NCBI GenBank assembly: GCA_014360985.1
Contig: JACIWK010000006.1
Span: forward strand, 33,905-97,904
Source: Candidatus Bipolaricaulota bacterium
Lineage (GTDB): Bacteria > Bipolaricaulota > Bipolaricaulia > Bipolaricaulales > Bipolaricaulaceae
Reading direction: 5' to 3'
DNA: 64,000 nucleotides
The translations under genes and the position numbers were made by a program. The notes below the pieces were generated by a model. That model was not told the DNA's origin and ran no database searches. It saw only the letters and a program-made list of their open reading frames with translations. Shown here piece by piece: positions 1 through 64,000 of this stretch; within the stretch, counting starts at the first letter, position 1; every line of letters begins with the position of its first letter.

Positions 1-313
1 GCTCCTGGAGGAGGATCGCCACCGCCAGGGTGGCGATGAGCACGGTTGCTTCCATTTCCCGTACCGGTTCGATGAAGAACTTGTAGAGTGCGAGCCCGAT
101 GGCGATCACCCCCAGCGCGGTGAGGAACACGGCGAGCGGCGTCCCCAACCCGGTGGCGACGAAGTGGAGGATCCCGTAGGAGGCGACCATGTAGAACGCG
201 GTGTGGGCCAGGTTGAGCACCCTCCCCACCCCGAACACGAGCCCGAACCCCACGGCGAGCATGGCGTACACGCCGCTGCGGACGAGTCCGTTCACGAGGA
301 TATCGGCGACCAT
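1..313 (-). CDS. Branched-chain amino acid ABC transporter permease, LivH-like (N-terminal part, runs off window)
   Basis: Minus-strand translation MVADILVNGLVRSGVYAMLAVGFGLVFGVGRVLNLAHTAFYMVASYGILHFVATG...; adjacent to a substrate-binding protein. Confidence 0.85.
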   Translation of the reverse strand, partial: MVADILVNGLVRSGVYAMLAVGFGLVFGVGRVLNLAHTAFYMVASYGILHFVATGLGTPLAVFLTALGVIAIGLALYKFFIEPVREMEATVLIATLAVAILLQE

Positions 314-352
314 GGGGGAGGGTGGGGCCGCTGGGCCCCGCCGGGTCCATCG

Positions 353-1699
353 CTACTTGTCAGCGCCGCGCCAGTGGTCGACGACCCACGGCGGGATTTG
401 GTACGGGACCGTGCCTGGATAACCGACCACGAGGCCCGGGTGGGCAGCTGGGTCGGGCTGCCACTCCCGCGGCCAGAATGCCCGCGGTGCGCCTTCCTGC
501 CACTGCACACCGAGCCCGGTGAGGTGCTCCGGCCCCCAGATCGGGTCGTGGAGCTCATCGAACACGACTCTTCCCAGGGTCGCAACGTAATCGGTGACCT
601 CGAGGGCCTGGATCACGGCATCCGTCTGAAGCGAGCCTGCCCGGCGGATCGCATCGGCGAGGATGTAGATCGCATCGTAGGTGCCAGCGGTGTAGAGGGG
701 GATCTCGCCGAATTTCGTGCGGAAGGAGTCCACGAACGGGAGGGTCTTCTCCGTGACCGCCACCCCCTCAGCGTAGATTCCGACCGTGGCCATGTAGGCA
801 CCGAACCCCCCCGTGGCGGTGAGCCAGCCCTGGGCCTGGGCCTCGACGTTGATCCCCACGGTGGCGACGGGGATCTGGAGCCGCCCCCAGTCCCGGCCGA
901 ACACGACCCCCACCGGTCCGGAGAACACGGTGAACACGATGTGGGCACCGGCCCGCTCGACCGCGCTCAGCTCGGCGGCGACGCTCGTGGCCAGTGCCGA
1001 CGGTCGCCACGTGCCGACGTGCTTCCCCCCCAGGCCGAACGGCAAGGGCGCATTGGCCATCAACTCGACGAGGGTCACGACCTGGTTCGCCCACGCCGCC
1101 TGCTCAGCGATGATCGCCACCCTGGGCTCAGCGATCCCCAACTCGCGTCGGAACGCATCCATGACCTCCCCGAGGAGGATGAACGACACCCGGGCGAGGG
1201 AAGTGGATCGGACTGGGGTCACCCGGAACAGGTACTTGTAGCGGTCGTAGTTCTTGTCCACCCGTCCCTTGAGCAGGGCGTCGTCCGCCGCCCCGGCGAT
1301 GAGGAAGATCTTCTTGTAGTCGGCGGCGACCTCGGTCATGGCGAGCATCGCCTCGGTGCGGAATCCTCCGATGAGGAAATCCACCTTCAGCGCCGTGATC
1401 GCCCGTTCCACCGCGCCCACTGCTTCCGGACCAGGCTGCATCTCGTTCGAGTCTATGCGGACGAGCTCGATCGTGTACTTCGTTCCGTCGACCTCTATCC
1501 CCCCCGCGGCGTTGATCTCCTCGGCGGCGAGGGTTGCCCCATACCAGTGGTGTGCGCCTTGGATGTAGGCCATGGGGCCCACCACACCGATGCGGATTAC
1601 CTGCCCGCACGTGCCAATCCCCACTGCGACGGTGAGAACTAGACAGGCAAATAGGGATCTCACTTCGGACACCTCCTGAGAAGCCGGAAGATTGGCCAC
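353..1699 (-). CDS. Branched-chain amino acid ABC transporter substrate-binding protein (periplasmic binding/receptor ligand family)
   Basis: 448-aa ORF with signal peptide-like N-terminus and IRIGVVGPMAYIQGAHHWYGATLAAEEINAAGGI; true start may be an internal GTG. Confidence 0.85.
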   Translation of the reverse strand: MANLPASQEVSEVRSLFACLVLTVAVGIGTCGQVIRIGVVGPMAYIQGAHHWYGATLAAEEINAAGGIEVDGTKYTIELVRIDSNEMQPGPEAVGAVERAITALKVDFLIGGFRTEAMLAMTEVAADYKKIFLIAGAADDALLKGRVDKNYDRYKYLFRVTPVRSTSLARVSFILLGEVMDAFRRELGIAEPRVAIIAEQAAWANQVVTLVELMANAPLPFGLGGKHVGTWRPSALATSVAAELSAVERAGAHIVFTVFSGPVGVVFGRDWGRLQIPVATVGINVEAQAQGWLTATGGFGAYMATVGIYAEGVAVTEKTLPFVDSFRTKFGEIPLYTAGTYDAIYILADAIRRAGSLQTDAVIQALEVTDYVATLGRVVFDELHDPIWGPEHLTGLGVQWQEGAPRAFWPREWQPDPAAHPGLVVGYPGTVPYQIPPWVVDHWRGADK

Positions 1700-1772
1700 A
1701 GTGTAGCCCGCCCCAGGCGCGCGTCAACCGCCCGGGAAGCCCGTGGAGATGCCCTCTCCGCGGGGCGGGGAA

Positions 1773-3197
1773 CTACCAAGCGACGACCCGGTCGTACACG
1801 GCGCGGTACTGCCGGGCGGGGCCGTTCCACGAATGGTCCTCGGCCATCCCGCGCGCCACGAGCTTCCGCCACGCCTCTTGGTCGGTGCGCCACAGGCGGA
1901 TCGCCCGCCCTACTGCGTCAAGCATCGCCTCTGCCGTGTACTCCACGAACACGAATCCATTCCCGCGGTCGTGTGCCGGATCACATTCCCGGATCGTGTC
2001 CTTGAGCCCCCCCGTGGCGCGGACCACTGGCACTGCCCCATAGCGAAGGGAATAGAGCTGGTTCAGGCCGGCCGGCTCGAACCGGGACGGCATGAGGAAG
2101 ATGTCCGCGCCCGCTTCGATGCGATGGGCCCACGGTTCGGAGAACTCGATGAGGGCCCGGACGCGCCCTGGATGGCGGTGCTCCGCATCCCGGAAGAACG
2201 AGGCGTAGCGCACGTCCCCTTCCCCGAGGACGACGAACTGGATCCCGAGCGCCATCATCCGCTCGAACGCGTCGAGCACGAGATCGAATCCCTTCTGCTC
2301 GGCGAGCCGGGACACCATCCCCACGAGAGGGGCGGCGGTGGGAGCGAGTCCCAACGCCTCCTGGAGGGCCCGCTTGTTCGCGGCCTTGCCGGCGAGGTCG
2401 GTGGGCGAATAGGGGACCCACAGGTGCGGATCGGTGTTTGGGTCCCAGACCGAGGTGTCGATCCCGTTCAGGATCCCGGTGAGGTGGTCTTGCCTCGCTT
2501 GGAGGGCATCCTCCAACCCCTCTCCCTGGGTGAGGATCTCCTCGGCGTAGGTGGGGGAGACGGTGGTGATCCAGTCCGCCGCCAGGATTCCGCCCCGGAG
2601 GAGGTTCATCTGGGCACCGCGCCCCACGAGGTTGCAGCCCGCCTCGTTCAGGCCGACCGCCTCCACCTGATCCATCGGGAACCAGCCCTGGTAGGCGAGG
2701 TTGTGGATCGTGAACACGGACCGGCTTACGAGGTCCACCGTCCCCGAGCGGAGGTACACCGGGACGAGGGCGGTGTGCCAGTCGTTGGCGTGGATCACGT
2801 CCGGCCGCCAGCCGACGGCCGGCCCCAGCGCGAGCGCGGCCCGCGACAGGAACGCGAACCTGGCAAGCGAATCCGGGTACTCCTCGTTTCGTTCCCCGTA
2901 GATCCCGGGCCGATCGAAGTAAGGGTCATGGCCGAGGAAGTAGACTGGAACGCCGCTGGCAGGAAGGGTCCCTTGGAACACGTCACAGGCACGGGTTTCC
3001 CCTCCCACCGTCACGGGGAAGGTCCCCGTCGGAGCGAGGCCCTGCGCTCTTTCCCCGACCGCGCGGTACTTGGGGATCGCCAGCCGCACGTCGACCCCCA
3101 GCCGGGCGAGGGCGGGGGGGAGGCCGGCGGCGACATCCGCCAGTCCTCCCACCTTGGCGAACGGCGCTAGCTCCGCGGCGACGAACAGCACGCGCAT
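1773..3197 (-). CDS. glgA: Glycogen synthase (GT5)
   Basis: MRVLFVAAELAPFAKVGGLADVAAGLPPAL N-terminus; ORF start trimmed to the ATG at 3197. Confidence 0.9.
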   Translation of the reverse strand: MRVLFVAAELAPFAKVGGLADVAAGLPPALARLGVDVRLAIPKYRAVGERAQGLAPTGTFPVTVGGETRACDVFQGTLPASGVPVYFLGHDPYFDRPGIYGERNEEYPDSLARFAFLSRAALALGPAVGWRPDVIHANDWHTALVPVYLRSGTVDLVSRSVFTIHNLAYQGWFPMDQVEAVGLNEAGCNLVGRGAQMNLLRGGILAADWITTVSPTYAEEILTQGEGLEDALQARQDHLTGILNGIDTSVWDPNTDPHLWVPYSPTDLAGKAANKRALQEALGLAPTAAPLVGMVSRLAEQKGFDLVLDAFERMMALGIQFVVLGEGDVRYASFFRDAEHRHPGRVRALIEFSEPWAHRIEAGADIFLMPSRFEPAGLNQLYSLRYGAVPVVRATGGLKDTIRECDPAHDRGNGFVFVEYTAEAMLDAVGRAIRLWRTDQEAWRKLVARGMAEDHSWNGPARQYRAVYDRVVAW

Positions 3198-3230
3198 CGA
3201 TCGCGATCCGGGGCGAGGCGATTCGGACAG

Positions 3231-3261
3231 GACGGCGGTCCGCTTGGGGCGGACCGCCGTC
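3231..3261 (-). other. Perfect 13-bp hairpin between the beta-helix gene and glgA
   Basis: GACGGCGGTCCGC-ttggg-GCGGACCGCCGTC; no following U-tract. Confidence 0.6.
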
Positions 3262-3295
3262 GTTCTGGTCACGCGAAGCGAGAGCCGCTTCGGGG

Positions 3296-4939
3296 TCAAC
3301 GATCCTCCGCGACCTCCACGGTGAACTGCCACACCGCGCACTGGTCCGCGGTGGGGTCGTTGTCCTCGTACACCGGGATCTCCAGGGCGTAGGTGGCGAC
3401 CGTCCACGGTGGGGAGAGGGCAAGGAGGTGCTCCCCCCGATCCGGGGCCTCGTCAGCCTCCGTCACCCGGAAGCTGAGCGAGAGGTCGGTCGCCACCCCC
3501 CGGTACAGAACGAGGGGCAGCGACGGCGTTTGCACGTCGTGGCTCATCCCGTTCAGCGAATAGGCGAAGGTCCAATCCTTCCCCACCCCCTGATCGTCGA
3601 GGAGGGAGACCGAGGTGAGGGTGATCCGGAACGTGAGCGCCGCCAGGGGTTCAGGTTCAGGCTTGGGTTCAGGCTGAGGTTCGGGTCCTGGCGGCGTTGG
3701 TTCAAAAGGGGGCTGCCCTCCGGTCGATGGTTCCGTGGATGGGGCAGAGTCATCCTTCCACAGGATCGCCGACTGGACCCCTTCCCGGTTTCCATAGAGG
3801 TCGATCGCGTAGTACTCGATCTTGTGCGGCCCCTCCGCGCCAGGGACGAGGAATGGCTCTGTGTACAAGCGCCAGTCCCCGCTCTCGATGCGGAAGAAGA
3901 TGTTGGCGGTGCCCGAAGTATCGTCCGCCTTGAGCTCGATCTTGGTCCGGGACGTGATCCACAGCTTCCCGTCCGGGGCGTAGTAGTGCGGGTCGCCGGC
4001 CACGATCCGCGTCACCGGCGGCTCGATGTCGAGGTAGATCACGAGCTGTTTGGTCCGCTCGCGGTTGCCGAGCTTGTCCACCGCGTAGTAGTCCATCCGC
4101 ACCATGGCCCAGCTGGGGAGGGGGAACGGTTCGGCGTAGGTCAACCATTGCCCCTCGTCGAGACGGTAGAAGATCTTGTCCACGCCGACTCCCACGTCAC
4201 GCGCCACCAGCCGCACGAGGGTGCCAGGGGCCAGCGCCACGACGCCCCGCTCGTCGAGCCTCGCCAGGTCGAGGGTCGTCAGGCGGGTCGCTTCGGGGGG
4301 CAGCTCCACCGGTGGCTCCAGGAGGGGGTACCGGTCTGGAACGAGCTCATAGGGGGTATCCCCGATCCCGTCCTTGTTCAGATCCTGGCCGCGGTAATCC
4401 GACCAATGGTTCCCCCGGCCGTCCATGTACCACCGGTTGTCCGGCATCTCCTGGCGGGCGGGGAACCCGCAGCTCACGACGCTGTTCCCGTAGATCGTGT
4501 TCCCCTGGGCGGCCGGCCCGAGGACGATCCCGTGGTCGCAGTACCCGATCGCGTTCCCGGTGATGACGACCCCCGACGAGACGAGGAGGTGGATCCCCAC
4601 TCGCCCGCCGAACACGGCGTTCCCTTCGATGCGGCCGTTGCGCACGTTGGAGAGCATGATCCCCGCCTTCTCGATCGGGTAGCGGATCTGGCAATCGCGG
4701 ATCAGGAAGTGGGCCCGCGTCCCATCGATGTAGATCCCGTAGTCATGCCCGCGAGCATCGATGATCCAACCCTCGATCACGTACGGGTCGTCCGGCGTTC
4801 CCGACCCCTTGAGCACCCCGTTCTCCCAGGTGAACTGGGTGTCTCCGTAGATGTAGATCGGCCCGCGGGGTACCCATCCCTGACTCCAGGCGCTGGTCGT
4901 TGCCGCCAGCGCCACCAATAGCACGATCAGCCTACGCAT
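3296..4939 (-). CDS. Secreted right-handed beta-helix (NosD-like) protein with OmpL47-like repeats and a Pro/Glu linker
   Basis: Signal peptide MRRLIVLLVALAATTSAWSQG; repeated GNAxxxG/IxGN motifs; two 'xEPPVTRIV..FFRxxxGDWxxYTEPF..IEYYAxDxxGNRE' modules; PEPQPEPKPEPEP linker. Confidence 0.7.
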   Translation of the reverse strand: MRRLIVLLVALAATTSAWSQGWVPRGPIYIYGDTQFTWENGVLKGSGTPDDPYVIEGWIIDARGHDYGIYIDGTRAHFLIRDCQIRYPIEKAGIMLSNVRNGRIEGNAVFGGRVGIHLLVSSGVVITGNAIGYCDHGIVLGPAAQGNTIYGNSVVSCGFPARQEMPDNRWYMDGRGNHWSDYRGQDLNKDGIGDTPYELVPDRYPLLEPPVELPPEATRLTTLDLARLDERGVVALAPGTLVRLVARDVGVGVDKIFYRLDEGQWLTYAEPFPLPSWAMVRMDYYAVDKLGNRERTKQLVIYLDIEPPVTRIVAGDPHYYAPDGKLWITSRTKIELKADDTSGTANIFFRIESGDWRLYTEPFLVPGAEGPHKIEYYAIDLYGNREGVQSAILWKDDSAPSTEPSTGGQPPFEPTPPGPEPQPEPKPEPEPLAALTFRITLTSVSLLDDQGVGKDWTFAYSLNGMSHDVQTPSLPLVLYRGVATDLSLSFRVTEADEAPDRGEHLLALSPPWTVATYALEIPVYEDNDPTADQCAVWQFTVEVAEDR

Positions 4940-5044
4940 GATCTCCCTCCTTGGAAGTTGCCACTTGCGCCATGGTACCCATCCCGCCGTGGTTTGTCTG
5001 TGACCCAAGCCACGCTCCGAGCGGAGCGGTGTCCTGGTGCGGAC

Positions 5045-6316
5045 TCACCCGAGCGTCGCCCGTCCGAGGAGGTTGACGAGGAGGGGGGGGAGGGCCACCG
5101 TCCCATCGCTTCTCTGGTTCTGTTCGAGGAGCGCGGCGAACAGACGCGACGTGGCGAGGGCTGAGCCGTTCAAGGTATGGACGAACCGAGGCTTGCCCCC
5201 ATCCGTGGGGCGGTAGCGGATGTTCCCCCGCCGGGCCTGGTAGTCCTCACAGTTCGAGCACGAGGAGACCTCGTAGTAGCGGCCCTGAGCTGGGAGCCAA
5301 ACCTCGATGTCCACCGTCTTCGCCGCCTGTTGGGCGAGGTCCCCCGCCGGGAGGAGGGCGACGCGGTAGTGGAGCCCCAGTCTCTGCAGGACCACCTCCG
5401 CCTGGCGGACGATCTCGTCGAGGGCGGCGTAGGAGGCGTCCGGGGTCGTGTACTGGAACAGCTCAACCTTGTTGAACTGGTGGACGCGGATCAGCCCCCG
5501 CTGCTCCTCCCCGTAGCTCCCCGCCTCGCGGCGAAAGCACGGCGTGTAGGCGACGTAGCGCCGGGGGAGGTCGCTTTCGGAGAGGATCTCGTCCCGGTGG
5601 AGGTTCACGAGGAGTGCCTCCGCGGTCGGGTTGAGGAAGAGCTCGTCCTCGGGACAGGCGTAGACCTCGGACGCGAACTTGGGGAACTGGCCGGAAGTCA
5701 CGAACGACGCGCGGTTGGCGAGGATGGGGGGGAGGACCGGGGTGTAGCCGTGTTCGCGCACGTGGAGTTCGAGCATCCACTGGAGGAGGGCGAACTCCAG
5801 CCGTGCGCCGTCACCGACGTACATCGGGAACCGCGCGCCGGTGACCTTGGCCGCCCGTTCGAGGTCGAGGAGCCCCAGGTCGTGGGCGAGGGCGACATGA
5901 TGGCGAGGGGGGAACGGGAACTTGGGGGGCTCTCCGAACGTGCGGAGGATGACCTTCTCCTCCTTTGTCCCATCCGGCACCGAGTCGTGGGGGACGTTGG
6001 GGAGGGCGAGGAGGAGGGCCTCCAGTTCCCGTTCGACCTCTTGCAGGCGCTGCTCCACTCCCTTCCTCTCCGCGGCGAGCTCGCGCATCGCCGCGAGGAG
6101 TTGCTCCTTCTCCGCGTGCTGGCCGTCCCGGCCCAGAGCGGCGATCCGTTCCGAGGCCTCGTTCTGCCGACGACGGAGGTCATCCGCCTTTTGGGAAAGG
6201 GCCCGCCGCTCTTCGTCGCGGGCGAGCAAGGGGGCGAGGTCGAGCGTGGGATCGCGCCGCTGGAGGCGGGCGAGGACCCCTTGGGGATCGCTGCGGATCA
6301 GCCGGAGATCGAGCAT
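5045..6316 (-). CDS. serS: Seryl-tRNA synthetase
   Basis: MLDLRLIRSDPQGVLARLQRRD...; class II aaRS motifs (GEEQRGLIRVHQFNKVELF, LNGSALATSRLFAALLE). Confidence 0.95.
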   Translation of the reverse strand: MLDLRLIRSDPQGVLARLQRRDPTLDLAPLLARDEERRALSQKADDLRRRQNEASERIAALGRDGQHAEKEQLLAAMRELAAERKGVEQRLQEVERELEALLLALPNVPHDSVPDGTKEEKVILRTFGEPPKFPFPPRHHVALAHDLGLLDLERAAKVTGARFPMYVGDGARLEFALLQWMLELHVREHGYTPVLPPILANRASFVTSGQFPKFASEVYACPEDELFLNPTAEALLVNLHRDEILSESDLPRRYVAYTPCFRREAGSYGEEQRGLIRVHQFNKVELFQYTTPDASYAALDEIVRQAEVVLQRLGLHYRVALLPAGDLAQQAAKTVDIEVWLPAQGRYYEVSSCSNCEDYQARRGNIRYRPTDGGKPRFVHTLNGSALATSRLFAALLEQNQRSDGTVALPPLLVNLLGRATLG

Positions 6317-6435
6317 GGCGGGGGAAGTGTACCGTGCCTCCGCACCGGGTCCATCGCCTTCGCCGCCCGGCTTCGAACCCATCCCGTCGCGGAGGATTGG
6401 GGGCGGACGCGGTCGTCCGGTAGGATTGAGCGGTC

Positions 6436-7281
6436 ATGAAAGCGATCATCTATTCGAAGGCCCTGTACTCGACGTGGATCTACTATGCCCCCGACCGCAT
6501 CCTGTTCGACTGCGGGGAGGGGGTGAGCTCGTGTCTTGAGAACCGCGTGTTCGCGATCAAGCACGTGTTCCTGTCCCACGGCCACGCCGATCATATCTCC
6601 GGCCTGATGGGCCTCATCAACATCCGCAACAACGCGATGGGGGACCACGAGAAGGAGCTGCGCATCCACTACCCCGCCGGAAGCCACTTCGTGTCCGAGC
6701 TCATCCACTACTTCGCCCGCACGAACCGCAACCTCGAGTACGACCTGGAGTGGATCCCCCTCCAGGTCGGGGATCAGGTGACCCTCCTCGCGGGCCGGAT
6801 GCCGCGCTACATCGAGGCGTTCGGGACGATCCACGCCCGGGGAGAGCCCTCGCTTGGGTACAACGTGTGCGAGGTCCGCCGACGCCTGCGGGCCGAGTTC
6901 CGTGATCTACCCCAGGAGGAAATCGTGGCCCTCGTGCGGGAGGGAAAGCGGGACGAGATCTCCGAGGAGTACACCCAGCGCCTGTTCTCCTACGGGGGGG
7001 ACTCGGTTCCCCTCAGCCCCGCCGCGGTGCGGGGGACGGAGGTCCTGTGCCACGAAGCGACGTTCCTTGCCGAGGAGGACCGGAAGGAGTACAAACACGC
7101 CACCATCTGGGAAGCGCTCGATGTGGCGCGTAAAGCGGGGGTCACGAAGGAGCTCATCGTATTCCACCTCTCCAGCCGTTACCGGGGGGAGTTGAGCGAG
7201 GTCGCTCGCGAGATCGAGAAGATGGACCTTCCATTCCAGGTCCGGTTGGTGTCCCCCGGCGAGCTGGTGGAGATCGAGTGA
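6436..7281 (+). CDS. Metallo-beta-lactamase fold ribonuclease Z-like protein
   Basis: FLSHGHADHISGLMG motif; HATF and HLSSRY motifs; 281 aa. Confidence 0.75.
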   Translation: MKAIIYSKALYSTWIYYAPDRILFDCGEGVSSCLENRVFAIKHVFLSHGHADHISGLMGLINIRNNAMGDHEKELRIHYPAGSHFVSELIHYFARTNRNLEYDLEWIPLQVGDQVTLLAGRMPRYIEAFGTIHARGEPSLGYNVCEVRRRLRAEFRDLPQEEIVALVREGKRDEISEEYTQRLFSYGGDSVPLSPAAVRGTEVLCHEATFLAEEDRKEYKHATIWEALDVARKAGVTKELIVFHLSSRYRGELSEVAREIEKMDLPFQVRLVSPGELVEIE

Positions 7282-7291
7282 AGGAGGAGAG

Positions 7292-8641
7292 ATGGCACGC
7301 AGGTACATTCGTTTGGTCACCGACATCCCCGGCCCGCGGTCGAAGGCGGCCCTGTTCCGGAAGGAGCGGTACGTGGCCAAGCCGCTGGTGCCCCTGGCCC
7401 CGTTCTGTGCCGCGCGCGCCGAGGGGTTTATGATCGAGGATTTGGATGGTAACCGCTTTCTTGACTTCTCCGGTGGCTGGGGAGTGATGAACGTGGGCCA
7501 CAACCACCCCAAGGTCGTGGCCGCGGTGCGCGACCAGGCGGAGTTTTCCCTGCATACCGACTTCACGGCCGTTCCGTACGAGCCGTACGTGGCCCTTGCC
7601 GAGCGGTTGGTCGGGCTCGCCCCGGGACCGGCGCCCAAGAAGTGCGCGTTCTTCAACTCCGGGGCGGAGGCGGTGGAGAACGCGGTCAAGATCGCGCGCG
7701 TCGCCACAGGGCGCAAGGCCGTGCTCGTGTTCGACAACGCGTTCCACGGCCGAACGCTGCTCACGATGACGATGACCCACAGGGCGATCCCCTACAAGGC
7801 AGGGTTCGGGCCATACGCGTCGGATGTGCACCGCCTGCCCTACCCGTACCCGTACCGGTCGCCGATCCCGATGTCTGCGATCGAGCGCCGGCTGCTGTCG
7901 CTCGTTGACCCCCGTGAGGTGGCATGCCTCGTCGTGGAGCCGGTGATCGGGGAGGGGGGATTCATCGTCCCCCCGCCGGAGTTCCTCCCATTCCTGCGGG
8001 AGCTCGCCGATCGCCATGGGTTCCTCCTCGTGGCCGACGAGGTCCAGTGTGGGGTCGGCCGGACGGGGCGGTTCTTCGCCTGCGAGCACTTCGATGTCGA
8101 GCCTGACCTGATCTGCGTCGCGAAGTCCATCGCCGGGGGGCTGCCCCTGTCGGCGGTGATCGGGAAGGCGGAGGTCATGGATGCTCCCCTTCCAGGCTCG
8201 ATCGGATCCACCTATGGGGGGAATCCGGTGGCGTGCGCGGCGGCCCTCGCCGTGCTCGACGTGATCGAGGAGGAAGGGCTCCTCGCCCGCGCGGAGCACA
8301 TCGGGGAAATCCTGATGCGGGAGCTGAGGGCACTCGAGCGCACCTACCCCGTGATCGGCGACGTGCGGGGGCTGGGAGCGATGGTTGGGCTGGAGCTGGT
8401 CCGCGACCGCAGGTCCCGCGAGCCGGCACCCGAGGAGACGAAACGCGTCCAAGTCGAGGCCCTGAAGCGCGGGGTGATCTTCCCCACGGCCGGCGTATAC
8501 GGGAACGTGGTACGGTTCCTCGTCCCCCTCACCGTCACCGACGAGGCTCTCCTCGAGGGGATCGAAGTGCTGGGGGAGGCATTCGCGGCGGCGACGGGGG
8601 GCGGAGCCGTCTCGCCCGTCGGCGGTACACTGGACTCATGA
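7292..8641 (+). CDS. Class III (PLP) aminotransferase, acetylornithine/4-aminobutyrate type
   Basis: FNSGAEAVENAVKIAR, VADEVQCGVGRTGRFFACEHF, KSIAGGLPLSAVIG. Confidence 0.9.
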   Translation: MARRYIRLVTDIPGPRSKAALFRKERYVAKPLVPLAPFCAARAEGFMIEDLDGNRFLDFSGGWGVMNVGHNHPKVVAAVRDQAEFSLHTDFTAVPYEPYVALAERLVGLAPGPAPKKCAFFNSGAEAVENAVKIARVATGRKAVLVFDNAFHGRTLLTMTMTHRAIPYKAGFGPYASDVHRLPYPYPYRSPIPMSAIERRLLSLVDPREVACLVVEPVIGEGGFIVPPPEFLPFLRELADRHGFLLVADEVQCGVGRTGRFFACEHFDVEPDLICVAKSIAGGLPLSAVIGKAEVMDAPLPGSIGSTYGGNPVACAAALAVLDVIEEEGLLARAEHIGEILMRELRALERTYPVIGDVRGLGAMVGLELVRDRRSREPAPEETKRVQVEALKRGVIFPTAGVYGNVVRFLVPLTVTDEALLEGIEVLGEAFAAATGGGAVSPVGGTLDS

Positions 8642-8732
8642 ACGAGACAAGCGGTGCGCGCGCCAAACGGCTGGGGGGCCTCCGGGGGGTGCCGGCCCTC
8701 GCGCCGGGTGTACGGGGTCCCTCAACCTCCCC

Positions 8733-9194
8733 GTGGCGGGACCAGATGGATCGGTTGCCGTGGTCTTCTCGCCCGAGGGGGAGTACGAGCTTTTCCCCGA
8801 GGACGGAGAACGTCCCGTCCTCGGGGGGGAGGAGCTTCCCCTGCAGATCATGTGTGGGGATGAGTGCCAGATGACCATCCTCTTCTTCTCCCAGGTCTCG
8901 CTTGCCTGTGACGCGACCGGGCGTTACCTCGCGATTGCCCTCGACGAGGAGCCGGCGATCGTCCGCCCAGAGGCCGAACGGGTGCCGACCCTGTACCTCG
9001 TGGACCTCGTTGAGGAACGGGTGGAGAGGATCGCCACCCCGGCCCTCACCCCTGCGTTCTCCCCCGACCTAGCGAAGCTCGCGTTCGTGGGTCAAGCCCT
9101 CGATCGCCCGATCCAGGAGGCCTTCACCTACGACCTCGCCTCGGGGGAGGTCGCCCCCGTTCCGGGAAGCGCGGGGGCGTTGTGGGTCCGCTGA
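8733..9194 (+). CDS. Possible truncated or frameshifted lipoprotein, WD/TolB-like segment
   Basis: ORF with 'DGSVAVVFSPEGEYELF... TPAFSPDLAKLAFVG'; upstream same-frame sequence reads PRAGCTGSLNLPVAGPDGSV without an obvious start codon. Confidence 0.4.
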   Translation: MAGPDGSVAVVFSPEGEYELFPEDGERPVLGGEELPLQIMCGDECQMTILFFSQVSLACDATGRYLAIALDEEPAIVRPEAERVPTLYLVDLVEERVERIATPALTPAFSPDLAKLAFVGQALDRPIQEAFTYDLASGEVAPVPGSAGALWVR

Positions 9195-9328
9195 GGATCG
9201 ACCGGGCTTCTCGCGGCGGTGGGGGAAGCCCCGACCCGCCTCCGGCGGCTCGGGGAGGGCACGTGGGTGGATCTCATCCCCTCCTTCCCTGCGCCGTAGG
9301 TGCCTGCGCGCACACGGGGAGGGGGTGG

Positions 9329-10246
9329 ATGGGCGAGCCCGGTCCTGCGCGGTGGCACGAGCCGGTCCTGGTAGCGGAGGTTCTCCATTTCCTCGACCCG
9401 GCGCCGGGGAAGCTGTTCGTGGATGCCACGGTGGGGACCGGTGGCCACGCCCAGGCCCTCCTCTCTCGGGGGGCGCGCGTCATCGGCATCGACCAGGATC
9501 CCCTGGCGCTCGAGCGGGCCCGAACCCGGTTGGCCCCGTTCTCGGGTCAGGTTCAGCTCCTCCACGGGAACTTCCGCGACCTCCCCGATCTGCTCCTCCC
9601 CCTCTCCCCCCCGCGGGTGGACGGGATCCTGTTCGATCTCGGCGCGTCGTCGTTCCAACTCGACTCCCCGGAGCGCGGGTTCTCGTTCATGGGCGATGGG
9701 CCGTTGGACATGCGGATGGATCCGGGCGGCCCCGCCACCGCTGCCGACCTCGTGAACCACCTTCCGGAAGCAGAGCTCACGCGCATCCTGTGGGAGTACG
9801 GGGAGGAGAGGCATGCGCGGCGGATCGCGCGGGCGATCGTGCGGGCGCGGCCGCTTCGGACGACGACCGAGCTCGCCCATCTGGTGGCCCGTGCCGTCGG
9901 GGACAAGTCCCGACGCTACAGAATCCACCCCGCGACGCGGACGTTCCAGGCCCTGCGTATCGCGGTGAACGACGAGCTCGGCGCCCTGCGGGCGGCCCTG
10001 CCCTCCGCCCTGGGGCTCCTCGCCCCCGGGGGGACGCTGTGCGTGATCTCGTTCCACTCGCTCGAGGACCGGATCGTGAAGCGTTTTGTGCGGGAGGAAG
10101 CCCTCACCGGGCGGTTCGAGGCCCTCACGAAGAAACCGATCACCCCCACTGTGGAGGAGATCGCCCGTAACCCGCGAGCCCGATCGGCCAAGCTCCGGGC
10201 GGGGCGGGTGCGCGAGGTCGGCCCCGGCCTGGCCACCTGTCCCTGA
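9329..10246 (+). CDS. rsmH: 16S rRNA (cytosine(1402)-N4)-methyltransferase
   Basis: HEPVLVAEVLHFL...FVDATVGTGGHAQALLSRGARVIGIDQDP; FHSLEDRIVKRF. Confidence 0.95.
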   Translation: MGEPGPARWHEPVLVAEVLHFLDPAPGKLFVDATVGTGGHAQALLSRGARVIGIDQDPLALERARTRLAPFSGQVQLLHGNFRDLPDLLLPLSPPRVDGILFDLGASSFQLDSPERGFSFMGDGPLDMRMDPGGPATAADLVNHLPEAELTRILWEYGEERHARRIARAIVRARPLRTTTELAHLVARAVGDKSRRYRIHPATRTFQALRIAVNDELGALRAALPSALGLLAPGGTLCVISFHSLEDRIVKRFVREEALTGRFEALTKKPITPTVEEIARNPRARSAKLRAGRVREVGPGLATCP

Positions 10247-10277
10247 CCGACCCGTTCGCCCACCCTACCCTCGTCGC

Positions 10278-10610
10278 GTGAGGGGGGGTCGGTCCGGAGA
10301 AGTGCCCTGGACGGAGCGCGGCCATCGCCGAGGGGGGGGCATCGCCCTTCTCATCGCGGTGGGGGTGGTTGCGGCCGGCCTCGTGTTCCTCTACTTGTGG
10401 CAGGGGGCGATCCTGTCTGGGCTTCGGGCGGAGCGAGCGAAAGCGATCCTCGCGCTTGCGGAACTGGAGCGGGTGAGGCTCGACCTCGCCTACCAGGTGG
10501 ACCGGGCCTACTCCCTCGACGAGATCGCCAGGCGGGCCCGTGCGCTGGGGATGATCCCGTTCGACGAGGAACGCACCCGCTACCTCGTCGTCGAAGGGGA
10601 GAGCCATTAA
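10278..10610 (+). CDS. ftsL: FtsL-like cell division protein
   Basis: Short single-TM protein between rsmH and the PBP gene; coiled-coil LRAERAKAILALAELERVRLDLAYQVDRAYSLDEIARRARALGM. Confidence 0.7.
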   Translation: MRGGRSGEVPWTERGHRRGGGIALLIAVGVVAAGLVFLYLWQGAILSGLRAERAKAILALAELERVRLDLAYQVDRAYSLDEIARRARALGMIPFDEERTRYLVVEGESH

Positions 10611-10620
10611 GCGGGCCACG

Positions 10621-12267
10621 GTGGCGTTTGTGCTCTTGGGTTTGGGGGCCCTCGCTGTGGTGGGCCGCCTCGTTCAGTTGCAGGTGGTGGAGCACCGCCG
10701 CTGGTCGGCGGTCGCTCAAGCGATCCAGGAGGACGTGATCGAGCTCCCCGCCCAGCGGGGACCAATCTACGATCGAAACGGCGTTCCCCTCGCCTACGAT
10801 GTTCCCGCGTACTCGATCGCCTTGGACAACTACCTCGTCACGAAGCCGGAGCTCCTGGTCGACCTCCTCGTGGACGAACTCGGGATGTCCCGCTCCGAGG
10901 CAACGGCCAAGGTGTACCGCAGCTCCTACTTCACGTGGCTCGCCCGGGCCGTGGACTACGAGGCCGGGCGAAGGATTCAAGGACGGGCGCAGAGCCTGGG
11001 GATCCAGGGCCTCATCTTCTTCGACACCTGGAAGCGGGCCTACCCGCAGGGGCCGCTCGCCCTGGCCGTACTCGGGATCGTGGGGGTGGATGGGAGTGGC
11101 CTGGCTGGGATGGAGCTCCTGTTCAACGATCTCCTCTCTGGGCGGCCGCGCCGGGTGCGGCTCCTCCGCGGCCCGAGCGGCCAGCTCTACGACCTGTGGG
11201 AGGAGGATCCCGGCGCGGCGGGGAAGCCCCTCCACCTCACGCTCGACGCCCGCATCCAGTGGGTGTGTGAGCAGGAGATCGCGCGCGGGCTTGCGACCTA
11301 TGCTGGGGCCGACCGCGGGTTCGCCTTGGTGATGGACCCCCGCACCGGCGAGGTCCTCGCCCTCGCCCATGGTCCATCGCCCGATCCCGCGCATCCCGAC
11401 CCGGAGCTCCTCTCCCCGTGGGCGGTGACCCACGTGTTCGAGCCCGGTTCCATGTTCAAGGCGCTGGTGGGCCTTGCCGCGTTCGATCAGGGCCTCGTGA
11501 GCCCCGACGATACGTTCTCCGGGAGTTCGCCGATCCTCGTCGGGGGCGTGTCGGTGAGAAACGCGCGTGGCCAGAGCTACCCCACGATGACGTTCCGGCG
11601 AGCGATGGCCGATTCGGTGAACACGGTGCTCGTTCAAGTGGCCCAGAGGCTGGGGATCGACCGCACCTACGACTACATCGTGCGGATGGGGTTCGGCTCG
11701 AAGACGGGGATCGACCTCCCCGGCGAGGTGAGCGGGATCGTGAACCCCCGTGACCGGTGGACGGCCCTCGACCTGGCCGTGGCTTCGTTCGGGCAGGGGA
11801 TCGCCGTGACCGGGATCCAGCTCGGGGCGGCGTTCGCGGCGCTCGCCAACGGGGGAAGTCTCCTCCGGCCGCGCCTCCTCCCCGGCCCGGTCGAAGTGCG
11901 GGGCGAGGTCGCCTCCGCCGCGGCGTGCCGCACGATGCGTGAGGTATTGGGGTACGCGGTGAACGTGGGACTGGGGAGCCCGGCCTCCGTCCCTGGTTTC
12001 GACGTGGGGGGGAAGTCGGGCACGGCCGAGGTGGCCCTCCCCGGCCGCGGATACGTCGCCGATCACGTCACGACGGGGATGGCGGCGTTCTTCCCTTGGG
12101 AGGACCCGGATTACGTGATCCTCGTCGTGTACCAGACGGAACGCAATCCCGAGTTCTGGAGCGGATGGACAGCCGTGCCGAGCGTGGGGGAGATCGTGCG
12201 GGGGATGGCCACCCTCGGGATCGCCCGGCCCTACGCGCCGATGACCACGCTCGGCCGCTCCGGGTAG
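10621..12267 (+). CDS. ftsI: Penicillin-binding protein 2/FtsI-like transpeptidase
   Basis: GSMFK (SxxK), SVN (SxN) and GKSGTAEV (KSGT) motifs; dcw context. Confidence 0.9.
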   Translation: MAFVLLGLGALAVVGRLVQLQVVEHRRWSAVAQAIQEDVIELPAQRGPIYDRNGVPLAYDVPAYSIALDNYLVTKPELLVDLLVDELGMSRSEATAKVYRSSYFTWLARAVDYEAGRRIQGRAQSLGIQGLIFFDTWKRAYPQGPLALAVLGIVGVDGSGLAGMELLFNDLLSGRPRRVRLLRGPSGQLYDLWEEDPGAAGKPLHLTLDARIQWVCEQEIARGLATYAGADRGFALVMDPRTGEVLALAHGPSPDPAHPDPELLSPWAVTHVFEPGSMFKALVGLAAFDQGLVSPDDTFSGSSPILVGGVSVRNARGQSYPTMTFRRAMADSVNTVLVQVAQRLGIDRTYDYIVRMGFGSKTGIDLPGEVSGIVNPRDRWTALDLAVASFGQGIAVTGIQLGAAFAALANGGSLLRPRLLPGPVEVRGEVASAAACRTMREVLGYAVNVGLGSPASVPGFDVGGKSGTAEVALPGRGYVADHVTTGMAAFFPWEDPDYVILVVYQTERNPEFWSGWTAVPSVGEIVRGMATLGIARPYAPMTTLGRSG

Positions 12268-12965
12268 GTGAGGTAGAGGCGCCCTCCCCACCCGTCCACC
12301 GCCCGCGCCACCGTCTCCAGGGCCAACGCCGGCCTGTTGTTCTCCTCGGAGAGGTGGGCGAGGAGCACGCGTTCGACGCTGTCGCCCAGGGTTCGGATCG
12401 CCCGGCCCGCCTCCTCGTTGGCCAGGTGCCCCTCCGGGCCCAGGATCCGCACCTTCAACGGCCACGGGTAGGACCCGGCGAGGAGGAGGGCCACGTCGTG
12501 GTTCGCCTCCAGGACCACAGTCCGGCACGGGGCGAGCGCGGCGAGGATGCCGTCCGTGATCTGCCCAAGGTCGGTGGCGATCCCGATCCGCGAGCCGTCC
12601 GCCTCCAGCCGTAACCCGACTGGCTCCCGAGCGTCGTGGGGGACCGCGAACGGGAACAGCTGGATCCCCGCGATCTCGATCCCCGGCTTGACCACAGTGC
12701 CCTCGATCCCCAGGGCGCGCAGCGTGCCTGCGCTGGCGGCGATGTCGACCCCGCGGCGGAGGAGGGGGTCCAGGCCCCGCACGTGGTCCGCGTGCTCGTG
12801 GGTGAGGACGGCCCAGCGGAGCCCCGTCAGGCCCAGCCCGGCACGGGCGGCGCGCGCCTCCAGCTCCCGCCACGGGAGCCCCGCGTCGACGAGGAGCGGC
12901 CCCTCCGGGCCCTCGACGAGGAGGGCGTTCCCGGAGGAGCCGCTGCCCAGCGCGCAGACCCTCAA
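12231..12965 (-). CDS. MBL-fold metallohydrolase (YycJ/WalJ-like)
   Basis: [30 protein letters not shown]..., [12 protein letters not shown]. Confidence 0.85.
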
Positions 12966-13711
12966 CCCTGGGTGCGCCCGCGCAAGGCGTCGAGGATCTC
13001 GATCGGTACCGGAAACACGATCGTCGTCGCGTTCTCGGTGGAGATCTCGGACAGGGTCTGCAAGTACCTGAGCTGGAGCGCGCCCGGGGCCTCGCGCATG
13101 ATCGCCGCCGCCTCGCGCAGCTTGGCTGCGGCCTGGAACTCCCCCTCCGCGTTGATGACCTTGCTCCGCCGCTCCCGCTCTGCCTCCGCCTGGCGGGCGA
13201 TCGCGCGCTGCATCTCACTCGGGATCTTCACGTCCTTGATCTCGACCGTGCTCACCTTGATCCCCCACGGGTCGGTGTGCTCGTCGATGATCTGCTGGAG
13301 CTCGCGGTTCAGCTTCTCCCGCTCGGCGAGGATGTCGTCGAGTTCGACCCGGCCGAGTACGGACCGGAGCGTGGTCATCGAGATCTGACGCGTGGCCTCG
13401 ATGTAGTCGAGCACCTCCACCACCGCGGCCTGGGGGTCCACCACGCGGAAGTAGACAACGGCGTTCACGCTGACGGGAACGTTATCGCGGGTGATGACCT
13501 CCTGGGGCGGCACGTCGAGGGTGATCGTGCGCAGGTCCACCTTCACCATCTTGTCCACGAGCGGGATGATGAGGAACAGCCCCGGTCCCTTGGCCCCGAC
13601 GAGGCGGCCGAGGCGGAAGATGACCCCTCGCTCGTACTCCCGAACGACCTTGATCGCGCTGGCGAGGAACAGCACCACCACCGCGACGATGATCCCGATC
13701 GTCATGCTCAT
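12962..13711 (-). CDS. SPFH/stomatin-like (slipin) membrane protein
   Basis: [62 protein letters not shown]. Confidence 0.92.
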
Positions 13712-13858
13712 GATTCCCCCTTTGATGACTCTCTGGGCGCAGAGCACTGCCGCGAGCCAACCTGGCCTATACGACGGCCTCTCCGTCCCCGATCCTCCCC
13801 TTGCACCGGCGATGATAGATCCATAGGATGGGCTCTGTCAATCGTGAGAGGAGGGAAC

Positions 13859-14611
13859 ATGCGGATCCCGATCATCGCCGCGAACTGGAAGATGCACAAG
13901 ACGGTTCCCGAAGCCAGGGCCTATCTGGAACGGCTGGTCAAGCTCGCGGGCCGTGATCCGGGGGTGGAGGTGGCCGTGTTCCCTTCCTTCACGGCTCTCC
14001 CCGCGGCGGCGGAGATCCTCCGAGGGACCTCGATTGCCCTCGGCGCGCAGGACGCCCATCCCGAGCCAGCGGGCGCGTACACGGGCGCGGTGTCGGTGGC
14101 CCAGGTGGCCGACCTCAGCGTTCGCTACGTCCTGTGCGGCCATTCCGAGCGACGGAAGCTGTTCGGCGAGGACGACCTCCTCGTCGGGCGGAAGGTCCGC
14201 GCCGCGCTCGACCACGGGCTGGCCCCGATCCTGTGCGTGGGGGAGACCCTCGACGAGCGCCGGGCGGGTCGGGCGTGGGAGGTCGTGGAACGGCAGCTGG
14301 ACCGCGGGTTGTCTTCCGTGGGGGATGACCCGGACGGGCTGGTGATCGCCTACGAGCCGGTATGGGCGATTGGAACGGGGGTTGCGGCCCAGCCCGCCGA
14401 CGCCCAGGAGATGGCGAACCGGATTCGGAGCTGGCTTCGGGATCGCTTCGGAGCCAGCGGTGGAGAGGTGCGCATCCAGTACGGAGGCTCCGTCAACCCG
14501 AACAACGCCCGGGCGTTCCTCAGCCTTCCCGACGTGGCCGGGGCGCTAGTCGGAGGAGCATCCCTCGACCCTGACGCCTTCTGGGCGATCGTCCATGCGG
14601 TACGAACCTGA
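13859..14611 (+). CDS. tpiA: Triosephosphate isomerase
   Basis: MRIPIIAANWKMHKT; YEPVWAIGTG; IQYGGSVNPNNA. Confidence 0.97.
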   Translation: MRIPIIAANWKMHKTVPEARAYLERLVKLAGRDPGVEVAVFPSFTALPAAAEILRGTSIALGAQDAHPEPAGAYTGAVSVAQVADLSVRYVLCGHSERRKLFGEDDLLVGRKVRAALDHGLAPILCVGETLDERRAGRAWEVVERQLDRGLSSVGDDPDGLVIAYEPVWAIGTGVAAQPADAQEMANRIRSWLRDRFGASGGEVRIQYGGSVNPNNARAFLSLPDVAGALVGGASLDPDAFWAIVHAVRT

Positions 14612-14654
14612 GGTCATCGGTTCCCTCAGCGAACCCTGCGGATTCGACAGTGGC

Positions 14655-14984
14655 TCAAGTCGAGGTGACGATCGATCCAACGATCTCCTGCGGTTTGACC
14701 TGCCTCAGGAAGTCCTCAATCACCGGGTGCAGATTCTCTACGGTCTGAGGGTGAACGCGCAGCAGAACCAGGCCGCCCAGTCGCCTGTCCGCCACGGCCC
14801 TCCGGGAGAAGTCCAGGTCGTAGGTCAGGAGTACCCATCCGCCTGCGGCGGCGAACTCGTAGATCTCGTCGTCGCGGGCACCCATCATGCCGAGGGTGCG
14901 CAGGTCTTGAGCTTCCCACCCCGAGCTTCGGATGAACTCGGTGGTCCTTGGGGAGAGGTTCTGGTCAACCAGGAACCGGATCAA
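14655..14984 (-). CDS. DUF5615 family PIN-like protein (putative toxin)
   Basis: MIRFLVDQNLSPRTTEFIRSSGWEAQDLRTLGMMGARDDEIYEFAAAGGWVLLTYDLDFSRR. Confidence 0.85.
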   Translation of the reverse strand: MIRFLVDQNLSPRTTEFIRSSGWEAQDLRTLGMMGARDDEIYEFAAAGGWVLLTYDLDFSRRAVADRRLGGLVLLRVHPQTVENLHPVIEDFLRQVKPQEIVGSIVTST

Positions 14985-15200
14985 GGTCGGCTGATTAGGA
15001 TCACCTGTTCGTCCACAAAGCTTGCTGCGTAGTCAATCGCCGCCGTGGTGTCCTCGTCCTCGAGTTCTGGAAAGTGCTTTCGGATCTCGGCGAAGGTGTA
15101 GCCACCAGCGAGAAGGCTCAGGATGTTCGTGACCATGATCCGGGTGCCGCGGATCACGGGCTTGCCGTGACCCACAGCGGTAGAGTCCCAGGGCGTGGGT
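14981..15200 (-). pseudogene. DUF433 antitoxin-like protein, 5' end apparently lost at the IS remnant boundary
   Basis: VGHGKPVIRGTRIMVTNILSLLAGGYTFAEIRKHFPELEDEDTTAAIDYAASFVDE; 4-nt overlap with the DUF5615 gene; no normal N-terminus, the frame continues antisense into transposase sequence. Confidence 0.65.
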
Positions 15201-15223
15201 AGATCCGGTGGCGTGAGGGCAGG

Positions 15224-16190
15224 GTGCCCTGGGGATGGGACACGGTGACGCTCCGGATCCCCAAGGTCCGGCACGGGAGCTACTTCCCGGCGTTGCTCGA
15301 GCCCCGGCGGAGGACGGAGAAGGCCCTTCTTTCGGTGGTCCAGGAGGCGTACGTCCACGGGGTGAGCACGCGGAAGGTGGACGACCTTGTCCGGACCCTC
15401 GGGATCGAGGGGATCTCCCGGAGCGAGGTGTCGCGGATCTGTGCCGACTGGGACGAGCGGATGGAGGCGTTCCGGAACCGTTCGCTGGAGGGCGAGTACC
15501 CGTACGTGTGGCTCGATGCGACGGTGGTGAAGGTTCGGGAAGGGGGCCGGGTGGTGAACATGGCGGCGGTGGTCGCCGTGGGAGTGACCCGGACCGGGGA
15601 GCGGGAGGTCCTGGGGTTCGACGTGGGACCTGCGGAGAGCTACGGGTTCTGGGTGTCGTTCCTGCGGGGACTCGCGGGCCGGGGCCTCTTCGGGGTGAAG
15701 CTCGTGATCTCCGATGCGCATGTCGGGTTGAGGCAGGCGTTGTCGGAGGTCCTGGGTGGGGCGTCTTGGCAGCGGTGTCGGGTGCACTTCATGCGGAACC
15801 TGCTGGGGCTTGTTCCGCGGGGAGCCCGAGGAGCTTGTCGGGGCATGGGTGCGGACGATCTTCGCTCAGCCGAACCAGGAGGCAGCGCGGGAGCAGCTAG
15901 AGCTGGTGGCCCGAAGCCTCGAGGGGAAGTACCCCAAGGCGGCGGAGCTTTCGACGAACGTCCTTGAGCGACTGGACCGTGAGGTCAACCGGAGGTGCGA
16001 CGTGGTGGGGATCTTCCCCAGCGGGCGGGCGGCCCTGCGGCTGATCGGGGCGGTCTTGGAGGAACAGGGAGACGAGTGGCTGGCCGTGCGCCGGTACTTC
16101 AGCCTGGGGTCGATGGCCGTGCTCTACAGGAGCTCCCCGGAGGAGCGCGAAGTCCCTGGGGATCTCGAAGGAGGTGATCGCCGTCTAGCT
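15224..16190 (+). pseudogene. IS256-family (mutator-type) transposase remnant, N-terminally truncated and frameshifted near 15,810
   Basis: Frame 1: WDTVTLRIPKVRHGSYFPALLEPRRRTEKALLSVVQEAYVHGVSTRKVDDLV...; continues in another frame: EELVGAWVRTIFAQPNQEAAREQLELVARSLEGKYPKAAELSTNVLERL.. Confidence 0.85.
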
Positions 16191-16613
16191 CGTCACCACC
16201 GACGAGGAACCCAATCTACACCACTTGACGGGACGTGACCGGGCAGGGTAGAACGTCTTCCACTTCGCATTGCGCCCCCTGAACCCGTTCCGATGGAGGA
16301 TGTGGCGGATCGTGTGCGGAGACAGGGCGAGCCCCTTCTCCCGCCACAGGTACCAGGCGAGCCTTTTGCGGCCGTAGCCTGTGGCCTTCTTGGCCTCCAG
16401 AACCGCGGCCTCGATCTGGGCTACGATCTGGGTCGGGCAGTGGTGGGGACGACGCGAGCGGTCGTCCAGTCCCCTCACTCCATCGTCGCGGTAGCGCTCG
16501 ACCCACTTCCGGACGACGTTCCGTGAGGTGTGCCACCTTCGGGCGGTCTCGGCCACGCTCCCCGTCTCCAGGTACGTCTCGACCCGCCTCATCCGTGCCG
16601 CCTCCCTCTTCAT
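16190..16613 (-). pseudogene. IS481-like transposase remnant (HTH/homeodomain part only, DDE domain missing)
   Basis: MKREAARMRRVETYLETGSVAETARRWHTSRNVVRKWVERYRDDGVRGLDDRSRRPHHCP...LSPHTIRHILHRNGFRGRNAKWKTFYPA, then ends. Confidence 0.75.
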
Positions 16614-16766
16614 GACATACGCTTCCCTCCCAGGCAAGATCCACTGCCGATGCTCCTCCTTTCCTTGTCGCCAAGCTTTCCTAGGAGGAGCACCGCCTTC
16701 TTTCAACCACCCCGTCACCAACCCCTCGGCCTGGTAACGATCTCCTGGCGCACCAAGATCTCCTGC

Positions 16767-16795
16767 TTGACACGACCAACCGAAACCCTTATATT
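16767..16795 (+). promoter_or_regulatory. Sigma70-type promoter upstream of the first c-di-GMP riboswitch
   Basis: TTGACA - 17 nt - TATATT. Confidence 0.8.
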
Positions 16796-16827
16796 CCCCT
16801 AGAAGCTGGTGGTTACGCCTTGGGCGT

Positions 16828-16903
16828 GCCACGACAAGGGCAAACCCCTCGCGAGGGGGGGGACGCAAAGCCACGGGTCCCACGCGGACAGCCGGGTTGC
16901 CGA
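16828..16903 (+). promoter_or_regulatory. Cyclic di-GMP-I (GEMM) riboswitch aptamer 1
   Basis: ACAAGGGCAAACCCCTCGCGAGGGGGGGGACGCAAAGCCACGGGTCCCACGCGGACAGCCGGGTTGCCG; conserved GGGCAAACC / GNRA-capped P2 (GCGA) / GGACGCAAAGCC / AGCCGGGTTGCC core. Confidence 0.9.
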
Positions 16904-17977
16904 ATGGAACGCACAACGAGGGCGCAGCGGCGGTGGGCAGCAGCGGTCGGCCTTGTGCTGGTCGCCTTCCTGTTGAGTGGATCCTCGATCCAACCCCTCG
17001 CTCCCGCGGGGGGCGCCGGGGCGACCGGCCTGCCTCAGTTGATTGGGGCGGCCCTCCCGTGGGGGCTCGAGCGGATCCACGCCCCCCAGGCGTGGCAGGT
17101 GACCACGGGAAGCCCGGAGGTCATCGTCGCGGTGATCGATAGCGGCATCGATTGGACGATCCCCGAGTTGGCCGCGGTGCGCTGGACGAACCCGCGCGAG
17201 ATCCCTGGCAACGGCATCGATGACGATGGGAACGGGTACGTGGACGACGTCTACGGGTGGGACTTCCGAGACAACGTTCCAGCCCACCTCCGGCGCACGC
17301 AGCTTCACTGGCACGGAACGTTCGTCGCTGGGATCATCGCCGGCCGGCTGAGCGAGGGCACGGCCGCGGGCGTGGCCCCGAACGTGCGGATCATGGACGT
17401 GCGGTTCCTCGACTCCCGTGGCCTGTTCACGACCAAGGATTGGGACCGCCTGGCGGCGGCCATCCGCTACGCCGTCGACAATGGAGCGCGGATCATCAAC
17501 CTTAGCCTGTACGCCAAGGGGACACCGCCGGCGGTTGTGGAAGGAGCCCTTGCCTACGCGGCATCGCGAGGGGCAATCGTGGTGGGGATCGCCGGGAACG
17601 AAGCCCGGGCGGAGGTCCTCTATCCGGGCCGGTACAGCACTGTTCTCGCCGCATCCGCCACGGATGCTGCCGACGCCCTGGCCTCGTTCAGCTCGTGGGG
17701 GCCGGAGGTCGCTGTGGCGGCCCCCGGGCACGAGGTCGTCTCTCTCCTCCCAGGAGGGAGGGTGGCCACGAACTCCGGCACCTCCTTCGCCGCCCCCCAC
17801 GTGAGCGGCACGTTGGCCCTCATCCTGTCCGCGAATCCTGCTCTGAGCGCGGAGGAGGCGGCGCGGATCCTTCTCGCCACCAGCTCCCCCCTCACACCGA
17901 CCCCTGACCCGCGCTTCGGGGCGGGCCTGGTGAACGCGGGGCGTGGGGTGGCAGCAGCGGCAGGGATCGCCCGCTAG
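16904..17977 (+). CDS. Secreted subtilisin-like (S8) serine protease
   Basis: Signal-like N-terminus; catalytic motifs VIDSGID, WHGTFVAGIIAG, NSGTSFAAPHVSG. Confidence 0.93.
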   Translation: MERTTRAQRRWAAAVGLVLVAFLLSGSSIQPLAPAGGAGATGLPQLIGAALPWGLERIHAPQAWQVTTGSPEVIVAVIDSGIDWTIPELAAVRWTNPREIPGNGIDDDGNGYVDDVYGWDFRDNVPAHLRRTQLHWHGTFVAGIIAGRLSEGTAAGVAPNVRIMDVRFLDSRGLFTTKDWDRLAAAIRYAVDNGARIINLSLYAKGTPPAVVEGALAYAASRGAIVVGIAGNEARAEVLYPGRYSTVLAASATDAADALASFSSWGPEVAVAAPGHEVVSLLPGGRVATNSGTSFAAPHVSGTLALILSANPALSAEEAARILLATSSPLTPTPDPRFGAGLVNAGRGVAAAAGIAR

Positions 17978-17991
17978 GGACGAATGTCCTC

Positions 17992-18020
17992 TTGACAGGA
18001 GACAGGAGCCGTCTTATAGT
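17992..18020 (+). promoter_or_regulatory. Sigma70-type promoter upstream of the second c-di-GMP riboswitch
   Basis: TTGACA - 17 nt - TATAGT. Confidence 0.8.
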
Positions 18021-18042
18021 GCAAACCAACGTAAACTAACCC

Positions 18043-18112
18043 TGACAAGGGCAAACCCACGGGAACGTGGGGACGCAAAGCTACGAACCCAGGACGGGTA
18101 GTCGGGCTGCCA
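18043..18112 (+). promoter_or_regulatory. Cyclic di-GMP-I (GEMM) riboswitch aptamer 2
   Basis: TGACAAGGGCAAACCCACGGGAACGTGGGGACGCAAAGCTACGAACCCAGGACGGGTAGTCGGGCTGCC; GGAA-capped P2; conserved GGACGCAAAGC. Confidence 0.9.
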
Positions 18113-18138
18113 GGCAAGGCCGGCAGCCCGTTTTCGTT
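18103..18138 (+). terminator. Intrinsic terminator overlapping the 3' part of riboswitch 2 (expression platform)
   Basis: CGGGCTGCC ... GGCAGCCCG followed by TTTTCGTT. Confidence 0.75.
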
Positions 18139-18166
18139 GGGTGCGGCAAGCAAGGAGGGCAGCGAC

Positions 18167-18490
18167 GTGCAGGTGACGTTGTACTACAACAGCGAGGACC
18201 AGTACCTGTTGGGGCTGGTGGATGGGATCGCCGAGCGCGAGCGTAAATCCCGGTCGGCGGTGATCATGTCCATTCTCGAGGAGTACTTTGAGCGCAACAA
18301 ACGCCTCGGGGAGATCCTCGTGGACTTGAAGGCCATTTCCCCGCAGGATGTCGAACGGGCTCTCCAAGAGCAGAAGAAACCGGGCAACGGAACACGACGG
18401 CTGGGGGAGATCCTGGTCGAGAAGGGTCTGGTGCGGGATACAATGCTAAAGCGGGCCCTGGTGATTCAGGGCCGGTTCAGCCAAAGTTAG
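18167..18490 (+). CDS. Small ribbon-helix-helix protein with MshEN-like (T2SSE_N-type) C-terminal motifs
   Basis: AAGGAGG SD before GTG; N-terminus QVTLYYNSEDQYLLGLVDGIAERERKSRSAVIMSILEEYFE (RHH-like); C-terminus RLGEILVDLKAISPQDVERALQEQ...RLGEILVEKGLVRDTMLKRAL (two RLGxxL motifs). Confidence 0.7.
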   Translation: MQVTLYYNSEDQYLLGLVDGIAERERKSRSAVIMSILEEYFERNKRLGEILVDLKAISPQDVERALQEQKKPGNGTRRLGEILVEKGLVRDTMLKRALVIQGRFSQS

Positions 18491-18514
18491 AAGCACGCTA
18501 ACCAAGACGTACAG

Positions 18515-18592
18515 AACGCCGAAAAGGTAAACCCGGAGCGATCCGGGGGCGCAAAGCCATGGACCTCCCGTAGGCCGCCAGGCTGCCGAAGC
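18515..18592 (+). promoter_or_regulatory. Cyclic di-GMP-I (GEMM) riboswitch aptamer 3
   Basis: AACGCCGAAAAGGTAAACCCGGAGCGATCCGGGGGCGCAAAGCCATGGACCTCCCGTAGGCCGCCAGGCTGCCG; GCGA-capped P2; GGCGCAAAGCC core; SD AGGAGGGG follows before ATG 18610. Confidence 0.85.
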
Positions 18593-18609
18593 ACAAGCAG
18601 GAGGGGACC

Positions 18610-21600
18610 ATGGCGAATCGAGGGTGCTTGCTGGGTACATCCAGGGTTGTCCTGACCGTTGCCTGTTCAGCCATTGCCATCGCCGCCCTTTGGGCGCCTA
18701 CAGCGACGGCACAGGGTTGGCCTTACTGCATTGGGAACTGCAACGCTAAGGACGTGGCCGTTGAGCGGCTCTACCTGGCGAACGTCAGCTACGTCAACGG
18801 CGTGCTCTCAGCGGATGTGTACGTGGACTTCAAAGTGACCGCTGCTGACAGATACTGCGTCCTCATCGCAATCGGCTTCTCTGCGTCGAGCGGTTGCCCG
18901 AACGTTCAGACTGTCTGGCGGATGTTTGGTGACCTTCCCCAAGGGGCGTACATAGGCCAGTACGTTGGCCGGATTAGCGTCGCGGGCAATCAGTTGTGGG
19001 TTTGCCGGCAGTTTGCTGAGTGGAGGAATCAGGTAAGTCCAGGTGGATGTCCCACGGGGGACTGCAACCTGTACTCGGTCGGCTCCAAGTGCTGGGAGTC
19101 GACTGGCGGGCCCTACATCGTATACGAGGTAGAAGACCCCAGACTGTCGATCCAGAAGAAGACGAACGGGGTGGATGCCGATACGCCGCCGGGGCCGATG
19201 GTGCTGGCGGGGTCCACCGTCACCTGGACGTACGAGGTGACGAACACGGGGAACGTGACGTTGACTGACGTGGTCGTGACCGACGATAAGGCAGGACCGA
19301 TCGGGACGATCCCGACGTTGGCCCCGGGAGCGAGCGCGACCCTGACGAAGATGGGGGTAGCGGAAGCGGGGCAGTACGCGAACGTAGGGACCGCAACGAC
19401 AACCTACAACGGGCAGACAGTGAGCGATACGGATCCCAGCCACTATGTGGGAGTAGACGGGTACATCACGATCACGCCAGGGTCGGCGACGAACGAGGTG
19501 GGTGACCCGCACACGTTCTTGATCACGGCGTACGCGCAAGGGGCGGCCCCCAGTGGGTGGAGCTTGGCCTACACGGTGATGCCGAGTCCGTCCAGCGTGA
19601 GCCTGAGTGGGCCAACGGTGGCCTTGGATGGGATGAGCGCCACCTGGAACTTGACGATCAACCACCCCTCACCAGCCGTGTTCACGGCGTCGGCCACGGT
19701 CGCGATGACGTTCACGGGCGGAACCCAAGTCGTGCGGACCACGAACGGGTCCTCCCCCAACAGCGCCCCGGCCACCAAGTCCTACGAGTACCGCCAGGCG
19801 AAGATCGACCTTACCCCGGGCTCGGACACGAACGAGGTCGGGGAGGACCACGTCATCACGGCAACGGTGCGGGTATGGAACGGGACGAGCTGGGTCGTGC
19901 CTCCCAACGGCGGATCGGTCACGTTCTCCATCGCCTCGGACACCACCGGCACCGCCGCGATCGTGTCCACGAACCCCGCCCCGATCTCGGGCGGGACGGC
20001 CCAGGTCACCATCCGCGCCACGAACCCAGGCCTGGTGAAGGTCCACGCGGTAGCGGACGTCTTGGGTACGGGCACCGTGACCGCCGAGACCGGGGTTGGC
20101 CCAAGCGGCCCCGACGCCGAGAAGATCTACGAGTACCGCCAGGTCAGGATCCGCCTCACCCCGCTTGCGGACACGAACGAGGTGGGCGAGAACCACGCGT
20201 TCACGGCCACGGTCGAGGTGTACGTGGTCGGCACGGGGTGGGTTGCCGCCCCCGATGGAACCCCGGTCACGTTCAGCTTCGTCACGAACCCGATCGGGGC
20301 CACGTTCGTGGGGCCGAGCTCGACGACAACGAGCGGCGGCCAGGCTCAGGGGACGATCACCGCCACCCAGCCTGGAACCGTGACGGTGAAGGCCCAGGCC
20401 ACGGTGGGGTCCCTCACCGTGGAAACAAACGGGTCCGGTGAGAACAGCGCCCCGGCCACCAAGTCCTACGAGTACCGCCAGGCGAAGATCGACCTTACCC
20501 CGGGCTCGGACACGAACGAGGTCGGGGAGGACCACGTCATCACGGCAACGGTGCGGGTATGGAACGGGACGAGCTGGGTCGTGCCTCCCAACGGCGGATC
20601 GGTCACGTTCTCCATCGCCTCGGACACCACCGGCACCGCCGCGATCGTGTCCACGAACCCCGCCCCGATCTCGGGCGGGACGGCCCAGGTCACCATCCGC
20701 GCCACGAACCCAGGCCTGGTGAAGGTCCACGCGGTAGCGGACGTCTTGGGTACGGGCACCGTGACCGCCGAGACCGGGGTTGGCCCAAGCGGCCCCGACG
20801 CCGAGAAGATCTACGAGTACCGCCAGGTCAGGATCCGCCTCACCCCGCTTGCGGACACGAACGAGGTGGGCGAGAACCACGCGTTCACGGCCACGGTCGA
20901 GGTGTACGTGGTCGGCACGGGGTGGGTTGCCGCCCCCGATGGAACCCCGGTCACGTGCAGCTTCGTCACGAACCCGATCGGGGCCACGTTCGTGGGGCCG
21001 AGCTCGACGACAACGAGCGGCGGCCAGGCTCAGGGGACGATCACCGCCACCCAGCCTGGAACCGTGACGGTGAAGGCCCAGGCCACGGTGGGGTCCCTCA
21101 CCGTGGAAACAAACGGGTCCGGTGAGAACAGCGCCCCGGCCACCAAGTCCTACGTGGACGCCAGGATCAGCGTGACCCCGCTGGAGTCAGTGAACCCGGT
21201 AGGCACGAACCACACCGTAACCGCGCTTGTGGAGATCAACTCCGGAGCAGGCTGGGTGCCGGTGCCGAATGGAACGCCGGTCGTGTTCACGCTTCTCAAC
21301 AACACCGCCGGAGCTACGTTTGTGCCAGCATCGACCACGTCGACCACGGGCGGGCAGGCCTCGGTGACCGTGTTCTCATCGAACCCTGGTGGTGTCGTCA
21401 TCCGGGCGACGGCGGACATGACTGTGGCAGGCTTGGCGCTGCAGCGGGCGACCGGGTCCGGTGGCCTGAACGGGTCGGACGCCGTCAAGAACTGGGTCCG
21501 GAACAACGAGCCGCCCACGGCGGAGAGCCTATCTCTGGTGACGTGCCGGAACACGCCCCTCGCCTTCTCCCTCTGGGGCAGCGACCCCGACCTGAACCCG

Positions 21601-23355
21601 GCGGATCCGGCGTCGCATCCGCTGACGTTCGCGATCATCGGGGCACCGACCTACGGCGCGGTGAGCGGAGACCTGAGTGCTGTCAAGTACAGCGCGCCGC
21701 ACAACGCGGCGGTGGACGTGGTGTACACACCGCAGCTTGACTTCCTGGGGACCGACTTCATCGCGTATACCGTCACGGATCCCACCGGCACGTTCGCCGT
21801 GGGAAGGATCCAGATCATGGTGGTCGACTGCGGGGAGGAGATCGCCGGTGGAGGCGGCGCCCTTGGCCCGCGGATCGTGATCAACGAGGTCGCCTGGGGC
21901 GGCACGGAAGCCGATCCAATGCACGAATGGATTGAACTCTACAGTTCGTTTGATGAGCCGCTGGACCTCACGGGGTGGACCCTCCGCTGGCAGCGCAAGC
22001 AGCCGGCGACGATGCTCGACCAGTACGTGAAGGTCGTGGCGCTCCGCGGGACGATTGCCCCCTACGGGTTCTACCTCATGGAGCGCCGCACCGACGACGT
22101 GGTGAGCGACATCGAGGCCGACCTCATCTATGACGAGGTAGGACCGATTGTGATCAGCGAGATCGCGTGGGGCGGCACGCCGGCGAGCGCCGACGACCAG
22201 TGGATCGAGCTCCTCAACGTGACGGAGCGAGAGGTGGACCTCACGGGGTGGAGCTTGCGCTGGCGGCTGGCCCGGCCTGTTACCCCCGCCGATGAGGCAT
22301 GGAAGGTGGTCGAGCTACGGGGGACCGTCCCCGCCCAGTCAACGTACCTCTTGAAGCGGGGGACAGAGTTGGTGATCGGGGACGTACCGGCAGACCTGAT
22401 CTACCATGCGGCCCTCGATCCGAGGGGCGAGGTGCTGGAGCTCCTCGACTCCACGGGGAAGGTTGTGGATACAGCCAACGCCGACCGGAGCGGTGTCGGT
22501 GGATGGGCAGCCGGGTATGGGCTTGACGGTGCCCTGCCGCACGCGACGATGGAACGGGTGAACCCCTTCGACATGGACCATGAACTCAACTGGCGGCCCA
22601 ACACAGGGGTGCTCAGCTGCGGGCACGACCGAGGGGGCAACGCTCTGACTGCATCACCGCGGTCCGTGAACGAGCAAATCCTGTTCTGGGCCTACCCAGG
22701 TGTCGATCCGGCGGAGTTCCCCGCGGACCTGGTGACGCTCCCGTTCACCCTGGAGCTCTCCAACCTAGGAGAAGTTCTGGAGCTCGTGGATCCGCTGGGG
22801 AGGATCGTGGACACCGCCAACGCGGACAACCCCCACCGGGACGGCTGGGCGGCGGGTTACGGTCTCTACGGGGCACAGCAGTTCGCAACTATGGAACGGG
22901 TCGATCCCTCGCTCCCCGATCTCGACGAACATTGGGACCCCAACCGGTACATTGTGATCAACGGCCTCGACGCGCAAGAGGTGTGCCTCGTGGCCACGGC
23001 CCGGGCAACGAACGAGCCAGTGGTGATCGGGCATATCTCAGATCAAGCATTGCAGGTCGTCCGCCGTGGTGAGCTGCTCACGATCGCTGTGGTGGCGCCA
23101 GCCCTTTGCGACGAGGTTCCGTGCCTTCCGCATGCTGTCCTCACCCAGGCCGATGAGGTGGCCGGCGGAGCGGGGGCGGCGCTGCCCGAGGAGACCATCG
23201 CGCGCGCACTGATGGGGAAGCGCGTCGGCCGCACGGACAACTTCCTGTTCCAGGTGTCGACGGCAGACCTCGAGCCAGGGAAGTACCGCTTGTGGATCTC
23301 CCTCGGTGAGGGGCTGCTCCGTGTGGTGGCGTTCGAGGTGGTGCCCAGCCAGTAG
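18610..23355 (+). CDS. Giant secreted surface protein: DUF11-like, Ig-like repeats, cadherin-like and lamin-tail domains
   Basis: 1581 aa; signal peptide; DUF11-like 'GSTVTWTYEVTNTGNVTLTDVVVTDD'; Ig-like 'LTPxxDTNEVGExHxxTATV' units; 'IVINEVAWGGTEADPMHEWIELYSS' and 'IVISEIAWGGTPASADDQWIELLN' lamin-tail repeats. Confidence 0.85.
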   Translation: MANRGCLLGTSRVVLTVACSAIAIAALWAPTATAQGWPYCIGNCNAKDVAVERLYLANVSYVNGVLSADVYVDFKVTAADRYCVLIAIGFSASSGCPNVQTVWRMFGDLPQGAYIGQYVGRISVAGNQLWVCRQFAEWRNQVSPGGCPTGDCNLYSVGSKCWESTGGPYIVYEVEDPRLSIQKKTNGVDADTPPGPMVLAGSTVTWTYEVTNTGNVTLTDVVVTDDKAGPIGTIPTLAPGASATLTKMGVAEAGQYANVGTATTTYNGQTVSDTDPSHYVGVDGYITITPGSATNEVGDPHTFLITAYAQGAAPSGWSLAYTVMPSPSSVSLSGPTVALDGMSATWNLTINHPSPAVFTASATVAMTFTGGTQVVRTTNGSSPNSAPATKSYEYRQAKIDLTPGSDTNEVGEDHVITATVRVWNGTSWVVPPNGGSVTFSIASDTTGTAAIVSTNPAPISGGTAQVTIRATNPGLVKVHAVADVLGTGTVTAETGVGPSGPDAEKIYEYRQVRIRLTPLADTNEVGENHAFTATVEVYVVGTGWVAAPDGTPVTFSFVTNPIGATFVGPSSTTTSGGQAQGTITATQPGTVTVKAQATVGSLTVETNGSGENSAPATKSYEYRQAKIDLTPGSDTNEVGEDHVITATVRVWNGTSWVVPPNGGSVTFSIASDTTGTAAIVSTNPAPISGGTAQVTIRATNPGLVKVHAVADVLGTGTVTAETGVGPSGPDAEKIYEYRQVRIRLTPLADTNEVGENHAFTATVEVYVVGTGWVAAPDGTPVTCSFVTNPIGATFVGPSSTTTSGGQAQGTITATQPGTVTVKAQATVGSLTVETNGSGENSAPATKSYVDARISVTPLESVNPVGTNHTVTALVEINSGAGWVPVPNGTPVVFTLLNNTAGATFVPASTTSTTGGQASVTVFSSNPGGVVIRATADMTVAGLALQRATGSGGLNGSDAVKNWVRNNEPPTAESLSLVTCRNTPLAFSLWGSDPDLNPADPASHPLTFAIIGAPTYGAVSGDLSAVKYSAPHNAAVDVVYTPQLDFLGTDFIAYTVTDPTGTFAVGRIQIMVVDCGEEIAGGGGALGPRIVINEVAWGGTEADPMHEWIELYSSFDEPLDLTGWTLRWQRKQPATMLDQYVKVVALRGTIAPYGFYLMERRTDDVVSDIEADLIYDEVGPIVISEIAWGGTPASADDQWIELLNVTEREVDLTGWSLRWRLARPVTPADEAWKVVELRGTVPAQSTYLLKRGTELVIGDVPADLIYHAALDPRGEVLELLDSTGKVVDTANADRSGVGGWAAGYGLDGALPHATMERVNPFDMDHELNWRPNTGVLSCGHDRGGNALTASPRSVNEQILFWAYPGVDPAEFPADLVTLPFTLELSNLGEVLELVDPLGRIVDTANADNPHRDGWAAGYGLYGAQQFATMERVDPSLPDLDEHWDPNRYIVINGLDAQEVCLVATARATNEPVVIGHISDQALQVVRRGELLTIAVVAPALCDEVPCLPHAVLTQADEVAGGAGAALPEETIARALMGKRVGRTDNFLFQVSTADLEPGKYRLWISLGEGLLRVVAFEVVPSQ
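19761..21153 (+). repeat. Tandem direct repeat, period 684 bp, about 2 copies, inside the surface-protein gene
   Basis: Identical translated units; identical 97-aa antisense ORFs at 19782-20075 and 20466-20759; one difference noticed, T20273 vs G20957 (Phe/Cys). Confidence 0.95.
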
Positions 23356-23381
23356 CGGGTTCGCCGAAGGCGCCCAAGAGA

Positions 23382-23412
23382 AGGGCCCGGCCGTCTGCCC
23401 GGGCCCTTTTTC
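23382..23412 (+). terminator. Intrinsic terminator after the surface-protein gene
   Basis: AGGGCCCGG-CCGTCTG-CCCGGGCCCTTTTTC. Confidence 0.85.
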
Positions 23413-23429
23413 ACTGGACGCGCAGGGTC

Positions 23430-24854
23430 CTAGAACAGAGCCTTCCAGCCCATGGTGAGGACCCACGTCTTCGTGGGGTCGTAGAGGTCGACCTCGCCGA
23501 CTCGAAGGCCCACGTTGACGAGGACCTCCCGCGACACGGGGAAGAAGAGAACGAAGTTGCCCATCCCAAACCCGAAAAGGTTCCCCCCCCCGCGCTTGAA
23601 GTACAAGGAGATCTGGAATCGACCGGGATTCCCACAGCACGGAACCACGGGCCCTTCGAGCTGCCACAGTTCGAAGAACTGAGAACCCGTGACCGCGGAG
23701 TCCTTGGCGGGGTTGAACGAGGTCCGGAGCCGAAGGGTGTACCCGGGGGGAACGTCACACTTGATCTCCATCCCGTAGAGATCGAAACCACTCAGCCCGA
23801 ATCCCGTCTCCGGCATCGCCAAGGCCACGAGCGGCTTAACACAGGCAACGAAGCCCGAGGTCACGCGCAGCGTTGGCTCCAGCTTCTTCTCATCCACAGT
23901 GAACATGACCTTGACGTCGAAGAACGTGCGGATGCTCCCGCAGCCGGGGCATGGGATCTCGATGTCCTTGACAAGGAAGGAGAGGAACTCAAACCCGCCC
24001 TTGTTCTGCACGAATTCTAGTTCCCAGTTGGTGGGGCACCCCTCACAGAGCCATGGCCCCCTCAGGGTAAGGCGCTGCTCGCCAAACGTGGGGGTGAGGG
24101 TGACGAACGTGGTTCGGCTGTCGAACGTGATCGGGCCCAGCTCCCCCTGAACCTGAAGCGCAACGTAGGACGCTGTCTGGGGGTCAGCACCCGAGTAGTA
24201 GAAGGTGGAGATCCAGGTTACCCCCAGGACCGTCGTGCGCGCGTCCACGGTCCACGAGCGAAGGGCCGACACCGTGGGATCGAAGTCGAGGGTCGACGTG
24301 ATCGGAAGACGCCATGATGTGGGCCAACTCCCCTCCAGCGCGATGGACGTCTTGCTCACGAGCGAAGTGAAGGCGGTGTCGGTCCAAGTAGCTCGGAAGC
24401 TCTGCTCAAGGTAGGAGAACCGGCCCCGAACTTCGATCAAGGACCGGTACCCTTCCCAAGCGAAGGTCGGTCCGGACCAGACGAGTTCCCCCTCGGAGAT
24501 CAAGGCGAACGGCCCGATCGTCGTCTCAGGCGCCAGGACCACCAACTGGACGGTTCCCAGGTCCCATCCGCCCGTCTCCGTCTGAACCAAGTAGTGCACC
24601 CAGTCGGTCCCGATGAACCCCGGTTCCGGGAGGTAGGTGAGGTTGGGGGGGATGCCCACGAGGACCCCATTGGCCGGCAGCTGGAGGACGGTGTACAGGA
24701 GGTCGAGATCCCCCTCGCCGAGGAGGAACGGGGTGGGCGTGCCGCTCAGAACGAACACGACCTGCATGGGAGCGAGGGGGACCTGGGCCCCCCACCCAAG
24801 GACAGCGACGGCCAACAGCCCCATCAGTCCGATGCTTCTCACTCCTTGCCCCAT
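23430..24854 (-). CDS. Secreted/outer-membrane-type protein: N-terminal cadherin-like module plus beta-rich domain ending in Phe
   Basis: MGQGVRSIGLMGLLAVAVLGWGAQ signal; LTYLPEPGFIGTDWVHYLV module; beta-rich C-terminus ...KTWVLTMGWKALF*. Confidence 0.6.
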   Translation of the reverse strand: MGQGVRSIGLMGLLAVAVLGWGAQVPLAPMQVVFVLSGTPTPFLLGEGDLDLLYTVLQLPANGVLVGIPPNLTYLPEPGFIGTDWVHYLVQTETGGWDLGTVQLVVLAPETTIGPFALISEGELVWSGPTFAWEGYRSLIEVRGRFSYLEQSFRATWTDTAFTSLVSKTSIALEGSWPTSWRLPITSTLDFDPTVSALRSWTVDARTTVLGVTWISTFYYSGADPQTASYVALQVQGELGPITFDSRTTFVTLTPTFGEQRLTLRGPWLCEGCPTNWELEFVQNKGGFEFLSFLVKDIEIPCPGCGSIRTFFDVKVMFTVDEKKLEPTLRVTSGFVACVKPLVALAMPETGFGLSGFDLYGMEIKCDVPPGYTLRLRTSFNPAKDSAVTGSQFFELWQLEGPVVPCCGNPGRFQISLYFKRGGGNLFGFGMGNFVLFFPVSREVLVNVGLRVGEVDLYDPTKTWVLTMGWKALF

Positions 24855-25603
24855 CACCAACCTCCTTGTTCCTCCGCGAGACCGGCGGAGGCGAGATGGA
24901 TCGCTTCGCTCGGGATGCCCTTTACCGATACGAGGAAGGAGAACGCCTGTTGTCCCTTGACCACGGTGAGGAAGTACGATCCTGGGGCGGTAGGTGCCGT
25001 TACGCGCAGCCAACCGCGGGGATCCCAGGCCCAGGAGGCAGGGCGGAGGGCCGTCCCCTCCCCCTCGAACCGGGACAGGCTCACCCACGCCACGCTTCCC
25101 TGCAGCGGAAGGAGTACCGGGAACTCCTGCCCGGCTGAGAACGGTCCCCCCGCCTGGGTGAAGATGTACCACACCTGGACCCCTTCACTGGCCAGGCGCG
25201 TGGCGAGGTCGGCCAGCCCGACGTTGGGCATCGATCGCGCCTCCGGACCAATCCAATGGGTCGTGATTCCCGGGGCCACCCGCAGCCGGACCATCCCCAC
25301 GTCCAGTGCCCCGTAGGGATCGGCCACAGCAAACGTGAACCCATCCGTTCCGACGAACCCCGGTTCGGGGATGTAGGTCAACTCGGGGCCCGTGCCCTCG
25401 AGTCGACCGTGGTGGAGTCCCCCGAGAATGGAGAAGATCAGAGTATCCCCATCCGGGTCCGTTGCGGGGAGCATCAGCGAGGTCGGGGTGCCCGGGAGGA
25501 CATCCACCACCAAGGGCTCAGCCCGCGGCGCGCGGTTTCCTGCGAGAGCGACCACCCCGAGCCCCGCCATGATCGCACATATCGCGAAGGCTCGTATCCA
25601 CAT
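24854..25603 (-). CDS. Secreted cadherin-like/Ig-like domain protein
   Basis: MWIRAFAICAIMAGLGVVALAGN signal; ATDPDGDTLIFSILGGLHHGRLEGTGPELTYIPEPGFVGTDGFTFAVADPYG; ATGA overlap with the next gene. Confidence 0.75.
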   Translation of the reverse strand: MWIRAFAICAIMAGLGVVALAGNRAPRAEPLVVDVLPGTPTSLMLPATDPDGDTLIFSILGGLHHGRLEGTGPELTYIPEPGFVGTDGFTFAVADPYGALDVGMVRLRVAPGITTHWIGPEARSMPNVGLADLATRLASEGVQVWYIFTQAGGPFSAGQEFPVLLPLQGSVAWVSLSRFEGEGTALRPASWAWDPRGWLRVTAPTAPGSYFLTVVKGQQAFSFLVSVKGIPSEAIHLASAGLAEEQGGW

Positions 25604-25765
25604 GGGCCGATACTCGGCCGCGGGAGGGCCCACCAAGATGGCAGTTGCGCAGACCGGCGGGGAAGCCCGCGGCCCGGACGAGGGCGTCTGGTCCGTGATG
25701 TGAGCTACGTTCCCCGGTCACCACCAGGGCGCGTCCCCCGCGAACCCTACTGGAACGTCGACGCG

Positions 25766-26980
25766 CTAGGTCCCAGGTTCAGCAGGGAGGTGAGTGGACG
25801 GTGGGGAGTGGATCTTGGCCGCCAGTTCGCGGGCAAGGCCCTCGGTCTGGACCACGGCTTCCGCATCCGGCGCGCCGTGGATCTCCACCGCTCCCACGAC
25901 CTCGATCCCCGTCGGGCCGAGGATCTCGCCCGCCTGACGCAGGGCGCCGCCTCCCCAGCCGTACGAGCTGAGCACGGCTGCGTACCTGAGAGGCGGCCGG
26001 AGGGCCTTCACGAGGTTCGCTGCGTTCAGCGCCGCGGGGTGGAGGGCGCCGAGCACCGTCGGCGCGCCGAGGACGAGCGCCCGCGCGTCGACGAGGTCGC
26101 CAGCGAGGTCGCCCACGTCCACGTGCGCTAGCTCATGCACGGCGACCCGGATCCCCGCGTCGAGAAGGGTCTCGGCAGCGATACGGACGAGGCGCTCGGT
26201 GGAGCCCCACATGCTCACGTAGGCGACGACGACCTTGGGGAGGGTCTCCCCGGCTGTCCACTTCCGGTACAGGCCCAGGATCCGCTCGGGGTGGCGCCAC
26301 ACCGGCCCGTGGCTAGGGGCGATGAGCTCAATCGGAACATCGACGAGCTTCCTCATCGCCCGCTCTCCGGCTTTGCGGAACGGCATCATGATCTCGCCAA
26401 AGTACATCTGGGCACGGACCGCTAGGTCCGCCACCTCGTCGTCGTACACCCCGGCCGCGGTGTGGGCACCGAAGAAGTCACATGGGAACAGGACCTTGTC
26501 CTCAACGAGGTACGTGAACATCGTCTCCGGCCAGTGGAGGAACGGGGCGTCGAGGAAACGGAGGGTCTTCCCGCCGAGGTCGAGGGTGTCCCCCTCGTTC
26601 ACAACCAGCATCCTGTCCTGCGGAACGCGGTAGTAGCGAACCGCCATCTCCGCGCCCTTCGCGGTGAGGACGAGGTGGGCCTGCGGGCTCCGATCGAGGA
26701 GGACAGGGATCGCCCCGGCGTGGTCGGGCTCGGCGTGGTTCATGATCACGTAGTCGAGCCGCGCCGGATCCACGACCTCGCCGATCTTGGCGAGAAGCTC
26801 GTCCTCGAACCCCGGGTTCACCGTGTCCACGAGGGCCGTCTTCTCCCTTCCCCGCACGAGGTAGGCGTTGTACGACGTCCCATGGGGAAGGGGGATCAGC
26901 CCGTCGAACAGCCGTCGGCCCCAGTCCTTGACCCCCACCCAGTGGACGCCGCTCCTAAGCTCGATCACCGCTCGCTTCAT
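25766..26980 (-). CDS. Flavodiiron protein (FprA/A-type flavoprotein; NO or O2 reductase)
   Basis: MKRAVIELRSGVHWVGVKDWGRRLFDGLIPLPHGTSYNAYLV; MNHAEPDHAGAIP; VVAYVSMWGSTERL flavodoxin motif. Confidence 0.92.
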   Translation of the reverse strand: MKRAVIELRSGVHWVGVKDWGRRLFDGLIPLPHGTSYNAYLVRGREKTALVDTVNPGFEDELLAKIGEVVDPARLDYVIMNHAEPDHAGAIPVLLDRSPQAHLVLTAKGAEMAVRYYRVPQDRMLVVNEGDTLDLGGKTLRFLDAPFLHWPETMFTYLVEDKVLFPCDFFGAHTAAGVYDDEVADLAVRAQMYFGEIMMPFRKAGERAMRKLVDVPIELIAPSHGPVWRHPERILGLYRKWTAGETLPKVVVAYVSMWGSTERLVRIAAETLLDAGIRVAVHELAHVDVGDLAGDLVDARALVLGAPTVLGALHPAALNAANLVKALRPPLRYAAVLSSYGWGGGALRQAGEILGPTGIEVVGAVEIHGAPDAEAVVQTEGLARELAAKIHSPPSTHLPAEPGT

Positions 26981-27320
26981 CGTCTGCCTCCAGTTCATCC
27001 AACAGCGCCGCTGCCCGACGGAGATGGGGGATGACGATCGATCCTCCCACCACCAACGCAACGGACATCGCCTCCATCAGCTGATCTCCGGTAGCTCCGG
27101 CCTCCCACGCTCCGACGACGTGGTACGTGATGCAGTCGTCGCAACGCAGGACGAGCGATGCCACGAGCCCGAGGAGCTCCTTCGTCACCCGGGGGAGGGC
27201 CCCCTCGTCGTAGGCCGCGCCGTCGAGGGCGAAGAACCGCTTCGTGACCAGATTCGCCCGCTTGAGGGTGAGCGCGGTGAGACGCTCCCGCTCGGCGAAG
27301 AACTCCTCTCTCCTTCCCAT
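26955..27320 (-). CDS. Carboxymuconolactone decarboxylase/AhpD-like protein
   Basis: LLGLVASLVLRCDDCITYHVVGAWEAGATGDQLMEAMSVALVVGG (CxxC..H). Confidence 0.88.
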   Translation of the reverse strand: MGRREEFFAERERLTALTLKRANLVTKRFFALDGAAYDEGALPRVTKELLGLVASLVLRCDDCITYHVVGAWEAGATGDQLMEAMSVALVVGGSIVIPHLRRAAALLDELEADDEASGDRA

Positions 27321-27340
27321 CCTATCCTCCCTCTGGGCTG

Positions 27341-28525
27341 TCAGTTGTCCAGAAGTCGGCGCTCCCCCGAAATCTTCTGGATCGGGCCGATGTCCTGGGT
27401 CACCTCGACCGTGCCCAGGTACTCGCCCCCGCGGCCCCGCACGGGGAAGTAGCGGATGTAGACAAACCTCCCCCCGAAGGCGATCCAGAACTCGGCCACG
27501 TCGCGCCGGCCGGCCTTGAAGTCGGCAAGGATCCTCTCCACCACGTGGACGCTTTTCTGGGGGTGGCAGTCCTGGACCTTCCGGCCGAGCACGGCCTCGG
27601 TGCGGACGAAGATCCGATCCTTGGAGGCGCTGAAGTAGCGCACCCGGTCGTCCCGGTCCACAAACGTGATGTCGACGGGGAGCGTGTTGAGCACGGCCTC
27701 CAGCTCCTGGGGGGTGAACTCGCCGGTCGGGAACCGCAGCCGGAACTCGGGGGCCGGGATCGGCGCCGCAGCGGGAACCGGCGCGCCCGGCGCCGTAGGT
27801 GGCGGCGGTGCCGCGGGTGTGAAGCAGCAGTAGCCGATCTCGTCGAACTGGCGCCGGATCTCGGGCCACTCGCCCTCTGGAATGACGCGCAGCCCCGTTG
27901 GGAACAAGATCCGGTTCTCCTTGAGGAAGTGGCTGGCCAGGGTCTCGCTCAGGGCGAGGGCGGCCTCGGCGAGACCTTTCCCCGCCGGGGCCTCGTTGAC
28001 GACGGCTTTCTTCAGGTCGCGGATCCGGTCGTGCTCGGTCCACATCACCTTCGGCGGCTCGACGACCCCGTGGCGTTCGAGGTAGGGGAAGAGCACGTTC
28101 TCCTCCCGCAGGTAGTGGCTCTCGGACCTCACGAGGTGCTGGACCAGTTCCTCCAGTTCCTGCTTGTCCTCGGAGGTGTGTACCCCCTGCCGGGCGCGGG
28201 CGGCGAGCCGGTTCGCGAGCGCGAGCATCTCCCGGTGCTCGGCCATCAGGATGTGGAGAGGGTGCCAGGGCGGGGCCGAGATCTCCGCTCCCGCGAGGGA
28301 GTCCTCGAACAGGGCGAGGTGGAGGTCGCACAGCTTCGTGAGCTCCTCGCGCGGCAGTCCCTCGCGAACGAGCTCCTCCTCGATCTGGGCGATCTCCTGG
28401 GGGGACACGTTCCCCACCGCGTCGCGGAACGCCTCCTTGAGCCGTTGCGGGCTCTCCCCGGCATGCAACCGGTGCAGGATCCTCTTCAACGCTTCCTTTC
28501 GGGCGTTCCCCATCATCTCGCTCAT
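27341..28525 (-). CDS. DUF438 protein with hemerythrin-like and PAS domains
   Basis: MSEMMGNARKEALKRILHRLHAGESPQRLKEAFRDAV...; HPLHILMAEHREML, HYLREENVLFPYLERHG, MWTEHDRIRDL; C-terminal PAS. Confidence 0.88.
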   Translation of the reverse strand: MSEMMGNARKEALKRILHRLHAGESPQRLKEAFRDAVGNVSPQEIAQIEEELVREGLPREELTKLCDLHLALFEDSLAGAEISAPPWHPLHILMAEHREMLALANRLAARARQGVHTSEDKQELEELVQHLVRSESHYLREENVLFPYLERHGVVEPPKVMWTEHDRIRDLKKAVVNEAPAGKGLAEAALALSETLASHFLKENRILFPTGLRVIPEGEWPEIRRQFDEIGYCCFTPAAPPPPTAPGAPVPAAAPIPAPEFRLRFPTGEFTPQELEAVLNTLPVDITFVDRDDRVRYFSASKDRIFVRTEAVLGRKVQDCHPQKSVHVVERILADFKAGRRDVAEFWIAFGGRFVYIRYFPVRGRGGEYLGTVEVTQDIGPIQKISGERRLLDN

Positions 28526-28950
28526 CCCAACCTCCTTGTTGTCTTCTTGTTCACCCGTGCCGCCAACGAGGCAAAAGTGGTCTGCTCGAGAAACCGGATG
28601 ACCCGTTCTCGGAGGGGATCCCACACCGAAGCGAGTGGGCAGTCGGGCTTGCCTGGACACGGGTCCGGGTCGAACGGGCACTCCTGGAGCGCGGCGTTCC
28701 CCTCCGTGACGCGGATGATCTCCGCCAGGGAGATGGTGTCGGCGGGTCGGGCGAGAGAGATCCCCCCTCCCCGGCCCCGCGCGGAGGTGAGGATCTCAGC
28801 CCGCACCAGAGGAGGCACGAGCTTGGCCAGGTACGGCTCCGGAATCGACCCATCGCCGGCGAGATCGCGCACCGTGACCGGCCCGCCACCGGCTGCCGCA
28901 AGGCGGACGAGGGTCAGGATCGCGTACTTGCTCGACAGGGAGAACCTCAC
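28522..28950 (-). CDS. Rrf2-family transcriptional regulator with Cys-rich loop
   Basis: GTG start; VRFSLSSKYAILTLVRLAAAGGGPVTVRDLAGDGSIPEPYLAKLVPPLVRAEILTSARGRGGGISLARP; CPFDPDPCPGKPDCPL. Confidence 0.88.
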   Translation of the reverse strand: MRFSLSSKYAILTLVRLAAAGGGPVTVRDLAGDGSIPEPYLAKLVPPLVRAEILTSARGRGGGISLARPADTISLAEIIRVTEGNAALQECPFDPDPCPGKPDCPLASVWDPLRERVIRFLEQTTFASLAARVNKKTTRRLG

Positions 28951-29085
28951 CGCCCACCACCTGATAACAGGACCATTTTGTCGCATTATCCTAGCGGTCG
29001 GAGGTGCCCCTGTCAAGGTGCGTGCGCCGGTGACGAAGGGAATGCAACCTGGAACCGCAGAACCGCCAACCTGCAACCGCCGCAG

Positions 29086-29361
29086 CGGCCCGTGCGGGCC
29101 TCCGTCGGGGCCGGTTCGCCGGGCGCTCCGGGGGTCCGGGCTCAGGCCAAGGGATCCCCTATCACCCGCAGGGACCGGCTTACCGTTGCTCCCTTCCGGG
29201 CCTAGCGGGGTTCACCGGTGTGCGTCGCAGGGGGCTCGACCGTCATCGCCCGGGTGTCCCCGTCCGCTTCCGTCTCCCCTTCCTCTCGGGAGGCCCATGG
29301 GCTCCACCTAGAGCGGGTTGTGGATACAGGGGACCGCTAGCCCCCCACCTGCACGGGCCGA
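29086..29361 (-). ncRNA. ffs: Signal recognition particle RNA, long form with Alu domain
   Basis: Domain IV GTGAACCCCGCTAGGCCCGGAAGGGAGCAACGGTAAGC; Alu-type GGGGGGCTAGCGGTCCCCTGTATCCACAACCCGCTCTAG; closing ends CGGCCCGTGC / GCACGGGCCG. Confidence 0.93.
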
Positions 29362-29367
29362 GAGGAC

Positions 29368-29395
29368 AGTCTAAAGTCCCACGTCGGGAAGTCAA
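29368..29395 (-). promoter_or_regulatory. Probable SRP RNA promoter
   Basis: TTGACT - 16 nt - TAGACT on the minus strand, ending about 7 nt before the inferred RNA 5' end. Confidence 0.6.
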
Positions 29396-29406
29396 CACAC
29401 AACAAG

Positions 29407-29772
29407 CTATCGACCCTGGAGGTAGCGGATTGGGCCGAATAGGGCTTTCGACACCTCCTCCGCCAGCGCGGCAGCCCGTTCGAACTCATCGGCGGAGATG
29501 TACTTCTGATCCATGGCAAGATAGAGCAGACTTCGCACCTCAGCCGAAGAGCCCCCGGCGTTGAAGAGAAACTGGGTTAGTTCCTTATCCGATCGTCGCT
29601 CGAACCCCTCGGCGATGTTGGCCATGATCGATACGGCAGCCCGCCGCAACTGATCGCGGAGATTCGGGTCTGCCTCCACGGGCGGCGCACGGGTCAGGTT
29701 GTAGATCGTGCACACCAGTAGTCGGGCCTCCTGCCAGGCCTCGATTTCCTCGAACCGCTCGATCCGCCCCAC
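29407..29772 (-). CDS. Four-helix bundle protein (23S rRNA intervening-sequence protein family)
   Basis: RFEEIEAWQEARLLVCTIYNLT...LRDQLRRAAVSIMANIAEGFERRSDKELTQFLFNAGGSSAEVRSLLYLA. Confidence 0.9.
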   Translation of the reverse strand: MGRIERFEEIEAWQEARLLVCTIYNLTRAPPVEADPNLRDQLRRAAVSIMANIAEGFERRSDKELTQFLFNAGGSSAEVRSLLYLAMDQKYISADEFERAAALAEEVSKALFGPIRYLQGR

Positions 29773-29836
29773 GTTCCACCCGAGCTACTATCAACCGCCC
29801 AACCGGTAACCTGGAACGGTAGAACCGGTCTTCTGG

Positions 29837-29924
29837 CGGAGGGGGTGGGATTCGAACCCACGGCACCCTTTGGGGGTGCACCTGCTCTCCAGGCAGGTGG
29901 CTTCGGCCGCTCACCCACCCCTCC
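29837..29924 (-). tRNA. tRNA-Ser(GGA)
   Basis: GGAGGGGTGGGTGAGCGGCCGAAGCCACCTGCCTGGAGAGCAGGTGCACCCCCAAAGGGTGCCGTGGGTTCGAATCCCACCCCCTCCG. Confidence 0.95.
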
Positions 29925-29975
29925 ACGATCCCATTCTATGCGCCATTCCCAGGTACAGCAAAGGATCGAGATGCT

Positions 29976-30917
29976 CTACCCCGGGAGGAACCTCCCCACG
30001 CCCAGCCAGAGGAGGTACCCCACCACTCCCGCTCCGAGCGGGGTCAGAACCCACCCCGCGAAGATCGCGACGAGCTGCCGCACGTTCACCGCCGCCACGC
30101 CCTTCACAAGGCCAATCCCCACCACCGCCCCCACCACGGCCTGGGAGGCCGATACCGGGACCCCAATCAAACTGAACGCCTGGAGAACCGTAGCCTGCGC
30201 CGTCACCGCGAGGAGGGCCGGCCACGTCCCGAGGGAGACGAGCCGCTCCCCCACCGTCTCCATCACCGGTCGGGAGAACGTCAGCACCCCCAGGGCGATG
30301 CTCGCCCCTCCGACGAGCGCTGCCACCGGGACGGACAGAACCCCTGCCCCCACGTAGACACCGGTCACGTTCGCCACGTTGTTCGCTCCAAGCGCGTACG
30401 CGCCCCAGATCCCGATCACAATGATGCCCAACCGCATGGTCCGATCGTACCAAAGGAGTCCAGCCAACTTCCGCTCGACGAGGGGGCTCACGACCCGGTG
30501 CAGGACATACGCGATCGCGAGGGCAGCGACGGGCGAGGTGATCCAGGAAAGGACCACCCGCATGAGCACTCCCCACTCCACCTCCCGGCCCGTGGCGAGG
30601 GCCACCCCGAGGATCGCCCCCACCGCAGCTTGGGTGGTGGACACGGGGAGGCCACGCCAGGTCATGACGGTCACCGTGAGCCCAGCGGCGAGGGCTACGC
30701 AGAACGAACTGCGGAGGCCTTGGCTGGCGAGGGCAGTGTAGGTCGCCATCCCTGCCGCCCCGGAAAGGTACGCCCCGAGGAGCGCCGCAGTGGCGGTAAG
30801 ACAGACCGCCGTCCAGTACCTAACAGCACGCACAGCCACGCCCAGGCCAAACACGTTGGCCGCGTCGTTGGCCCCGAGAGACCAACCCATGAGCAGCGCC
30901 GGGAAGAGTGACCACAT
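29976..30917 (-). CDS. PiT-family inorganic phosphate transporter
   Basis: MGWSLGANDAANVFG and WGAYALGANNVANVTGV duplicated GANDxAN motifs; multiple TM segments. Confidence 0.93.
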   Translation of the reverse strand: MWSLFPALLMGWSLGANDAANVFGLGVAVRAVRYWTAVCLTATAALLGAYLSGAAGMATYTALASQGLRSSFCVALAAGLTVTVMTWRGLPVSTTQAAVGAILGVALATGREVEWGVLMRVVLSWITSPVAALAIAYVLHRVVSPLVERKLAGLLWYDRTMRLGIIVIGIWGAYALGANNVANVTGVYVGAGVLSVPVAALVGGASIALGVLTFSRPVMETVGERLVSLGTWPALLAVTAQATVLQAFSLIGVPVSASQAVVGAVVGIGLVKGVAAVNVRQLVAIFAGWVLTPLGAGVVGYLLWLGVGRFLPG

Positions 30918-31053
30918 CGCTCGAGACCCCCGAGTATGGGGGGCTTTATACGTCTATAGATGAGGGGGTGCAAGCCTGCGGGGGGCGAGCGCCGTCGTGA
31001 AGGGAGAGCAGCCGGTTCCGGCGGGGGCGCCCTCCGAGATACGGAAGACCTGG

Positions 31054-31127
31054 TACGCCCGGGAGGACTCGAACCTCCGGCCTGCGGTTTAGGAAACCGC
31101 TGCTCTATCCAGCTGAGCTACGGGCGC
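31054..31127 (-). tRNA. tRNA-Arg(CCT)
   Basis: GCGCCCGTAGCTCAGCTGGATAGAGCAGCGGTTTCCTAAACCGCAGGCCGGAGGTTCGAGTCCTCCCGGGCG. Confidence 0.95.
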
Positions 31128-31176
31128 ATGTCGACGGCTGCATCTTAGTGGGGCACCCGCTGGCCCCGCAAGTGCA

Positions 31177-34100
31177 CTACCGACCGCCACGGCGACGCTT
31201 GATCGCGTACAGGACTTCGTCTGCCCGGCGCAACAGGGTTTCGACCGTGGTTGGGCCGTCGTGCACCGGGTTCCACACCACGTGGCCCAGGCTGAGGCTC
31301 ACCACGGGACCCGGAACCTCGTCCACCGTGATTCCTGCGGTCTCCTCCTTCAGCCGGCGGAGGGCGTCCCCTCCCCCGTCTCCCGTCTCGGGGAGGACGA
31401 TCACGAACTCCTCCCCCCCGTAGCGGAACACGTAGTCTCCCGCCCGCACGCTCCCCCGGAGGACCTCCGCCACGCGGCGCAGTGCAGCGTCCCCCACCAG
31501 GTGCCCGTACCGGTCGTTCACAAGCTTGAAGTCATCGACGTCGGCCAAGATGAGGGTCAGCGGGTGCCCGTACCGCTTGGCGCGCTCGATCTCCCGCTGC
31601 AGGACCTCGGCCAGGAACCTCCGGTTGTAAAGACCGGTCAGGGGATCACGGATCGCCTGCTCGTGAAGTTCGTGCTCGACCTCGATCCGCCGAAGCGTGT
31701 CCCTGAGGTGCCCCGCCAGGGTCTCCGCGACAAGCACGTCGTCCGGACCGAACGCATCCCGCCTCTCGGAGACAGCCTGGAACACTCCCCGGTCTCCGAT
31801 CGGGCAAGAGAGAACGCTCCTGATTTCGGGGCGGACGGGCCGGGCAAAGGGGAAATCGTCGACATTGCCGCAGATCGTGCGGCCGCTCTCGAGCGTCCGC
31901 CATGCGACCCCTTCCCCGCGCGGTCGGGGAACGGCGTCCCCGCTCGTCGAGGCCATGGGGACGAGCCGATCACCTTCGACAAGGCCCACATTGCACGTCG
32001 AGAAGCCGAGGATCCGGCTCGCCTCACTCACGACGATCGCACAGGCCTGGTCGACGGAGCGACAGCCCTGAAGGCGCGACACGATCTCGTGCAGCCCAGC
32101 CAGTCGGTCTCCGAGCGCCTTCACCTGTGCGTGCCGCTCCAGACCCGCCATCGCCACAGCCAGCTCCGAGGCAACGATCTTCAACAGGTCTTGATCTTGG
32201 GGCGGGATCCCGTCCGCCCGAGGCGTTTGGACATCCAGCACCCCGAGCACCCTCTCCCCGATCGTGAGCGGGAGAGCGAGTTCACACCGGGTCTCAGGAA
32301 TCTCGTGCACGTAGCGCGGATCGGTTGCCACGTTGGGAACATACACCGGACCGCCAGACCGAAACGCTGCGACGGTGATCCCGTTTCCCGCGAGAGGCAG
32401 GCGAAGGCCCTCCATACCCGACAGATAGCCGTGCTCGGCAACGACGACGAGGTCGTCCCCCTCGCGTTCAAGGACCGCACAGGACCGATAGCCAAACAGC
32501 CTGTCCACCAGATCGAGCACAAGCGCGTAGAGCGCGCCACGGTCCGAAGCGAGCTTCATTCGCCGCGAGACATCCTCCACGTCGCGCAGCCTTCGTTCGA
32601 GCGCCACCAATTCCGTGTACGTGCGCGCGTTGCGGAGGGCCGTCGCCACCGCTGCCGACACCGTACGAAGAAGGCGTAGGTGCTTCTCAGCGTAGACACG
32701 GGGGGCGAAGCTCTGCACCGTCAGTACGCCCAGCACTTCGTTCTGGTAGAGGAGAGGAACGCCGAGCCAACTCCGCACGGCCTTGCCAACCTGCTGCGCC
32801 GCCGCCGGCAGCCTGTCCTTCTCCCGCTCGAAGTCGCCGATCAGCAGGGGTTCCTTGGTGGACGCGATCCAAGCGGTGAGGCTCTGCTGGGGATCGAGGG
32901 GCACCACGAGCTCGGGAAGCCGTTGTCCCTCCTCCACTGCGAACGCTAGTCGAAACTCGTTGCGGGCCTCATCCACGAGGGCAAGGGTGAACGCGTCGCA
33001 CGGGATGAGCTGCCTCACCTCCTCGTAGATGCGCTGGAACACCGCGCTCAGGTCAAGGCTCGTCCCGAGGGCAATGGACACCTCGTACAATCCCTGTAGA
33101 TCAGCGTTCACCGCACGGAGGTCCTTCTCGAGCATCGTCCGCCCGATTGCCGCGCCGAGCGCGCGCGCCGCGGCCTGGAGGGCCTCGACCTCGGACCTTG
33201 TCCACACGCGCTCGCGTCGGCATTCGTCGAACCCCAAGAACCCCCACCACCTCCTCGCCACGATGATCGGGACCGCAACGAGAGAGAGAATCCCCTGCGC
33301 AACGAGAACCGGCTGCTCCTCGGGCGGGAACTCCCGTACCAGACCATGGATGGCCTCCCCGCGGGAGAAGGCCTCGGCCCAGCGCGAGAATCCGATCTCG
33401 ACAAGCGGGAGACTCTGGAGAGCGGGATTCTCAATCTGGGGGGCAATCCCCGGCGCAACCCATTCGAACCGCTGGCTGACCCGGGGCTGTTCGCGTTCCC
33501 CGTCGTGCACCTGGAAGATGTAGACCCGACTTACGTCGGCTGCCTCCCCGAGCTGGGCCAACACCGTTGGGATCTCTCGGTCGAGCTCTCCGCCCCGCAG
33601 GAACCGCTCCGCGGCGAACGCCACCGCGCCCAGCACCGCATCCCGCCGGGCCGCCGCCTCCTCGGCCTCCACCCGCTCCGTGATATCGAGAATCGAAACG
33701 AGAACCCGATCGTAGGTCCGCTCATGCCCGGGCAGAACCCGCCACCCCAGGTGGATGTGGAGCGGCTTCCCATCTGCCGCTCGGTTGATCCCCTCCCCGT
33801 GGAACTCCGTCCTCCCCTCCCACATCGCCTGTAGCTCCGCGGCGAACAAGGGGTAGACCTCTTCCGGAATGAGCTCAGGAAGTCTCGCCAGGAGCTCCTC
33901 CTTGTCCCGGACCCGGTACAGGTCGAGCGTCGTTCGGTTCACGTCCTCCACCCGGACTAGGGCCAGGAGCTCCTGGATCAGATGGGGGTTCTCGCCCAGA
34001 AGGGCGGCGAGGTCGGTGACCCCGCGAGCCTTGAGGGACTCCAACTTCCGGGCCACCACGGAGAAATCCTCGATCCACAGGGAGACCGGGGATTGCTCAA

Positions 34101-35547
34101 ACAGCGCTCGGTACCGGGCCTCGCTTTCCTGAAGCGTTTCGTAGAGGAGCGCGTTCTCCAGGGCCACCCCGGCCTGGGCTGCCAGCAGATCCAGCACTGG
34201 AACGTACGGGGTGAGGTGAGCCGGGTGGCGGCTGTGAACGTAGAGGATTGCGCGGTGGCTCTTGCCGACGCGGATCGGCACCCCAACCAGGGAGCGGATC
34301 CCTCCCTTGACCAACACTGGACTGGCGCGGATGGGGCGGCCGGCCGTGGCTCGCACAGGAGGATCGGTCTTGCCGTCGGCGCGGATATCCTCGATGAGGA
34401 GGGGCTGTCCCGTGTCGAGGATCCAACGGGAGAACCCCTTGGGACGGACCCGTACCGGGATCGGCGGCGCCCCCCGGGGGTCGAACGACTCGACCAGAAC
34501 GCCCTTCGCGTCGAAAAGGAGGATGTTGGCGTGATCGGCCCTGGCGAGCTCCCGCGCGGCGGTGACGATGCTCTGCACCACCTCCTTGGAGTCAAGATGC
34601 CCGGCGATGGTAGGGGCAATCCGACTGAACGCTTCGAGCTGAGCGATCCGGTTCACCAGCTCCCCTTCGAGGTGCTTGCGGTCGGTGACGTCGCGGTTGA
34701 CGGACACGGTCGCCGGCTGCCCCCGGTACTCGATGAGCGACACGTGGCACTCCGTCCAGAACGTGCTCCCGTCCTTGCGGCGTTTCAGCTCGTCGAACGC
34801 CACGACCTCCCCGCGGAGCAGGCGCTCGTTGACCTCGGCGTAGGTGATGGCGGGCTCCTCGGCGGCGAGGTCGCGCATCACGTTCATCCGCAGGAGCTCC
34901 TCCCGCGCGTACCCGGTCTGCCTCTCGGCCGCGGGGTTGGCCTCGAGGATCGTCCCGTCGAGGGCGGTGATGTACACCGCGTCCGCCAGCCGCTCGAACA
35001 GAAACCGGAACAGCCGCTCCGATTCCGCGAGCCGTTCCTGGTTGCGGGCAGCGCGGACGGCGAGCGTGATCTCCTCCCACACAAGATCCAGGCGGGCGAA
35101 GTCGTCCTCGGAGAACGCGTCCGGATCCTCCCGGTTGTCGAGGTTGAGGTAGCCGATCACTTCACCGGAATCCGTGATCGGCAGCGTGAGGAAGACCTCC
35201 ACGGGCCCAACCGAGGCAAGGGCCGCCGCCAATTCCTTCCCCGGAAGTCTCCGGCTCAGGTCGTAGGGGCGACGCACGATCGCGGGCCGGTCGCGCGGCA
35301 GTTCCCGCTGGATGATCCGCTCCCGAGGGATCCGGATCGGGGCCAGGAGGTCCAAATCCCACCCCTCGGCGGCCACGTACTCAAACGCTCCGCTGTCCTC
35401 GTTCAACACAAGGAGGGTCCCGCTCTGGGCGCCCGGAACAATGGCGATCGCGTAGCGGAGAACGGTGCGGGCGACCTCGGCCAGGGTCTGACCGCGGTTG
35501 AGGTCGCGCAGGAACCGCAGCAAGGCTTCTGAGGGCTTCCCGCCCAT
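31177..35547 (-). CDS. Multi-GAF/PAS sensor diguanylate cyclase
   Basis: 1456 aa; several GAF and PAS domains; C-terminal RDPLTGLYNRRFL...ADVDDFKLVND..GD..VFRYGGEEF with RAGD (RxxD I-site-like) upstream. Confidence 0.9.
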   Translation of the reverse strand: MGGKPSEALLRFLRDLNRGQTLAEVARTVLRYAIAIVPGAQSGTLLVLNEDSGAFEYVAAEGWDLDLLAPIRIPRERIIQRELPRDRPAIVRRPYDLSRRLPGKELAAALASVGPVEVFLTLPITDSGEVIGYLNLDNREDPDAFSEDDFARLDLVWEEITLAVRAARNQERLAESERLFRFLFERLADAVYITALDGTILEANPAAERQTGYAREELLRMNVMRDLAAEEPAITYAEVNERLLRGEVVAFDELKRRKDGSTFWTECHVSLIEYRGQPATVSVNRDVTDRKHLEGELVNRIAQLEAFSRIAPTIAGHLDSKEVVQSIVTAARELARADHANILLFDAKGVLVESFDPRGAPPIPVRVRPKGFSRWILDTGQPLLIEDIRADGKTDPPVRATAGRPIRASPVLVKGGIRSLVGVPIRVGKSHRAILYVHSRHPAHLTPYVPVLDLLAAQAGVALENALLYETLQESEARYRALFEQSPVSLWIEDFSVVARKLESLKARGVTDLAALLGENPHLIQELLALVRVEDVNRTTLDLYRVRDKEELLARLPELIPEEVYPLFAAELQAMWEGRTEFHGEGINRAADGKPLHIHLGWRVLPGHERTYDRVLVSILDITERVEAEEAAARRDAVLGAVAFAAERFLRGGELDREIPTVLAQLGEAADVSRVYIFQVHDGEREQPRVSQRFEWVAPGIAPQIENPALQSLPLVEIGFSRWAEAFSRGEAIHGLVREFPPEEQPVLVAQGILSLVAVPIIVARRWWGFLGFDECRRERVWTRSEVEALQAAARALGAAIGRTMLEKDLRAVNADLQGLYEVSIALGTSLDLSAVFQRIYEEVRQLIPCDAFTLALVDEARNEFRLAFAVEEGQRLPELVVPLDPQQSLTAWIASTKEPLLIGDFEREKDRLPAAAQQVGKAVRSWLGVPLLYQNEVLGVLTVQSFAPRVYAEKHLRLLRTVSAAVATALRNARTYTELVALERRLRDVEDVSRRMKLASDRGALYALVLDLVDRLFGYRSCAVLEREGDDLVVVAEHGYLSGMEGLRLPLAGNGITVAAFRSGGPVYVPNVATDPRYVHEIPETRCELALPLTIGERVLGVLDVQTPRADGIPPQDQDLLKIVASELAVAMAGLERHAQVKALGDRLAGLHEIVSRLQGCRSVDQACAIVVSEASRILGFSTCNVGLVEGDRLVPMASTSGDAVPRPRGEGVAWRTLESGRTICGNVDDFPFARPVRPEIRSVLSCPIGDRGVFQAVSERRDAFGPDDVLVAETLAGHLRDTLRRIEVEHELHEQAIRDPLTGLYNRRFLAEVLQREIERAKRYGHPLTLILADVDDFKLVNDRYGHLVGDAALRRVAEVLRGSVRAGDYVFRYGGEEFVIVLPETGDGGGDALRRLKEETAGITVDEVPGPVVSLSLGHVVWNPVHDGPTTVETLLRRADEVLYAIKRRRGGR

Positions 35548-35611
35548 GTTCTCCTCCTACGCACATGATAGCCGGTATGGACGAGCCCGGGAAATGGGTG
35601 ACCGCAGCCCT

Positions 35612-36640
35612 TCAGCAGATGCGGGGAACGGGGTCGCCGAGGGGCATCTCCAGAAACCTCCGCCCACCGATGCCGGTAGCCAGAACCACCCGACCCGGAT
35701 ACTCGGCGATGGCTGTCCCGATGATCCGCGCCTCCTGCCCCAGCGGGTGCGCGCGGAGCAGCGAGAGGACCATCTCTGCGCGGTCGGCCGCCACGGCGAT
35801 GACCGCCCGGCCCTCACACGCGACATCGAGGGGGCTGATCCCGAGGAGGTCGGAGAGGGCTTTGGCCTCGGTGCGGACCGGGATCACGTCTTCCCTGACC
35901 TCGATCCCCACCTTGGCCTTGCGCGCCATCTCGTTGAGGGCCGCGGCGAGGCCGCCTCGGGTGGGATCCTTCATCGCCGTGATCCCGCCCGCGGCGAGAA
36001 CCGGGGCGAGGAGTGGCCACAGAGGGGCAACGTCGCTCGTGAGCTCGGTCTGGAGATGGAACCCCTCGCGGGCGGCGAGGAGGGCCATCCCGTGGTCCCC
36101 CACCGTCCCCGTGACGAGGATCGCGTCTCCCACTGCGAGGCCGGCGTCGGAGATCGCCCGCTCGGCGACGCCGATCCCTGTGGTGTTGATCATGATCCCA
36201 TCGAGCTCCCCTCGCCCCATGACCTTCGTGTCCCCGGCGACCAGGGGAAGGCCGAGGTCCGCAAGCTCCCGGGCCGCCGAGGTGAGAATCGTTTCCAGGT
36301 CTGCAAGCGGAAACCCTTCCTCGAGGAGGAGGGCCATCGTGATCGCCACTGGTTGAGCCCCCATCACCGCGAGGTCGTTCACCGTCCCGCACACGGCGAG
36401 CTTACCGATGTCGCCGCCCGGGAAGCGGAACGGCTTCACGGCGTGGTTGTCCGTGGTGACGACGAGGCGACCCGGGGGAAGGTCCACCACCGCCCCATCG
36501 TCGAGCTGGTCGAGCCCGATCGGCCCGGCGGCCCGCAGCCTAAACTTGGGCAGGACCCGTTCGGCGAGGAACTGCCCCATAAGCTCTCCCCCCGCCCCGT
36601 GAAGGGAGGTCACCCGATCCTCAGGGGGTCGGCCACTCAT
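35612..36640 (-). CDS. hypE: Hydrogenase maturation protein HypE
   Basis: DDGAVVDLPPGRLVVTTDNHAVKPFRFPGGDIGKLAVCGTVNDLAVMGA; C-terminal PRIC*. Confidence 0.95.
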   Translation of the reverse strand: MSGRPPEDRVTSLHGAGGELMGQFLAERVLPKFRLRAAGPIGLDQLDDGAVVDLPPGRLVVTTDNHAVKPFRFPGGDIGKLAVCGTVNDLAVMGAQPVAITMALLLEEGFPLADLETILTSAARELADLGLPLVAGDTKVMGRGELDGIMINTTGIGVAERAISDAGLAVGDAILVTGTVGDHGMALLAAREGFHLQTELTSDVAPLWPLLAPVLAAGGITAMKDPTRGGLAAALNEMARKAKVGIEVREDVIPVRTEAKALSDLLGISPLDVACEGRAVIAVAADRAEMVLSLLRAHPLGQEARIIGTAIAEYPGRVVLATGIGGRRFLEMPLGDPVPRIC

Positions 36641-37725
36641 GGGTTCGGCCTCCGTCCGTACCGGTACCATACATTGCATGCTCCCTCCGTCCCCACCATG
36701 CAGGGGCCCACGGGGGAGAGCGGGGTGCAGGGATCGCGAAATAGGGGACAGTCCGCCGGTACGGCCCGCGCGAGGAGGACCTCGGAACACAGGCAGCCAG
36801 GCGGTTTCTCCTCTCCTTCCTCAGCCTGCACCGAGAACGCGTGCCGCGCATCGTGGCGAGCGAGCTCATCCCGAATGCTCAGGCCCGAGCCAGGGATCCG
36901 CCCGATCCCCCTCCACACGGCATCGCAGGGCGCGAACGCCGTTGCGAGGAGCCCCTGAGCACGGAGGTTCCCCGCCTCACTCACCGCGCGGGGGTAGGCG
37001 TTCTCCACCTCGGCCCGCCCCTCGCGAACCTGGCGCAGGACGAGGGCGATCGCGTACAGGATGTCCAGGGGCTCGAACCCCGCCACGACGACCGGGACGT
37101 GGTACCGCTCAGCGATGACACGGTATGCCCGCGCCCCGATGATCGTGGACACATGTCCCGGAGCGAGGAACCCAGCGATTGGCACCGGGGGACCAGCCAG
37201 GAGCGCCACCAGCGCGGGAGGGATGAGCCGGTGACACGAAAGGACGTAGAAGTTGGGGGGAGGGGAATCGAGGAGGACGGCGGCGGTGCCGGGGGCGGTC
37301 GTCTCGAACCCCACCGCGAAGAACACCACGTCCCGCTGGGGATTGGCCCGCGCTACCTCCACCGCGTCGGCGGGGGAGAGGACGACCCGCACGTCTGCTC
37401 CGTCGGCCCGCGCCTCGGCGAGGGTGACGCGGGCTCCAGGCACGCGCGTCATGTCCCCAAACGTGCATACGATGGCCCCGCGTTCGGCGAGCTTGACCGC
37501 TCGGTCGAGATCCACGGTCGGGGTCACGCACACCGGGCACCCCGGTCCCTCCAGCACCTCCACCCCCTCGGGGAGCAGCGAGCGCAGCCCGTGCTGGGCG
37601 ATCGCGATCTCGTGCGTCCCGCAGACGTGGACAATCCGCACCGGGTCCGGTGGAGCGTAGCGACGGAGGAGGCCAACCAACGCGCGGGCACGCGCCGGAT
37701 CGCGCAGCCGGAAAAGATCGTCCAT
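36637..37725 (-). CDS. hypD: Hydrogenase maturation protein HypD
   Basis: IVHVCGTHEIAIAQHGLRSLLPEGVEVLEGPGCPVCVTP. Confidence 0.95.
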   Translation of the reverse strand: MDDLFRLRDPARARALVGLLRRYAPPDPVRIVHVCGTHEIAIAQHGLRSLLPEGVEVLEGPGCPVCVTPTVDLDRAVKLAERGAIVCTFGDMTRVPGARVTLAEARADGADVRVVLSPADAVEVARANPQRDVVFFAVGFETTAPGTAAVLLDSPPPNFYVLSCHRLIPPALVALLAGPPVPIAGFLAPGHVSTIIGARAYRVIAERYHVPVVVAGFEPLDILYAIALVLRQVREGRAEVENAYPRAVSEAGNLRAQGLLATAFAPCDAVWRGIGRIPGSGLSIRDELARHDARHAFSVQAEEGEEKPPGCLCSEVLLARAVPADCPLFRDPCTPLSPVGPCMVGTEGACNVWYRYGRRPNP

Positions 37726-37977
37726 ATGCCGCCTCACTTCATGCGCAGACACGATCCCTTGCCCAGCCCTACATGTCCACCCCGGACGGCACGAACGCAT
37801 GAAGAAAACGCAAACCAGACGACGGTTCGATCCCGTACGAGGAGCGGAGAGCGACCAAATGGAACAGGACAGTGACCGTCGCGATCCCTCGGGGCATCAG
37901 TACGGTTCCTGGTGAAGACGTTGGGTCCTGTCGAAGGGCGTCGAGCCATGGCGAACGAGGCCCCAGGCATGCGCCGG

Positions 37978-38247
37978 TCAGGCAGGGTCGGAATCCGTCC
38001 CCGCGGGAGGCGAGGACCCACCCTCCGCTGCCAGGGCGAACAGCTCGTCGAACAGGGCCAGCGTCTCCTGGGCGTCCTGAGGATCGAGCCGCCGGATGGC
38101 GAACCCGGCGTGGACGAGGAGATAGTCCCCAATCCGGACCTCCTCCCCGAGGGCATCGAGCCGCACCCGGGCCCGCACTCCCTGCACACCCACCGTGGCC
38201 AGGTTCCCGTCAACCGATAACACCTTCGTTGGAACCGCGAGGCACAT
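37978..38247 (-). CDS. hypC: Hydrogenase maturation chaperone HypC
   Basis: MCLAVPTKVLSVDGNLATVGVQGVRARVRLDALGEEVRIGDYLLVHAGFAI. Confidence 0.93.
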   Translation of the reverse strand: MCLAVPTKVLSVDGNLATVGVQGVRARVRLDALGEEVRIGDYLLVHAGFAIRRLDPQDAQETLALFDELFALAAEGGSSPPAGTDSDPA

Positions 38248-38342
38248 TTTCTGATCCGAACTCATTTTAACGATCCCCGCTCCCTGTCTCAACAGGCCTC
38301 AGAACGAGCGGGCATGGTACACTCCCCCTTGAAGGAGGGTTG

Positions 38343-38801
38343 ATGAAGAGACTTTACCGGAGAAGGAAAGATGCGCTTCTGGGCGGGGTGTGCGGGGGGA
38401 TTGCCGAATACCTCGGGGTGGACCCGACCCTCGTTCGCGTGGTGTTCGCCGTCCTGGCTGTGGCCAGTGGGATCGGCGTCCTGATCTACTTTCTCCTTTG
38501 GCTGCTCATCCCCCAGGAAGGAGAGGCCCCTTCTGAACCGAGGGACGCAGTGCGAGCGGGGGCGGAGGAGATCGCGGACCGGGCGAAGGAGTTCGGGAAG
38601 GAGGTCCGGGCTTCCGTTGCCCGCCGCGACACGGGGCTCGCAATCGCGGTTGCAGCGATCCTTATCTTCCTCGGGGTCTCCCTCCTCCTCCGCAACCTGG
38701 GGGTCTGGTGGGCGTGGTGGCTGCGGTTCGATGTCCTCGGGCCGATTGTGCTCATCGCGGTGGGGCTCGCCCTCCTGTGGCGGCTCCCTCGAAGGGGCTA
38801 G
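38343..38801 (+). CDS. PspC-domain membrane protein
   Basis: MKRLYRRRKDALLGGVCGGIAEYLGVDPTLVRVVFAVLAVASGIGVLIYFLLWLLIPQE. Confidence 0.9.
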   Translation: MKRLYRRRKDALLGGVCGGIAEYLGVDPTLVRVVFAVLAVASGIGVLIYFLLWLLIPQEGEAPSEPRDAVRAGAEEIADRAKEFGKEVRASVARRDTGLAIAVAAILIFLGVSLLLRNLGVWWAWWLRFDVLGPIVLIAVGLALLWRLPRRG

Positions 38802-38802
38802 G

Positions 38803-39693
38803 ATGAGGCGGGGCAGCTTCCTCGTGCCGCTTGTCCTCATCGCCGCTGGGGTGATCCTCCTCCTCAACAACCTCGGCCACCTTCCGTGGTCGGTGTGGGG
38901 CACGCTCGCCCGGCTGTGGCCGGTCCTCCTCATCGCGCTTGGGCTAGACATCCTGTTCGGCCGCTCGGCCCTGAGGTGGGCCCTCAGCGCAGCCATTGCA
39001 GTCCTGGTGATGATCGCGGTCGCGCTAGCTCTGGTCGGTCCCCTACCAGCGAGGTCATCGGAGGCGGTGCGGGTACCGATCGGAGACGCGACGCGGGCCG
39101 AGGTGACCCTCACCGCCACGGTAGGTCAGGTCACCGTCCGCACGTCTGCCGATCCGAATCTTCTCGTCCGGGGAGAGGTCGTCGCCCGATGGCCCGACCG
39201 GGGTAGGTGGCACTCGAAACGCAGAGAGGGCACGGAGGAGTTCAGCTTGACCCTGGAGCGCGCGCACGGCTTCTCGCCGGCGTGGTGGCCCGAGCGAACC
39301 CAAGCCACGATGGAACTCGCGCCCGCAATCCCCATCACGCTACGGGCAATGCTGGGAGAGGGAACCGCTGCGCTCGATCTGTCTGCCCTCGACCTGACCG
39401 CGCTCGCCGTGCAGGGCGGGGCGGGGAAGGTGGAGGTGACGCTCCCCCGGCGTGGACGGTTCACCGCCTACGTCGCCAGCGGGACAGGAGAGATCACGGT
39501 GCGTATTCCCAGCGGGCTCGGGGCACGGATCCACGTCGAGGAGGGATGGGGGCCGGTGGATGTACCGCCTGGCTGGGCACGCGAAGGCGGGCTAATCACC
39601 TCCCCCGACTACGACACAGCTCCCCATCGGGTGGACCTCACCGTTCGCACGGCCTCAGAGCGGATCCGGATCGTCTCCTTCGAGACGCCGTAG
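38803..39693 (+). CDS. LiaF-like/DUF5668 membrane protein with toastrack-like C-terminal domain
   Basis: MRRGSFLVPLVLIAAGVILLLNNLGHLPWSVWGTLARLWPVLLIALGLDIL; C-terminal GAGKVEVTLP/GTGEITVRIP repeats. Confidence 0.75.
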   Translation: MRRGSFLVPLVLIAAGVILLLNNLGHLPWSVWGTLARLWPVLLIALGLDILFGRSALRWALSAAIAVLVMIAVALALVGPLPARSSEAVRVPIGDATRAEVTLTATVGQVTVRTSADPNLLVRGEVVARWPDRGRWHSKRREGTEEFSLTLERAHGFSPAWWPERTQATMELAPAIPITLRAMLGEGTAALDLSALDLTALAVQGGAGKVEVTLPRRGRFTAYVASGTGEITVRIPSGLGARIHVEEGWGPVDVPPGWAREGGLITSPDYDTAPHRVDLTVRTASERIRIVSFETP

Positions 39694-40106
39694 TGGGGTC
39701 AGCGGTCGCGGCGACGACCCCGATCCTCCTCCTGATCGGGACTGGGTACCTGACGCGGGCCCTCGGCCTCCTTAGGGACGGGGACGAGCAGGCCCTGAAC
39801 CGGTGCATGTATTGGCTCGCCCTACCCGCATTGCTTAGCCACGACCTGAGCCAAGCCGCGTTGTCCTTGGATACGTTGCGATTCATGGCGCTCGGCGTGG
39901 CCCCGGCCAGCGGCGCGGGGACCCTCGTACTCCTCCTCCCCAGGGTACCCCGCGACCTACGCTACCTTTCCGCCGCGACCACCATCCCAACCTGTGGCTC
40001 CTCGCCGCGCGGCAGGGGCTTGGTAGGTAGAACCGGGGGGAGAAGGTGCCCACCACGGAAGCCCCGCCGCGCCCCCAGGCGTGACGCAGCGAGTCGGGTT
40101 CGGTAG
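39693..40106 (+). pseudogene. N-terminal fragment of an AEC-family transporter
   Basis: VGSAVAATTPILLLIGTGYLTRALGLLRDGDEQALNRCMYWLALPALL; recognisable similarity stops by about 39,960. Confidence 0.5.
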
Positions 40107-40193
40107 AATCCGGTCGATGTCGCCTGTGCCCTGTGCCCCGTCCTTGGCGCCGTACGCCGAACGCATCCCCTCTCCGCTCCGAGGGCGGTCCCG

Positions 40194-42275
40194 ATGAGGC
40201 TCAATCACCACCCGATCCTCCCCATCGACCGGGAGGAGCGCTTCCGGTTCACGTTCAACGGCCAGAAACTGGACGCCTACCCCGGGGAGACGATCGCCGC
40301 AGCGCTATTCGCACACGGGATCCGGACGTTCGGGTACCATCCCAGGGACGGATCTCCCCAAGGGATCTACTGCGCCAACGGTCAGTGCGCCCAGTGCCTG
40401 GTGATCGCGGACGGCAAACCCGTAAAGGCGTGCATGACCTTGGTCCGGCCGGGGATGAGGGTCGACCCCGCGGACGGCCTTCCTGAGCTCCCCCGCGTTT
40501 CTGTTCCACCGCCGATGAAGGAGGTCGAGCGAATCCGGGTCCCGGCTCTCGTGATCGGGGGAGGGCCCGCCGGGATGTCCGCCGCGATCGAGCTCGGGGC
40601 CACCGGGATCCGGACCCTCCTCGTCGATGACAAGCACCGTCTGGGAGGAAAGCTCGTCCTCCAAACCCACCGCTTCTTCGGCTCGCGGGACGCCGTGTAC
40701 GCGGGAACGCGGGGGATCGACATCGCGACCCGCCTCGACCGGGAAGTACGGGCCCAGCCCTCGGTCGAGGTATGGCTGAACTCCACTGCCCTCGCCGTGT
40801 ACAGCGATCACGTGGTGGGGGTCTTGCGCGCAGGGAGGGAGTACGTGCTCGTGGCCCCCGAGGTCCTCCTCGTGGCGTGTGGGGCGCGGGAGAGATCGCT
40901 TCTGTTCAAGGGGAACACCCTCCCCGGCGTGTACGGGGCGGGGGCGTTCCAGACCCTCGTCAATCGCGACCTCGTGCGGGCCGCGGACCGGCTGTTCATC
41001 GTCGGGGGCGGGAACGTCGGCCTCATCGCCGGCTATCACGCGCTCCAGGCGGGGATTGAGGTCGTGGGCCTCGTCGAGGCCCTCCCCGAGTGCGGGGGGT
41101 ACAAGGTCCACCGGGACAAGCTCGCCCGCCTCGGGGTCCCGATCTACACTTCGCACACGATCCTGTCCGCGAACGGTCACGACGGGGTGGAGTCGGTGAC
41201 GATCGCCCAGGTGGACGAGCGCTTCCGACCCGTGCCGGGGACGGAGAAGACGTTTCCCTGCGACACGGTGCTCGTGGCGGTGGGCTTGGATCCGGCGGAC
41301 GAGTTCTACCGGAAAGCCCACGAGTTTGGGATGCGGGCGTTCGTGGCCGGGGACGCCCAGGAGATCGCCGAGGCCTCAGCCGCCATCTTTTCCGGGAGGA
41401 TCGCGGGCCGGCGGATCGCGCAGGCCCTGGGACAGCCCGGGGTGGAGATCCCGCTGGAGTGGGAACGAATGGCGGAGATCCTCAAGTCGAAGCCGGGCCA
41501 GCGGGGCGCCCCCCCGCCCCCGCCCGTGGGGGACGTGTTCCCTGTATTGCACTGCCACGAGGAGATCCCGTGCAACCCCTGCGCGTCGGTCTGCCCCCAG
41601 GGGTTGATCCGGATCGACCCCGAGGACATCCGGAGGCGGCCCCAGTACGTGCCGACGGGCGGGAACGCGTGCTTGGGCTGTGAGAGGTGCGTCGTCGTCT
41701 GCCCAGGTCTAGCGATCACCCTCGTCGACTTCCGTCGGGATCAGCAGAACGCCACGGTCACAGTCCCATTCGAGCTCGGCGCGGAGGCAGTGCGGGAAGG
41801 GGACCGGGTGACAGCGGTGGATGTCGCTGGGGAGGACCTGGGTCCGGTCGCGGTGACAGGGGTGCGGACGAGCCCGCGCAACGACCGCACCGTCCTCGTG
41901 AAGCTCCTCGTGCCCCGCCGGGTTGCAACCTGCGTCGCCGGGATCCGGCTCCGAGCCAGGCCGCAACCAGCGGCCCTCCCCAGGCCGGTGGAGCGGCTGG
42001 GAGACGACGAGATCCTCTGTCGCTGCGAGCGGGTAACGGTGGGCGAGGTGCGGGCCCTCATCCGCCGTGGGTTCCGGGACATGAACGAGATCAAGGCGGT
42101 TACCCGCGCGGGGATGGGCGCGTGCGGGGGAAAGACGTGCGGGCCGCTCCTCCGACGCCTGTTCCGGGAGGAGGGGATCCCGCTTGAGGAGGTCACGGAC
42201 TACGTTCCCCGGCCCTTGTTCATGGAAGCCCCGCTCGCCCTGTTCGCCGGGGCCGAGGAAACCGGTGATGAGTGA
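40194..42275 (+). CDS. FAD/NAD(P)-dependent oxidoreductase with fused [2Fe-2S], 4Fe-4S and BFD-like domains (HcnAB/amino-acid dehydrogenase alpha-type)
   Basis: N-terminal RFTFNGQKLDAYPGETIAAALFAHGIRTFGYHPRDGSPQGIYCANGQCAQC; FAD site VIGGGPAGMSAAIEL; 4Fe-4S-type Cys cluster CNPCASVCP..CLGCERCVVVCP; BFD-like CRCERVTVGEV..ACGGKTC. Confidence 0.85.
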   Translation: MRLNHHPILPIDREERFRFTFNGQKLDAYPGETIAAALFAHGIRTFGYHPRDGSPQGIYCANGQCAQCLVIADGKPVKACMTLVRPGMRVDPADGLPELPRVSVPPPMKEVERIRVPALVIGGGPAGMSAAIELGATGIRTLLVDDKHRLGGKLVLQTHRFFGSRDAVYAGTRGIDIATRLDREVRAQPSVEVWLNSTALAVYSDHVVGVLRAGREYVLVAPEVLLVACGARERSLLFKGNTLPGVYGAGAFQTLVNRDLVRAADRLFIVGGGNVGLIAGYHALQAGIEVVGLVEALPECGGYKVHRDKLARLGVPIYTSHTILSANGHDGVESVTIAQVDERFRPVPGTEKTFPCDTVLVAVGLDPADEFYRKAHEFGMRAFVAGDAQEIAEASAAIFSGRIAGRRIAQALGQPGVEIPLEWERMAEILKSKPGQRGAPPPPPVGDVFPVLHCHEEIPCNPCASVCPQGLIRIDPEDIRRRPQYVPTGGNACLGCERCVVVCPGLAITLVDFRRDQQNATVTVPFELGAEAVREGDRVTAVDVAGEDLGPVAVTGVRTSPRNDRTVLVKLLVPRRVATCVAGIRLRARPQPAALPRPVERLGDDEILCRCERVTVGEVRALIRRGFRDMNEIKAVTRAGMGACGGKTCGPLLRRLFREEGIPLEEVTDYVPRPLFMEAPLALFAGAEETGDE

Positions 42276-43432
42276 TGGGTGATGGGGCCTACGATGTGGT
42301 GATCATCGGGGCGGGAAGCGTGGGCACACCGGCCGCTCTCTTCCTTGCCCAAGCCGGCCTCGACGTCCTCGTCCTCGATCGACTCCCGAGCGTGGGCCAG
42401 GGATCGAACAAGGCAGCGATCGGTGGGATCCGCGCCACCCACTCCGACCCGGCTAAGATCCGCCTCGCCCAGCGCACGATCGAGATCCTCGCCTCCTGGG
42501 AGGAGACCCATGGCCAGGACATCGAGTGGCGCAGCGGCGGCTACGTGTTCGTGGCCTACACGCCCCGCGAAGAACGGATCCTCAAGGACCTCCTCGTGGT
42601 CCAACATGCCTATGGCTTGGGGATCGAGTGGCTGGACGCGAAAGCCCTGCTCGAGATCGTCCCCGACCTCAACCCCCGTGGCCTCATTGGCGGAACCTAC
42701 TCCCCCGGTGACGGCCACTGCTCGCCCCTGCTCGCCTGCCATGCGTTCTACGACGAGGCGAGGCGGAAAGGGGCCTCGTTCCGGTTCGGGGAACAGGTGA
42801 CGGGGATCGAACTTCGGGAGGGGCGGGTGCGGGCGGTGCGTTCCAACGAGGACTGCTACGAAACGCCGGTCGTGATCAACGCCGCCGGCCCGTGGGCCCG
42901 CGCGGTGGGGAACCTCGTCGGGCTCGATCATCCCGTCCAGCCGGACTCCCACGAGGCTGGGGTCACAGAGCCGGTGACCCACTTCCTCGACCCGATGGTC
43001 GTAGACATCCGGCCCGCGCCCGGATCGTCCAACTACTACTTCCACCAGCTCGCCTCGGGGCAGATCGCGTTCTGCATCACCCCCCAGCCGCCGATCGTGG
43101 GGGAGGACTGCCGAGAGACGAGCGGGTTCCTCCCCATGGTCGCCCGGCGGATGGTGGATCTCATGCCCAGACTTGCCAACCTGCGCGTCCGGCGGACGTG
43201 GCGGGGCCTGTACCCGATGACCCCGGACGGATCCCCTCTCGTCGGCTGGGCGCAGGAGATCGAGGGGTACGCGATGGCGATCGGGATGTGCGGACAAGGG
43301 GTGATGCTCGGCCCGGGGCTGGGTGAGCTCTTGGCGCGGATGATCACCGGCACGCTCGTCCCAGAAGATCAGGAGGTCCTCGGTATCCTATCCCCGTATC
43401 GCGAGTTCGCGGCCCAAGAGGCCCTCCGGTAG
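42275..43432 (+). CDS. FAD-dependent oxidoreductase (DadA/sarcosine oxidase beta/HcnC-like)
   Basis: DVVIIGAGSVGTPAALFLAQAGLDVLVLDRLPSVGQGSNKAAIGGIRATHSDPAKI; overlaps the previous gene's end. Confidence 0.88.
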   Translation: MGDGAYDVVIIGAGSVGTPAALFLAQAGLDVLVLDRLPSVGQGSNKAAIGGIRATHSDPAKIRLAQRTIEILASWEETHGQDIEWRSGGYVFVAYTPREERILKDLLVVQHAYGLGIEWLDAKALLEIVPDLNPRGLIGGTYSPGDGHCSPLLACHAFYDEARRKGASFRFGEQVTGIELREGRVRAVRSNEDCYETPVVINAAGPWARAVGNLVGLDHPVQPDSHEAGVTEPVTHFLDPMVVDIRPAPGSSNYYFHQLASGQIAFCITPQPPIVGEDCRETSGFLPMVARRMVDLMPRLANLRVRRTWRGLYPMTPDGSPLVGWAQEIEGYAMAIGMCGQGVMLGPGLGELLARMITGTLVPEDQEVLGILSPYREFAAQEALR

Positions 43433-43504
43433 GATTGCACCAAGCTGTACCGGGTGGTGTTCCGCTGTCCACTCCACCGCGGAGAGGACGCGAAGGAGGA
43501 GAGC

Positions 43505-44110
43505 ATGCGAACCGTGAGAGAAGCCCTTCCGCTGGGCATCACCGCCCTGGCCGGCCTCGCCCTGCCGGAGCGCCGGGGATCGGACAGTCCTGCGGCCAAC
43601 GCTCCGACCTCGCCCTCGCCACGTTCAGCGATCACACCGCGTGGGTGCTTGCGGTAGCGTACAGCCCCCAGGGCGGCCTCGCCGCGTCGGGGGGATGGGA
43701 TAGCACAGTCCGATTGTGGAACACGGCCGAGCAGCGCCTCGTCCGGACCTTGACCGGCCATTGGAGCTGGGTCCACGCCGTGGCGTTCAGCCCCGACGGA
43801 AGGTACCTCGCGCCGTATCCTTCCTCGGCAACGCCCGGCTATGGGACCTCACGACGTATCGTACCGTGCGCGAGTTTTCCAGTGGCGTACTCCGCTCCTA
43901 CTCCGCCGCGTTCAGCCCAGACGGAAAGTACTTCGCCGTGGGACGCCAGGACGCGACGATCCGCGTGTGGAACACTGCCACCGGCGCCGAGGCGCGGGTC
44001 CTCACTGGCCAAGCGGCGGCGTGCTCGGGCTAGCGTGGAGCCCGGATGGGAAAGCCCCCGTCTCTGGCTCGGCCGATAACCAAGGTCAAGCTGTGGGGGG
44101 TGAGCGATCT
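43505..44110 (+). pseudogene. WD40-repeat protein remnant with multiple frameshifts
   Basis: WD40 units in changing frames: HTAWVLAVAYSPQGGLAASGGWDSTVRLWNTAEQRLV / SAAFSPDGKYFAVGRQDATIRVWNTATG / GVLGLAWSPDGKAPVSGSADN. Confidence 0.8.
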
Positions 44111-45006
44111 CCCCTCACCGTAGCGCCCAGCGCCTCGCGCTCGGCCCAGCGGGCGACGTGCGCCCGCAGAAGAACGCGGGACGAGTGGAGGAGAGCTGCG
44201 AACAAGTCCTCCCGCCCCGTGTCCCCACGCAGGGGCGCGCCGAACGTGACGTAGGGGACGAGGGGGACCCGCTTCCCCCTCATCTGCTGGATGAACTGGA
44301 GGATCATCGCCACCCGGTGACGCGCGAGCCGCCCCCGCCGGACCCAGGTGAGGGGATGGCGCACGTACTTCCGCGCCAGCACCCCGCTCACGATCGTGGG
44401 CACCACGCTCGCCTCGGGCACCGCGCGGAGGAAGAGCTCGCTGCTTTGCGACCAGTGGGGAAGCTCTTCCCCCGCCCCGGGCATCGTCGCCGGATCCGGT
44501 TCCAGTCGTCCCCGCGCGAACAGGAGGAGCGCCCCTCCGTGCGCAAGATGACGGATCCCTTCCCAGACTGCCCGCGCCCGCTGCCGTCTGTCATCCGAGA
44601 CGCAGATGAGATGAGAACTGACGTGGGGAAGGTACTCCAGGAACGGCATCGGCCACGCCACGATCTTCAAGTCGTCGCGGCCGGAGCCAACCACGAGGGC
44701 GAGGGCGTCCACTGCCCCAGGGTGATTGGACGCGATCACCACCGGACCCGCAGACGGAACACGCTCCACCCCCTCCACCTGGAGATCGGTCGCAAACTGG
44801 GAAAACGTCCACCTCCCCGCGACGACGAACCCCCGTTCAGCCACGAGACGATCGCAGGTCGCTGCCACCTCCGCGAACCGCCGCACGGCGGAGGAAATGG
44901 CCCTCCCGAGGACCCGCCCGAACGGGCCGCCGGCAGACCAACCGACAACCGCCAGCACCTCCCCTACGATCCGCCGCTCCAGCTCCTGAACCTCGATGCC
45001 GGACAA
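44086..45006 (-). CDS. 1-acylglycerol-3-phosphate acyltransferase-like (PlsC) protein
   Basis: VVIASNHPGAVDALALV (HX4D). Confidence 0.7.
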   Translation of the reverse strand: MSGIEVQELERRIVGEVLAVVGWSAGGPFGRVLGRAISSAVRRFAEVAATCDRLVAERGFVVAGRWTFSQFATDLQVEGVERVPSAGPVVIASNHPGAVDALALVVGSGRDDLKIVAWPMPFLEYLPHVSSHLICVSDDRRQRARAVWEGIRHLAHGGALLLFARGRLEPDPATMPGAGEELPHWSQSSELFLRAVPEASVVPTIVSGVLARKYVRHPLTWVRRGRLARHRVAMILQFIQQMRGKRVPLVPYVTFGAPLRGDTGREDLFAALLHSSRVLLRAHVARWAEREALGATVRGDRSPPTA

Positions 45007-45155
45007 GGTTACCCCTCCGCCTTCTCACCCGGTCGCCCCCCAACGAGCAACCAGCGCGAAAGCGAGTGTACCTAGCCCCACCGGCCGCACACACCTCAGA
45101 AGAGCGGGTATCCTTCCCGGGCAAACCGACAAGCCGGACAAGGAGGCAACCGAAC

Positions 45156-45377
45156 ATGGAACACAAGGTGCGCGAGGCGCTGGAGAGCATTCGCACGTAC
45201 CTCCAAGCCGACGGAGGCGACGTGGAACTGGTCGAGGTCACGGAGGACGGTGTGGTACGCGTGAGGCTGGTCGGGGCCTGCCACGGGTGCCCGATGGCGA
45301 CGATGACGCTCCAGAACACGATCGAACGGATGCTGAAGGAAGAGGTGCCCGAGGTCGTGGCGGTCGAAGCAGCGTGA
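45156..45377 (+). CDS. NifU C-terminal-domain Fe-S scaffold (Nfu)
   Basis: MEHKVREALESIRTYLQADGGDVELVEV..VVRVRLVGACHGCPMATMTLQNTIERMLKEEVPEV. Confidence 0.95.
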   Translation: MEHKVREALESIRTYLQADGGDVELVEVTEDGVVRVRLVGACHGCPMATMTLQNTIERMLKEEVPEVVAVEAA

Positions 45378-45627
45378 GTGCGACCCAGTCGGACTGAACC
45401 CAAGTCCTTCAGACCGTGGTAGAGGAGGCCGAGATCGGGGGAGACACATCGAACGGGACCGTGCGTGCATGAGGCGATCGTCGCTCAGGGCTAAACCGCG
45501 TCGGAACCGAGAATAGCTACCGCGTTCCCCGCGATCGGTGCGGTAAGATCGGACCGGTGGCATCTTCGGGTTCAGCGATGGCGCGGTCGCTGCTGGATCA
45601 GTGCTGAATCTGGAAAGGGGGAACGCG

Positions 45628-47073
45628 ATGGAAGAGCTTGTCCAAGAGGGGTTGAACGCGCTACAGGGGTTGGGTGTGGACTACGGCGAGGTGAGGGCCG
45701 AGCACCACATGACGGAGAGCGTGAGCGTCAAGAACCGCGAAGTGGACTCCCTGTCCCGCCGCGAGTCCTGCGGGATCGGGATCCGGATCCTCCACAAGGG
45801 GGCATGGGGGTTCGCCGCCACGGGCGACACAAGCAGAGCGGCGGTCATACGTGCGGCGGAATCCGCGTTCGCCATCGCGCAGGCGACGGCGTGCGTGCAG
45901 CGGGAGCAGGTGAAGCTCGCCGCCGAGCCGGCCCACCGCGCCACGTTCGCCACCACCTACAGACGCGATCCGCTCGCGGTGCCTCTCCCCGAGAAGCTCG
46001 ACCTCCTGTTCGCGTGCACGGAGCGGATCCTCGCCGTCCACGGGGTGGCGATGGCCAAAGGGTCCATCGCCTCCTGGAGGGTAGACAAGGTCTTCGGCAA
46101 CACTGCGGGAAGCTTGATCCAGCAGTCGCTCACCAGCTGTGGGGCGGGGATCGAGGCCTACGCTGCCGGGGCGGGGGAATTCCAGCGCCGGTCCTACCCC
46201 TGCTCGTTCGGAGGCGACTACGCCAGCGCAGGCTACGAGTTCATCGAGGGGCTCGACCTCCTCGGCCACGCCCGCCGGGTCGGGGAGGAAGCGGTCGCCC
46301 TCCTTTCCGCCCCCGTGTGCCCGACAGGCGTGTACGACATCATCCTCGAGGGGTCCCAGCTCGCGCTCCAGGTGCACGAATCGGTGGGTCACCCCACGGA
46401 ACTCGATCGGGTGCTGGGGACGGAGCTCTCGTACGCAGGAGGGAGCTTCCTTTCCTTGGACAAGCGAGGGACCTTCCGTTACGGGTCGAACCTCGTGAAC
46501 ATCGTGGCCGACGCGACGGTCCCCGGGGCACTCGGGTCGTTCGGATACGACGATGAGGGCGTCCCCGCCCAACGGGTGGACCTCGTGAAGGAAGGCCTGT
46601 TCGTGGGGTACCTCACCTCCCGGGAGACGGCCCCCAAGATTGGGGCCCGCCGCAGCGGCGGGGCAGCGCGGGCCGCGAGCTGGGCGAGGATTCCGCTGAT
46701 CCGGATGACGAACATCAACCTCCTCCCCGGCGAGGGAACGCTCGACGATCTCATCCGCGACACGCGACACGGGATCTACTTTGAGACGAACCGGTCGTGG
46801 TCGATCGATGATCGGCGGGTGAACTTCCAGTTCGGGACGGAGATCGCCTGGGAGATCGTGGACGGGCGAAGGACCCGCATCTTGAAGAACCCCCTCTACA
46901 CCGGGATCACACCCCAGTTCTGGGCTTCGTGCGTGGCGATCGCGGGGCCGGAGGAGTGGCACATGTGGGGCATCCCCAACTGCGGGAAGGGGGAACCGGG
47001 ACAGGTGATGCAGGTCGGGCATGGGACGTCGCCCGCGAAGTTCGCGCGGGTCCAGGTGCGGGGGGCGGGATGA
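45628..47073 (+). CDS. tldD: TldD/PmbA-family metalloprotease
   Basis: LALQVHESVGHPTELDRVLGTE (HExxxH), GNNLVNI-like, TSRETAPKIG. Confidence 0.9.
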   Translation: MEELVQEGLNALQGLGVDYGEVRAEHHMTESVSVKNREVDSLSRRESCGIGIRILHKGAWGFAATGDTSRAAVIRAAESAFAIAQATACVQREQVKLAAEPAHRATFATTYRRDPLAVPLPEKLDLLFACTERILAVHGVAMAKGSIASWRVDKVFGNTAGSLIQQSLTSCGAGIEAYAAGAGEFQRRSYPCSFGGDYASAGYEFIEGLDLLGHARRVGEEAVALLSAPVCPTGVYDIILEGSQLALQVHESVGHPTELDRVLGTELSYAGGSFLSLDKRGTFRYGSNLVNIVADATVPGALGSFGYDDEGVPAQRVDLVKEGLFVGYLTSRETAPKIGARRSGGAARAASWARIPLIRMTNINLLPGEGTLDDLIRDTRHGIYFETNRSWSIDDRRVNFQFGTEIAWEIVDGRRTRILKNPLYTGITPQFWASCVAIAGPEEWHMWGIPNCGKGEPGQVMQVGHGTSPAKFARVQVRGAG

Positions 47074-47366
47074 TCGTCTGTGAGTTCTCCATCGTGCCAA
47101 TCGGCAGCGGGGAGTCGCTGTCGAGCCACGTGGCCCGCTGCGAGCGGATCGTGCGTGAAAGTGGCCTTCCCCACCGGCTCACCGCGATGGGGACGATCGT
47201 CGAAGGGGAGTGGGACGAGGTGTTGGCCGTGATCAGGGCTTGCCACATGGCGGTGCGGGCCGACGTGCGCCGCGTGTCGACCCTGATCCGCATCGACGAC
47301 CGGGAGGGCCCGCCAGGCCGCCTGGAACAGAAGGTGCGTTCGGTGGAGGAGAAGCTACGGACCTAG
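47070..47366 (+). CDS. MTH1187-family thiamine-binding protein (DUF77)
   Basis: MIVCEFSIVPIGSGESLSSHVARCERIVRESGLPHRLTAMGTIVEGEWDEVLAVIRACH. Confidence 0.92.
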   Translation: MIVCEFSIVPIGSGESLSSHVARCERIVRESGLPHRLTAMGTIVEGEWDEVLAVIRACHMAVRADVRRVSTLIRIDDREGPPGRLEQKVRSVEEKLRT

Positions 47367-48181
47367 ATGAGTCCAAGGATGTAGTGCATGTAGAAGAAGT
47401 ACACCGGTGCCGAGGCGAGCAGGCCATCCACCCGGTCGAGCATCCCCCCGTGGCCGGGGAAGAGGCGCCCCGTGTCCTTCACCCCCGCGGCCCGCTTGAC
47501 GAGGGACTCGAACAGGTCCCCCAGCTGGCAGAACGCCCCCATGAGCGCACCGAGGGGAACGATGTAGGGCAACCAGCGGGGGAGATCGCTCCAGAACTCG
47601 GGAAGGAACAGGGTCGCGAGCGTTGCGAGCGCGACTCCCCCTGCCACGCCCTCCCACGTCTTGGCGAGCGAGATCCGGGGGAGGAGCTGGTGCCGGCCGA
47701 GCGCGCTCCCCACGAAGTAAGCCCCCGAGTCGTACCCCCATACGATGAGGAGGAAGTGGACAACGTAAGCGAAGCCCGCCTTGTGCAGGAGATACACGAA
47801 GCCGATCGTGACCGGGAGGTACAGGAATCCGAAGATCCCCGCGAGCGACGCGAAGAACCCTTCCCGCGCCCCGCGCCGAGAGAAGCTGTAGAAGATGATC
47901 ACGTACACGACCCCTCCCGCCAGCACGAACGCGTACTGCCCCTCCCACGGGATGAGGAGCATGAGGTAGGCGGGGATCGCGAACATGAAGAGCTCCCTCG
48001 GCAGCGGGATCCCGAGGTTCGCCACGAGATGGAGGTACTCCCAGCCCGCCTTCATCGTCACACCGGCCAGGAACAAACCTACTCCCCAATCCGCCCCGTA
48101 CCGATCGCAAGCCCAGAACACGACGAGGACCAGGGGGATGGCGACGGCGGCGGTGAGAAGGCGCTTGACGAGCGGGTTCAC
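47363..48181 (-). CDS. cdsA: Phosphatidate cytidylyltransferase
   Basis: C-terminal VPLGALMGAFCQLGDLFESLVKRAAGVKDTGRLFPGHGGMLDRVDGLLASAPVYF. Confidence 0.95.
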   Translation of the reverse strand: MNPLVKRLLTAAVAIPLVLVVFWACDRYGADWGVGLFLAGVTMKAGWEYLHLVANLGIPLPRELFMFAIPAYLMLLIPWEGQYAFVLAGGVVYVIIFYSFSRRGAREGFFASLAGIFGFLYLPVTIGFVYLLHKAGFAYVVHFLLIVWGYDSGAYFVGSALGRHQLLPRISLAKTWEGVAGGVALATLATLFLPEFWSDLPRWLPYIVPLGALMGAFCQLGDLFESLVKRAAGVKDTGRLFPGHGGMLDRVDGLLASAPVYFFYMHYILGLI

Positions 48182-48921
48182 GGGGTCACCCGCCCAAAGC
48201 GCCTGCGGCGACCCTGGAAATCCTGGATCGCCGCGAGGAGCGCATCTTCATCGAAATCAGGCCAGAGAATCGATGTGAAGTAGAACTCGGAGTAGGCCGC
48301 CTCCCAGAGGTAGAAGTTGGAGATTCGTTTCTCTTCCCCCGTGCGCACGATGAGGTCCGGCTCAGGGAGCCCCGCTGTCGGCAGGAGGCGCGCGAACGCG
48401 CCCTCATCCAGCTCCTCGGGCTTCAGAGCATCGCTCCGGGCGAGGGCCATCGCTCGCCGCGCCCCCTCGACGATGCTCCACCGCCCCCCGAAGTTGATCC
48501 CCACCGCTAGATCGAGAACATCCCCTCTCCGTGAGCGTGCCTCGATCTCGGCGATCGTCCGTTGCAGGGAGGGAGGCAAGGCCTCCACCGCCCCCAGCAC
48601 CCGCAGACGGATCCCCCCTTCCACGAACTCGTCCCCCCGCTCGCGGATGAACCGCGCGAGGAGATCGAGCAAGTAGTCCACCTCCTCCTGCGGGCGGTTC
48701 CAGTTTTCGGTGGAAAAGGCGAACAGGCTCAAATATGGGACCAGTCGTTCCTCGGCCACGAAGCGGATCAGACGCTCGGCGGCCTGCATCCCCTGCCGGT
48801 GGCCCTCCACCCGCGGGAGCCCGCGCCGCTCGGCCCAGCGACCGTTCCCGTCCATGATCAGGGCCACGTGGTGTGGCAACCTCTGCGTCCGCACCGCCGC
48901 CAGAAGCTCACCCCGCGTCAC
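48178..48921 (-). CDS. uppS: Isoprenyl (undecaprenyl) diphosphate synthase
   Basis: HVALIMDGNGRWAERRGLPRVEGHRQG; FAFSTENWNRPQEEV; PDLIVRTGEEKRISNFYLWE. Confidence 0.95.
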   Translation of the reverse strand: MTRGELLAAVRTQRLPHHVALIMDGNGRWAERRGLPRVEGHRQGMQAAERLIRFVAEERLVPYLSLFAFSTENWNRPQEEVDYLLDLLARFIRERGDEFVEGGIRLRVLGAVEALPPSLQRTIAEIEARSRRGDVLDLAVGINFGGRWSIVEGARRAMALARSDALKPEELDEGAFARLLPTAGLPEPDLIVRTGEEKRISNFYLWEAAYSEFYFTSILWPDFDEDALLAAIQDFQGRRRRFGRVTP

Positions 48922-48980
48922 GGAACCCCCACCCTCATCGCCCCCATCTTCTCCGCAGACTTCCGTCGTGCCAAATCGCG

Positions 48981-51608
48981 TTAACTGGCAAGGCAGCGTT
49001 CGAGGCGTGCGCAACGGGCGCGGAGGGCCCGGGCTTCCTCCTCCGCTTTCGCCACGACCTCGGGGGCCGCCTTCTGCCGGAACTGGGGGGTGTTGAGCCT
49101 TCCCTCCAGTCTCGCGAGCTCGGTCGTGGCCCGGGCCAGGTCGCGACGAATCCGCTCCCGGACCACCTCCCAATCCACAATACCCCCTACGGGGAGGAAG
49201 AACGCGACCTCGCCCGCCACGCCACGGGCGGCGCCCATGGGCAGGCGCGCCCCGGGCTCGTGGCGGACCCGGGCCGCCCGGGCCAAGCGCTGGATGGCTG
49301 AGGCGAACACCGTGGCCAAGCCCGCGCTCCCCTCCCCTGAGACAAGCACGAGCTCCACCTCCGCCCCCGCGGGGACCCCGACCTCGGCCCGTACCGCCCG
49401 CACCTCACGGATGAGGTCCATCACCTGGTTCAGCTGCCCCTCGGCCTCGGGATCCCGCCACTCCGGGCGGGGCTGCGGGTAGTCGGCCCGGGCAAGCGCC
49501 CCTTCCCGCCCCATGTGCCCCCAGATCTCCTCGGTGAGGAACGGCATCACCGGGTGGAGGAGGCGGACCACGATGTCCAGAGCCTCGCGTAGGACGAGTT
49601 GGCACGTGACCCGGGCCTCAGGGTCGTCGCCCTGCAGGCGCAGTTTGGCAAGCTCCAGGTACCAGTCGCACATCTCGTGCCACGTGAAGTGGTACAGGGC
49701 GTCGCTCGCGAGGTGGAAGTTGTAGCGATCGAACTCCGTGCGGACCTTCTCCACGAGCCAGCTCAGCCGGGACCGGATCCAGCGGTCCTCGGGGGCGAGC
49801 GGGCGCCCGTCGAGCGCTGCCGTCGGCCCAACGTCCTCCGTGTTCGTGAGGATGAACCGCGCCATGTTCCACAGCTTGTTCTGGAAGTTGCGCGCCTCAT
49901 CCAGCTGGCGCAGGGAGACCCGCATCTCCCGGCCCTTGGTCGAGCTTCCGGCCATCGTGAACCGCAGCGCGTCCATGCCGTGGCTCTCCTTGACCTCGAG
50001 GGCGTCGATCATGTTCCCCCGGGACCGGCTCATTTTCTGCCCATGCTCGTCGACGATGAACGGGGTGATGAGGACCTCGCGGAACGGGACCTCGCCCATG
50101 AAGTGGAGGCCCATCATCACCATCCGTGCCACCCAGAAGAACAGGATGTCGAACGCCGTCACGAGGACCGACGTCGGGTAGAACGTCCGGAGCTCGACCG
50201 TCTCCTCGGGCCATCCCATGACCGAGAACGGCCACAGGGCCGAGGAGAACCAGGTATCGAGCACGTCCTCGTCCTGACGGAGGGGCACGTCGTGGCCGTA
50301 GTGCCTCGCCGCCAGCTTGCGCGCTTCGGCCTCGTCCCGGGCGATGAACGTCTCCCCGTCCGGGCCGTACCAAGCGGGGATGCGGTGCCCCCACCACAGC
50401 TGGCGGGAGACGCACCAGTCGCGGATCCCCTCGAGCCAGTCGAAGTACACCTTGGCCCACCGCTCGGGGACGAACTGGATCCTCCCCTCGCGCACGGCCG
50501 CGATCGCTGGTTCCGCAAGGGGCTTCATGTGGACGAACCACTGGGTGGAGATCCTCGGCTCGACCCGCGTCCGGCAGCGTTGGCAGTGCCCGACGGCGTG
50601 GCGGTACGGGACCACCTTCTCCAGAAGCCCCCCCGCCTTGAGGCGCGCGACGACCTCCTCCCGGGCCGCGAATCGGTCCAATCCGGCGAACGGGCCCCCG
50701 TGGGCATTGATCGTCCCATCGGGGTTGAGGATGTCGATCGCGGGAAGCCCATAGCGCTTGCCGATCTCCCGATCCACGGGATCATGCCCGGGCGTGATCT
50801 TGAGGACGCCGGTGCCGAACTCCGGGTCCACCTCCTCGGCCCCCACGATGGGGAGCCGCCGGTCGAGGAGGGGGAGGATCGCCGTCCTCCCCACGAGGTG
50901 CCGGTGCCGCTCGTCGCGGGGGTTCACGGCGACGCCCGTGTCCCCGAGCATCGTCTCCGGCCGCGTCGTGGCCACGGTGACGTGCCCGCCCCCGTCCAGC
51001 GGGTAGCGCACGAAGTAGAGGTGCCCGTCGACCTCCTCGTGCTCGACCTCGATGTCCGACAGCGCCGTCCCACAGCGGGGACACCAGTGGATCATGTAAT
51101 CCCCGCGGTAGATGAGACCATCGCGGTGGAGGCGGACGAAGGCGAGGGTCACCGCCCGCGACAGGCCCGGATCGAGGGTGAACCGCTGGCGCGACCAGTC
51201 ACACGAGCAGCCCAGGACCTGCAGCTGGTCGATGATTTCGTTCCCATAACGCTCTTTCCACTCCCAGACCCGACGCACGAAACCCTCCCGTCCCAGGTCC
51301 TGGCGGGTGATCCCTTCCTTGGCGAGGGCCTTCTCGACCACGTTCTGGGTGGCGATCCCGGCGTGGTCCGTTCCCGGGAACCAGCACGCCTCGAACCCCG
51401 CCATCCGCTTGTAGCGGATGAGGAGGTCCTGGAGGGTGTAGACGAGGTTGTGCCCGAGATGAAGCCGCCCCGTGATGTTGGGAGGGGGGATGACGATGGA
51501 GAACGGGGGCTTGCCGCTCCGGGGGTCACAGCGCCACAGGTCCCGTTCCTCCCAGAACGCGAGGATGCGCGGCTCGACTTCGGTCGGATCGTAGCGAGGG
51601 GGAAGCAT
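48981..51608 (-). CDS. valS: Valyl-tRNA synthetase
   Basis: PPPNITGRLHLGHNLVYTLQD; ISTQWFVHMKPLA; KMSRSRGNMIDALEV. Confidence 0.97.
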   Translation of the reverse strand: MLPPRYDPTEVEPRILAFWEERDLWRCDPRSGKPPFSIVIPPPNITGRLHLGHNLVYTLQDLLIRYKRMAGFEACWFPGTDHAGIATQNVVEKALAKEGITRQDLGREGFVRRVWEWKERYGNEIIDQLQVLGCSCDWSRQRFTLDPGLSRAVTLAFVRLHRDGLIYRGDYMIHWCPRCGTALSDIEVEHEEVDGHLYFVRYPLDGGGHVTVATTRPETMLGDTGVAVNPRDERHRHLVGRTAILPLLDRRLPIVGAEEVDPEFGTGVLKITPGHDPVDREIGKRYGLPAIDILNPDGTINAHGGPFAGLDRFAAREEVVARLKAGGLLEKVVPYRHAVGHCQRCRTRVEPRISTQWFVHMKPLAEPAIAAVREGRIQFVPERWAKVYFDWLEGIRDWCVSRQLWWGHRIPAWYGPDGETFIARDEAEARKLAARHYGHDVPLRQDEDVLDTWFSSALWPFSVMGWPEETVELRTFYPTSVLVTAFDILFFWVARMVMMGLHFMGEVPFREVLITPFIVDEHGQKMSRSRGNMIDALEVKESHGMDALRFTMAGSSTKGREMRVSLRQLDEARNFQNKLWNMARFILTNTEDVGPTAALDGRPLAPEDRWIRSRLSWLVEKVRTEFDRYNFHLASDALYHFTWHEMCDWYLELAKLRLQGDDPEARVTCQLVLREALDIVVRLLHPVMPFLTEEIWGHMGREGALARADYPQPRPEWRDPEAEGQLNQVMDLIREVRAVRAEVGVPAGAEVELVLVSGEGSAGLATVFASAIQRLARAARVRHEPGARLPMGAARGVAGEVAFFLPVGGIVDWEVVRERIRRDLARATTELARLEGRLNTPQFRQKAAPEVVAKAEEEARALRARCARLERCLAS

Positions 51609-51609
51609 C

Positions 51610-52059
51610 CTACCCTCCGAGCCAGGCTGCATCGGCCATGGAGTAGCTCAGGATCTCCTCGGGGGGGAAGAAGAGGGGGATCTCCCGCGCCGCCGAGGTC
51701 GGGGAATCCGAGCCGTGGACGAGGTTCATCCCCACCGAGAGCCCGAAGTCACCGCGGATCGTGCCTGGATCGGCCTCGAACGGGTTCGTCTTCCCCATCA
51801 GCCGACGCACGGCCTCGACCGCGCCCGGCCCCTCGACGACGAGGGCGACCACCGGGGCCGAGGTGATGAACGACACGAGCTCCTCATAGAACGGTTTCCC
51901 GACGTGTTCGGCGTAGTGGCGCTCCGCGAGGTCCCGGGGTACATGCATGAGCTTCATCGCCACGATGCTGAGGCCCTTCGCCTCCAGCCGAGCGATGATC
52001 CGGCCCACGAGCCGCCGTTGCAGGGCATCCGGTTTCAAGAGCACGAGCGTCCGTTCCAT
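51610..52059 (-). CDS. ndk: Nucleoside diphosphate kinase
   Basis: [49 protein letters not shown]. Confidence 0.97.
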
Positions 52060-52179
52060 CGTCCCTCCTCGCGGTGTCGTACCGACAACGCCCCGAGTGT
52101 ACCCCACAGCCGCCGCCTGCCGCAGCTGGGAACGGTCCCCTCTGGTCAGAGGGGGACGAACGGAGTACCCTACCGTGCG

Positions 52180-53370
52180 ATGGCACGAGCGGGGCGGCGC
52201 GGAGCGAAAAGGCTGATCACCGCTGAGTCCGTGACCGAGGGGCACCCGGACAAGCTGGCGGATCGGATCTCGGATGCGGTCCTCGACGCCGTGCTCGCCC
52301 AGGACCCCCTGGGCCGCGTGGCGTGCGAGACGCTCGTGACCGAGGGCCTCATCATCGTGGGGGGGGAAATCGCGACCTCCGCCCACCTCGCTCCGGGGGA
52401 GATCGCGCGGCGCGTGATCCGCGATGCGGGGTACGTCAAGCCCGAGTACGGGTTGTCGTTCGATGCCTGCGCCGTGGCAACCCTCATCCGCCAGCAGTCG
52501 CCGGACATTGCCCAGGCCGTGCGGCGGGATGCGGCCGGTGACCCCTACGACCGGATCGGGGCCGGGGACCAGGGGATCATGTTCGGGTACGCCACGAGCG
52601 AGACCCCGGAGCGGATGCCGCTCCCGATCACGCTCGCCCACAAGCTGGCCCGACGGCTGGCCGAGGTCCGCAAGGACGGTTCCCTCCTTTACTTGCGTCC
52701 CGACGGCAAGACCCAGGTCACCGTCGAGTACGAGGGAGCCCGCCCCCTCCGCGTGCACACGGTGCTCATCGCTGCCCAGCACGCCCCGGACGTGGGGCTG
52801 GAGGCGCTGCGGGAGGATCTACGGCGGCTCGTCGTGGAACCGGTGCTCGACGGCTGGCTCGACGAGGAGTCCCAGGTCCACGTGAACACATCCGAACGGT
52901 TCGTGGTCGGGGGGCCGGCCTCGGACACGGGGATGACGGGGCGGAAGATCATCGTTGACACGTACGGCGGGTACGGGTCCCACGGCGGGGGGGCGTTCTC
53001 CGGCAAGGACCCGACGAAGGTCGATCGCTCCGGCTCCTACATGGCCCGCTACGCGGCGGTGAACGTGGTGGCCGCGGGCCTGGCCGAGGCGTGCGAGGTC
53101 CAAGTGGCATATGCGATCGGGCGGGCGTGGCCGCTGGCCCTCAACGTGACCCCCCTCGGGACGTGCACCGTATCCCGGGAGGCGCTGGCGAAAGCAGTGA
53201 ACGAGGTGTTCGACTTCCGGCCGGCGGCGATCATCGATGCCCTCGATCTCCGCCGTCCGATCTACGAGCCGCTCGCGTGCTACGGCCACTTCGGCCGGCT
53301 CGACCTCTCCCTGACCTGGGAGGAGCCAGACCGGGTGGAGGCCCTCCGCACCGCCGCTCGCCGCAGCTAG
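52180..53370 (+). CDS. metK: S-adenosylmethionine synthase
   Basis: [52 protein letters not shown]. Confidence 0.97.
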
Positions 53371-53466
53371 CCTGGGTCGTGTGCCCTGGACTCCGCATCC
53401 TGCGGGCCCCCGCCCCGGCGGCTGTCGGCCCCGCGCCGCACGACATCGAGTGGCTATACTGAGGCC

Positions 53467-54696
53467 ATGCGGGTCATCGCCGACCTCCACCTCCACTCCC
53501 GCCACTCGCGGGCGACGAGCTCGGACATGGACCTCCCCGGGCTCGCTCAGTGGGCCAAGCGAAAGGGGATCGACCTTCTCGGCACGGGCGACTTCACCCA
53601 TCCCGAGTGGTACCACCACCTCACGCGACACCTCCTCCCCGTGGGGGAGGGTCTCTACGCCTACGACGGCGTCCGGTTCCTGTTCACGGCCGAAATCGCC
53701 GCGATCTGGTCCCACGACGGACGGGTACGACGGGTGCACTTCCTGATCCTCGCCCCCAACGCAGAGAGCGCGGCCCGCATCAACGGCGAGCTGGCGCGGA
53801 TCGGGAACCTCGTTGCGGACGGGCGGCCGATGCTCGGCGTGAGCGGGGAGTGCCTCGTGGAGTCCGTGCTGGGGGCATGCCCCGAGGCCGCCCTGATCCC
53901 CGCCCACGCCTGGACCCCCTGGTACTCGATCTTCGGGGCTCAGTCCGGGTTCGACTCCCTGGATGAGGCGTTGGGACCGGCCGCAAGGCATGTGTTCGCG
54001 ATCGAGACGGGTCTCTCCTCCGATCCCCCCATGAACTGGCGGGTCTCGGCGCTCGATCGCGTGGCGCTCGTCTCATTCTCCGATGCTCATTCCCCGCCCC
54101 GCCTCGGGCGGGAGGCGACCGCGTTCGACCTCCCCGAGATCTCCTACCGCTCCCTCCTCTCCGCGATCCGTGATCGGGACCGGGAGAGGTTCCTGTTCAC
54201 GATCGAGTTCTTCCCGGAGGAGGGGAAGTACCATTTCGATGGCCACCGGGCGTGCGGGGTCTCGCTTGCGCCCGCGGAGACGCGGACCCACCACGGCCGC
54301 TGCCCCGTGTGCGGCCGCCCCGTCACAGTGGGCGTCCTCCATCGGGTGGAGGAGCTCGCCGACCGGCCGCTGGGGCACCGCCCGCCGACGGCGATTCCCT
54401 ACTGTTCCCTTGTCCCCCTCGCGGAGATCCTCGCTCAGGCCCTCGACCAGGGTGTGAACACGAAAGGGGTGGAAGCGGAGTACGATCGCCTGGTACACAG
54501 GTTCGGGAGCGAGTTCAGGATCCTCCTCGACCTGCCGGAGGAGGAGCTGAGGCGAGGCGTTCCGCCACGGGTGGCGGAGGCGATCGCCAAGGTCCGGGCC
54601 GGGGAGCTAGAGATCGAGCCTGGCTACGATGGCCAGTACGGCACGATCCACATCCCGTTCCCCACGGAGGGGCAGGAGCTCCCCTTGTTCGCCTGA
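53467..54696 (+). CDS. PHP-domain protein, endonuclease Q family
   Basis: MRVIADLHLHSRHSRATSSDMDLPGLAQWAKRKGIDLLGTGDFTHPEWYHHL; CPVCGRPVTVGVLHRVEELADR zinc site. Confidence 0.88.
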   Translation: MRVIADLHLHSRHSRATSSDMDLPGLAQWAKRKGIDLLGTGDFTHPEWYHHLTRHLLPVGEGLYAYDGVRFLFTAEIAAIWSHDGRVRRVHFLILAPNAESAARINGELARIGNLVADGRPMLGVSGECLVESVLGACPEAALIPAHAWTPWYSIFGAQSGFDSLDEALGPAARHVFAIETGLSSDPPMNWRVSALDRVALVSFSDAHSPPRLGREATAFDLPEISYRSLLSAIRDRDRERFLFTIEFFPEEGKYHFDGHRACGVSLAPAETRTHHGRCPVCGRPVTVGVLHRVEELADRPLGHRPPTAIPYCSLVPLAEILAQALDQGVNTKGVEAEYDRLVHRFGSEFRILLDLPEEELRRGVPPRVAEAIAKVRAGELEIEPGYDGQYGTIHIPFPTEGQELPLFA

Positions 54697-54697
54697 C

Positions 54698-55825
54698 ATG
54701 AAGCCGCTTCGGGGGATGCGGGTTCTCGACCTGTCCCGGATCCTCGCCGGGCCCCTCGCCGCGATGTGGATGGCCGACCTGGGGGCAGAGGTGATCAAGG
54801 TCGAGCGTCCGGGGAGCGGCGACGAGACGCGGCGGTGGGGACCGCCGTTCGTGGGCGGGGAATCGGCGTACTTCCTCGCTGTGAACCGGGGGAAACGGGG
54901 GATCACCCTCGATTTCGCCACCGACCGCGAGGCCCTGCGGAAGCTGATCCAGAGGAGCGACGTGCTCGTCCACAACTTCCTCCCCGAGACAGCGGCCAAG
55001 CTTGGCCTCGGCTGTTCGGATCTACGGGAGCTGAACCCGCGCCTTGTGTACACAGCCGTGGCTGGATTCCCGCCAGGCCCGTACCGGGACGAGCCGGGGT
55101 TCGACGCCCTCATCCAAGCGCTGGGGGGACTGATGGCGATCACCGGCGAAGGGGATCGTCCGGTAAAGGTCGGGGTGGCGATCGTCGATGTCCTCGCCGC
55201 ATGGGCCGCCCTCGCCGGAACGCTGGGCGCCCTCCTCGCGCGGGAACGCACGGGGAAAGGGAGCGAGGTGGAAGCCACCCTCGCCGAGTGCTCTGCCTCG
55301 GCGCTGGCCAACGTCGCCCAGGCGTTCCTCCTCACGGGTCAGGAGCCCTCGCGGCTGGGTACCGCGCACCCCCACATCGTCCCCTACCAAGCGTTCCCCA
55401 CACAGAGGGGCCTGATCATGGTCGCGGTGGGGACCGACGCCCAGTTCCAGACCCTGTGCCACGCCCTGGGCCGACCAGAGATCGCCTCCGACCCCCGGTT
55501 CGCCACGAACCCCGACCGGGTGCGGAACCGAGAGGTTCTGGTCGAGATCCTGACCGAGGTGTTCCGTGGGCGAGGGGGAGAGGAGTGGGTTGGGGAACTG
55601 AAGGAGGCGGGGATCCCCGCGGGCCGGGTGAACACGCTTTCCGACCTGTTCGGCGATCCTGGGCTCGTGGGGCGGCTCCTCGTCGAGGTGGACCACCCCA
55701 CGGTGGGGAGGTACACGAGCGTCGGCTGCCCGATGTCCGCCGCCTGGCCGCCGAGCCCCCTCCCCCCGCCGCGGCTGGGGGAGCACACGGCCGAGGTGCT
55801 CCGCGGGCTGGGGATCCGCTCCTGA
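54698..55825 (+). CDS. CaiB/BaiF family (class III) CoA-transferase
   Basis: MKPLRGMRVLDLSRILAGPLAAMWMADLGAEVIKVERPGSGDETR. Confidence 0.95.
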   Translation: MKPLRGMRVLDLSRILAGPLAAMWMADLGAEVIKVERPGSGDETRRWGPPFVGGESAYFLAVNRGKRGITLDFATDREALRKLIQRSDVLVHNFLPETAAKLGLGCSDLRELNPRLVYTAVAGFPPGPYRDEPGFDALIQALGGLMAITGEGDRPVKVGVAIVDVLAAWAALAGTLGALLARERTGKGSEVEATLAECSASALANVAQAFLLTGQEPSRLGTAHPHIVPYQAFPTQRGLIMVAVGTDAQFQTLCHALGRPEIASDPRFATNPDRVRNREVLVEILTEVFRGRGGEEWVGELKEAGIPAGRVNTLSDLFGDPGLVGRLLVEVDHPTVGRYTSVGCPMSAAWPPSPLPPPRLGEHTAEVLRGLGIRS

Positions 55826-55829
55826 GGCG

Positions 55830-56993
55830 ATGTCCGAACCGCAGGGCCTGGGCGACCTGTTCCTCCTCCGGAAGGACGTCGTGTTCCTCAACCACGGCTC
55901 GTTCGGGGCGTGTCCCGTGCCCGTGTTCGACGCCTACGGGCGCTGGCAGCGGGCGCTCGAGGAGGAGCCTGTGGAGTTCCTCGACCGGAGGTTCGAGCTG
56001 CGGATGGCCGAGGCCCGCGGGGCCCTCGGGGCGTTCCTCTCCGCCGATCCGGACGATCTCGTGTTCGTCCCCAACGCGACGACAGCGATGAACGTTGTCG
56101 CCCGCTCCCTTCCCTTGGGGCCGGGCGATGAGGTTCTGTCGACGGACCACGAGTACGGGGCCGTCGACCGGATGTGGCGCCTCGTGTGCGCCGAGCGCGG
56201 GGCGCGGTACGTGCGGGCCCAGATCGGAGTTCCGGTCCGATCCGAGGCGGAAGTGGTCGAAGCCGTGTGGGCTCGTCGGACCCCGAGAACCCGGGTGCTG
56301 TCCATCTCCCACATCACCTCGCCCACGGCGGTGCAGTTGCCTGTCGCGCAGCTCGTCCGCCGGGCGCGGGAGGAGGGGATCCTCACCGTGGTGGACGGCG
56401 CCCACGCCCCCGGGCAGATCCCCCTCGCTCTGGAGACGCTGGGCGCGGACTTCTACGCCGGCAACTGCCACAAGTGGATGCTCGCCCCCAAGGGGGCAGG
56501 GTTCCTCCACGCGCGCCGGGAACGGCAGCCCCTCCTCAGGCCCCTTGTCATCTCGTGGGGGGGCGAAGGGGAAAGCGGGCCCGGCCCCTCGCCGTTCCTC
56601 GACGATCACCAGTGGCAAGGGACGCGGGACATCGCCCCGTTCCTCGCCGTCTCGGCGGCGATCCGGTTCATGGAGGAGCACGACTGGGACGCCGTCCGTG
56701 CCCAGTGTTGCCAGCTCCTGGACGCGTTCAGCGAGCAGGCGGAGGCAGAACTCGGCCTGCGGCCGGTGGGGCAGGAGACCAAGCCCTGGCCGCTTCAGAT
56801 GAGAGCATTCGCGTTGCCCCCCTGCGATGGGCGTGCGCTCGGGCGGCGCCTGTTCGACCGCTGGCGGATCGAGGTCCCGGTGATCGCCTGGAACGGCCGC
56901 TCCCTCCTCCGCGTCTCCGTCCAGGGGTACAACACGGACCGGGACCTCGATGCGCTGTTACGCGCTTTGGAGGAGGAGCTGCGGACCTCGTAG
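55830..56993 (+). CDS. Class V aminotransferase (isopenicillin-N-epimerase-like)
   Basis: FLNHGSFGACPVPVFDAYGRWQ; VVDGAHAPGQIPL; GNCHKWMLAPKGAGFLH. Confidence 0.92.
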   Translation: MSEPQGLGDLFLLRKDVVFLNHGSFGACPVPVFDAYGRWQRALEEEPVEFLDRRFELRMAEARGALGAFLSADPDDLVFVPNATTAMNVVARSLPLGPGDEVLSTDHEYGAVDRMWRLVCAERGARYVRAQIGVPVRSEAEVVEAVWARRTPRTRVLSISHITSPTAVQLPVAQLVRRAREEGILTVVDGAHAPGQIPLALETLGADFYAGNCHKWMLAPKGAGFLHARRERQPLLRPLVISWGGEGESGPGPSPFLDDHQWQGTRDIAPFLAVSAAIRFMEEHDWDAVRAQCCQLLDAFSEQAEAELGLRPVGQETKPWPLQMRAFALPPCDGRALGRRLFDRWRIEVPVIAWNGRSLLRVSVQGYNTDRDLDALLRALEEELRTS

Positions 56994-56996
56994 ACC

Positions 56997-57072
56997 TGGT
57001 GGAGATGAGCGGAGTCGAACCGCCGACCTCCGCGTTGCGAACGCGGCGCTCTCCCAACTGAGCTACATCCCC
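56997..57072 (-). tRNA. tRNA-Ala(CGC)
   Basis: GGGGATGTAGCTCAGTTGGGAGAGCGCCGCGTTCGCAACGCGGAGGTCGGCGGTTCGACTCCGCTCATCTCCACCA. Confidence 0.93.
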
Positions 57073-57078
57073 GGAACT

Positions 57079-57148
57079 ACGGTTGGCCGGTTGTCGGTGC
57101 CGGGTTTGTCAGAGCCGCCGAACCCGAAACCGGCGAACCTGCAACCGT
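57079..57148. repeat. Imperfect long inverted repeat, GGTT/AACC-rich, between tRNA-Ala and tRNA-Met
   Basis: CGGTTGGCCGGTTGTCGGTGCCGGGTT ... AACCCGAAACCGGCGAACCTGCAACCG. Confidence 0.6.
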
Positions 57149-57153
57149 TTCTC

Positions 57154-57227
57154 TGGCGGCGCAGGGAGTCGAACCCTGAACCTCGCGGTTATGGGCCGCG
57201 CGCTCTTGCCGGTTGAGCTACACCGCC
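57154..57227 (-). tRNA. tRNA(CAT), elongator Met or Ile2
   Basis: GGCGGTGTAGCTCAACCGGCAAGAGCGCGCGGCCCATAACCGCGAGGTTCAGGGTTCGACTCCCTGCGCCGCCA; anticodon loop CCCATAA (C33). Confidence 0.9.
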
Positions 57228-57245
57228 GACAACCCAGCCCCAAGT

Positions 57246-57290
57246 CGGGAAGTCCCAAGTCTCTTCGGGACTTGGGCTTCCTGACTTTCG
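57246..57290. repeat. Strong inverted repeat (hairpin) between tRNA-Met and tRNA-fMet
   Basis: GTCGGGAAGTCCCAAGTC-tcttcgg-GACTTGGGCTTCCTGAC. Confidence 0.75.
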
Positions 57291-57296
57291 ACCGTC

Positions 57297-57373
57297 TGGT
57301 TGCGGGGGCTGGACTTGAACCAGCAACCTCCGGGTTATGAGCCCGGCGAGCTGCCTAATTGCTCCACCCCGCT
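57297..57373 (-). tRNA. tRNA-fMet(CAT), initiator
   Basis: AGCGGGGTGGAGCAATTAGGCAGCTCGCCGGGCTCATAACCCGGAGGTTGCTGGTTCAAGTCCAGCCCCCGCAACCA; GGG/CCC anticodon stem and unpaired 1:72. Confidence 0.93.
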
Positions 57374-57375
57374 TC

Positions 57376-57460
57376 TGCCGGGGGCGGGATTCGAACCCAC
57401 ACGAGCTCCGTGCTCAAGGGATTTTAAGTCCCCTGCGTCTTCCTGTTTCGCCACCCCGGC
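57376..57460 (-). tRNA. tRNA-Leu(TAA)
   Basis: GCCGGGGTGGCGAAACAGGAAGACGCAGGGGACTTAAAATCCCTTGAGCACGGAGCTCGTGTGGGTTCGAATCCCGCCCCCGGCA. Confidence 0.95.
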
Positions 57461-57466
57461 GGCGCT

Positions 57467-57542
57467 TGGAGCGGGAAACGGGGATCGAACCCGCGCCCTC
57501 CACCTTGGCAAGGTGGCGCTCTACCAGCTGAGCTATTCCCGC
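57467..57542 (-). tRNA. tRNA-Gly(GCC)
   Basis: GCGGGAATAGCTCAGCTGGTAGAGCGCCACCTTGCCAAGGTGGAGGGCGCGGGTTCGATCCCCGTTTCCCGCTCCA. Confidence 0.95.
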
Positions 57543-57583
57543 TTGACCCTTCGATTATACGGGCGAATCCCCACCGGGCCAGG

Positions 57584-57668
57584 TGGTGCGAAGGGCGGGA
57601 CTCGAACCCGCACGCCTTGCGGCACTGGCTCCTAAGGCCAGCGCGTCTGCCCGTTCCGCCACCTTCGC
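57584..57668 (-). tRNA. tRNA-Leu(TAG)
   Basis: GCGAAGGTGGCGGAACGGGCAGACGCGCTGGCCTTAGGAGCCAGTGCCGCAAGGCGTGCGGGTTCGAGTCCCGCCCTTCGCACCA. Confidence 0.95.
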
Positions 57669-57700
57669 CCTTCCGGTTGTAGCCCGCTGGCGCTGGCCGG

Positions 57701-58123
57701 TCAACCCCACGGGTCGGGCTCAGGATAGAGCCCGAGCAGACCGGTCACGTCGCGCCGGCGGGCCAGACGCACGCCGGGGAGCCGAAGGAAAACGACCTCC
57801 GCCGTGTTGTGGACGGTCGCCGAGAGGAGGTGGCCCCCGATCGCCTCGCCGCCCTTCCGCCCGGCGACAACGTGGGCGTGGAGGACGGGCTTCCCCTCCT
57901 CGTCGCCGAGGTTCCCCTGAAGGGAGAGGAGCTCCACCGGCTCCCCGATCTTCTCCTCCACGTACCTCTCCCCGTCCCAGTACCCGAGGACGAGGTCGCG
58001 GACCATCCCGATCCCGGCCACAACACCTGCCGGCACGAACTCCGCCCGCAGCAGGGACTCCGGCAGCTTCTCCCCATCCTGACAGCGCACGACCACAACC
58101 GAACCCGCATCGGCCTTGAGCAT
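57701..58123 (-). CDS. PPC/DUF296 domain DNA-binding-like protein
   Basis: [42 protein letters not shown]...[27 protein letters not shown]. Confidence 0.9.
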
Positions 58124-58168
58124 CGTCTCCTCCTTGGCAGGAACGGCTCCTGCCCCTATCCTTCGGCC

Positions 58169-58825
58169 GTGACACCCCAGAAGCGGCTCGCGCTCGTGGC
58201 AAAGCACCTCCGGGACCACTTCGGACCCGTGGGGGCAGGCCGGGCCGAGCCACCGCTCGATCTCCTTGTGCGGACCATTCTTTCCCAGCACACCGCGGAC
58301 CGCAACCGCGACCAGGCCTACGCCACCCTCCGGGACCGGTTCCCAACGTGGGAGGAGGTCCTTGCGGCCCCCGAGAGTGAGCTCGCCCGGGCGATCCAGG
58401 GGGCAGGGCTACAGCGCCAGCGGGCGAAACGCCTGAAGGAAGTTCTGGAGCGGCTCTACCGCGAGCGAGGGACCCTCTCGCTCGACTTCCTCTCCGAGCT
58501 CCCCGACGGGGAGGCCGCGCGGTGGCTCCTGTCCCTCCCTGGGGTGGGGAAGAAGACCGCGTACATCGTCCTCCTCTTTGGATTCGGCCGGCCGTTCTTC
58601 CCCGTGGACACCCACGTCGCCCGGGTAAGCCGGCGTCTGGGCCTCGCCTCCGACCAAGGGGATCCCCACGCCCTCCTCGCCCCGCTCGTTCCCCATGGCA
58701 AGGAGCGCGAGCTCCACCTCCACTTGATCCGCCTCGGGCGGGAGATCTGCCGACCCCAGAAGCCCCGCTGTGCGGCCTGCCCCCTGCTCGATCTGTGCCC
58801 CCACGGGCGAAAGGAGACCCGATGA
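58169..58825 (+). CDS. nth: Endonuclease III-like DNA glycosylase
   Basis: LVRTILSQHTADRNRDQAY; LPGVGKKTAYIVLLF; PVDTHVARVSRRLGL; C-terminal Cys cluster CRPQKPRCAACPLLDLC. Confidence 0.93.
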   Translation: MTPQKRLALVAKHLRDHFGPVGAGRAEPPLDLLVRTILSQHTADRNRDQAYATLRDRFPTWEEVLAAPESELARAIQGAGLQRQRAKRLKEVLERLYRERGTLSLDFLSELPDGEAARWLLSLPGVGKKTAYIVLLFGFGRPFFPVDTHVARVSRRLGLASDQGDPHALLAPLVPHGKERELHLHLIRLGREICRPQKPRCAACPLLDLCPHGRKETR

Positions 58826-59367
58826 CGCGAGAACAAGCGCTGAAGCTCGTCCAGGAAAAGGTGAAGACGAAGAACCTGGTGAAGCACATGCTCGCCGTGG
58901 AGGCGGGGATGCGGGCGCTGGCCCCTCGGTTTGGGGGCGACCCCGCGCGGTGGGCCCTCGCCGGGCTCGTCCACGACCTCGACTACGAGGAGACGAAGGA
59001 CCGACCGGATCTCCACGGCCACCGGACGGTCGAGCTCCTCCGTGGCTCGGGATTCGCAGACGAGGAGATCCTCCAAGCGATCCTCGCCCACGCCGGGCAC
59101 AGGGAGCCGCAACGGCCGATGGAGATCGCCCTGACCGCGGCCGACCCCCTCACCGGGCTCGTCGTCGCCGCGGCCCTCGTCCACCCCGAGCGACTGGCAG
59201 GGCTCACCCCCCACAACGTCCTCAACCGCTACCGGGAGAAGGGGTTCGCCCGCTCGGCGTCCCGCGAGGGGATCGCCTCCTGCCGTCGCCTCGGGCTTGA
59301 ACTCGACGAGTTCGTGACCACCGTCCTCACCGCGATGCAGGGGATCCAGGGCGAGCTCGGACTGTGA
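58822..59367 (+). CDS. HD-domain phosphohydrolase-like protein
   Basis: VKHMLAVEAGMRALAPRFGGDPARWALAGLVHDLDYEETKD; ATGA overlap with nth. Confidence 0.9.
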   Translation: MTREQALKLVQEKVKTKNLVKHMLAVEAGMRALAPRFGGDPARWALAGLVHDLDYEETKDRPDLHGHRTVELLRGSGFADEEILQAILAHAGHREPQRPMEIALTAADPLTGLVVAAALVHPERLAGLTPHNVLNRYREKGFARSASREGIASCRRLGLELDEFVTTVLTAMQGIQGELGL

Positions 59368-59376
59368 GCCACCCCG

Positions 59377-60024
59377 TCAGCCGCAGCTGACCGCCCTCAC
59401 CTCGGACAAGGCGAGGAGCTCCTCGGCGAGCCGCGCAGTGCACGCCTCGCCGGAGGTGCGGGTGTAGAAGGTGAGGGAGGTCTCGCCCTCCCCACGATCG
59501 AGTCGCACCTCGACCCCAAGGACGCGGTGCCGGGCTGAGGCAAATTGCGCGCGGCACCTCGCTTCCAACCGCGCGGCCTCCGTCCCCGCTCCGTGAACCA
59601 CCACGGTGTGGTAGGTGTGGGCGGGTATCAGGCGCCCGACACGGTTCAGCAGGAACAGGACGAGCACCGCCAGCACGCCGGCCCCGGCAGCGAGGACGTA
59701 CAGGCCTTGCCCGACCACAGCTCCCAACGCGGCAACGAGCCAGACGCAAGCGGCGGTCGTCACCCCCCGCACGATGTCCCGCGTCCGGATGATCGCCCCT
59801 GCCCCGAGGAACCCCACCCCGGTGACGATCCCCGCCAGGGCCCGCCCCGGGCCGTCCGCCTGACCAAGTTCCCCGGCGAGGATCATCACCAGCGCCGCCC
59901 CGACGCAGACGAGGATGTGTGTCCGCAGCCCGGCCGCCCGGCCGCGCAGCTCCCGCTCGAACCCGATCGCGCCCCCGAGCAGGGCCGCGACGACGATGCG
60001 CACCAAGGCGTCGACAGTGCCCAT
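59377..60024 (-). CDS. MgtC/SapB-family membrane protein
   Basis: RIVVAALLGGAIGFERELRGRAAGLRTHILVCVGAALVMI; VGFLGAGAIIRTRDIVRGVTTAACVW. Confidence 0.93.
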   Translation of the reverse strand: MGTVDALVRIVVAALLGGAIGFERELRGRAAGLRTHILVCVGAALVMILAGELGQADGPGRALAGIVTGVGFLGAGAIIRTRDIVRGVTTAACVWLVAALGAVVGQGLYVLAAGAGVLAVLVLFLLNRVGRLIPAHTYHTVVVHGAGTEAARLEARCRAQFASARHRVLGVEVRLDRGEGETSLTFYTRTSGEACTARLAEELLALSEVRAVSCG

Positions 60025-60032
60025 CGCGCCCC

Positions 60033-61208
<1,176 letters not shown>

Positions 61209-61306
61209 CTCTCCTCCTCGCGGCCAGCTTACCGGGCCCTCCTCGTCCGTTCAAACGGCGGCGGGTAGAATCTCCATCAGATCGGACCACATCACGGGAG
61301 GGATCG

Positions 61307-62287
61307 ATGCGCATTCTCGTCACAGGGGCCACGGGGCAGATCGGATCGGAGCTCACCCTCGAGCTGCGCAAGCGCTACGGGGGCGACCAAGTCGTCGCTG
61401 CGGGGCACCGCAAGCCGGCCTCGGAGGCCCTTGCCTCCTCGGGCCCGTTCGTGTCGCTCGACGTGGCGAACCGCGACGCACTGGCGCAGGTGATCCGCGA
61501 GCACCGGATCGAGGCCGTGTACCACCTCGCCGCGGTTCTGTCGGCGACGGGGGAGCAGAACCCGCAGCGGGCGTGGGAGGTGAACGTAAGCGGGCTCTAC
61601 AACCTCCTTGAGCTCGCACGGGAAGCGGGAATCGCCCAGATCTTCCACCCCAGTTCGATCGCCGTGTTCGGGCCGCGGACCCCCCGCGACCGGACGCCCC
61701 AGGACACCGTCCTCTCCCCGACGACGATGTATGGGGTGACGAAGGTCACGGGCGAGCTCCTCGCCGACTACTACGCCCAGCGCTACGGCCTGGACATCCG
61801 CGGGCTGCGCTACCCCGGGATCATCTCGAGCGAGACCCCGCCCGGGGGCGGAACGACGGACTACGCCGTGGAGATGTTCTACTACGCCGTCGAGGGCACG
61901 CCCTACACGTGCTTCGTTCGTGAGGACACGATGCTCCCGATGATGTACATGCCGGACTGCCTGCGGTCGGCGATCGAGCTCATGGAGGCACCGTGTGCAA
62001 GGCTTCGCTACCGAACTTACAACATCACCGCGCTGAGCTTCACCGCCGGCGAGCTCGCCGAGGAGATCCGGAAGCACGTCCCCGGGTTCCGAATCGAGTA
62101 CAGACCGGACTTCCGCCAAGCGATCGCCGACACCTGGCCCCGCTCGATCGACGACAGTGCGGCGCGGGAAGATTGGGGATGGAACCCCCGTTACGGGCTT
62201 GCGGAGATGGTGAGGGAGATGCTTGAGGCCCTTGCCCGCCGGAAGGCCGCGGGGTGCCTCTACCCAGTGGCCGCGGAGTCGAGGTAG
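61307..62287 (+). CDS. NAD-dependent epimerase-fold L-threonine 3-dehydrogenase
   Basis: MRILVTGATGQIGSELTLELRKRYG; YGVTKVTGELLADYY; RGLRYPGIISSETPPGGGTTDYAVEMFYYA. Confidence 0.9.
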   Translation: MRILVTGATGQIGSELTLELRKRYGGDQVVAAGHRKPASEALASSGPFVSLDVANRDALAQVIREHRIEAVYHLAAVLSATGEQNPQRAWEVNVSGLYNLLELAREAGIAQIFHPSSIAVFGPRTPRDRTPQDTVLSPTTMYGVTKVTGELLADYYAQRYGLDIRGLRYPGIISSETPPGGGTTDYAVEMFYYAVEGTPYTCFVREDTMLPMMYMPDCLRSAIELMEAPCARLRYRTYNITALSFTAGELAEEIRKHVPGFRIEYRPDFRQAIADTWPRSIDDSAAREDWGWNPRYGLAEMVREMLEALARRKAAGCLYPVAAESR

Positions 62288-62652
62288 GCGATCGCCTCGA
62301 TCTCGATCCGGGCATCCTTGGGAAGGCGGCGGACCTCGACGCACAACCGTGCCGGCGGGTCCTGGTTGACAAACGCGGCGTAGACGGAGTTCACCGCCCC
62401 GAAGTCGTTCATGTCGGTGAGGTAGATCGTGACCTTGACCAGGTTCTGCATCGTCCCGCCCGCCGTTTGGACGATGCGCGCGATGTTCTCCAGGCACAGC
62501 CGAGCCTGGTCCTCAATCGAACCCGAAAGGAGCTCGCCCGACGGGAGCGCGGGAAGCTGGCCGGAGATGAACAGAAACGGTCCCGCCTGCACGGCAGGCG
62601 AGTAGGGGCCGTAGACCGGAGTTCCCGGCGGGACGACCGCCCGCCGGGTCAT
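62260..62652 (-). CDS. RidA-family reactive intermediate deaminase
   Basis: PPGTPVYGPYSPAVQAGPFLFISGQLPALPSGEL; VKVTIYLTDMNDFGAVNSVYAAF; ARLCVEVRRLPKDARIEIEAIAYL. Confidence 0.95.
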   Translation of the reverse strand: MTRRAVVPPGTPVYGPYSPAVQAGPFLFISGQLPALPSGELLSGSIEDQARLCLENIARIVQTAGGTMQNLVKVTIYLTDMNDFGAVNSVYAAFVNQDPPARLCVEVRRLPKDARIEIEAIAYLDSAATG

Positions 62653-63002
62653 CACACCCAGGTGAGGCGGGCCGTCTCCGCCCCATCCCCCCGGCGGGGG
62701 CCCAGCTTGAGGATGCGGGTGTATCCGCCCTCGCGGTCGCGATACTGGGGCCCAAGCTCCGTGAACAGCTTCGCCGTGGCGTCCTTGCTCTGGAGGATCG
62801 CGAACGCCCGGCGCTGCGAAGCCTGGTCCCCCTTGCGCGCCCACGTCACGAGCCGCTCCACGAGCGCCTGGGTCGCCTTGGCGCGGGCAGGGGTCGTGTC
62901 CACCTTGCCGTGCAGGATGAGATCCTTGGCCTGGCCGGCGAGCACCGCCCGCCGGCGGTCGCTCGTCATGCTGAGCTTGGGCACTTGGCAGCGGTGACGC
63001 AT
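62652..63002 (-). CDS. rplQ: 50S ribosomal protein L17
   Basis: LSMTSDRRRAVLAGQAKDLILHGKVDTTPARAKATQALVERLVTWARKG. Confidence 0.96.
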   Translation of the reverse strand: MRHRCQVPKLSMTSDRRRAVLAGQAKDLILHGKVDTTPARAKATQALVERLVTWARKGDQASQRRAFAILQSKDATAKLFTELGPQYRDREGGYTRILKLGPRRGDGAETARLTWV

Positions 63003-63937
63003 CAGTCCTCCTTCTCCGAACGCAGGGCGTACCCGAGCTCGGCGAGGCGCTCCTCCAGCCGGGCGAGGGTCTTCTCCCCGAACCCATGGATGTCGGACAC
63101 CTCTTCGCGGGTCTTGGCGAGGAGATCGTGAAGCGTAATGACCCCCTCCTCGCGGAGGAGGTTACAGGCGCGGACCTCGAACCCCAGCTCGACGAGCGGC
63201 TGGAGCATCTCCTCCGAGGCCTCGGGCGCCGCCTCGCCTTCCCCAGGTTCGCCGTGGGCCCCGTCGAGCACGGCCAGGTGCTCGCGCAACACCTTGACCG
63301 CCTGCCCCACCGCCTCCGGTGGGGTGAGCGTCCCGTTCGTCCACACGTCGAGCAGCAGCCGTTCGTAGCCGGAGCGTCCCCCGACCCGGGTCGCCTCCAC
63401 CGTGAAATTGACGCGCTCGATGGGCGAGAAATCCGCGTCCACTGGGATGAGGGACACGGGCGCGTCCTCCCGCTTGTTCTCCTCAGCGGAGCGGAACCCC
63501 CGTCCCACCTCGACCTCCATCTCCACCTCGAGCTTCCCCTTCTTCTCCAGGGTGGCGATCACGTGGTCCGGGTTGGCGATCTCCACCCCGGTCGGCGTCT
63601 CGATAGCTCGTGCCGTGACCTCGCCGGGGCCGGTCGCGCTCAGGTACAGGCGGTGCAAGGCCTCGTCCTGGCTCCGAATGGCAAGCCCCTTCAGATTGAG
63701 GATGATGTGCAGCACGTCCTCCCGCACACCCTCAATCGTGTCGTACTCGTGAAACCGCCCCGGGAACAGCACCCGCACCACGGCCGCCCCCGGGATCGCC
63801 GACAACAGGACCCGCCGCAGGGCGTTGCCCAACGTCGTCGCGTAGCCCCGCTCCAGCGGGGCCACGATCAGCCGTCCGTAGCGGGGATCGACGGGCTCCA
63901 CCCATGTTGCCGTTTCCGGATAGACGAAGGAAGCCAT
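63002..63937 (-). CDS. rpoA: DNA-directed RNA polymerase alpha subunit
   Basis: IVAPLERGYATTLGNALRRVLLSAIPGAAVVRV; C-terminal helix-hairpin domain. Confidence 0.97.
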   Translation of the reverse strand: MASFVYPETATWVEPVDPRYGRLIVAPLERGYATTLGNALRRVLLSAIPGAAVVRVLFPGRFHEYDTIEGVREDVLHIILNLKGLAIRSQDEALHRLYLSATGPGEVTARAIETPTGVEIANPDHVIATLEKKGKLEVEMEVEVGRGFRSAEENKREDAPVSLIPVDADFSPIERVNFTVEATRVGGRSGYERLLLDVWTNGTLTPPEAVGQAVKVLREHLAVLDGAHGEPGEGEAAPEASEEMLQPLVELGFEVRACNLLREEGVITLHDLLAKTREEVSDIHGFGEKTLARLEERLAELGYALRSEKED

Positions 63938-63939
63938 CT

Positions 63940-64000
63940 CTACCTCGAATAGAACTCCACGATCAGGTTCATCTTGATCGACTGCTCCAGCTCGTCCACG
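63940..64000 (-). CDS. rpsD: 30S ribosomal protein S4 (C-terminal end only)
   Basis: Minus-strand VDELEQSIKMNLIVEFYSR*; upstream of rpoA. Confidence 0.85.
   Translation of the reverse strand, partial: VDELEQSIKMNLIVEFYSR

Follow-up and report, generated by a model that had tools for sequence, protein, structure and literature searches.

Among the closest described systems is the PPEP-1/CD2831 pair of Clostridioides difficile, in which an OFF class-I switch controls the zinc metalloprotease PPEP-1, the substrates are sortase-anchored, and a class-II ON switch completes the arrangement (PMC6366702). A comparison with the island described here reveals that both loci place the genes of a secreted protease and a surface-type protein under c-di-GMP riboswitches, whereas the protease of the island is an S8 serine enzyme, no anchor motif is visible, all of the switches belong to class I, and there is an extra regulator. 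In Desulfobacca acetoxidans, three c-di-GMP-I switches and one c-AMP-GMP switch lie within 7 kb (PMC9481103). This locus shares with the island several independent c-di-GMP-type switches with genes between them within a few kilobases, and it provides a precedent for the clustering of independent c-di-GMP-I switches; an earlier note on this DNA had regarded the arrangement of protease, regulator and adhesin, each under its own aptamer, as unusual. However, the D. acetoxidans switches form logic gates together with AdoCbl switches, whereas the island has a single aptamer per gene, and its targets include a probable protein receptor for the same ligand. Every part of the island is of a known kind, and it is the architecture that is new: probably, a conserved c-di-GMP-controlled cell-surface island with three RNA switches and an RHH-MshEN protein sensor.

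In the window, which is the whole stretch of 64,000 nt that was analyzed, cmscan against Rfam detects exactly three class-I c-di-GMP aptamers, all on the + strand: aptamer 1 at 16830..16905 (RF03167, 69.5 bits, E 2e-14), aptamer 2 at 18041..18115 (61.4 bits, E 5e-12), and aptamer 3 at 18517..18591 (63.3 bits, E 1e-12). The three GEMM aptamers proposed in the earlier note are therefore real, with positions agreeing to within 1-3 nt, and one gene does stand behind each: an S8 subtilase, a 107-aa RHH-MshEN protein and a 1581-aa secreted protein, respectively. RF03167 (c-di-GMP-I-GGC; gathering cut-off 59 bits) is the first-ranked Rfam family by E-value for all three, each of which exceeds the cut-off, and RF01051, the model named in the note, matches them at 62.4, 63.5 and 56.3 bits, where its cut-off is 35. 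The island aptamers share the architecture, the tetraloop-capped P2 and the pocket bases of the RF01051 class, but score about as high or higher with the variant model. Two further class-I aptamers, both on contig C37, bring the total for the 1.56-Mb genome to five.

The ranking of RF03167 raises the alternative that these aptamers form a GGC variant class with a ligand other than c-di-GMP. The consensus of RF03167 has G at the position of A47, where that of RF01051 has A, and the meaning of the "GGC" label is taken from this comparison of the two consensuses; all five aptamers of the genome have A, and a separate ligand of the GGC class was rejected on this base. The canonical pocket G20/A47/C92 is present in 5/5 aptamers and the RF01051 scores are far above the cut-off, and c-di-GMP is therefore the expected ligand. 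The genome also encodes GGDEF and HD-GYP enzymes, and the gene of an MshEN-type receptor adjoins the aptamers, so that a different ligand is very improbable. Recognition of 3',3'-cGAMP (GEMM-Ib) was rejected for this genome because the base at position 20 is G rather than A in 5/5 aptamers and neither GGDEF protein shows the change typical of cGAMP synthases. The aptamers, their pocket bases, the terminator, the anti-start strand, the domain make-up and the conservation are all read from the sequence, and ligand binding in vivo is inferred.

Between 16600 and 18700, three promoter-like sites are observed, compared with 0.1 expected in shuffles. One of these, a conserved sigma70-type promoter (TTGACA-N17-TATAGT, 17992..18020, + strand), precedes aptamer 2 and the regulator gene. 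The 3' strand of aptamer 2 is also the 5' strand of a predicted intrinsic terminator (CGGGCTGCC...GGCAGCCCG TTTT, 18103..18134, + strand), which is found in 15/15 related loci, although it is weaker in G026 (z -1.3), and which does not follow the other aptamers. Aptamer 2 is thus predicted to switch transcription ON: when ligand is absent, the terminator would form from its 3' strand, and bound ligand would let transcription run on into the RHH-MshEN gene. Because there is no strong promoter between the regulator gene and the giant gene downstream, read-through would probably reach the latter as well.

The regulator (107 aa, GTG start, 18167..18490, + strand) scores 74.6 bits with NF053729, the curated model of the MshE-type c-di-GMP domain (cut-off 38). 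Its structure model (pLDDT 92) superimposes on c-di-GMP-bound MshEN (PDB 5htl, 8pfa) at 1.3 A over 58 residues with a probability of 1.00, whereas PF05157 yields no match up to E 0.1 and none above the cut-off genome-wide. The published MshEN domain contains two 24-residue motifs joined by a 5-residue linker (PMC5013675), and the regulator has the same fold and two-motif layout. Motif 2 is complete; in motif 1, Lys55 replaces the turn Gly, and the linker comprises 8 residues (6-8 across the family). Furthermore, the domain lacks the MshEN_C part and is joined to an RHH rather than to an ATPase or glycosyltransferase. The N-terminus forms a beta-helix-helix that matches CopG/Arc with Foldseek probabilities of 0.8-0.9 and a target TM of at most 0.83, but with E-values >1, and the Pfam RHH models do not match. 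These results suggest that the protein probably binds both DNA and c-di-GMP, and the "dedicated regulator" of the earlier note is itself a probable c-di-GMP receptor. CdbA of Myxococcus xanthus is likewise of the RHH family and binds c-di-GMP (PMC7156744), as the regulator is predicted to do; however, CdbA is described without mention of MshEN, whereas the predicted site of the regulator lies in a separate MshEN module.

The DNA target of the regulator may be an inverted repeat before its own promoter (GACGAATGTC, GAC-N4-GTC, 17979..17988, + strand), which recurs 13 bp (or 23 bp) upstream of the -35 element in many regulator promoters. The strict form is found in 14/61 loci, against a background of 0.03 per kb. 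A search with the composite GAC-N4-GTC-N3-TTGAC returns mostly the promoter of the regulator itself and otherwise chance-like sites; one possible extra target was seen in G018. The regulator, which occurs in 74/100 genomes of the phylum, would sense at the protein level the same c-di-GMP that is sensed by the RNA, and may act at this conserved repeat.

Aptamer 3 lies directly upstream of the gene of the giant secreted protein (1581 aa, 18610..23355, + strand), as is also the case for its homologues in relatives. In a departure from the RF01051 class, the 5' strand of its own P3 (GCCATGGACCTCC, 18556..18568, + strand) is complementary to the Shine-Dalgarno (SD) sequence and start codon of this gene (GGAGGGGACCATGGC, 18600..18614, + strand). 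Such complementarity is found at 12/12 loci, with pairing energies of -21 to -29 kcal/mol, and the other aptamers, checked in the same way, were negative. In the fold model, the unpaired fraction of the start region increases from 0.19-0.32 to 0.48-0.69 once aptamer 3 is enforced. Aptamer 3 is accordingly predicted, from comparative sequence data, to switch translation ON: in the ligand-free state, the P3 5' strand would pair with the SD and AUG, and ligand would let P3 form and thereby free the start. Enforcing the aptamer costs 10-18 kcal/mol of nearest-neighbour energy, and it would therefore work only co-transcriptionally or with a large tertiary gain. The giant protein would be gated twice by c-di-GMP, in transcription through aptamer 2 and in translation through aptamer 3. 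The Vc2 switch of tfoY in Vibrio cholerae is also a class-I aptamer that acts on translation (PMC7371385), but Vc2 is OFF, whereas aptamer 3 is predicted to be ON. The protein contains DUF7507, Ig-like and Big_9 domains and two lamin-tail domains, and no cell-wall anchor is visible; the label "adhesin" is a guess from these domains, and we infer its location at the surface. In its predicted ON direction, the switch of this gene resembles those of the C. difficile adhesins, which supports this side of the analogy drawn in the earlier note.

The secreted S8 subtilase (357 aa, 16904..17977, + strand; PF00082, E 1.2e-46) is probably transcribed from a second conserved sigma70-type site (TTGACA-N17-TATATT, 16767..16795, + strand), the TTGAC and -10 element of which are kept in 11 loci, and relatives encode orthologues in the corresponding position with 68-88% identity. 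Unlike typical RF01051 members, aptamer 1 ends on a start codon; in 11 loci, its 3' edge carries the protease AUG, which lacks an SD. This geometry looks suited to occlusion, and the best guess is that aptamer 1 acts as a translational OFF switch, possibly resembling Vc2, in which the start codon would be occluded with c-di-GMP and the protease would be made at low c-di-GMP. The guess is drawn purely from geometry, because start accessibility in the fold model differs little between the apo and bound forms. Searches of the sequence and folds for an anti-start strand or a terminator platform at aptamer 1 found none.

The direction of this switch bears on two readings of the island. The full model of the earlier note, in which c-di-GMP balances a surface adhesin against a protease that cleaves it in the manner of PPEP-1, is tentative: the large protein is predicted ON, and in at least 10 genomes the S8 gene neighbors a large surface-type gene, each with a c-di-GMP-I aptamer, whereas aptamer 1 shows no OFF platform, the protease family and anchoring are unlike those of C. 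difficile (PMC6366702), and S8 genes of the island type also occur in genomes without an adjacent giant gene. It is equally possible, though again doubtful, that c-di-GMP turns on the protease, the regulator and the giant protein together, with the protease maturing or processing surface material and no shedding. The missing OFF platform agrees with such joint control, and among the NCBIfam models the protease is closest to mycosin, a processing enzyme, although it is below the mycosin cut-off. The S8 and RHH genes of genus g6 are close neighbors, with no aptamer found near either, an arrangement that fits co-expression rather than opposition. The occlusion geometry at the SD-less start and the OFF action of Vc2, a known translational class-I switch (PMC7371385), argue against joint activation.

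A search for the gene set in relatives, as the earlier note had suggested, reveals that the island is conserved. The order aptamer-S8-aptamer-RHH-aptamer is retained in 9 genomes of genus g1, this one included, and in 2 of g7 (11 genomes of two genera in total), and partial versions occur in other genera. The two aptamers on C37 form a second cluster with secreted proteins, which is on the same contig as the island in several relatives. The only domain matches there are dockerin, SdrD_B, NPCBM-associated and PKD, and a chaperone-usher reading was rejected for want of profile support. Neither an anti-start nor a terminator platform was found in this cluster. The second of its two aptamers precedes a stable anti-SD hairpin, which stays unchanged in the model when the aptamer is enforced.

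The genome encodes two GGDEF and two HD-GYP proteins, and no EAL proteins were found in it. One of the two GGDEF proteins is a GAF/PAS/GGDEF diguanylate cyclase (1456 aa, 31177..35547, - strand) in the window, which is probably the associated source of the ligand of the island; c-di-GMP from one of the two cyclases would be read at three mRNA sites. In three relatives, a cyclase orthologue is adjacent to, or at most 4 kb from, the second aptamer cluster. In some relatives, the island has its own cyclase nearby. The RHH-MshEN proteins may be phylum-typical c-di-GMP-responsive transcription regulators whose own production depends on a c-di-GMP ON riboswitch, with the island then forming a self-contained feed-forward circuit with RNA and protein sensing and a doubly gated surface gene; the chances of this reading are judged to be slightly below even.

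Signaling by c-di-GMP has hardly been studied in Candidatus Bipolaricaulota, itself a little-studied bacterial group: PMC10086821, in the part that concerns it, counts GGDEF proteins and names no targets, and pili, flagella and surface adhesins were not found when the type species was described (PMC6092417). The island supplies concrete targets: large secreted proteins, a small protein that is probably both receptor and regulator, and two kinds of ON switch that can be read from sequence. Aptamer 3 suggests how a class-I aptamer might conceal a start codon with its own P3 strand, and the locus offers a simple system for asking why RNA and protein read one signal in one place. The parts are short and testable in E. 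coli, which makes culture of the organism unnecessary. For the organism itself, the island points to a compact, testable on/off program for the cell surface.

Scanned in full with covariance models, the 64-kb window yields three class-I c-di-GMP aptamers on the plus strand (aptamers 1, 2 and 3 at 16830-16905, 18041-18115 and 18517-18591; E values of 1e-12 to 1e-14) and none beyond these, which bears out the proposal of the earlier note that three GEMM aptamers each precede a different gene; against RF01051, the family named in that note, they score 56-63 bits, above the cut-off of 35. The genome (1.56 Mb in 41 contigs, 94% complete) contains five aptamers in total, the three of the window and two on contig C37. 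The top Rfam family for the aptamers is the variant RF03167 (c-di-GMP-I-GGC). The two models differ at a position that we take to correspond to A47 in the Vc2 structure numbering, with A in RF01051 and G in RF03167. Assignment to the GGC class was rejected, as all five aptamers carry A and not G at this presumably class-defining base. Because A47, G20 and C92 are present in all five, their sequences identify them as canonical c-di-GMP-I aptamers in the binding pocket. At its gathering score, RF03167 picks up GC-rich class-I aptamers that retain A47, and its label can mislead the annotation of canonical c-di-GMP-I riboswitches.

Aptamer 1, which has its own promoter and lacks a Shine-Dalgarno (SD) sequence, is followed by the gene of an S8 subtilase (PF00082, 1e-46), and the AUG is located at the 3′ edge of the aptamer in 11 loci. 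The modelled accessibility of the start differs little between the two states, so that an OFF switch by occlusion, by analogy with Vc2 (PMC7371385), is only a guess. Two insertion-sequence remnants at 15224-16613, an interrupted Mutator-type transposase and an HTH_32-type transposase fragment (minus strand), end approximately 150 bp before the aptamer-1 promoter.

Aptamer 2 precedes the gene of a 107-aa protein (RHH-MshEN, the putative regulator). In 15 of 15 loci, an intrinsic terminator uses the 3′ strand of aptamer 2 as its own 5′ strand, an overlap with no comparable counterpart at the other aptamers of the set; because the terminator and the ligand-bound aptamer are mutually exclusive, aptamer 2 is predicted to be a transcriptional ON switch. 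Additionally, a GAC-N4-GTC inverted repeat (mostly GACRRATGTC; 17979-17988 in the window) is present upstream of the −35 element of the regulator promoter in many relatives, at a helically phased distance of 13 bp or, one helical turn more, 23 bp. Of 61 loci, 14 have the strict form, whose background frequency is 0.03 per kb; the repeat is a candidate autoregulatory site. A possible extra site lies before the gene of a small cysteine-rich secreted protein (L172, genome G018). In genome G007, the second RHH-MshEN gene (L163:1501-1720; L131, upstream of 6734) is accompanied by the inverted repeat, together with a sequence resembling a decayed c-di-GMP-I aptamer (AACGCTAACC...GGGGGCCAAGA). In a distant relative (L149:8851-9010, record CAIOGO010000004.1), the aptamer before an RHH-MshEN gene retains the overlapping terminator and carries G20 to A (AGAGCAAACC), a change linked to 3′,3′-cGAMP sensing, which points to ligand switching in this family of regulators.

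No Pfam match to the 107-aa protein exceeds the cut-off, PF05157 included, and the protein scores 74.6 bits against NCBIfam NF053729 (MshE-related c-di-GMP-binding domain; cut-off 38). In its AlphaFold model (pLDDT 92, 48 homologues as input), c-di-GMP-bound MshEN and PilF match the C-terminal part at 1.3 Å over 58 residues with 40-46% identity, the CopG and Arc repressors match the N-terminal part, and no single structural match covers both parts well. In the PDB, the family profile matches PilF, PilB and MshE. Compared with the published MshEN motif (PMC5013675), motif 2 is complete, motif 1 carries Lys at the position of the turn Gly, and the spacer measures 8 rather than 5 residues. Among 100 sampled genomes of the phylum, 74 encode a member of this family, and relatives in named records are nearly all from Candidatus Bipolaricaulota or Acetothermia, with one same-genus record named Candidatus Bipolaricaulis sp. 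Five loci close to those of Bipolaricaulota (L101, L112, L137, L144 and L145) are filed under Thermotoga sp., Caldisericota, Neomarinimicrobiota and Atribacteria; some of these names are probably wrong, since L101 at least matches the same-genus genome G010.

The product of the gene following aptamer 3 has 1581 aa, an N-terminus resembling a signal peptide, and DUF7507, Ig-like, Big_9 and two lamin-tail domains; it may plausibly be an adhesin. The gene contains a near-perfect 684-bp tandem duplication (19759-20476 and 20443-21160; at most three mismatches), and the DUF7507/Ig repeat number differs among relatives. The SD and start codon of the gene behind aptamer 3 have a complementary sequence in the 5′ strand of its P3 (GCCAUGGACCUCC in this genome), seen in 12 of 12 loci with energies of −21 to −29 kcal/mol and z of −3 to −7; no such complementarity below z −1 is found at any other aptamer of the set. 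Aptamer 3 is predicted to be a translational ON switch, because enforcing it in the model opens the start region (unpaired fraction from 0.19-0.32 to 0.48-0.69). This costs 10-18 kcal/mol, which implies that aptamer 3 would have to act co-transcriptionally or through tertiary gain outside the energy model. With no strong promoter evident upstream of aptamer 3, transcription of the giant gene probably proceeds by read-through from aptamer 2, and the gene would be gated twice; one weak promoter match (9 of 12) lies within the regulator gene.

Conservation in relatives, on which the earlier note had made its proposal depend, is clear: the order aptamer-S8-aptamer-RHH/MshEN-aptamer is kept in eleven genomes, nine of the same genus (this one included) and two of another, with a giant-protein homologue after aptamer 3 in all but one, where the contig ends. 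In genome G030, of another genus, the order is S8-aptamer-RHH-aptamer, and genus g12 shows aptamer-S8, the start codon lying 4 nt past the aptamer; in genus g6 the S8 and RHH genes are close together and no aptamer was found nearby. Across the phylum, 94 of 100 genomes contain c-di-GMP-I aptamers.

The second cluster (C37:54032-54813, equal to L013:6033-6814), which is kept in relatives (L103:11467-17722), contains two aptamers that precede small secreted proteins with no match to any family; a dockerin-bearing protein and an SdrD_B/PKD protein of approximately 960 aa come next. It shares a contig with the trio or its remnant in G005, G006, G013 and G014, and all five aptamers of G005 lie within 12.5 kb; in the present genome the island is divided between two contigs, and the gene that follows the giant gene lies on the opposite strand compared with G005. 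The genome encodes two GGDEF proteins, two HD-GYP proteins and no EAL protein. Both GGDEF motifs are intact; the RxxD inhibitory site is present in one of the two proteins, and the change that we take to be typical of cGAMP synthases in neither. The orthologue of one, the GAF/PAS/GGDEF cyclase at 31177-35547, adjoins the second cluster in G014; in G004 and G011 the two are less than 4 kb apart. Linkage of this cyclase to the island is seen in several relatives (L103:17732-18283, L204:2882-7207 and L202:17081-19000).

In C. difficile, PPEP-1, a zinc protease, is under an OFF class-I switch, and the adhesins that it cleaves are under ON class-II switches (PMC6366702), and Desulfobacca has seven riboswitches within 7 kb (PMC9481103). 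A c-di-GMP-binding RHH protein, CdbA (PMC7156744), and fusions of MshEN to other domains (PMC5013675) are already known; the literature searched, which covered few subscription papers, yielded no fusion of RHH to MshEN and none controlled by a c-di-GMP riboswitch. Bipolaricaulis anaerobius is described as prosthecate and uncultured, with no adhesins, pili or flagella found (PMC6092417). The island is real and conserved, and it is a new variation on known kinds of parts.
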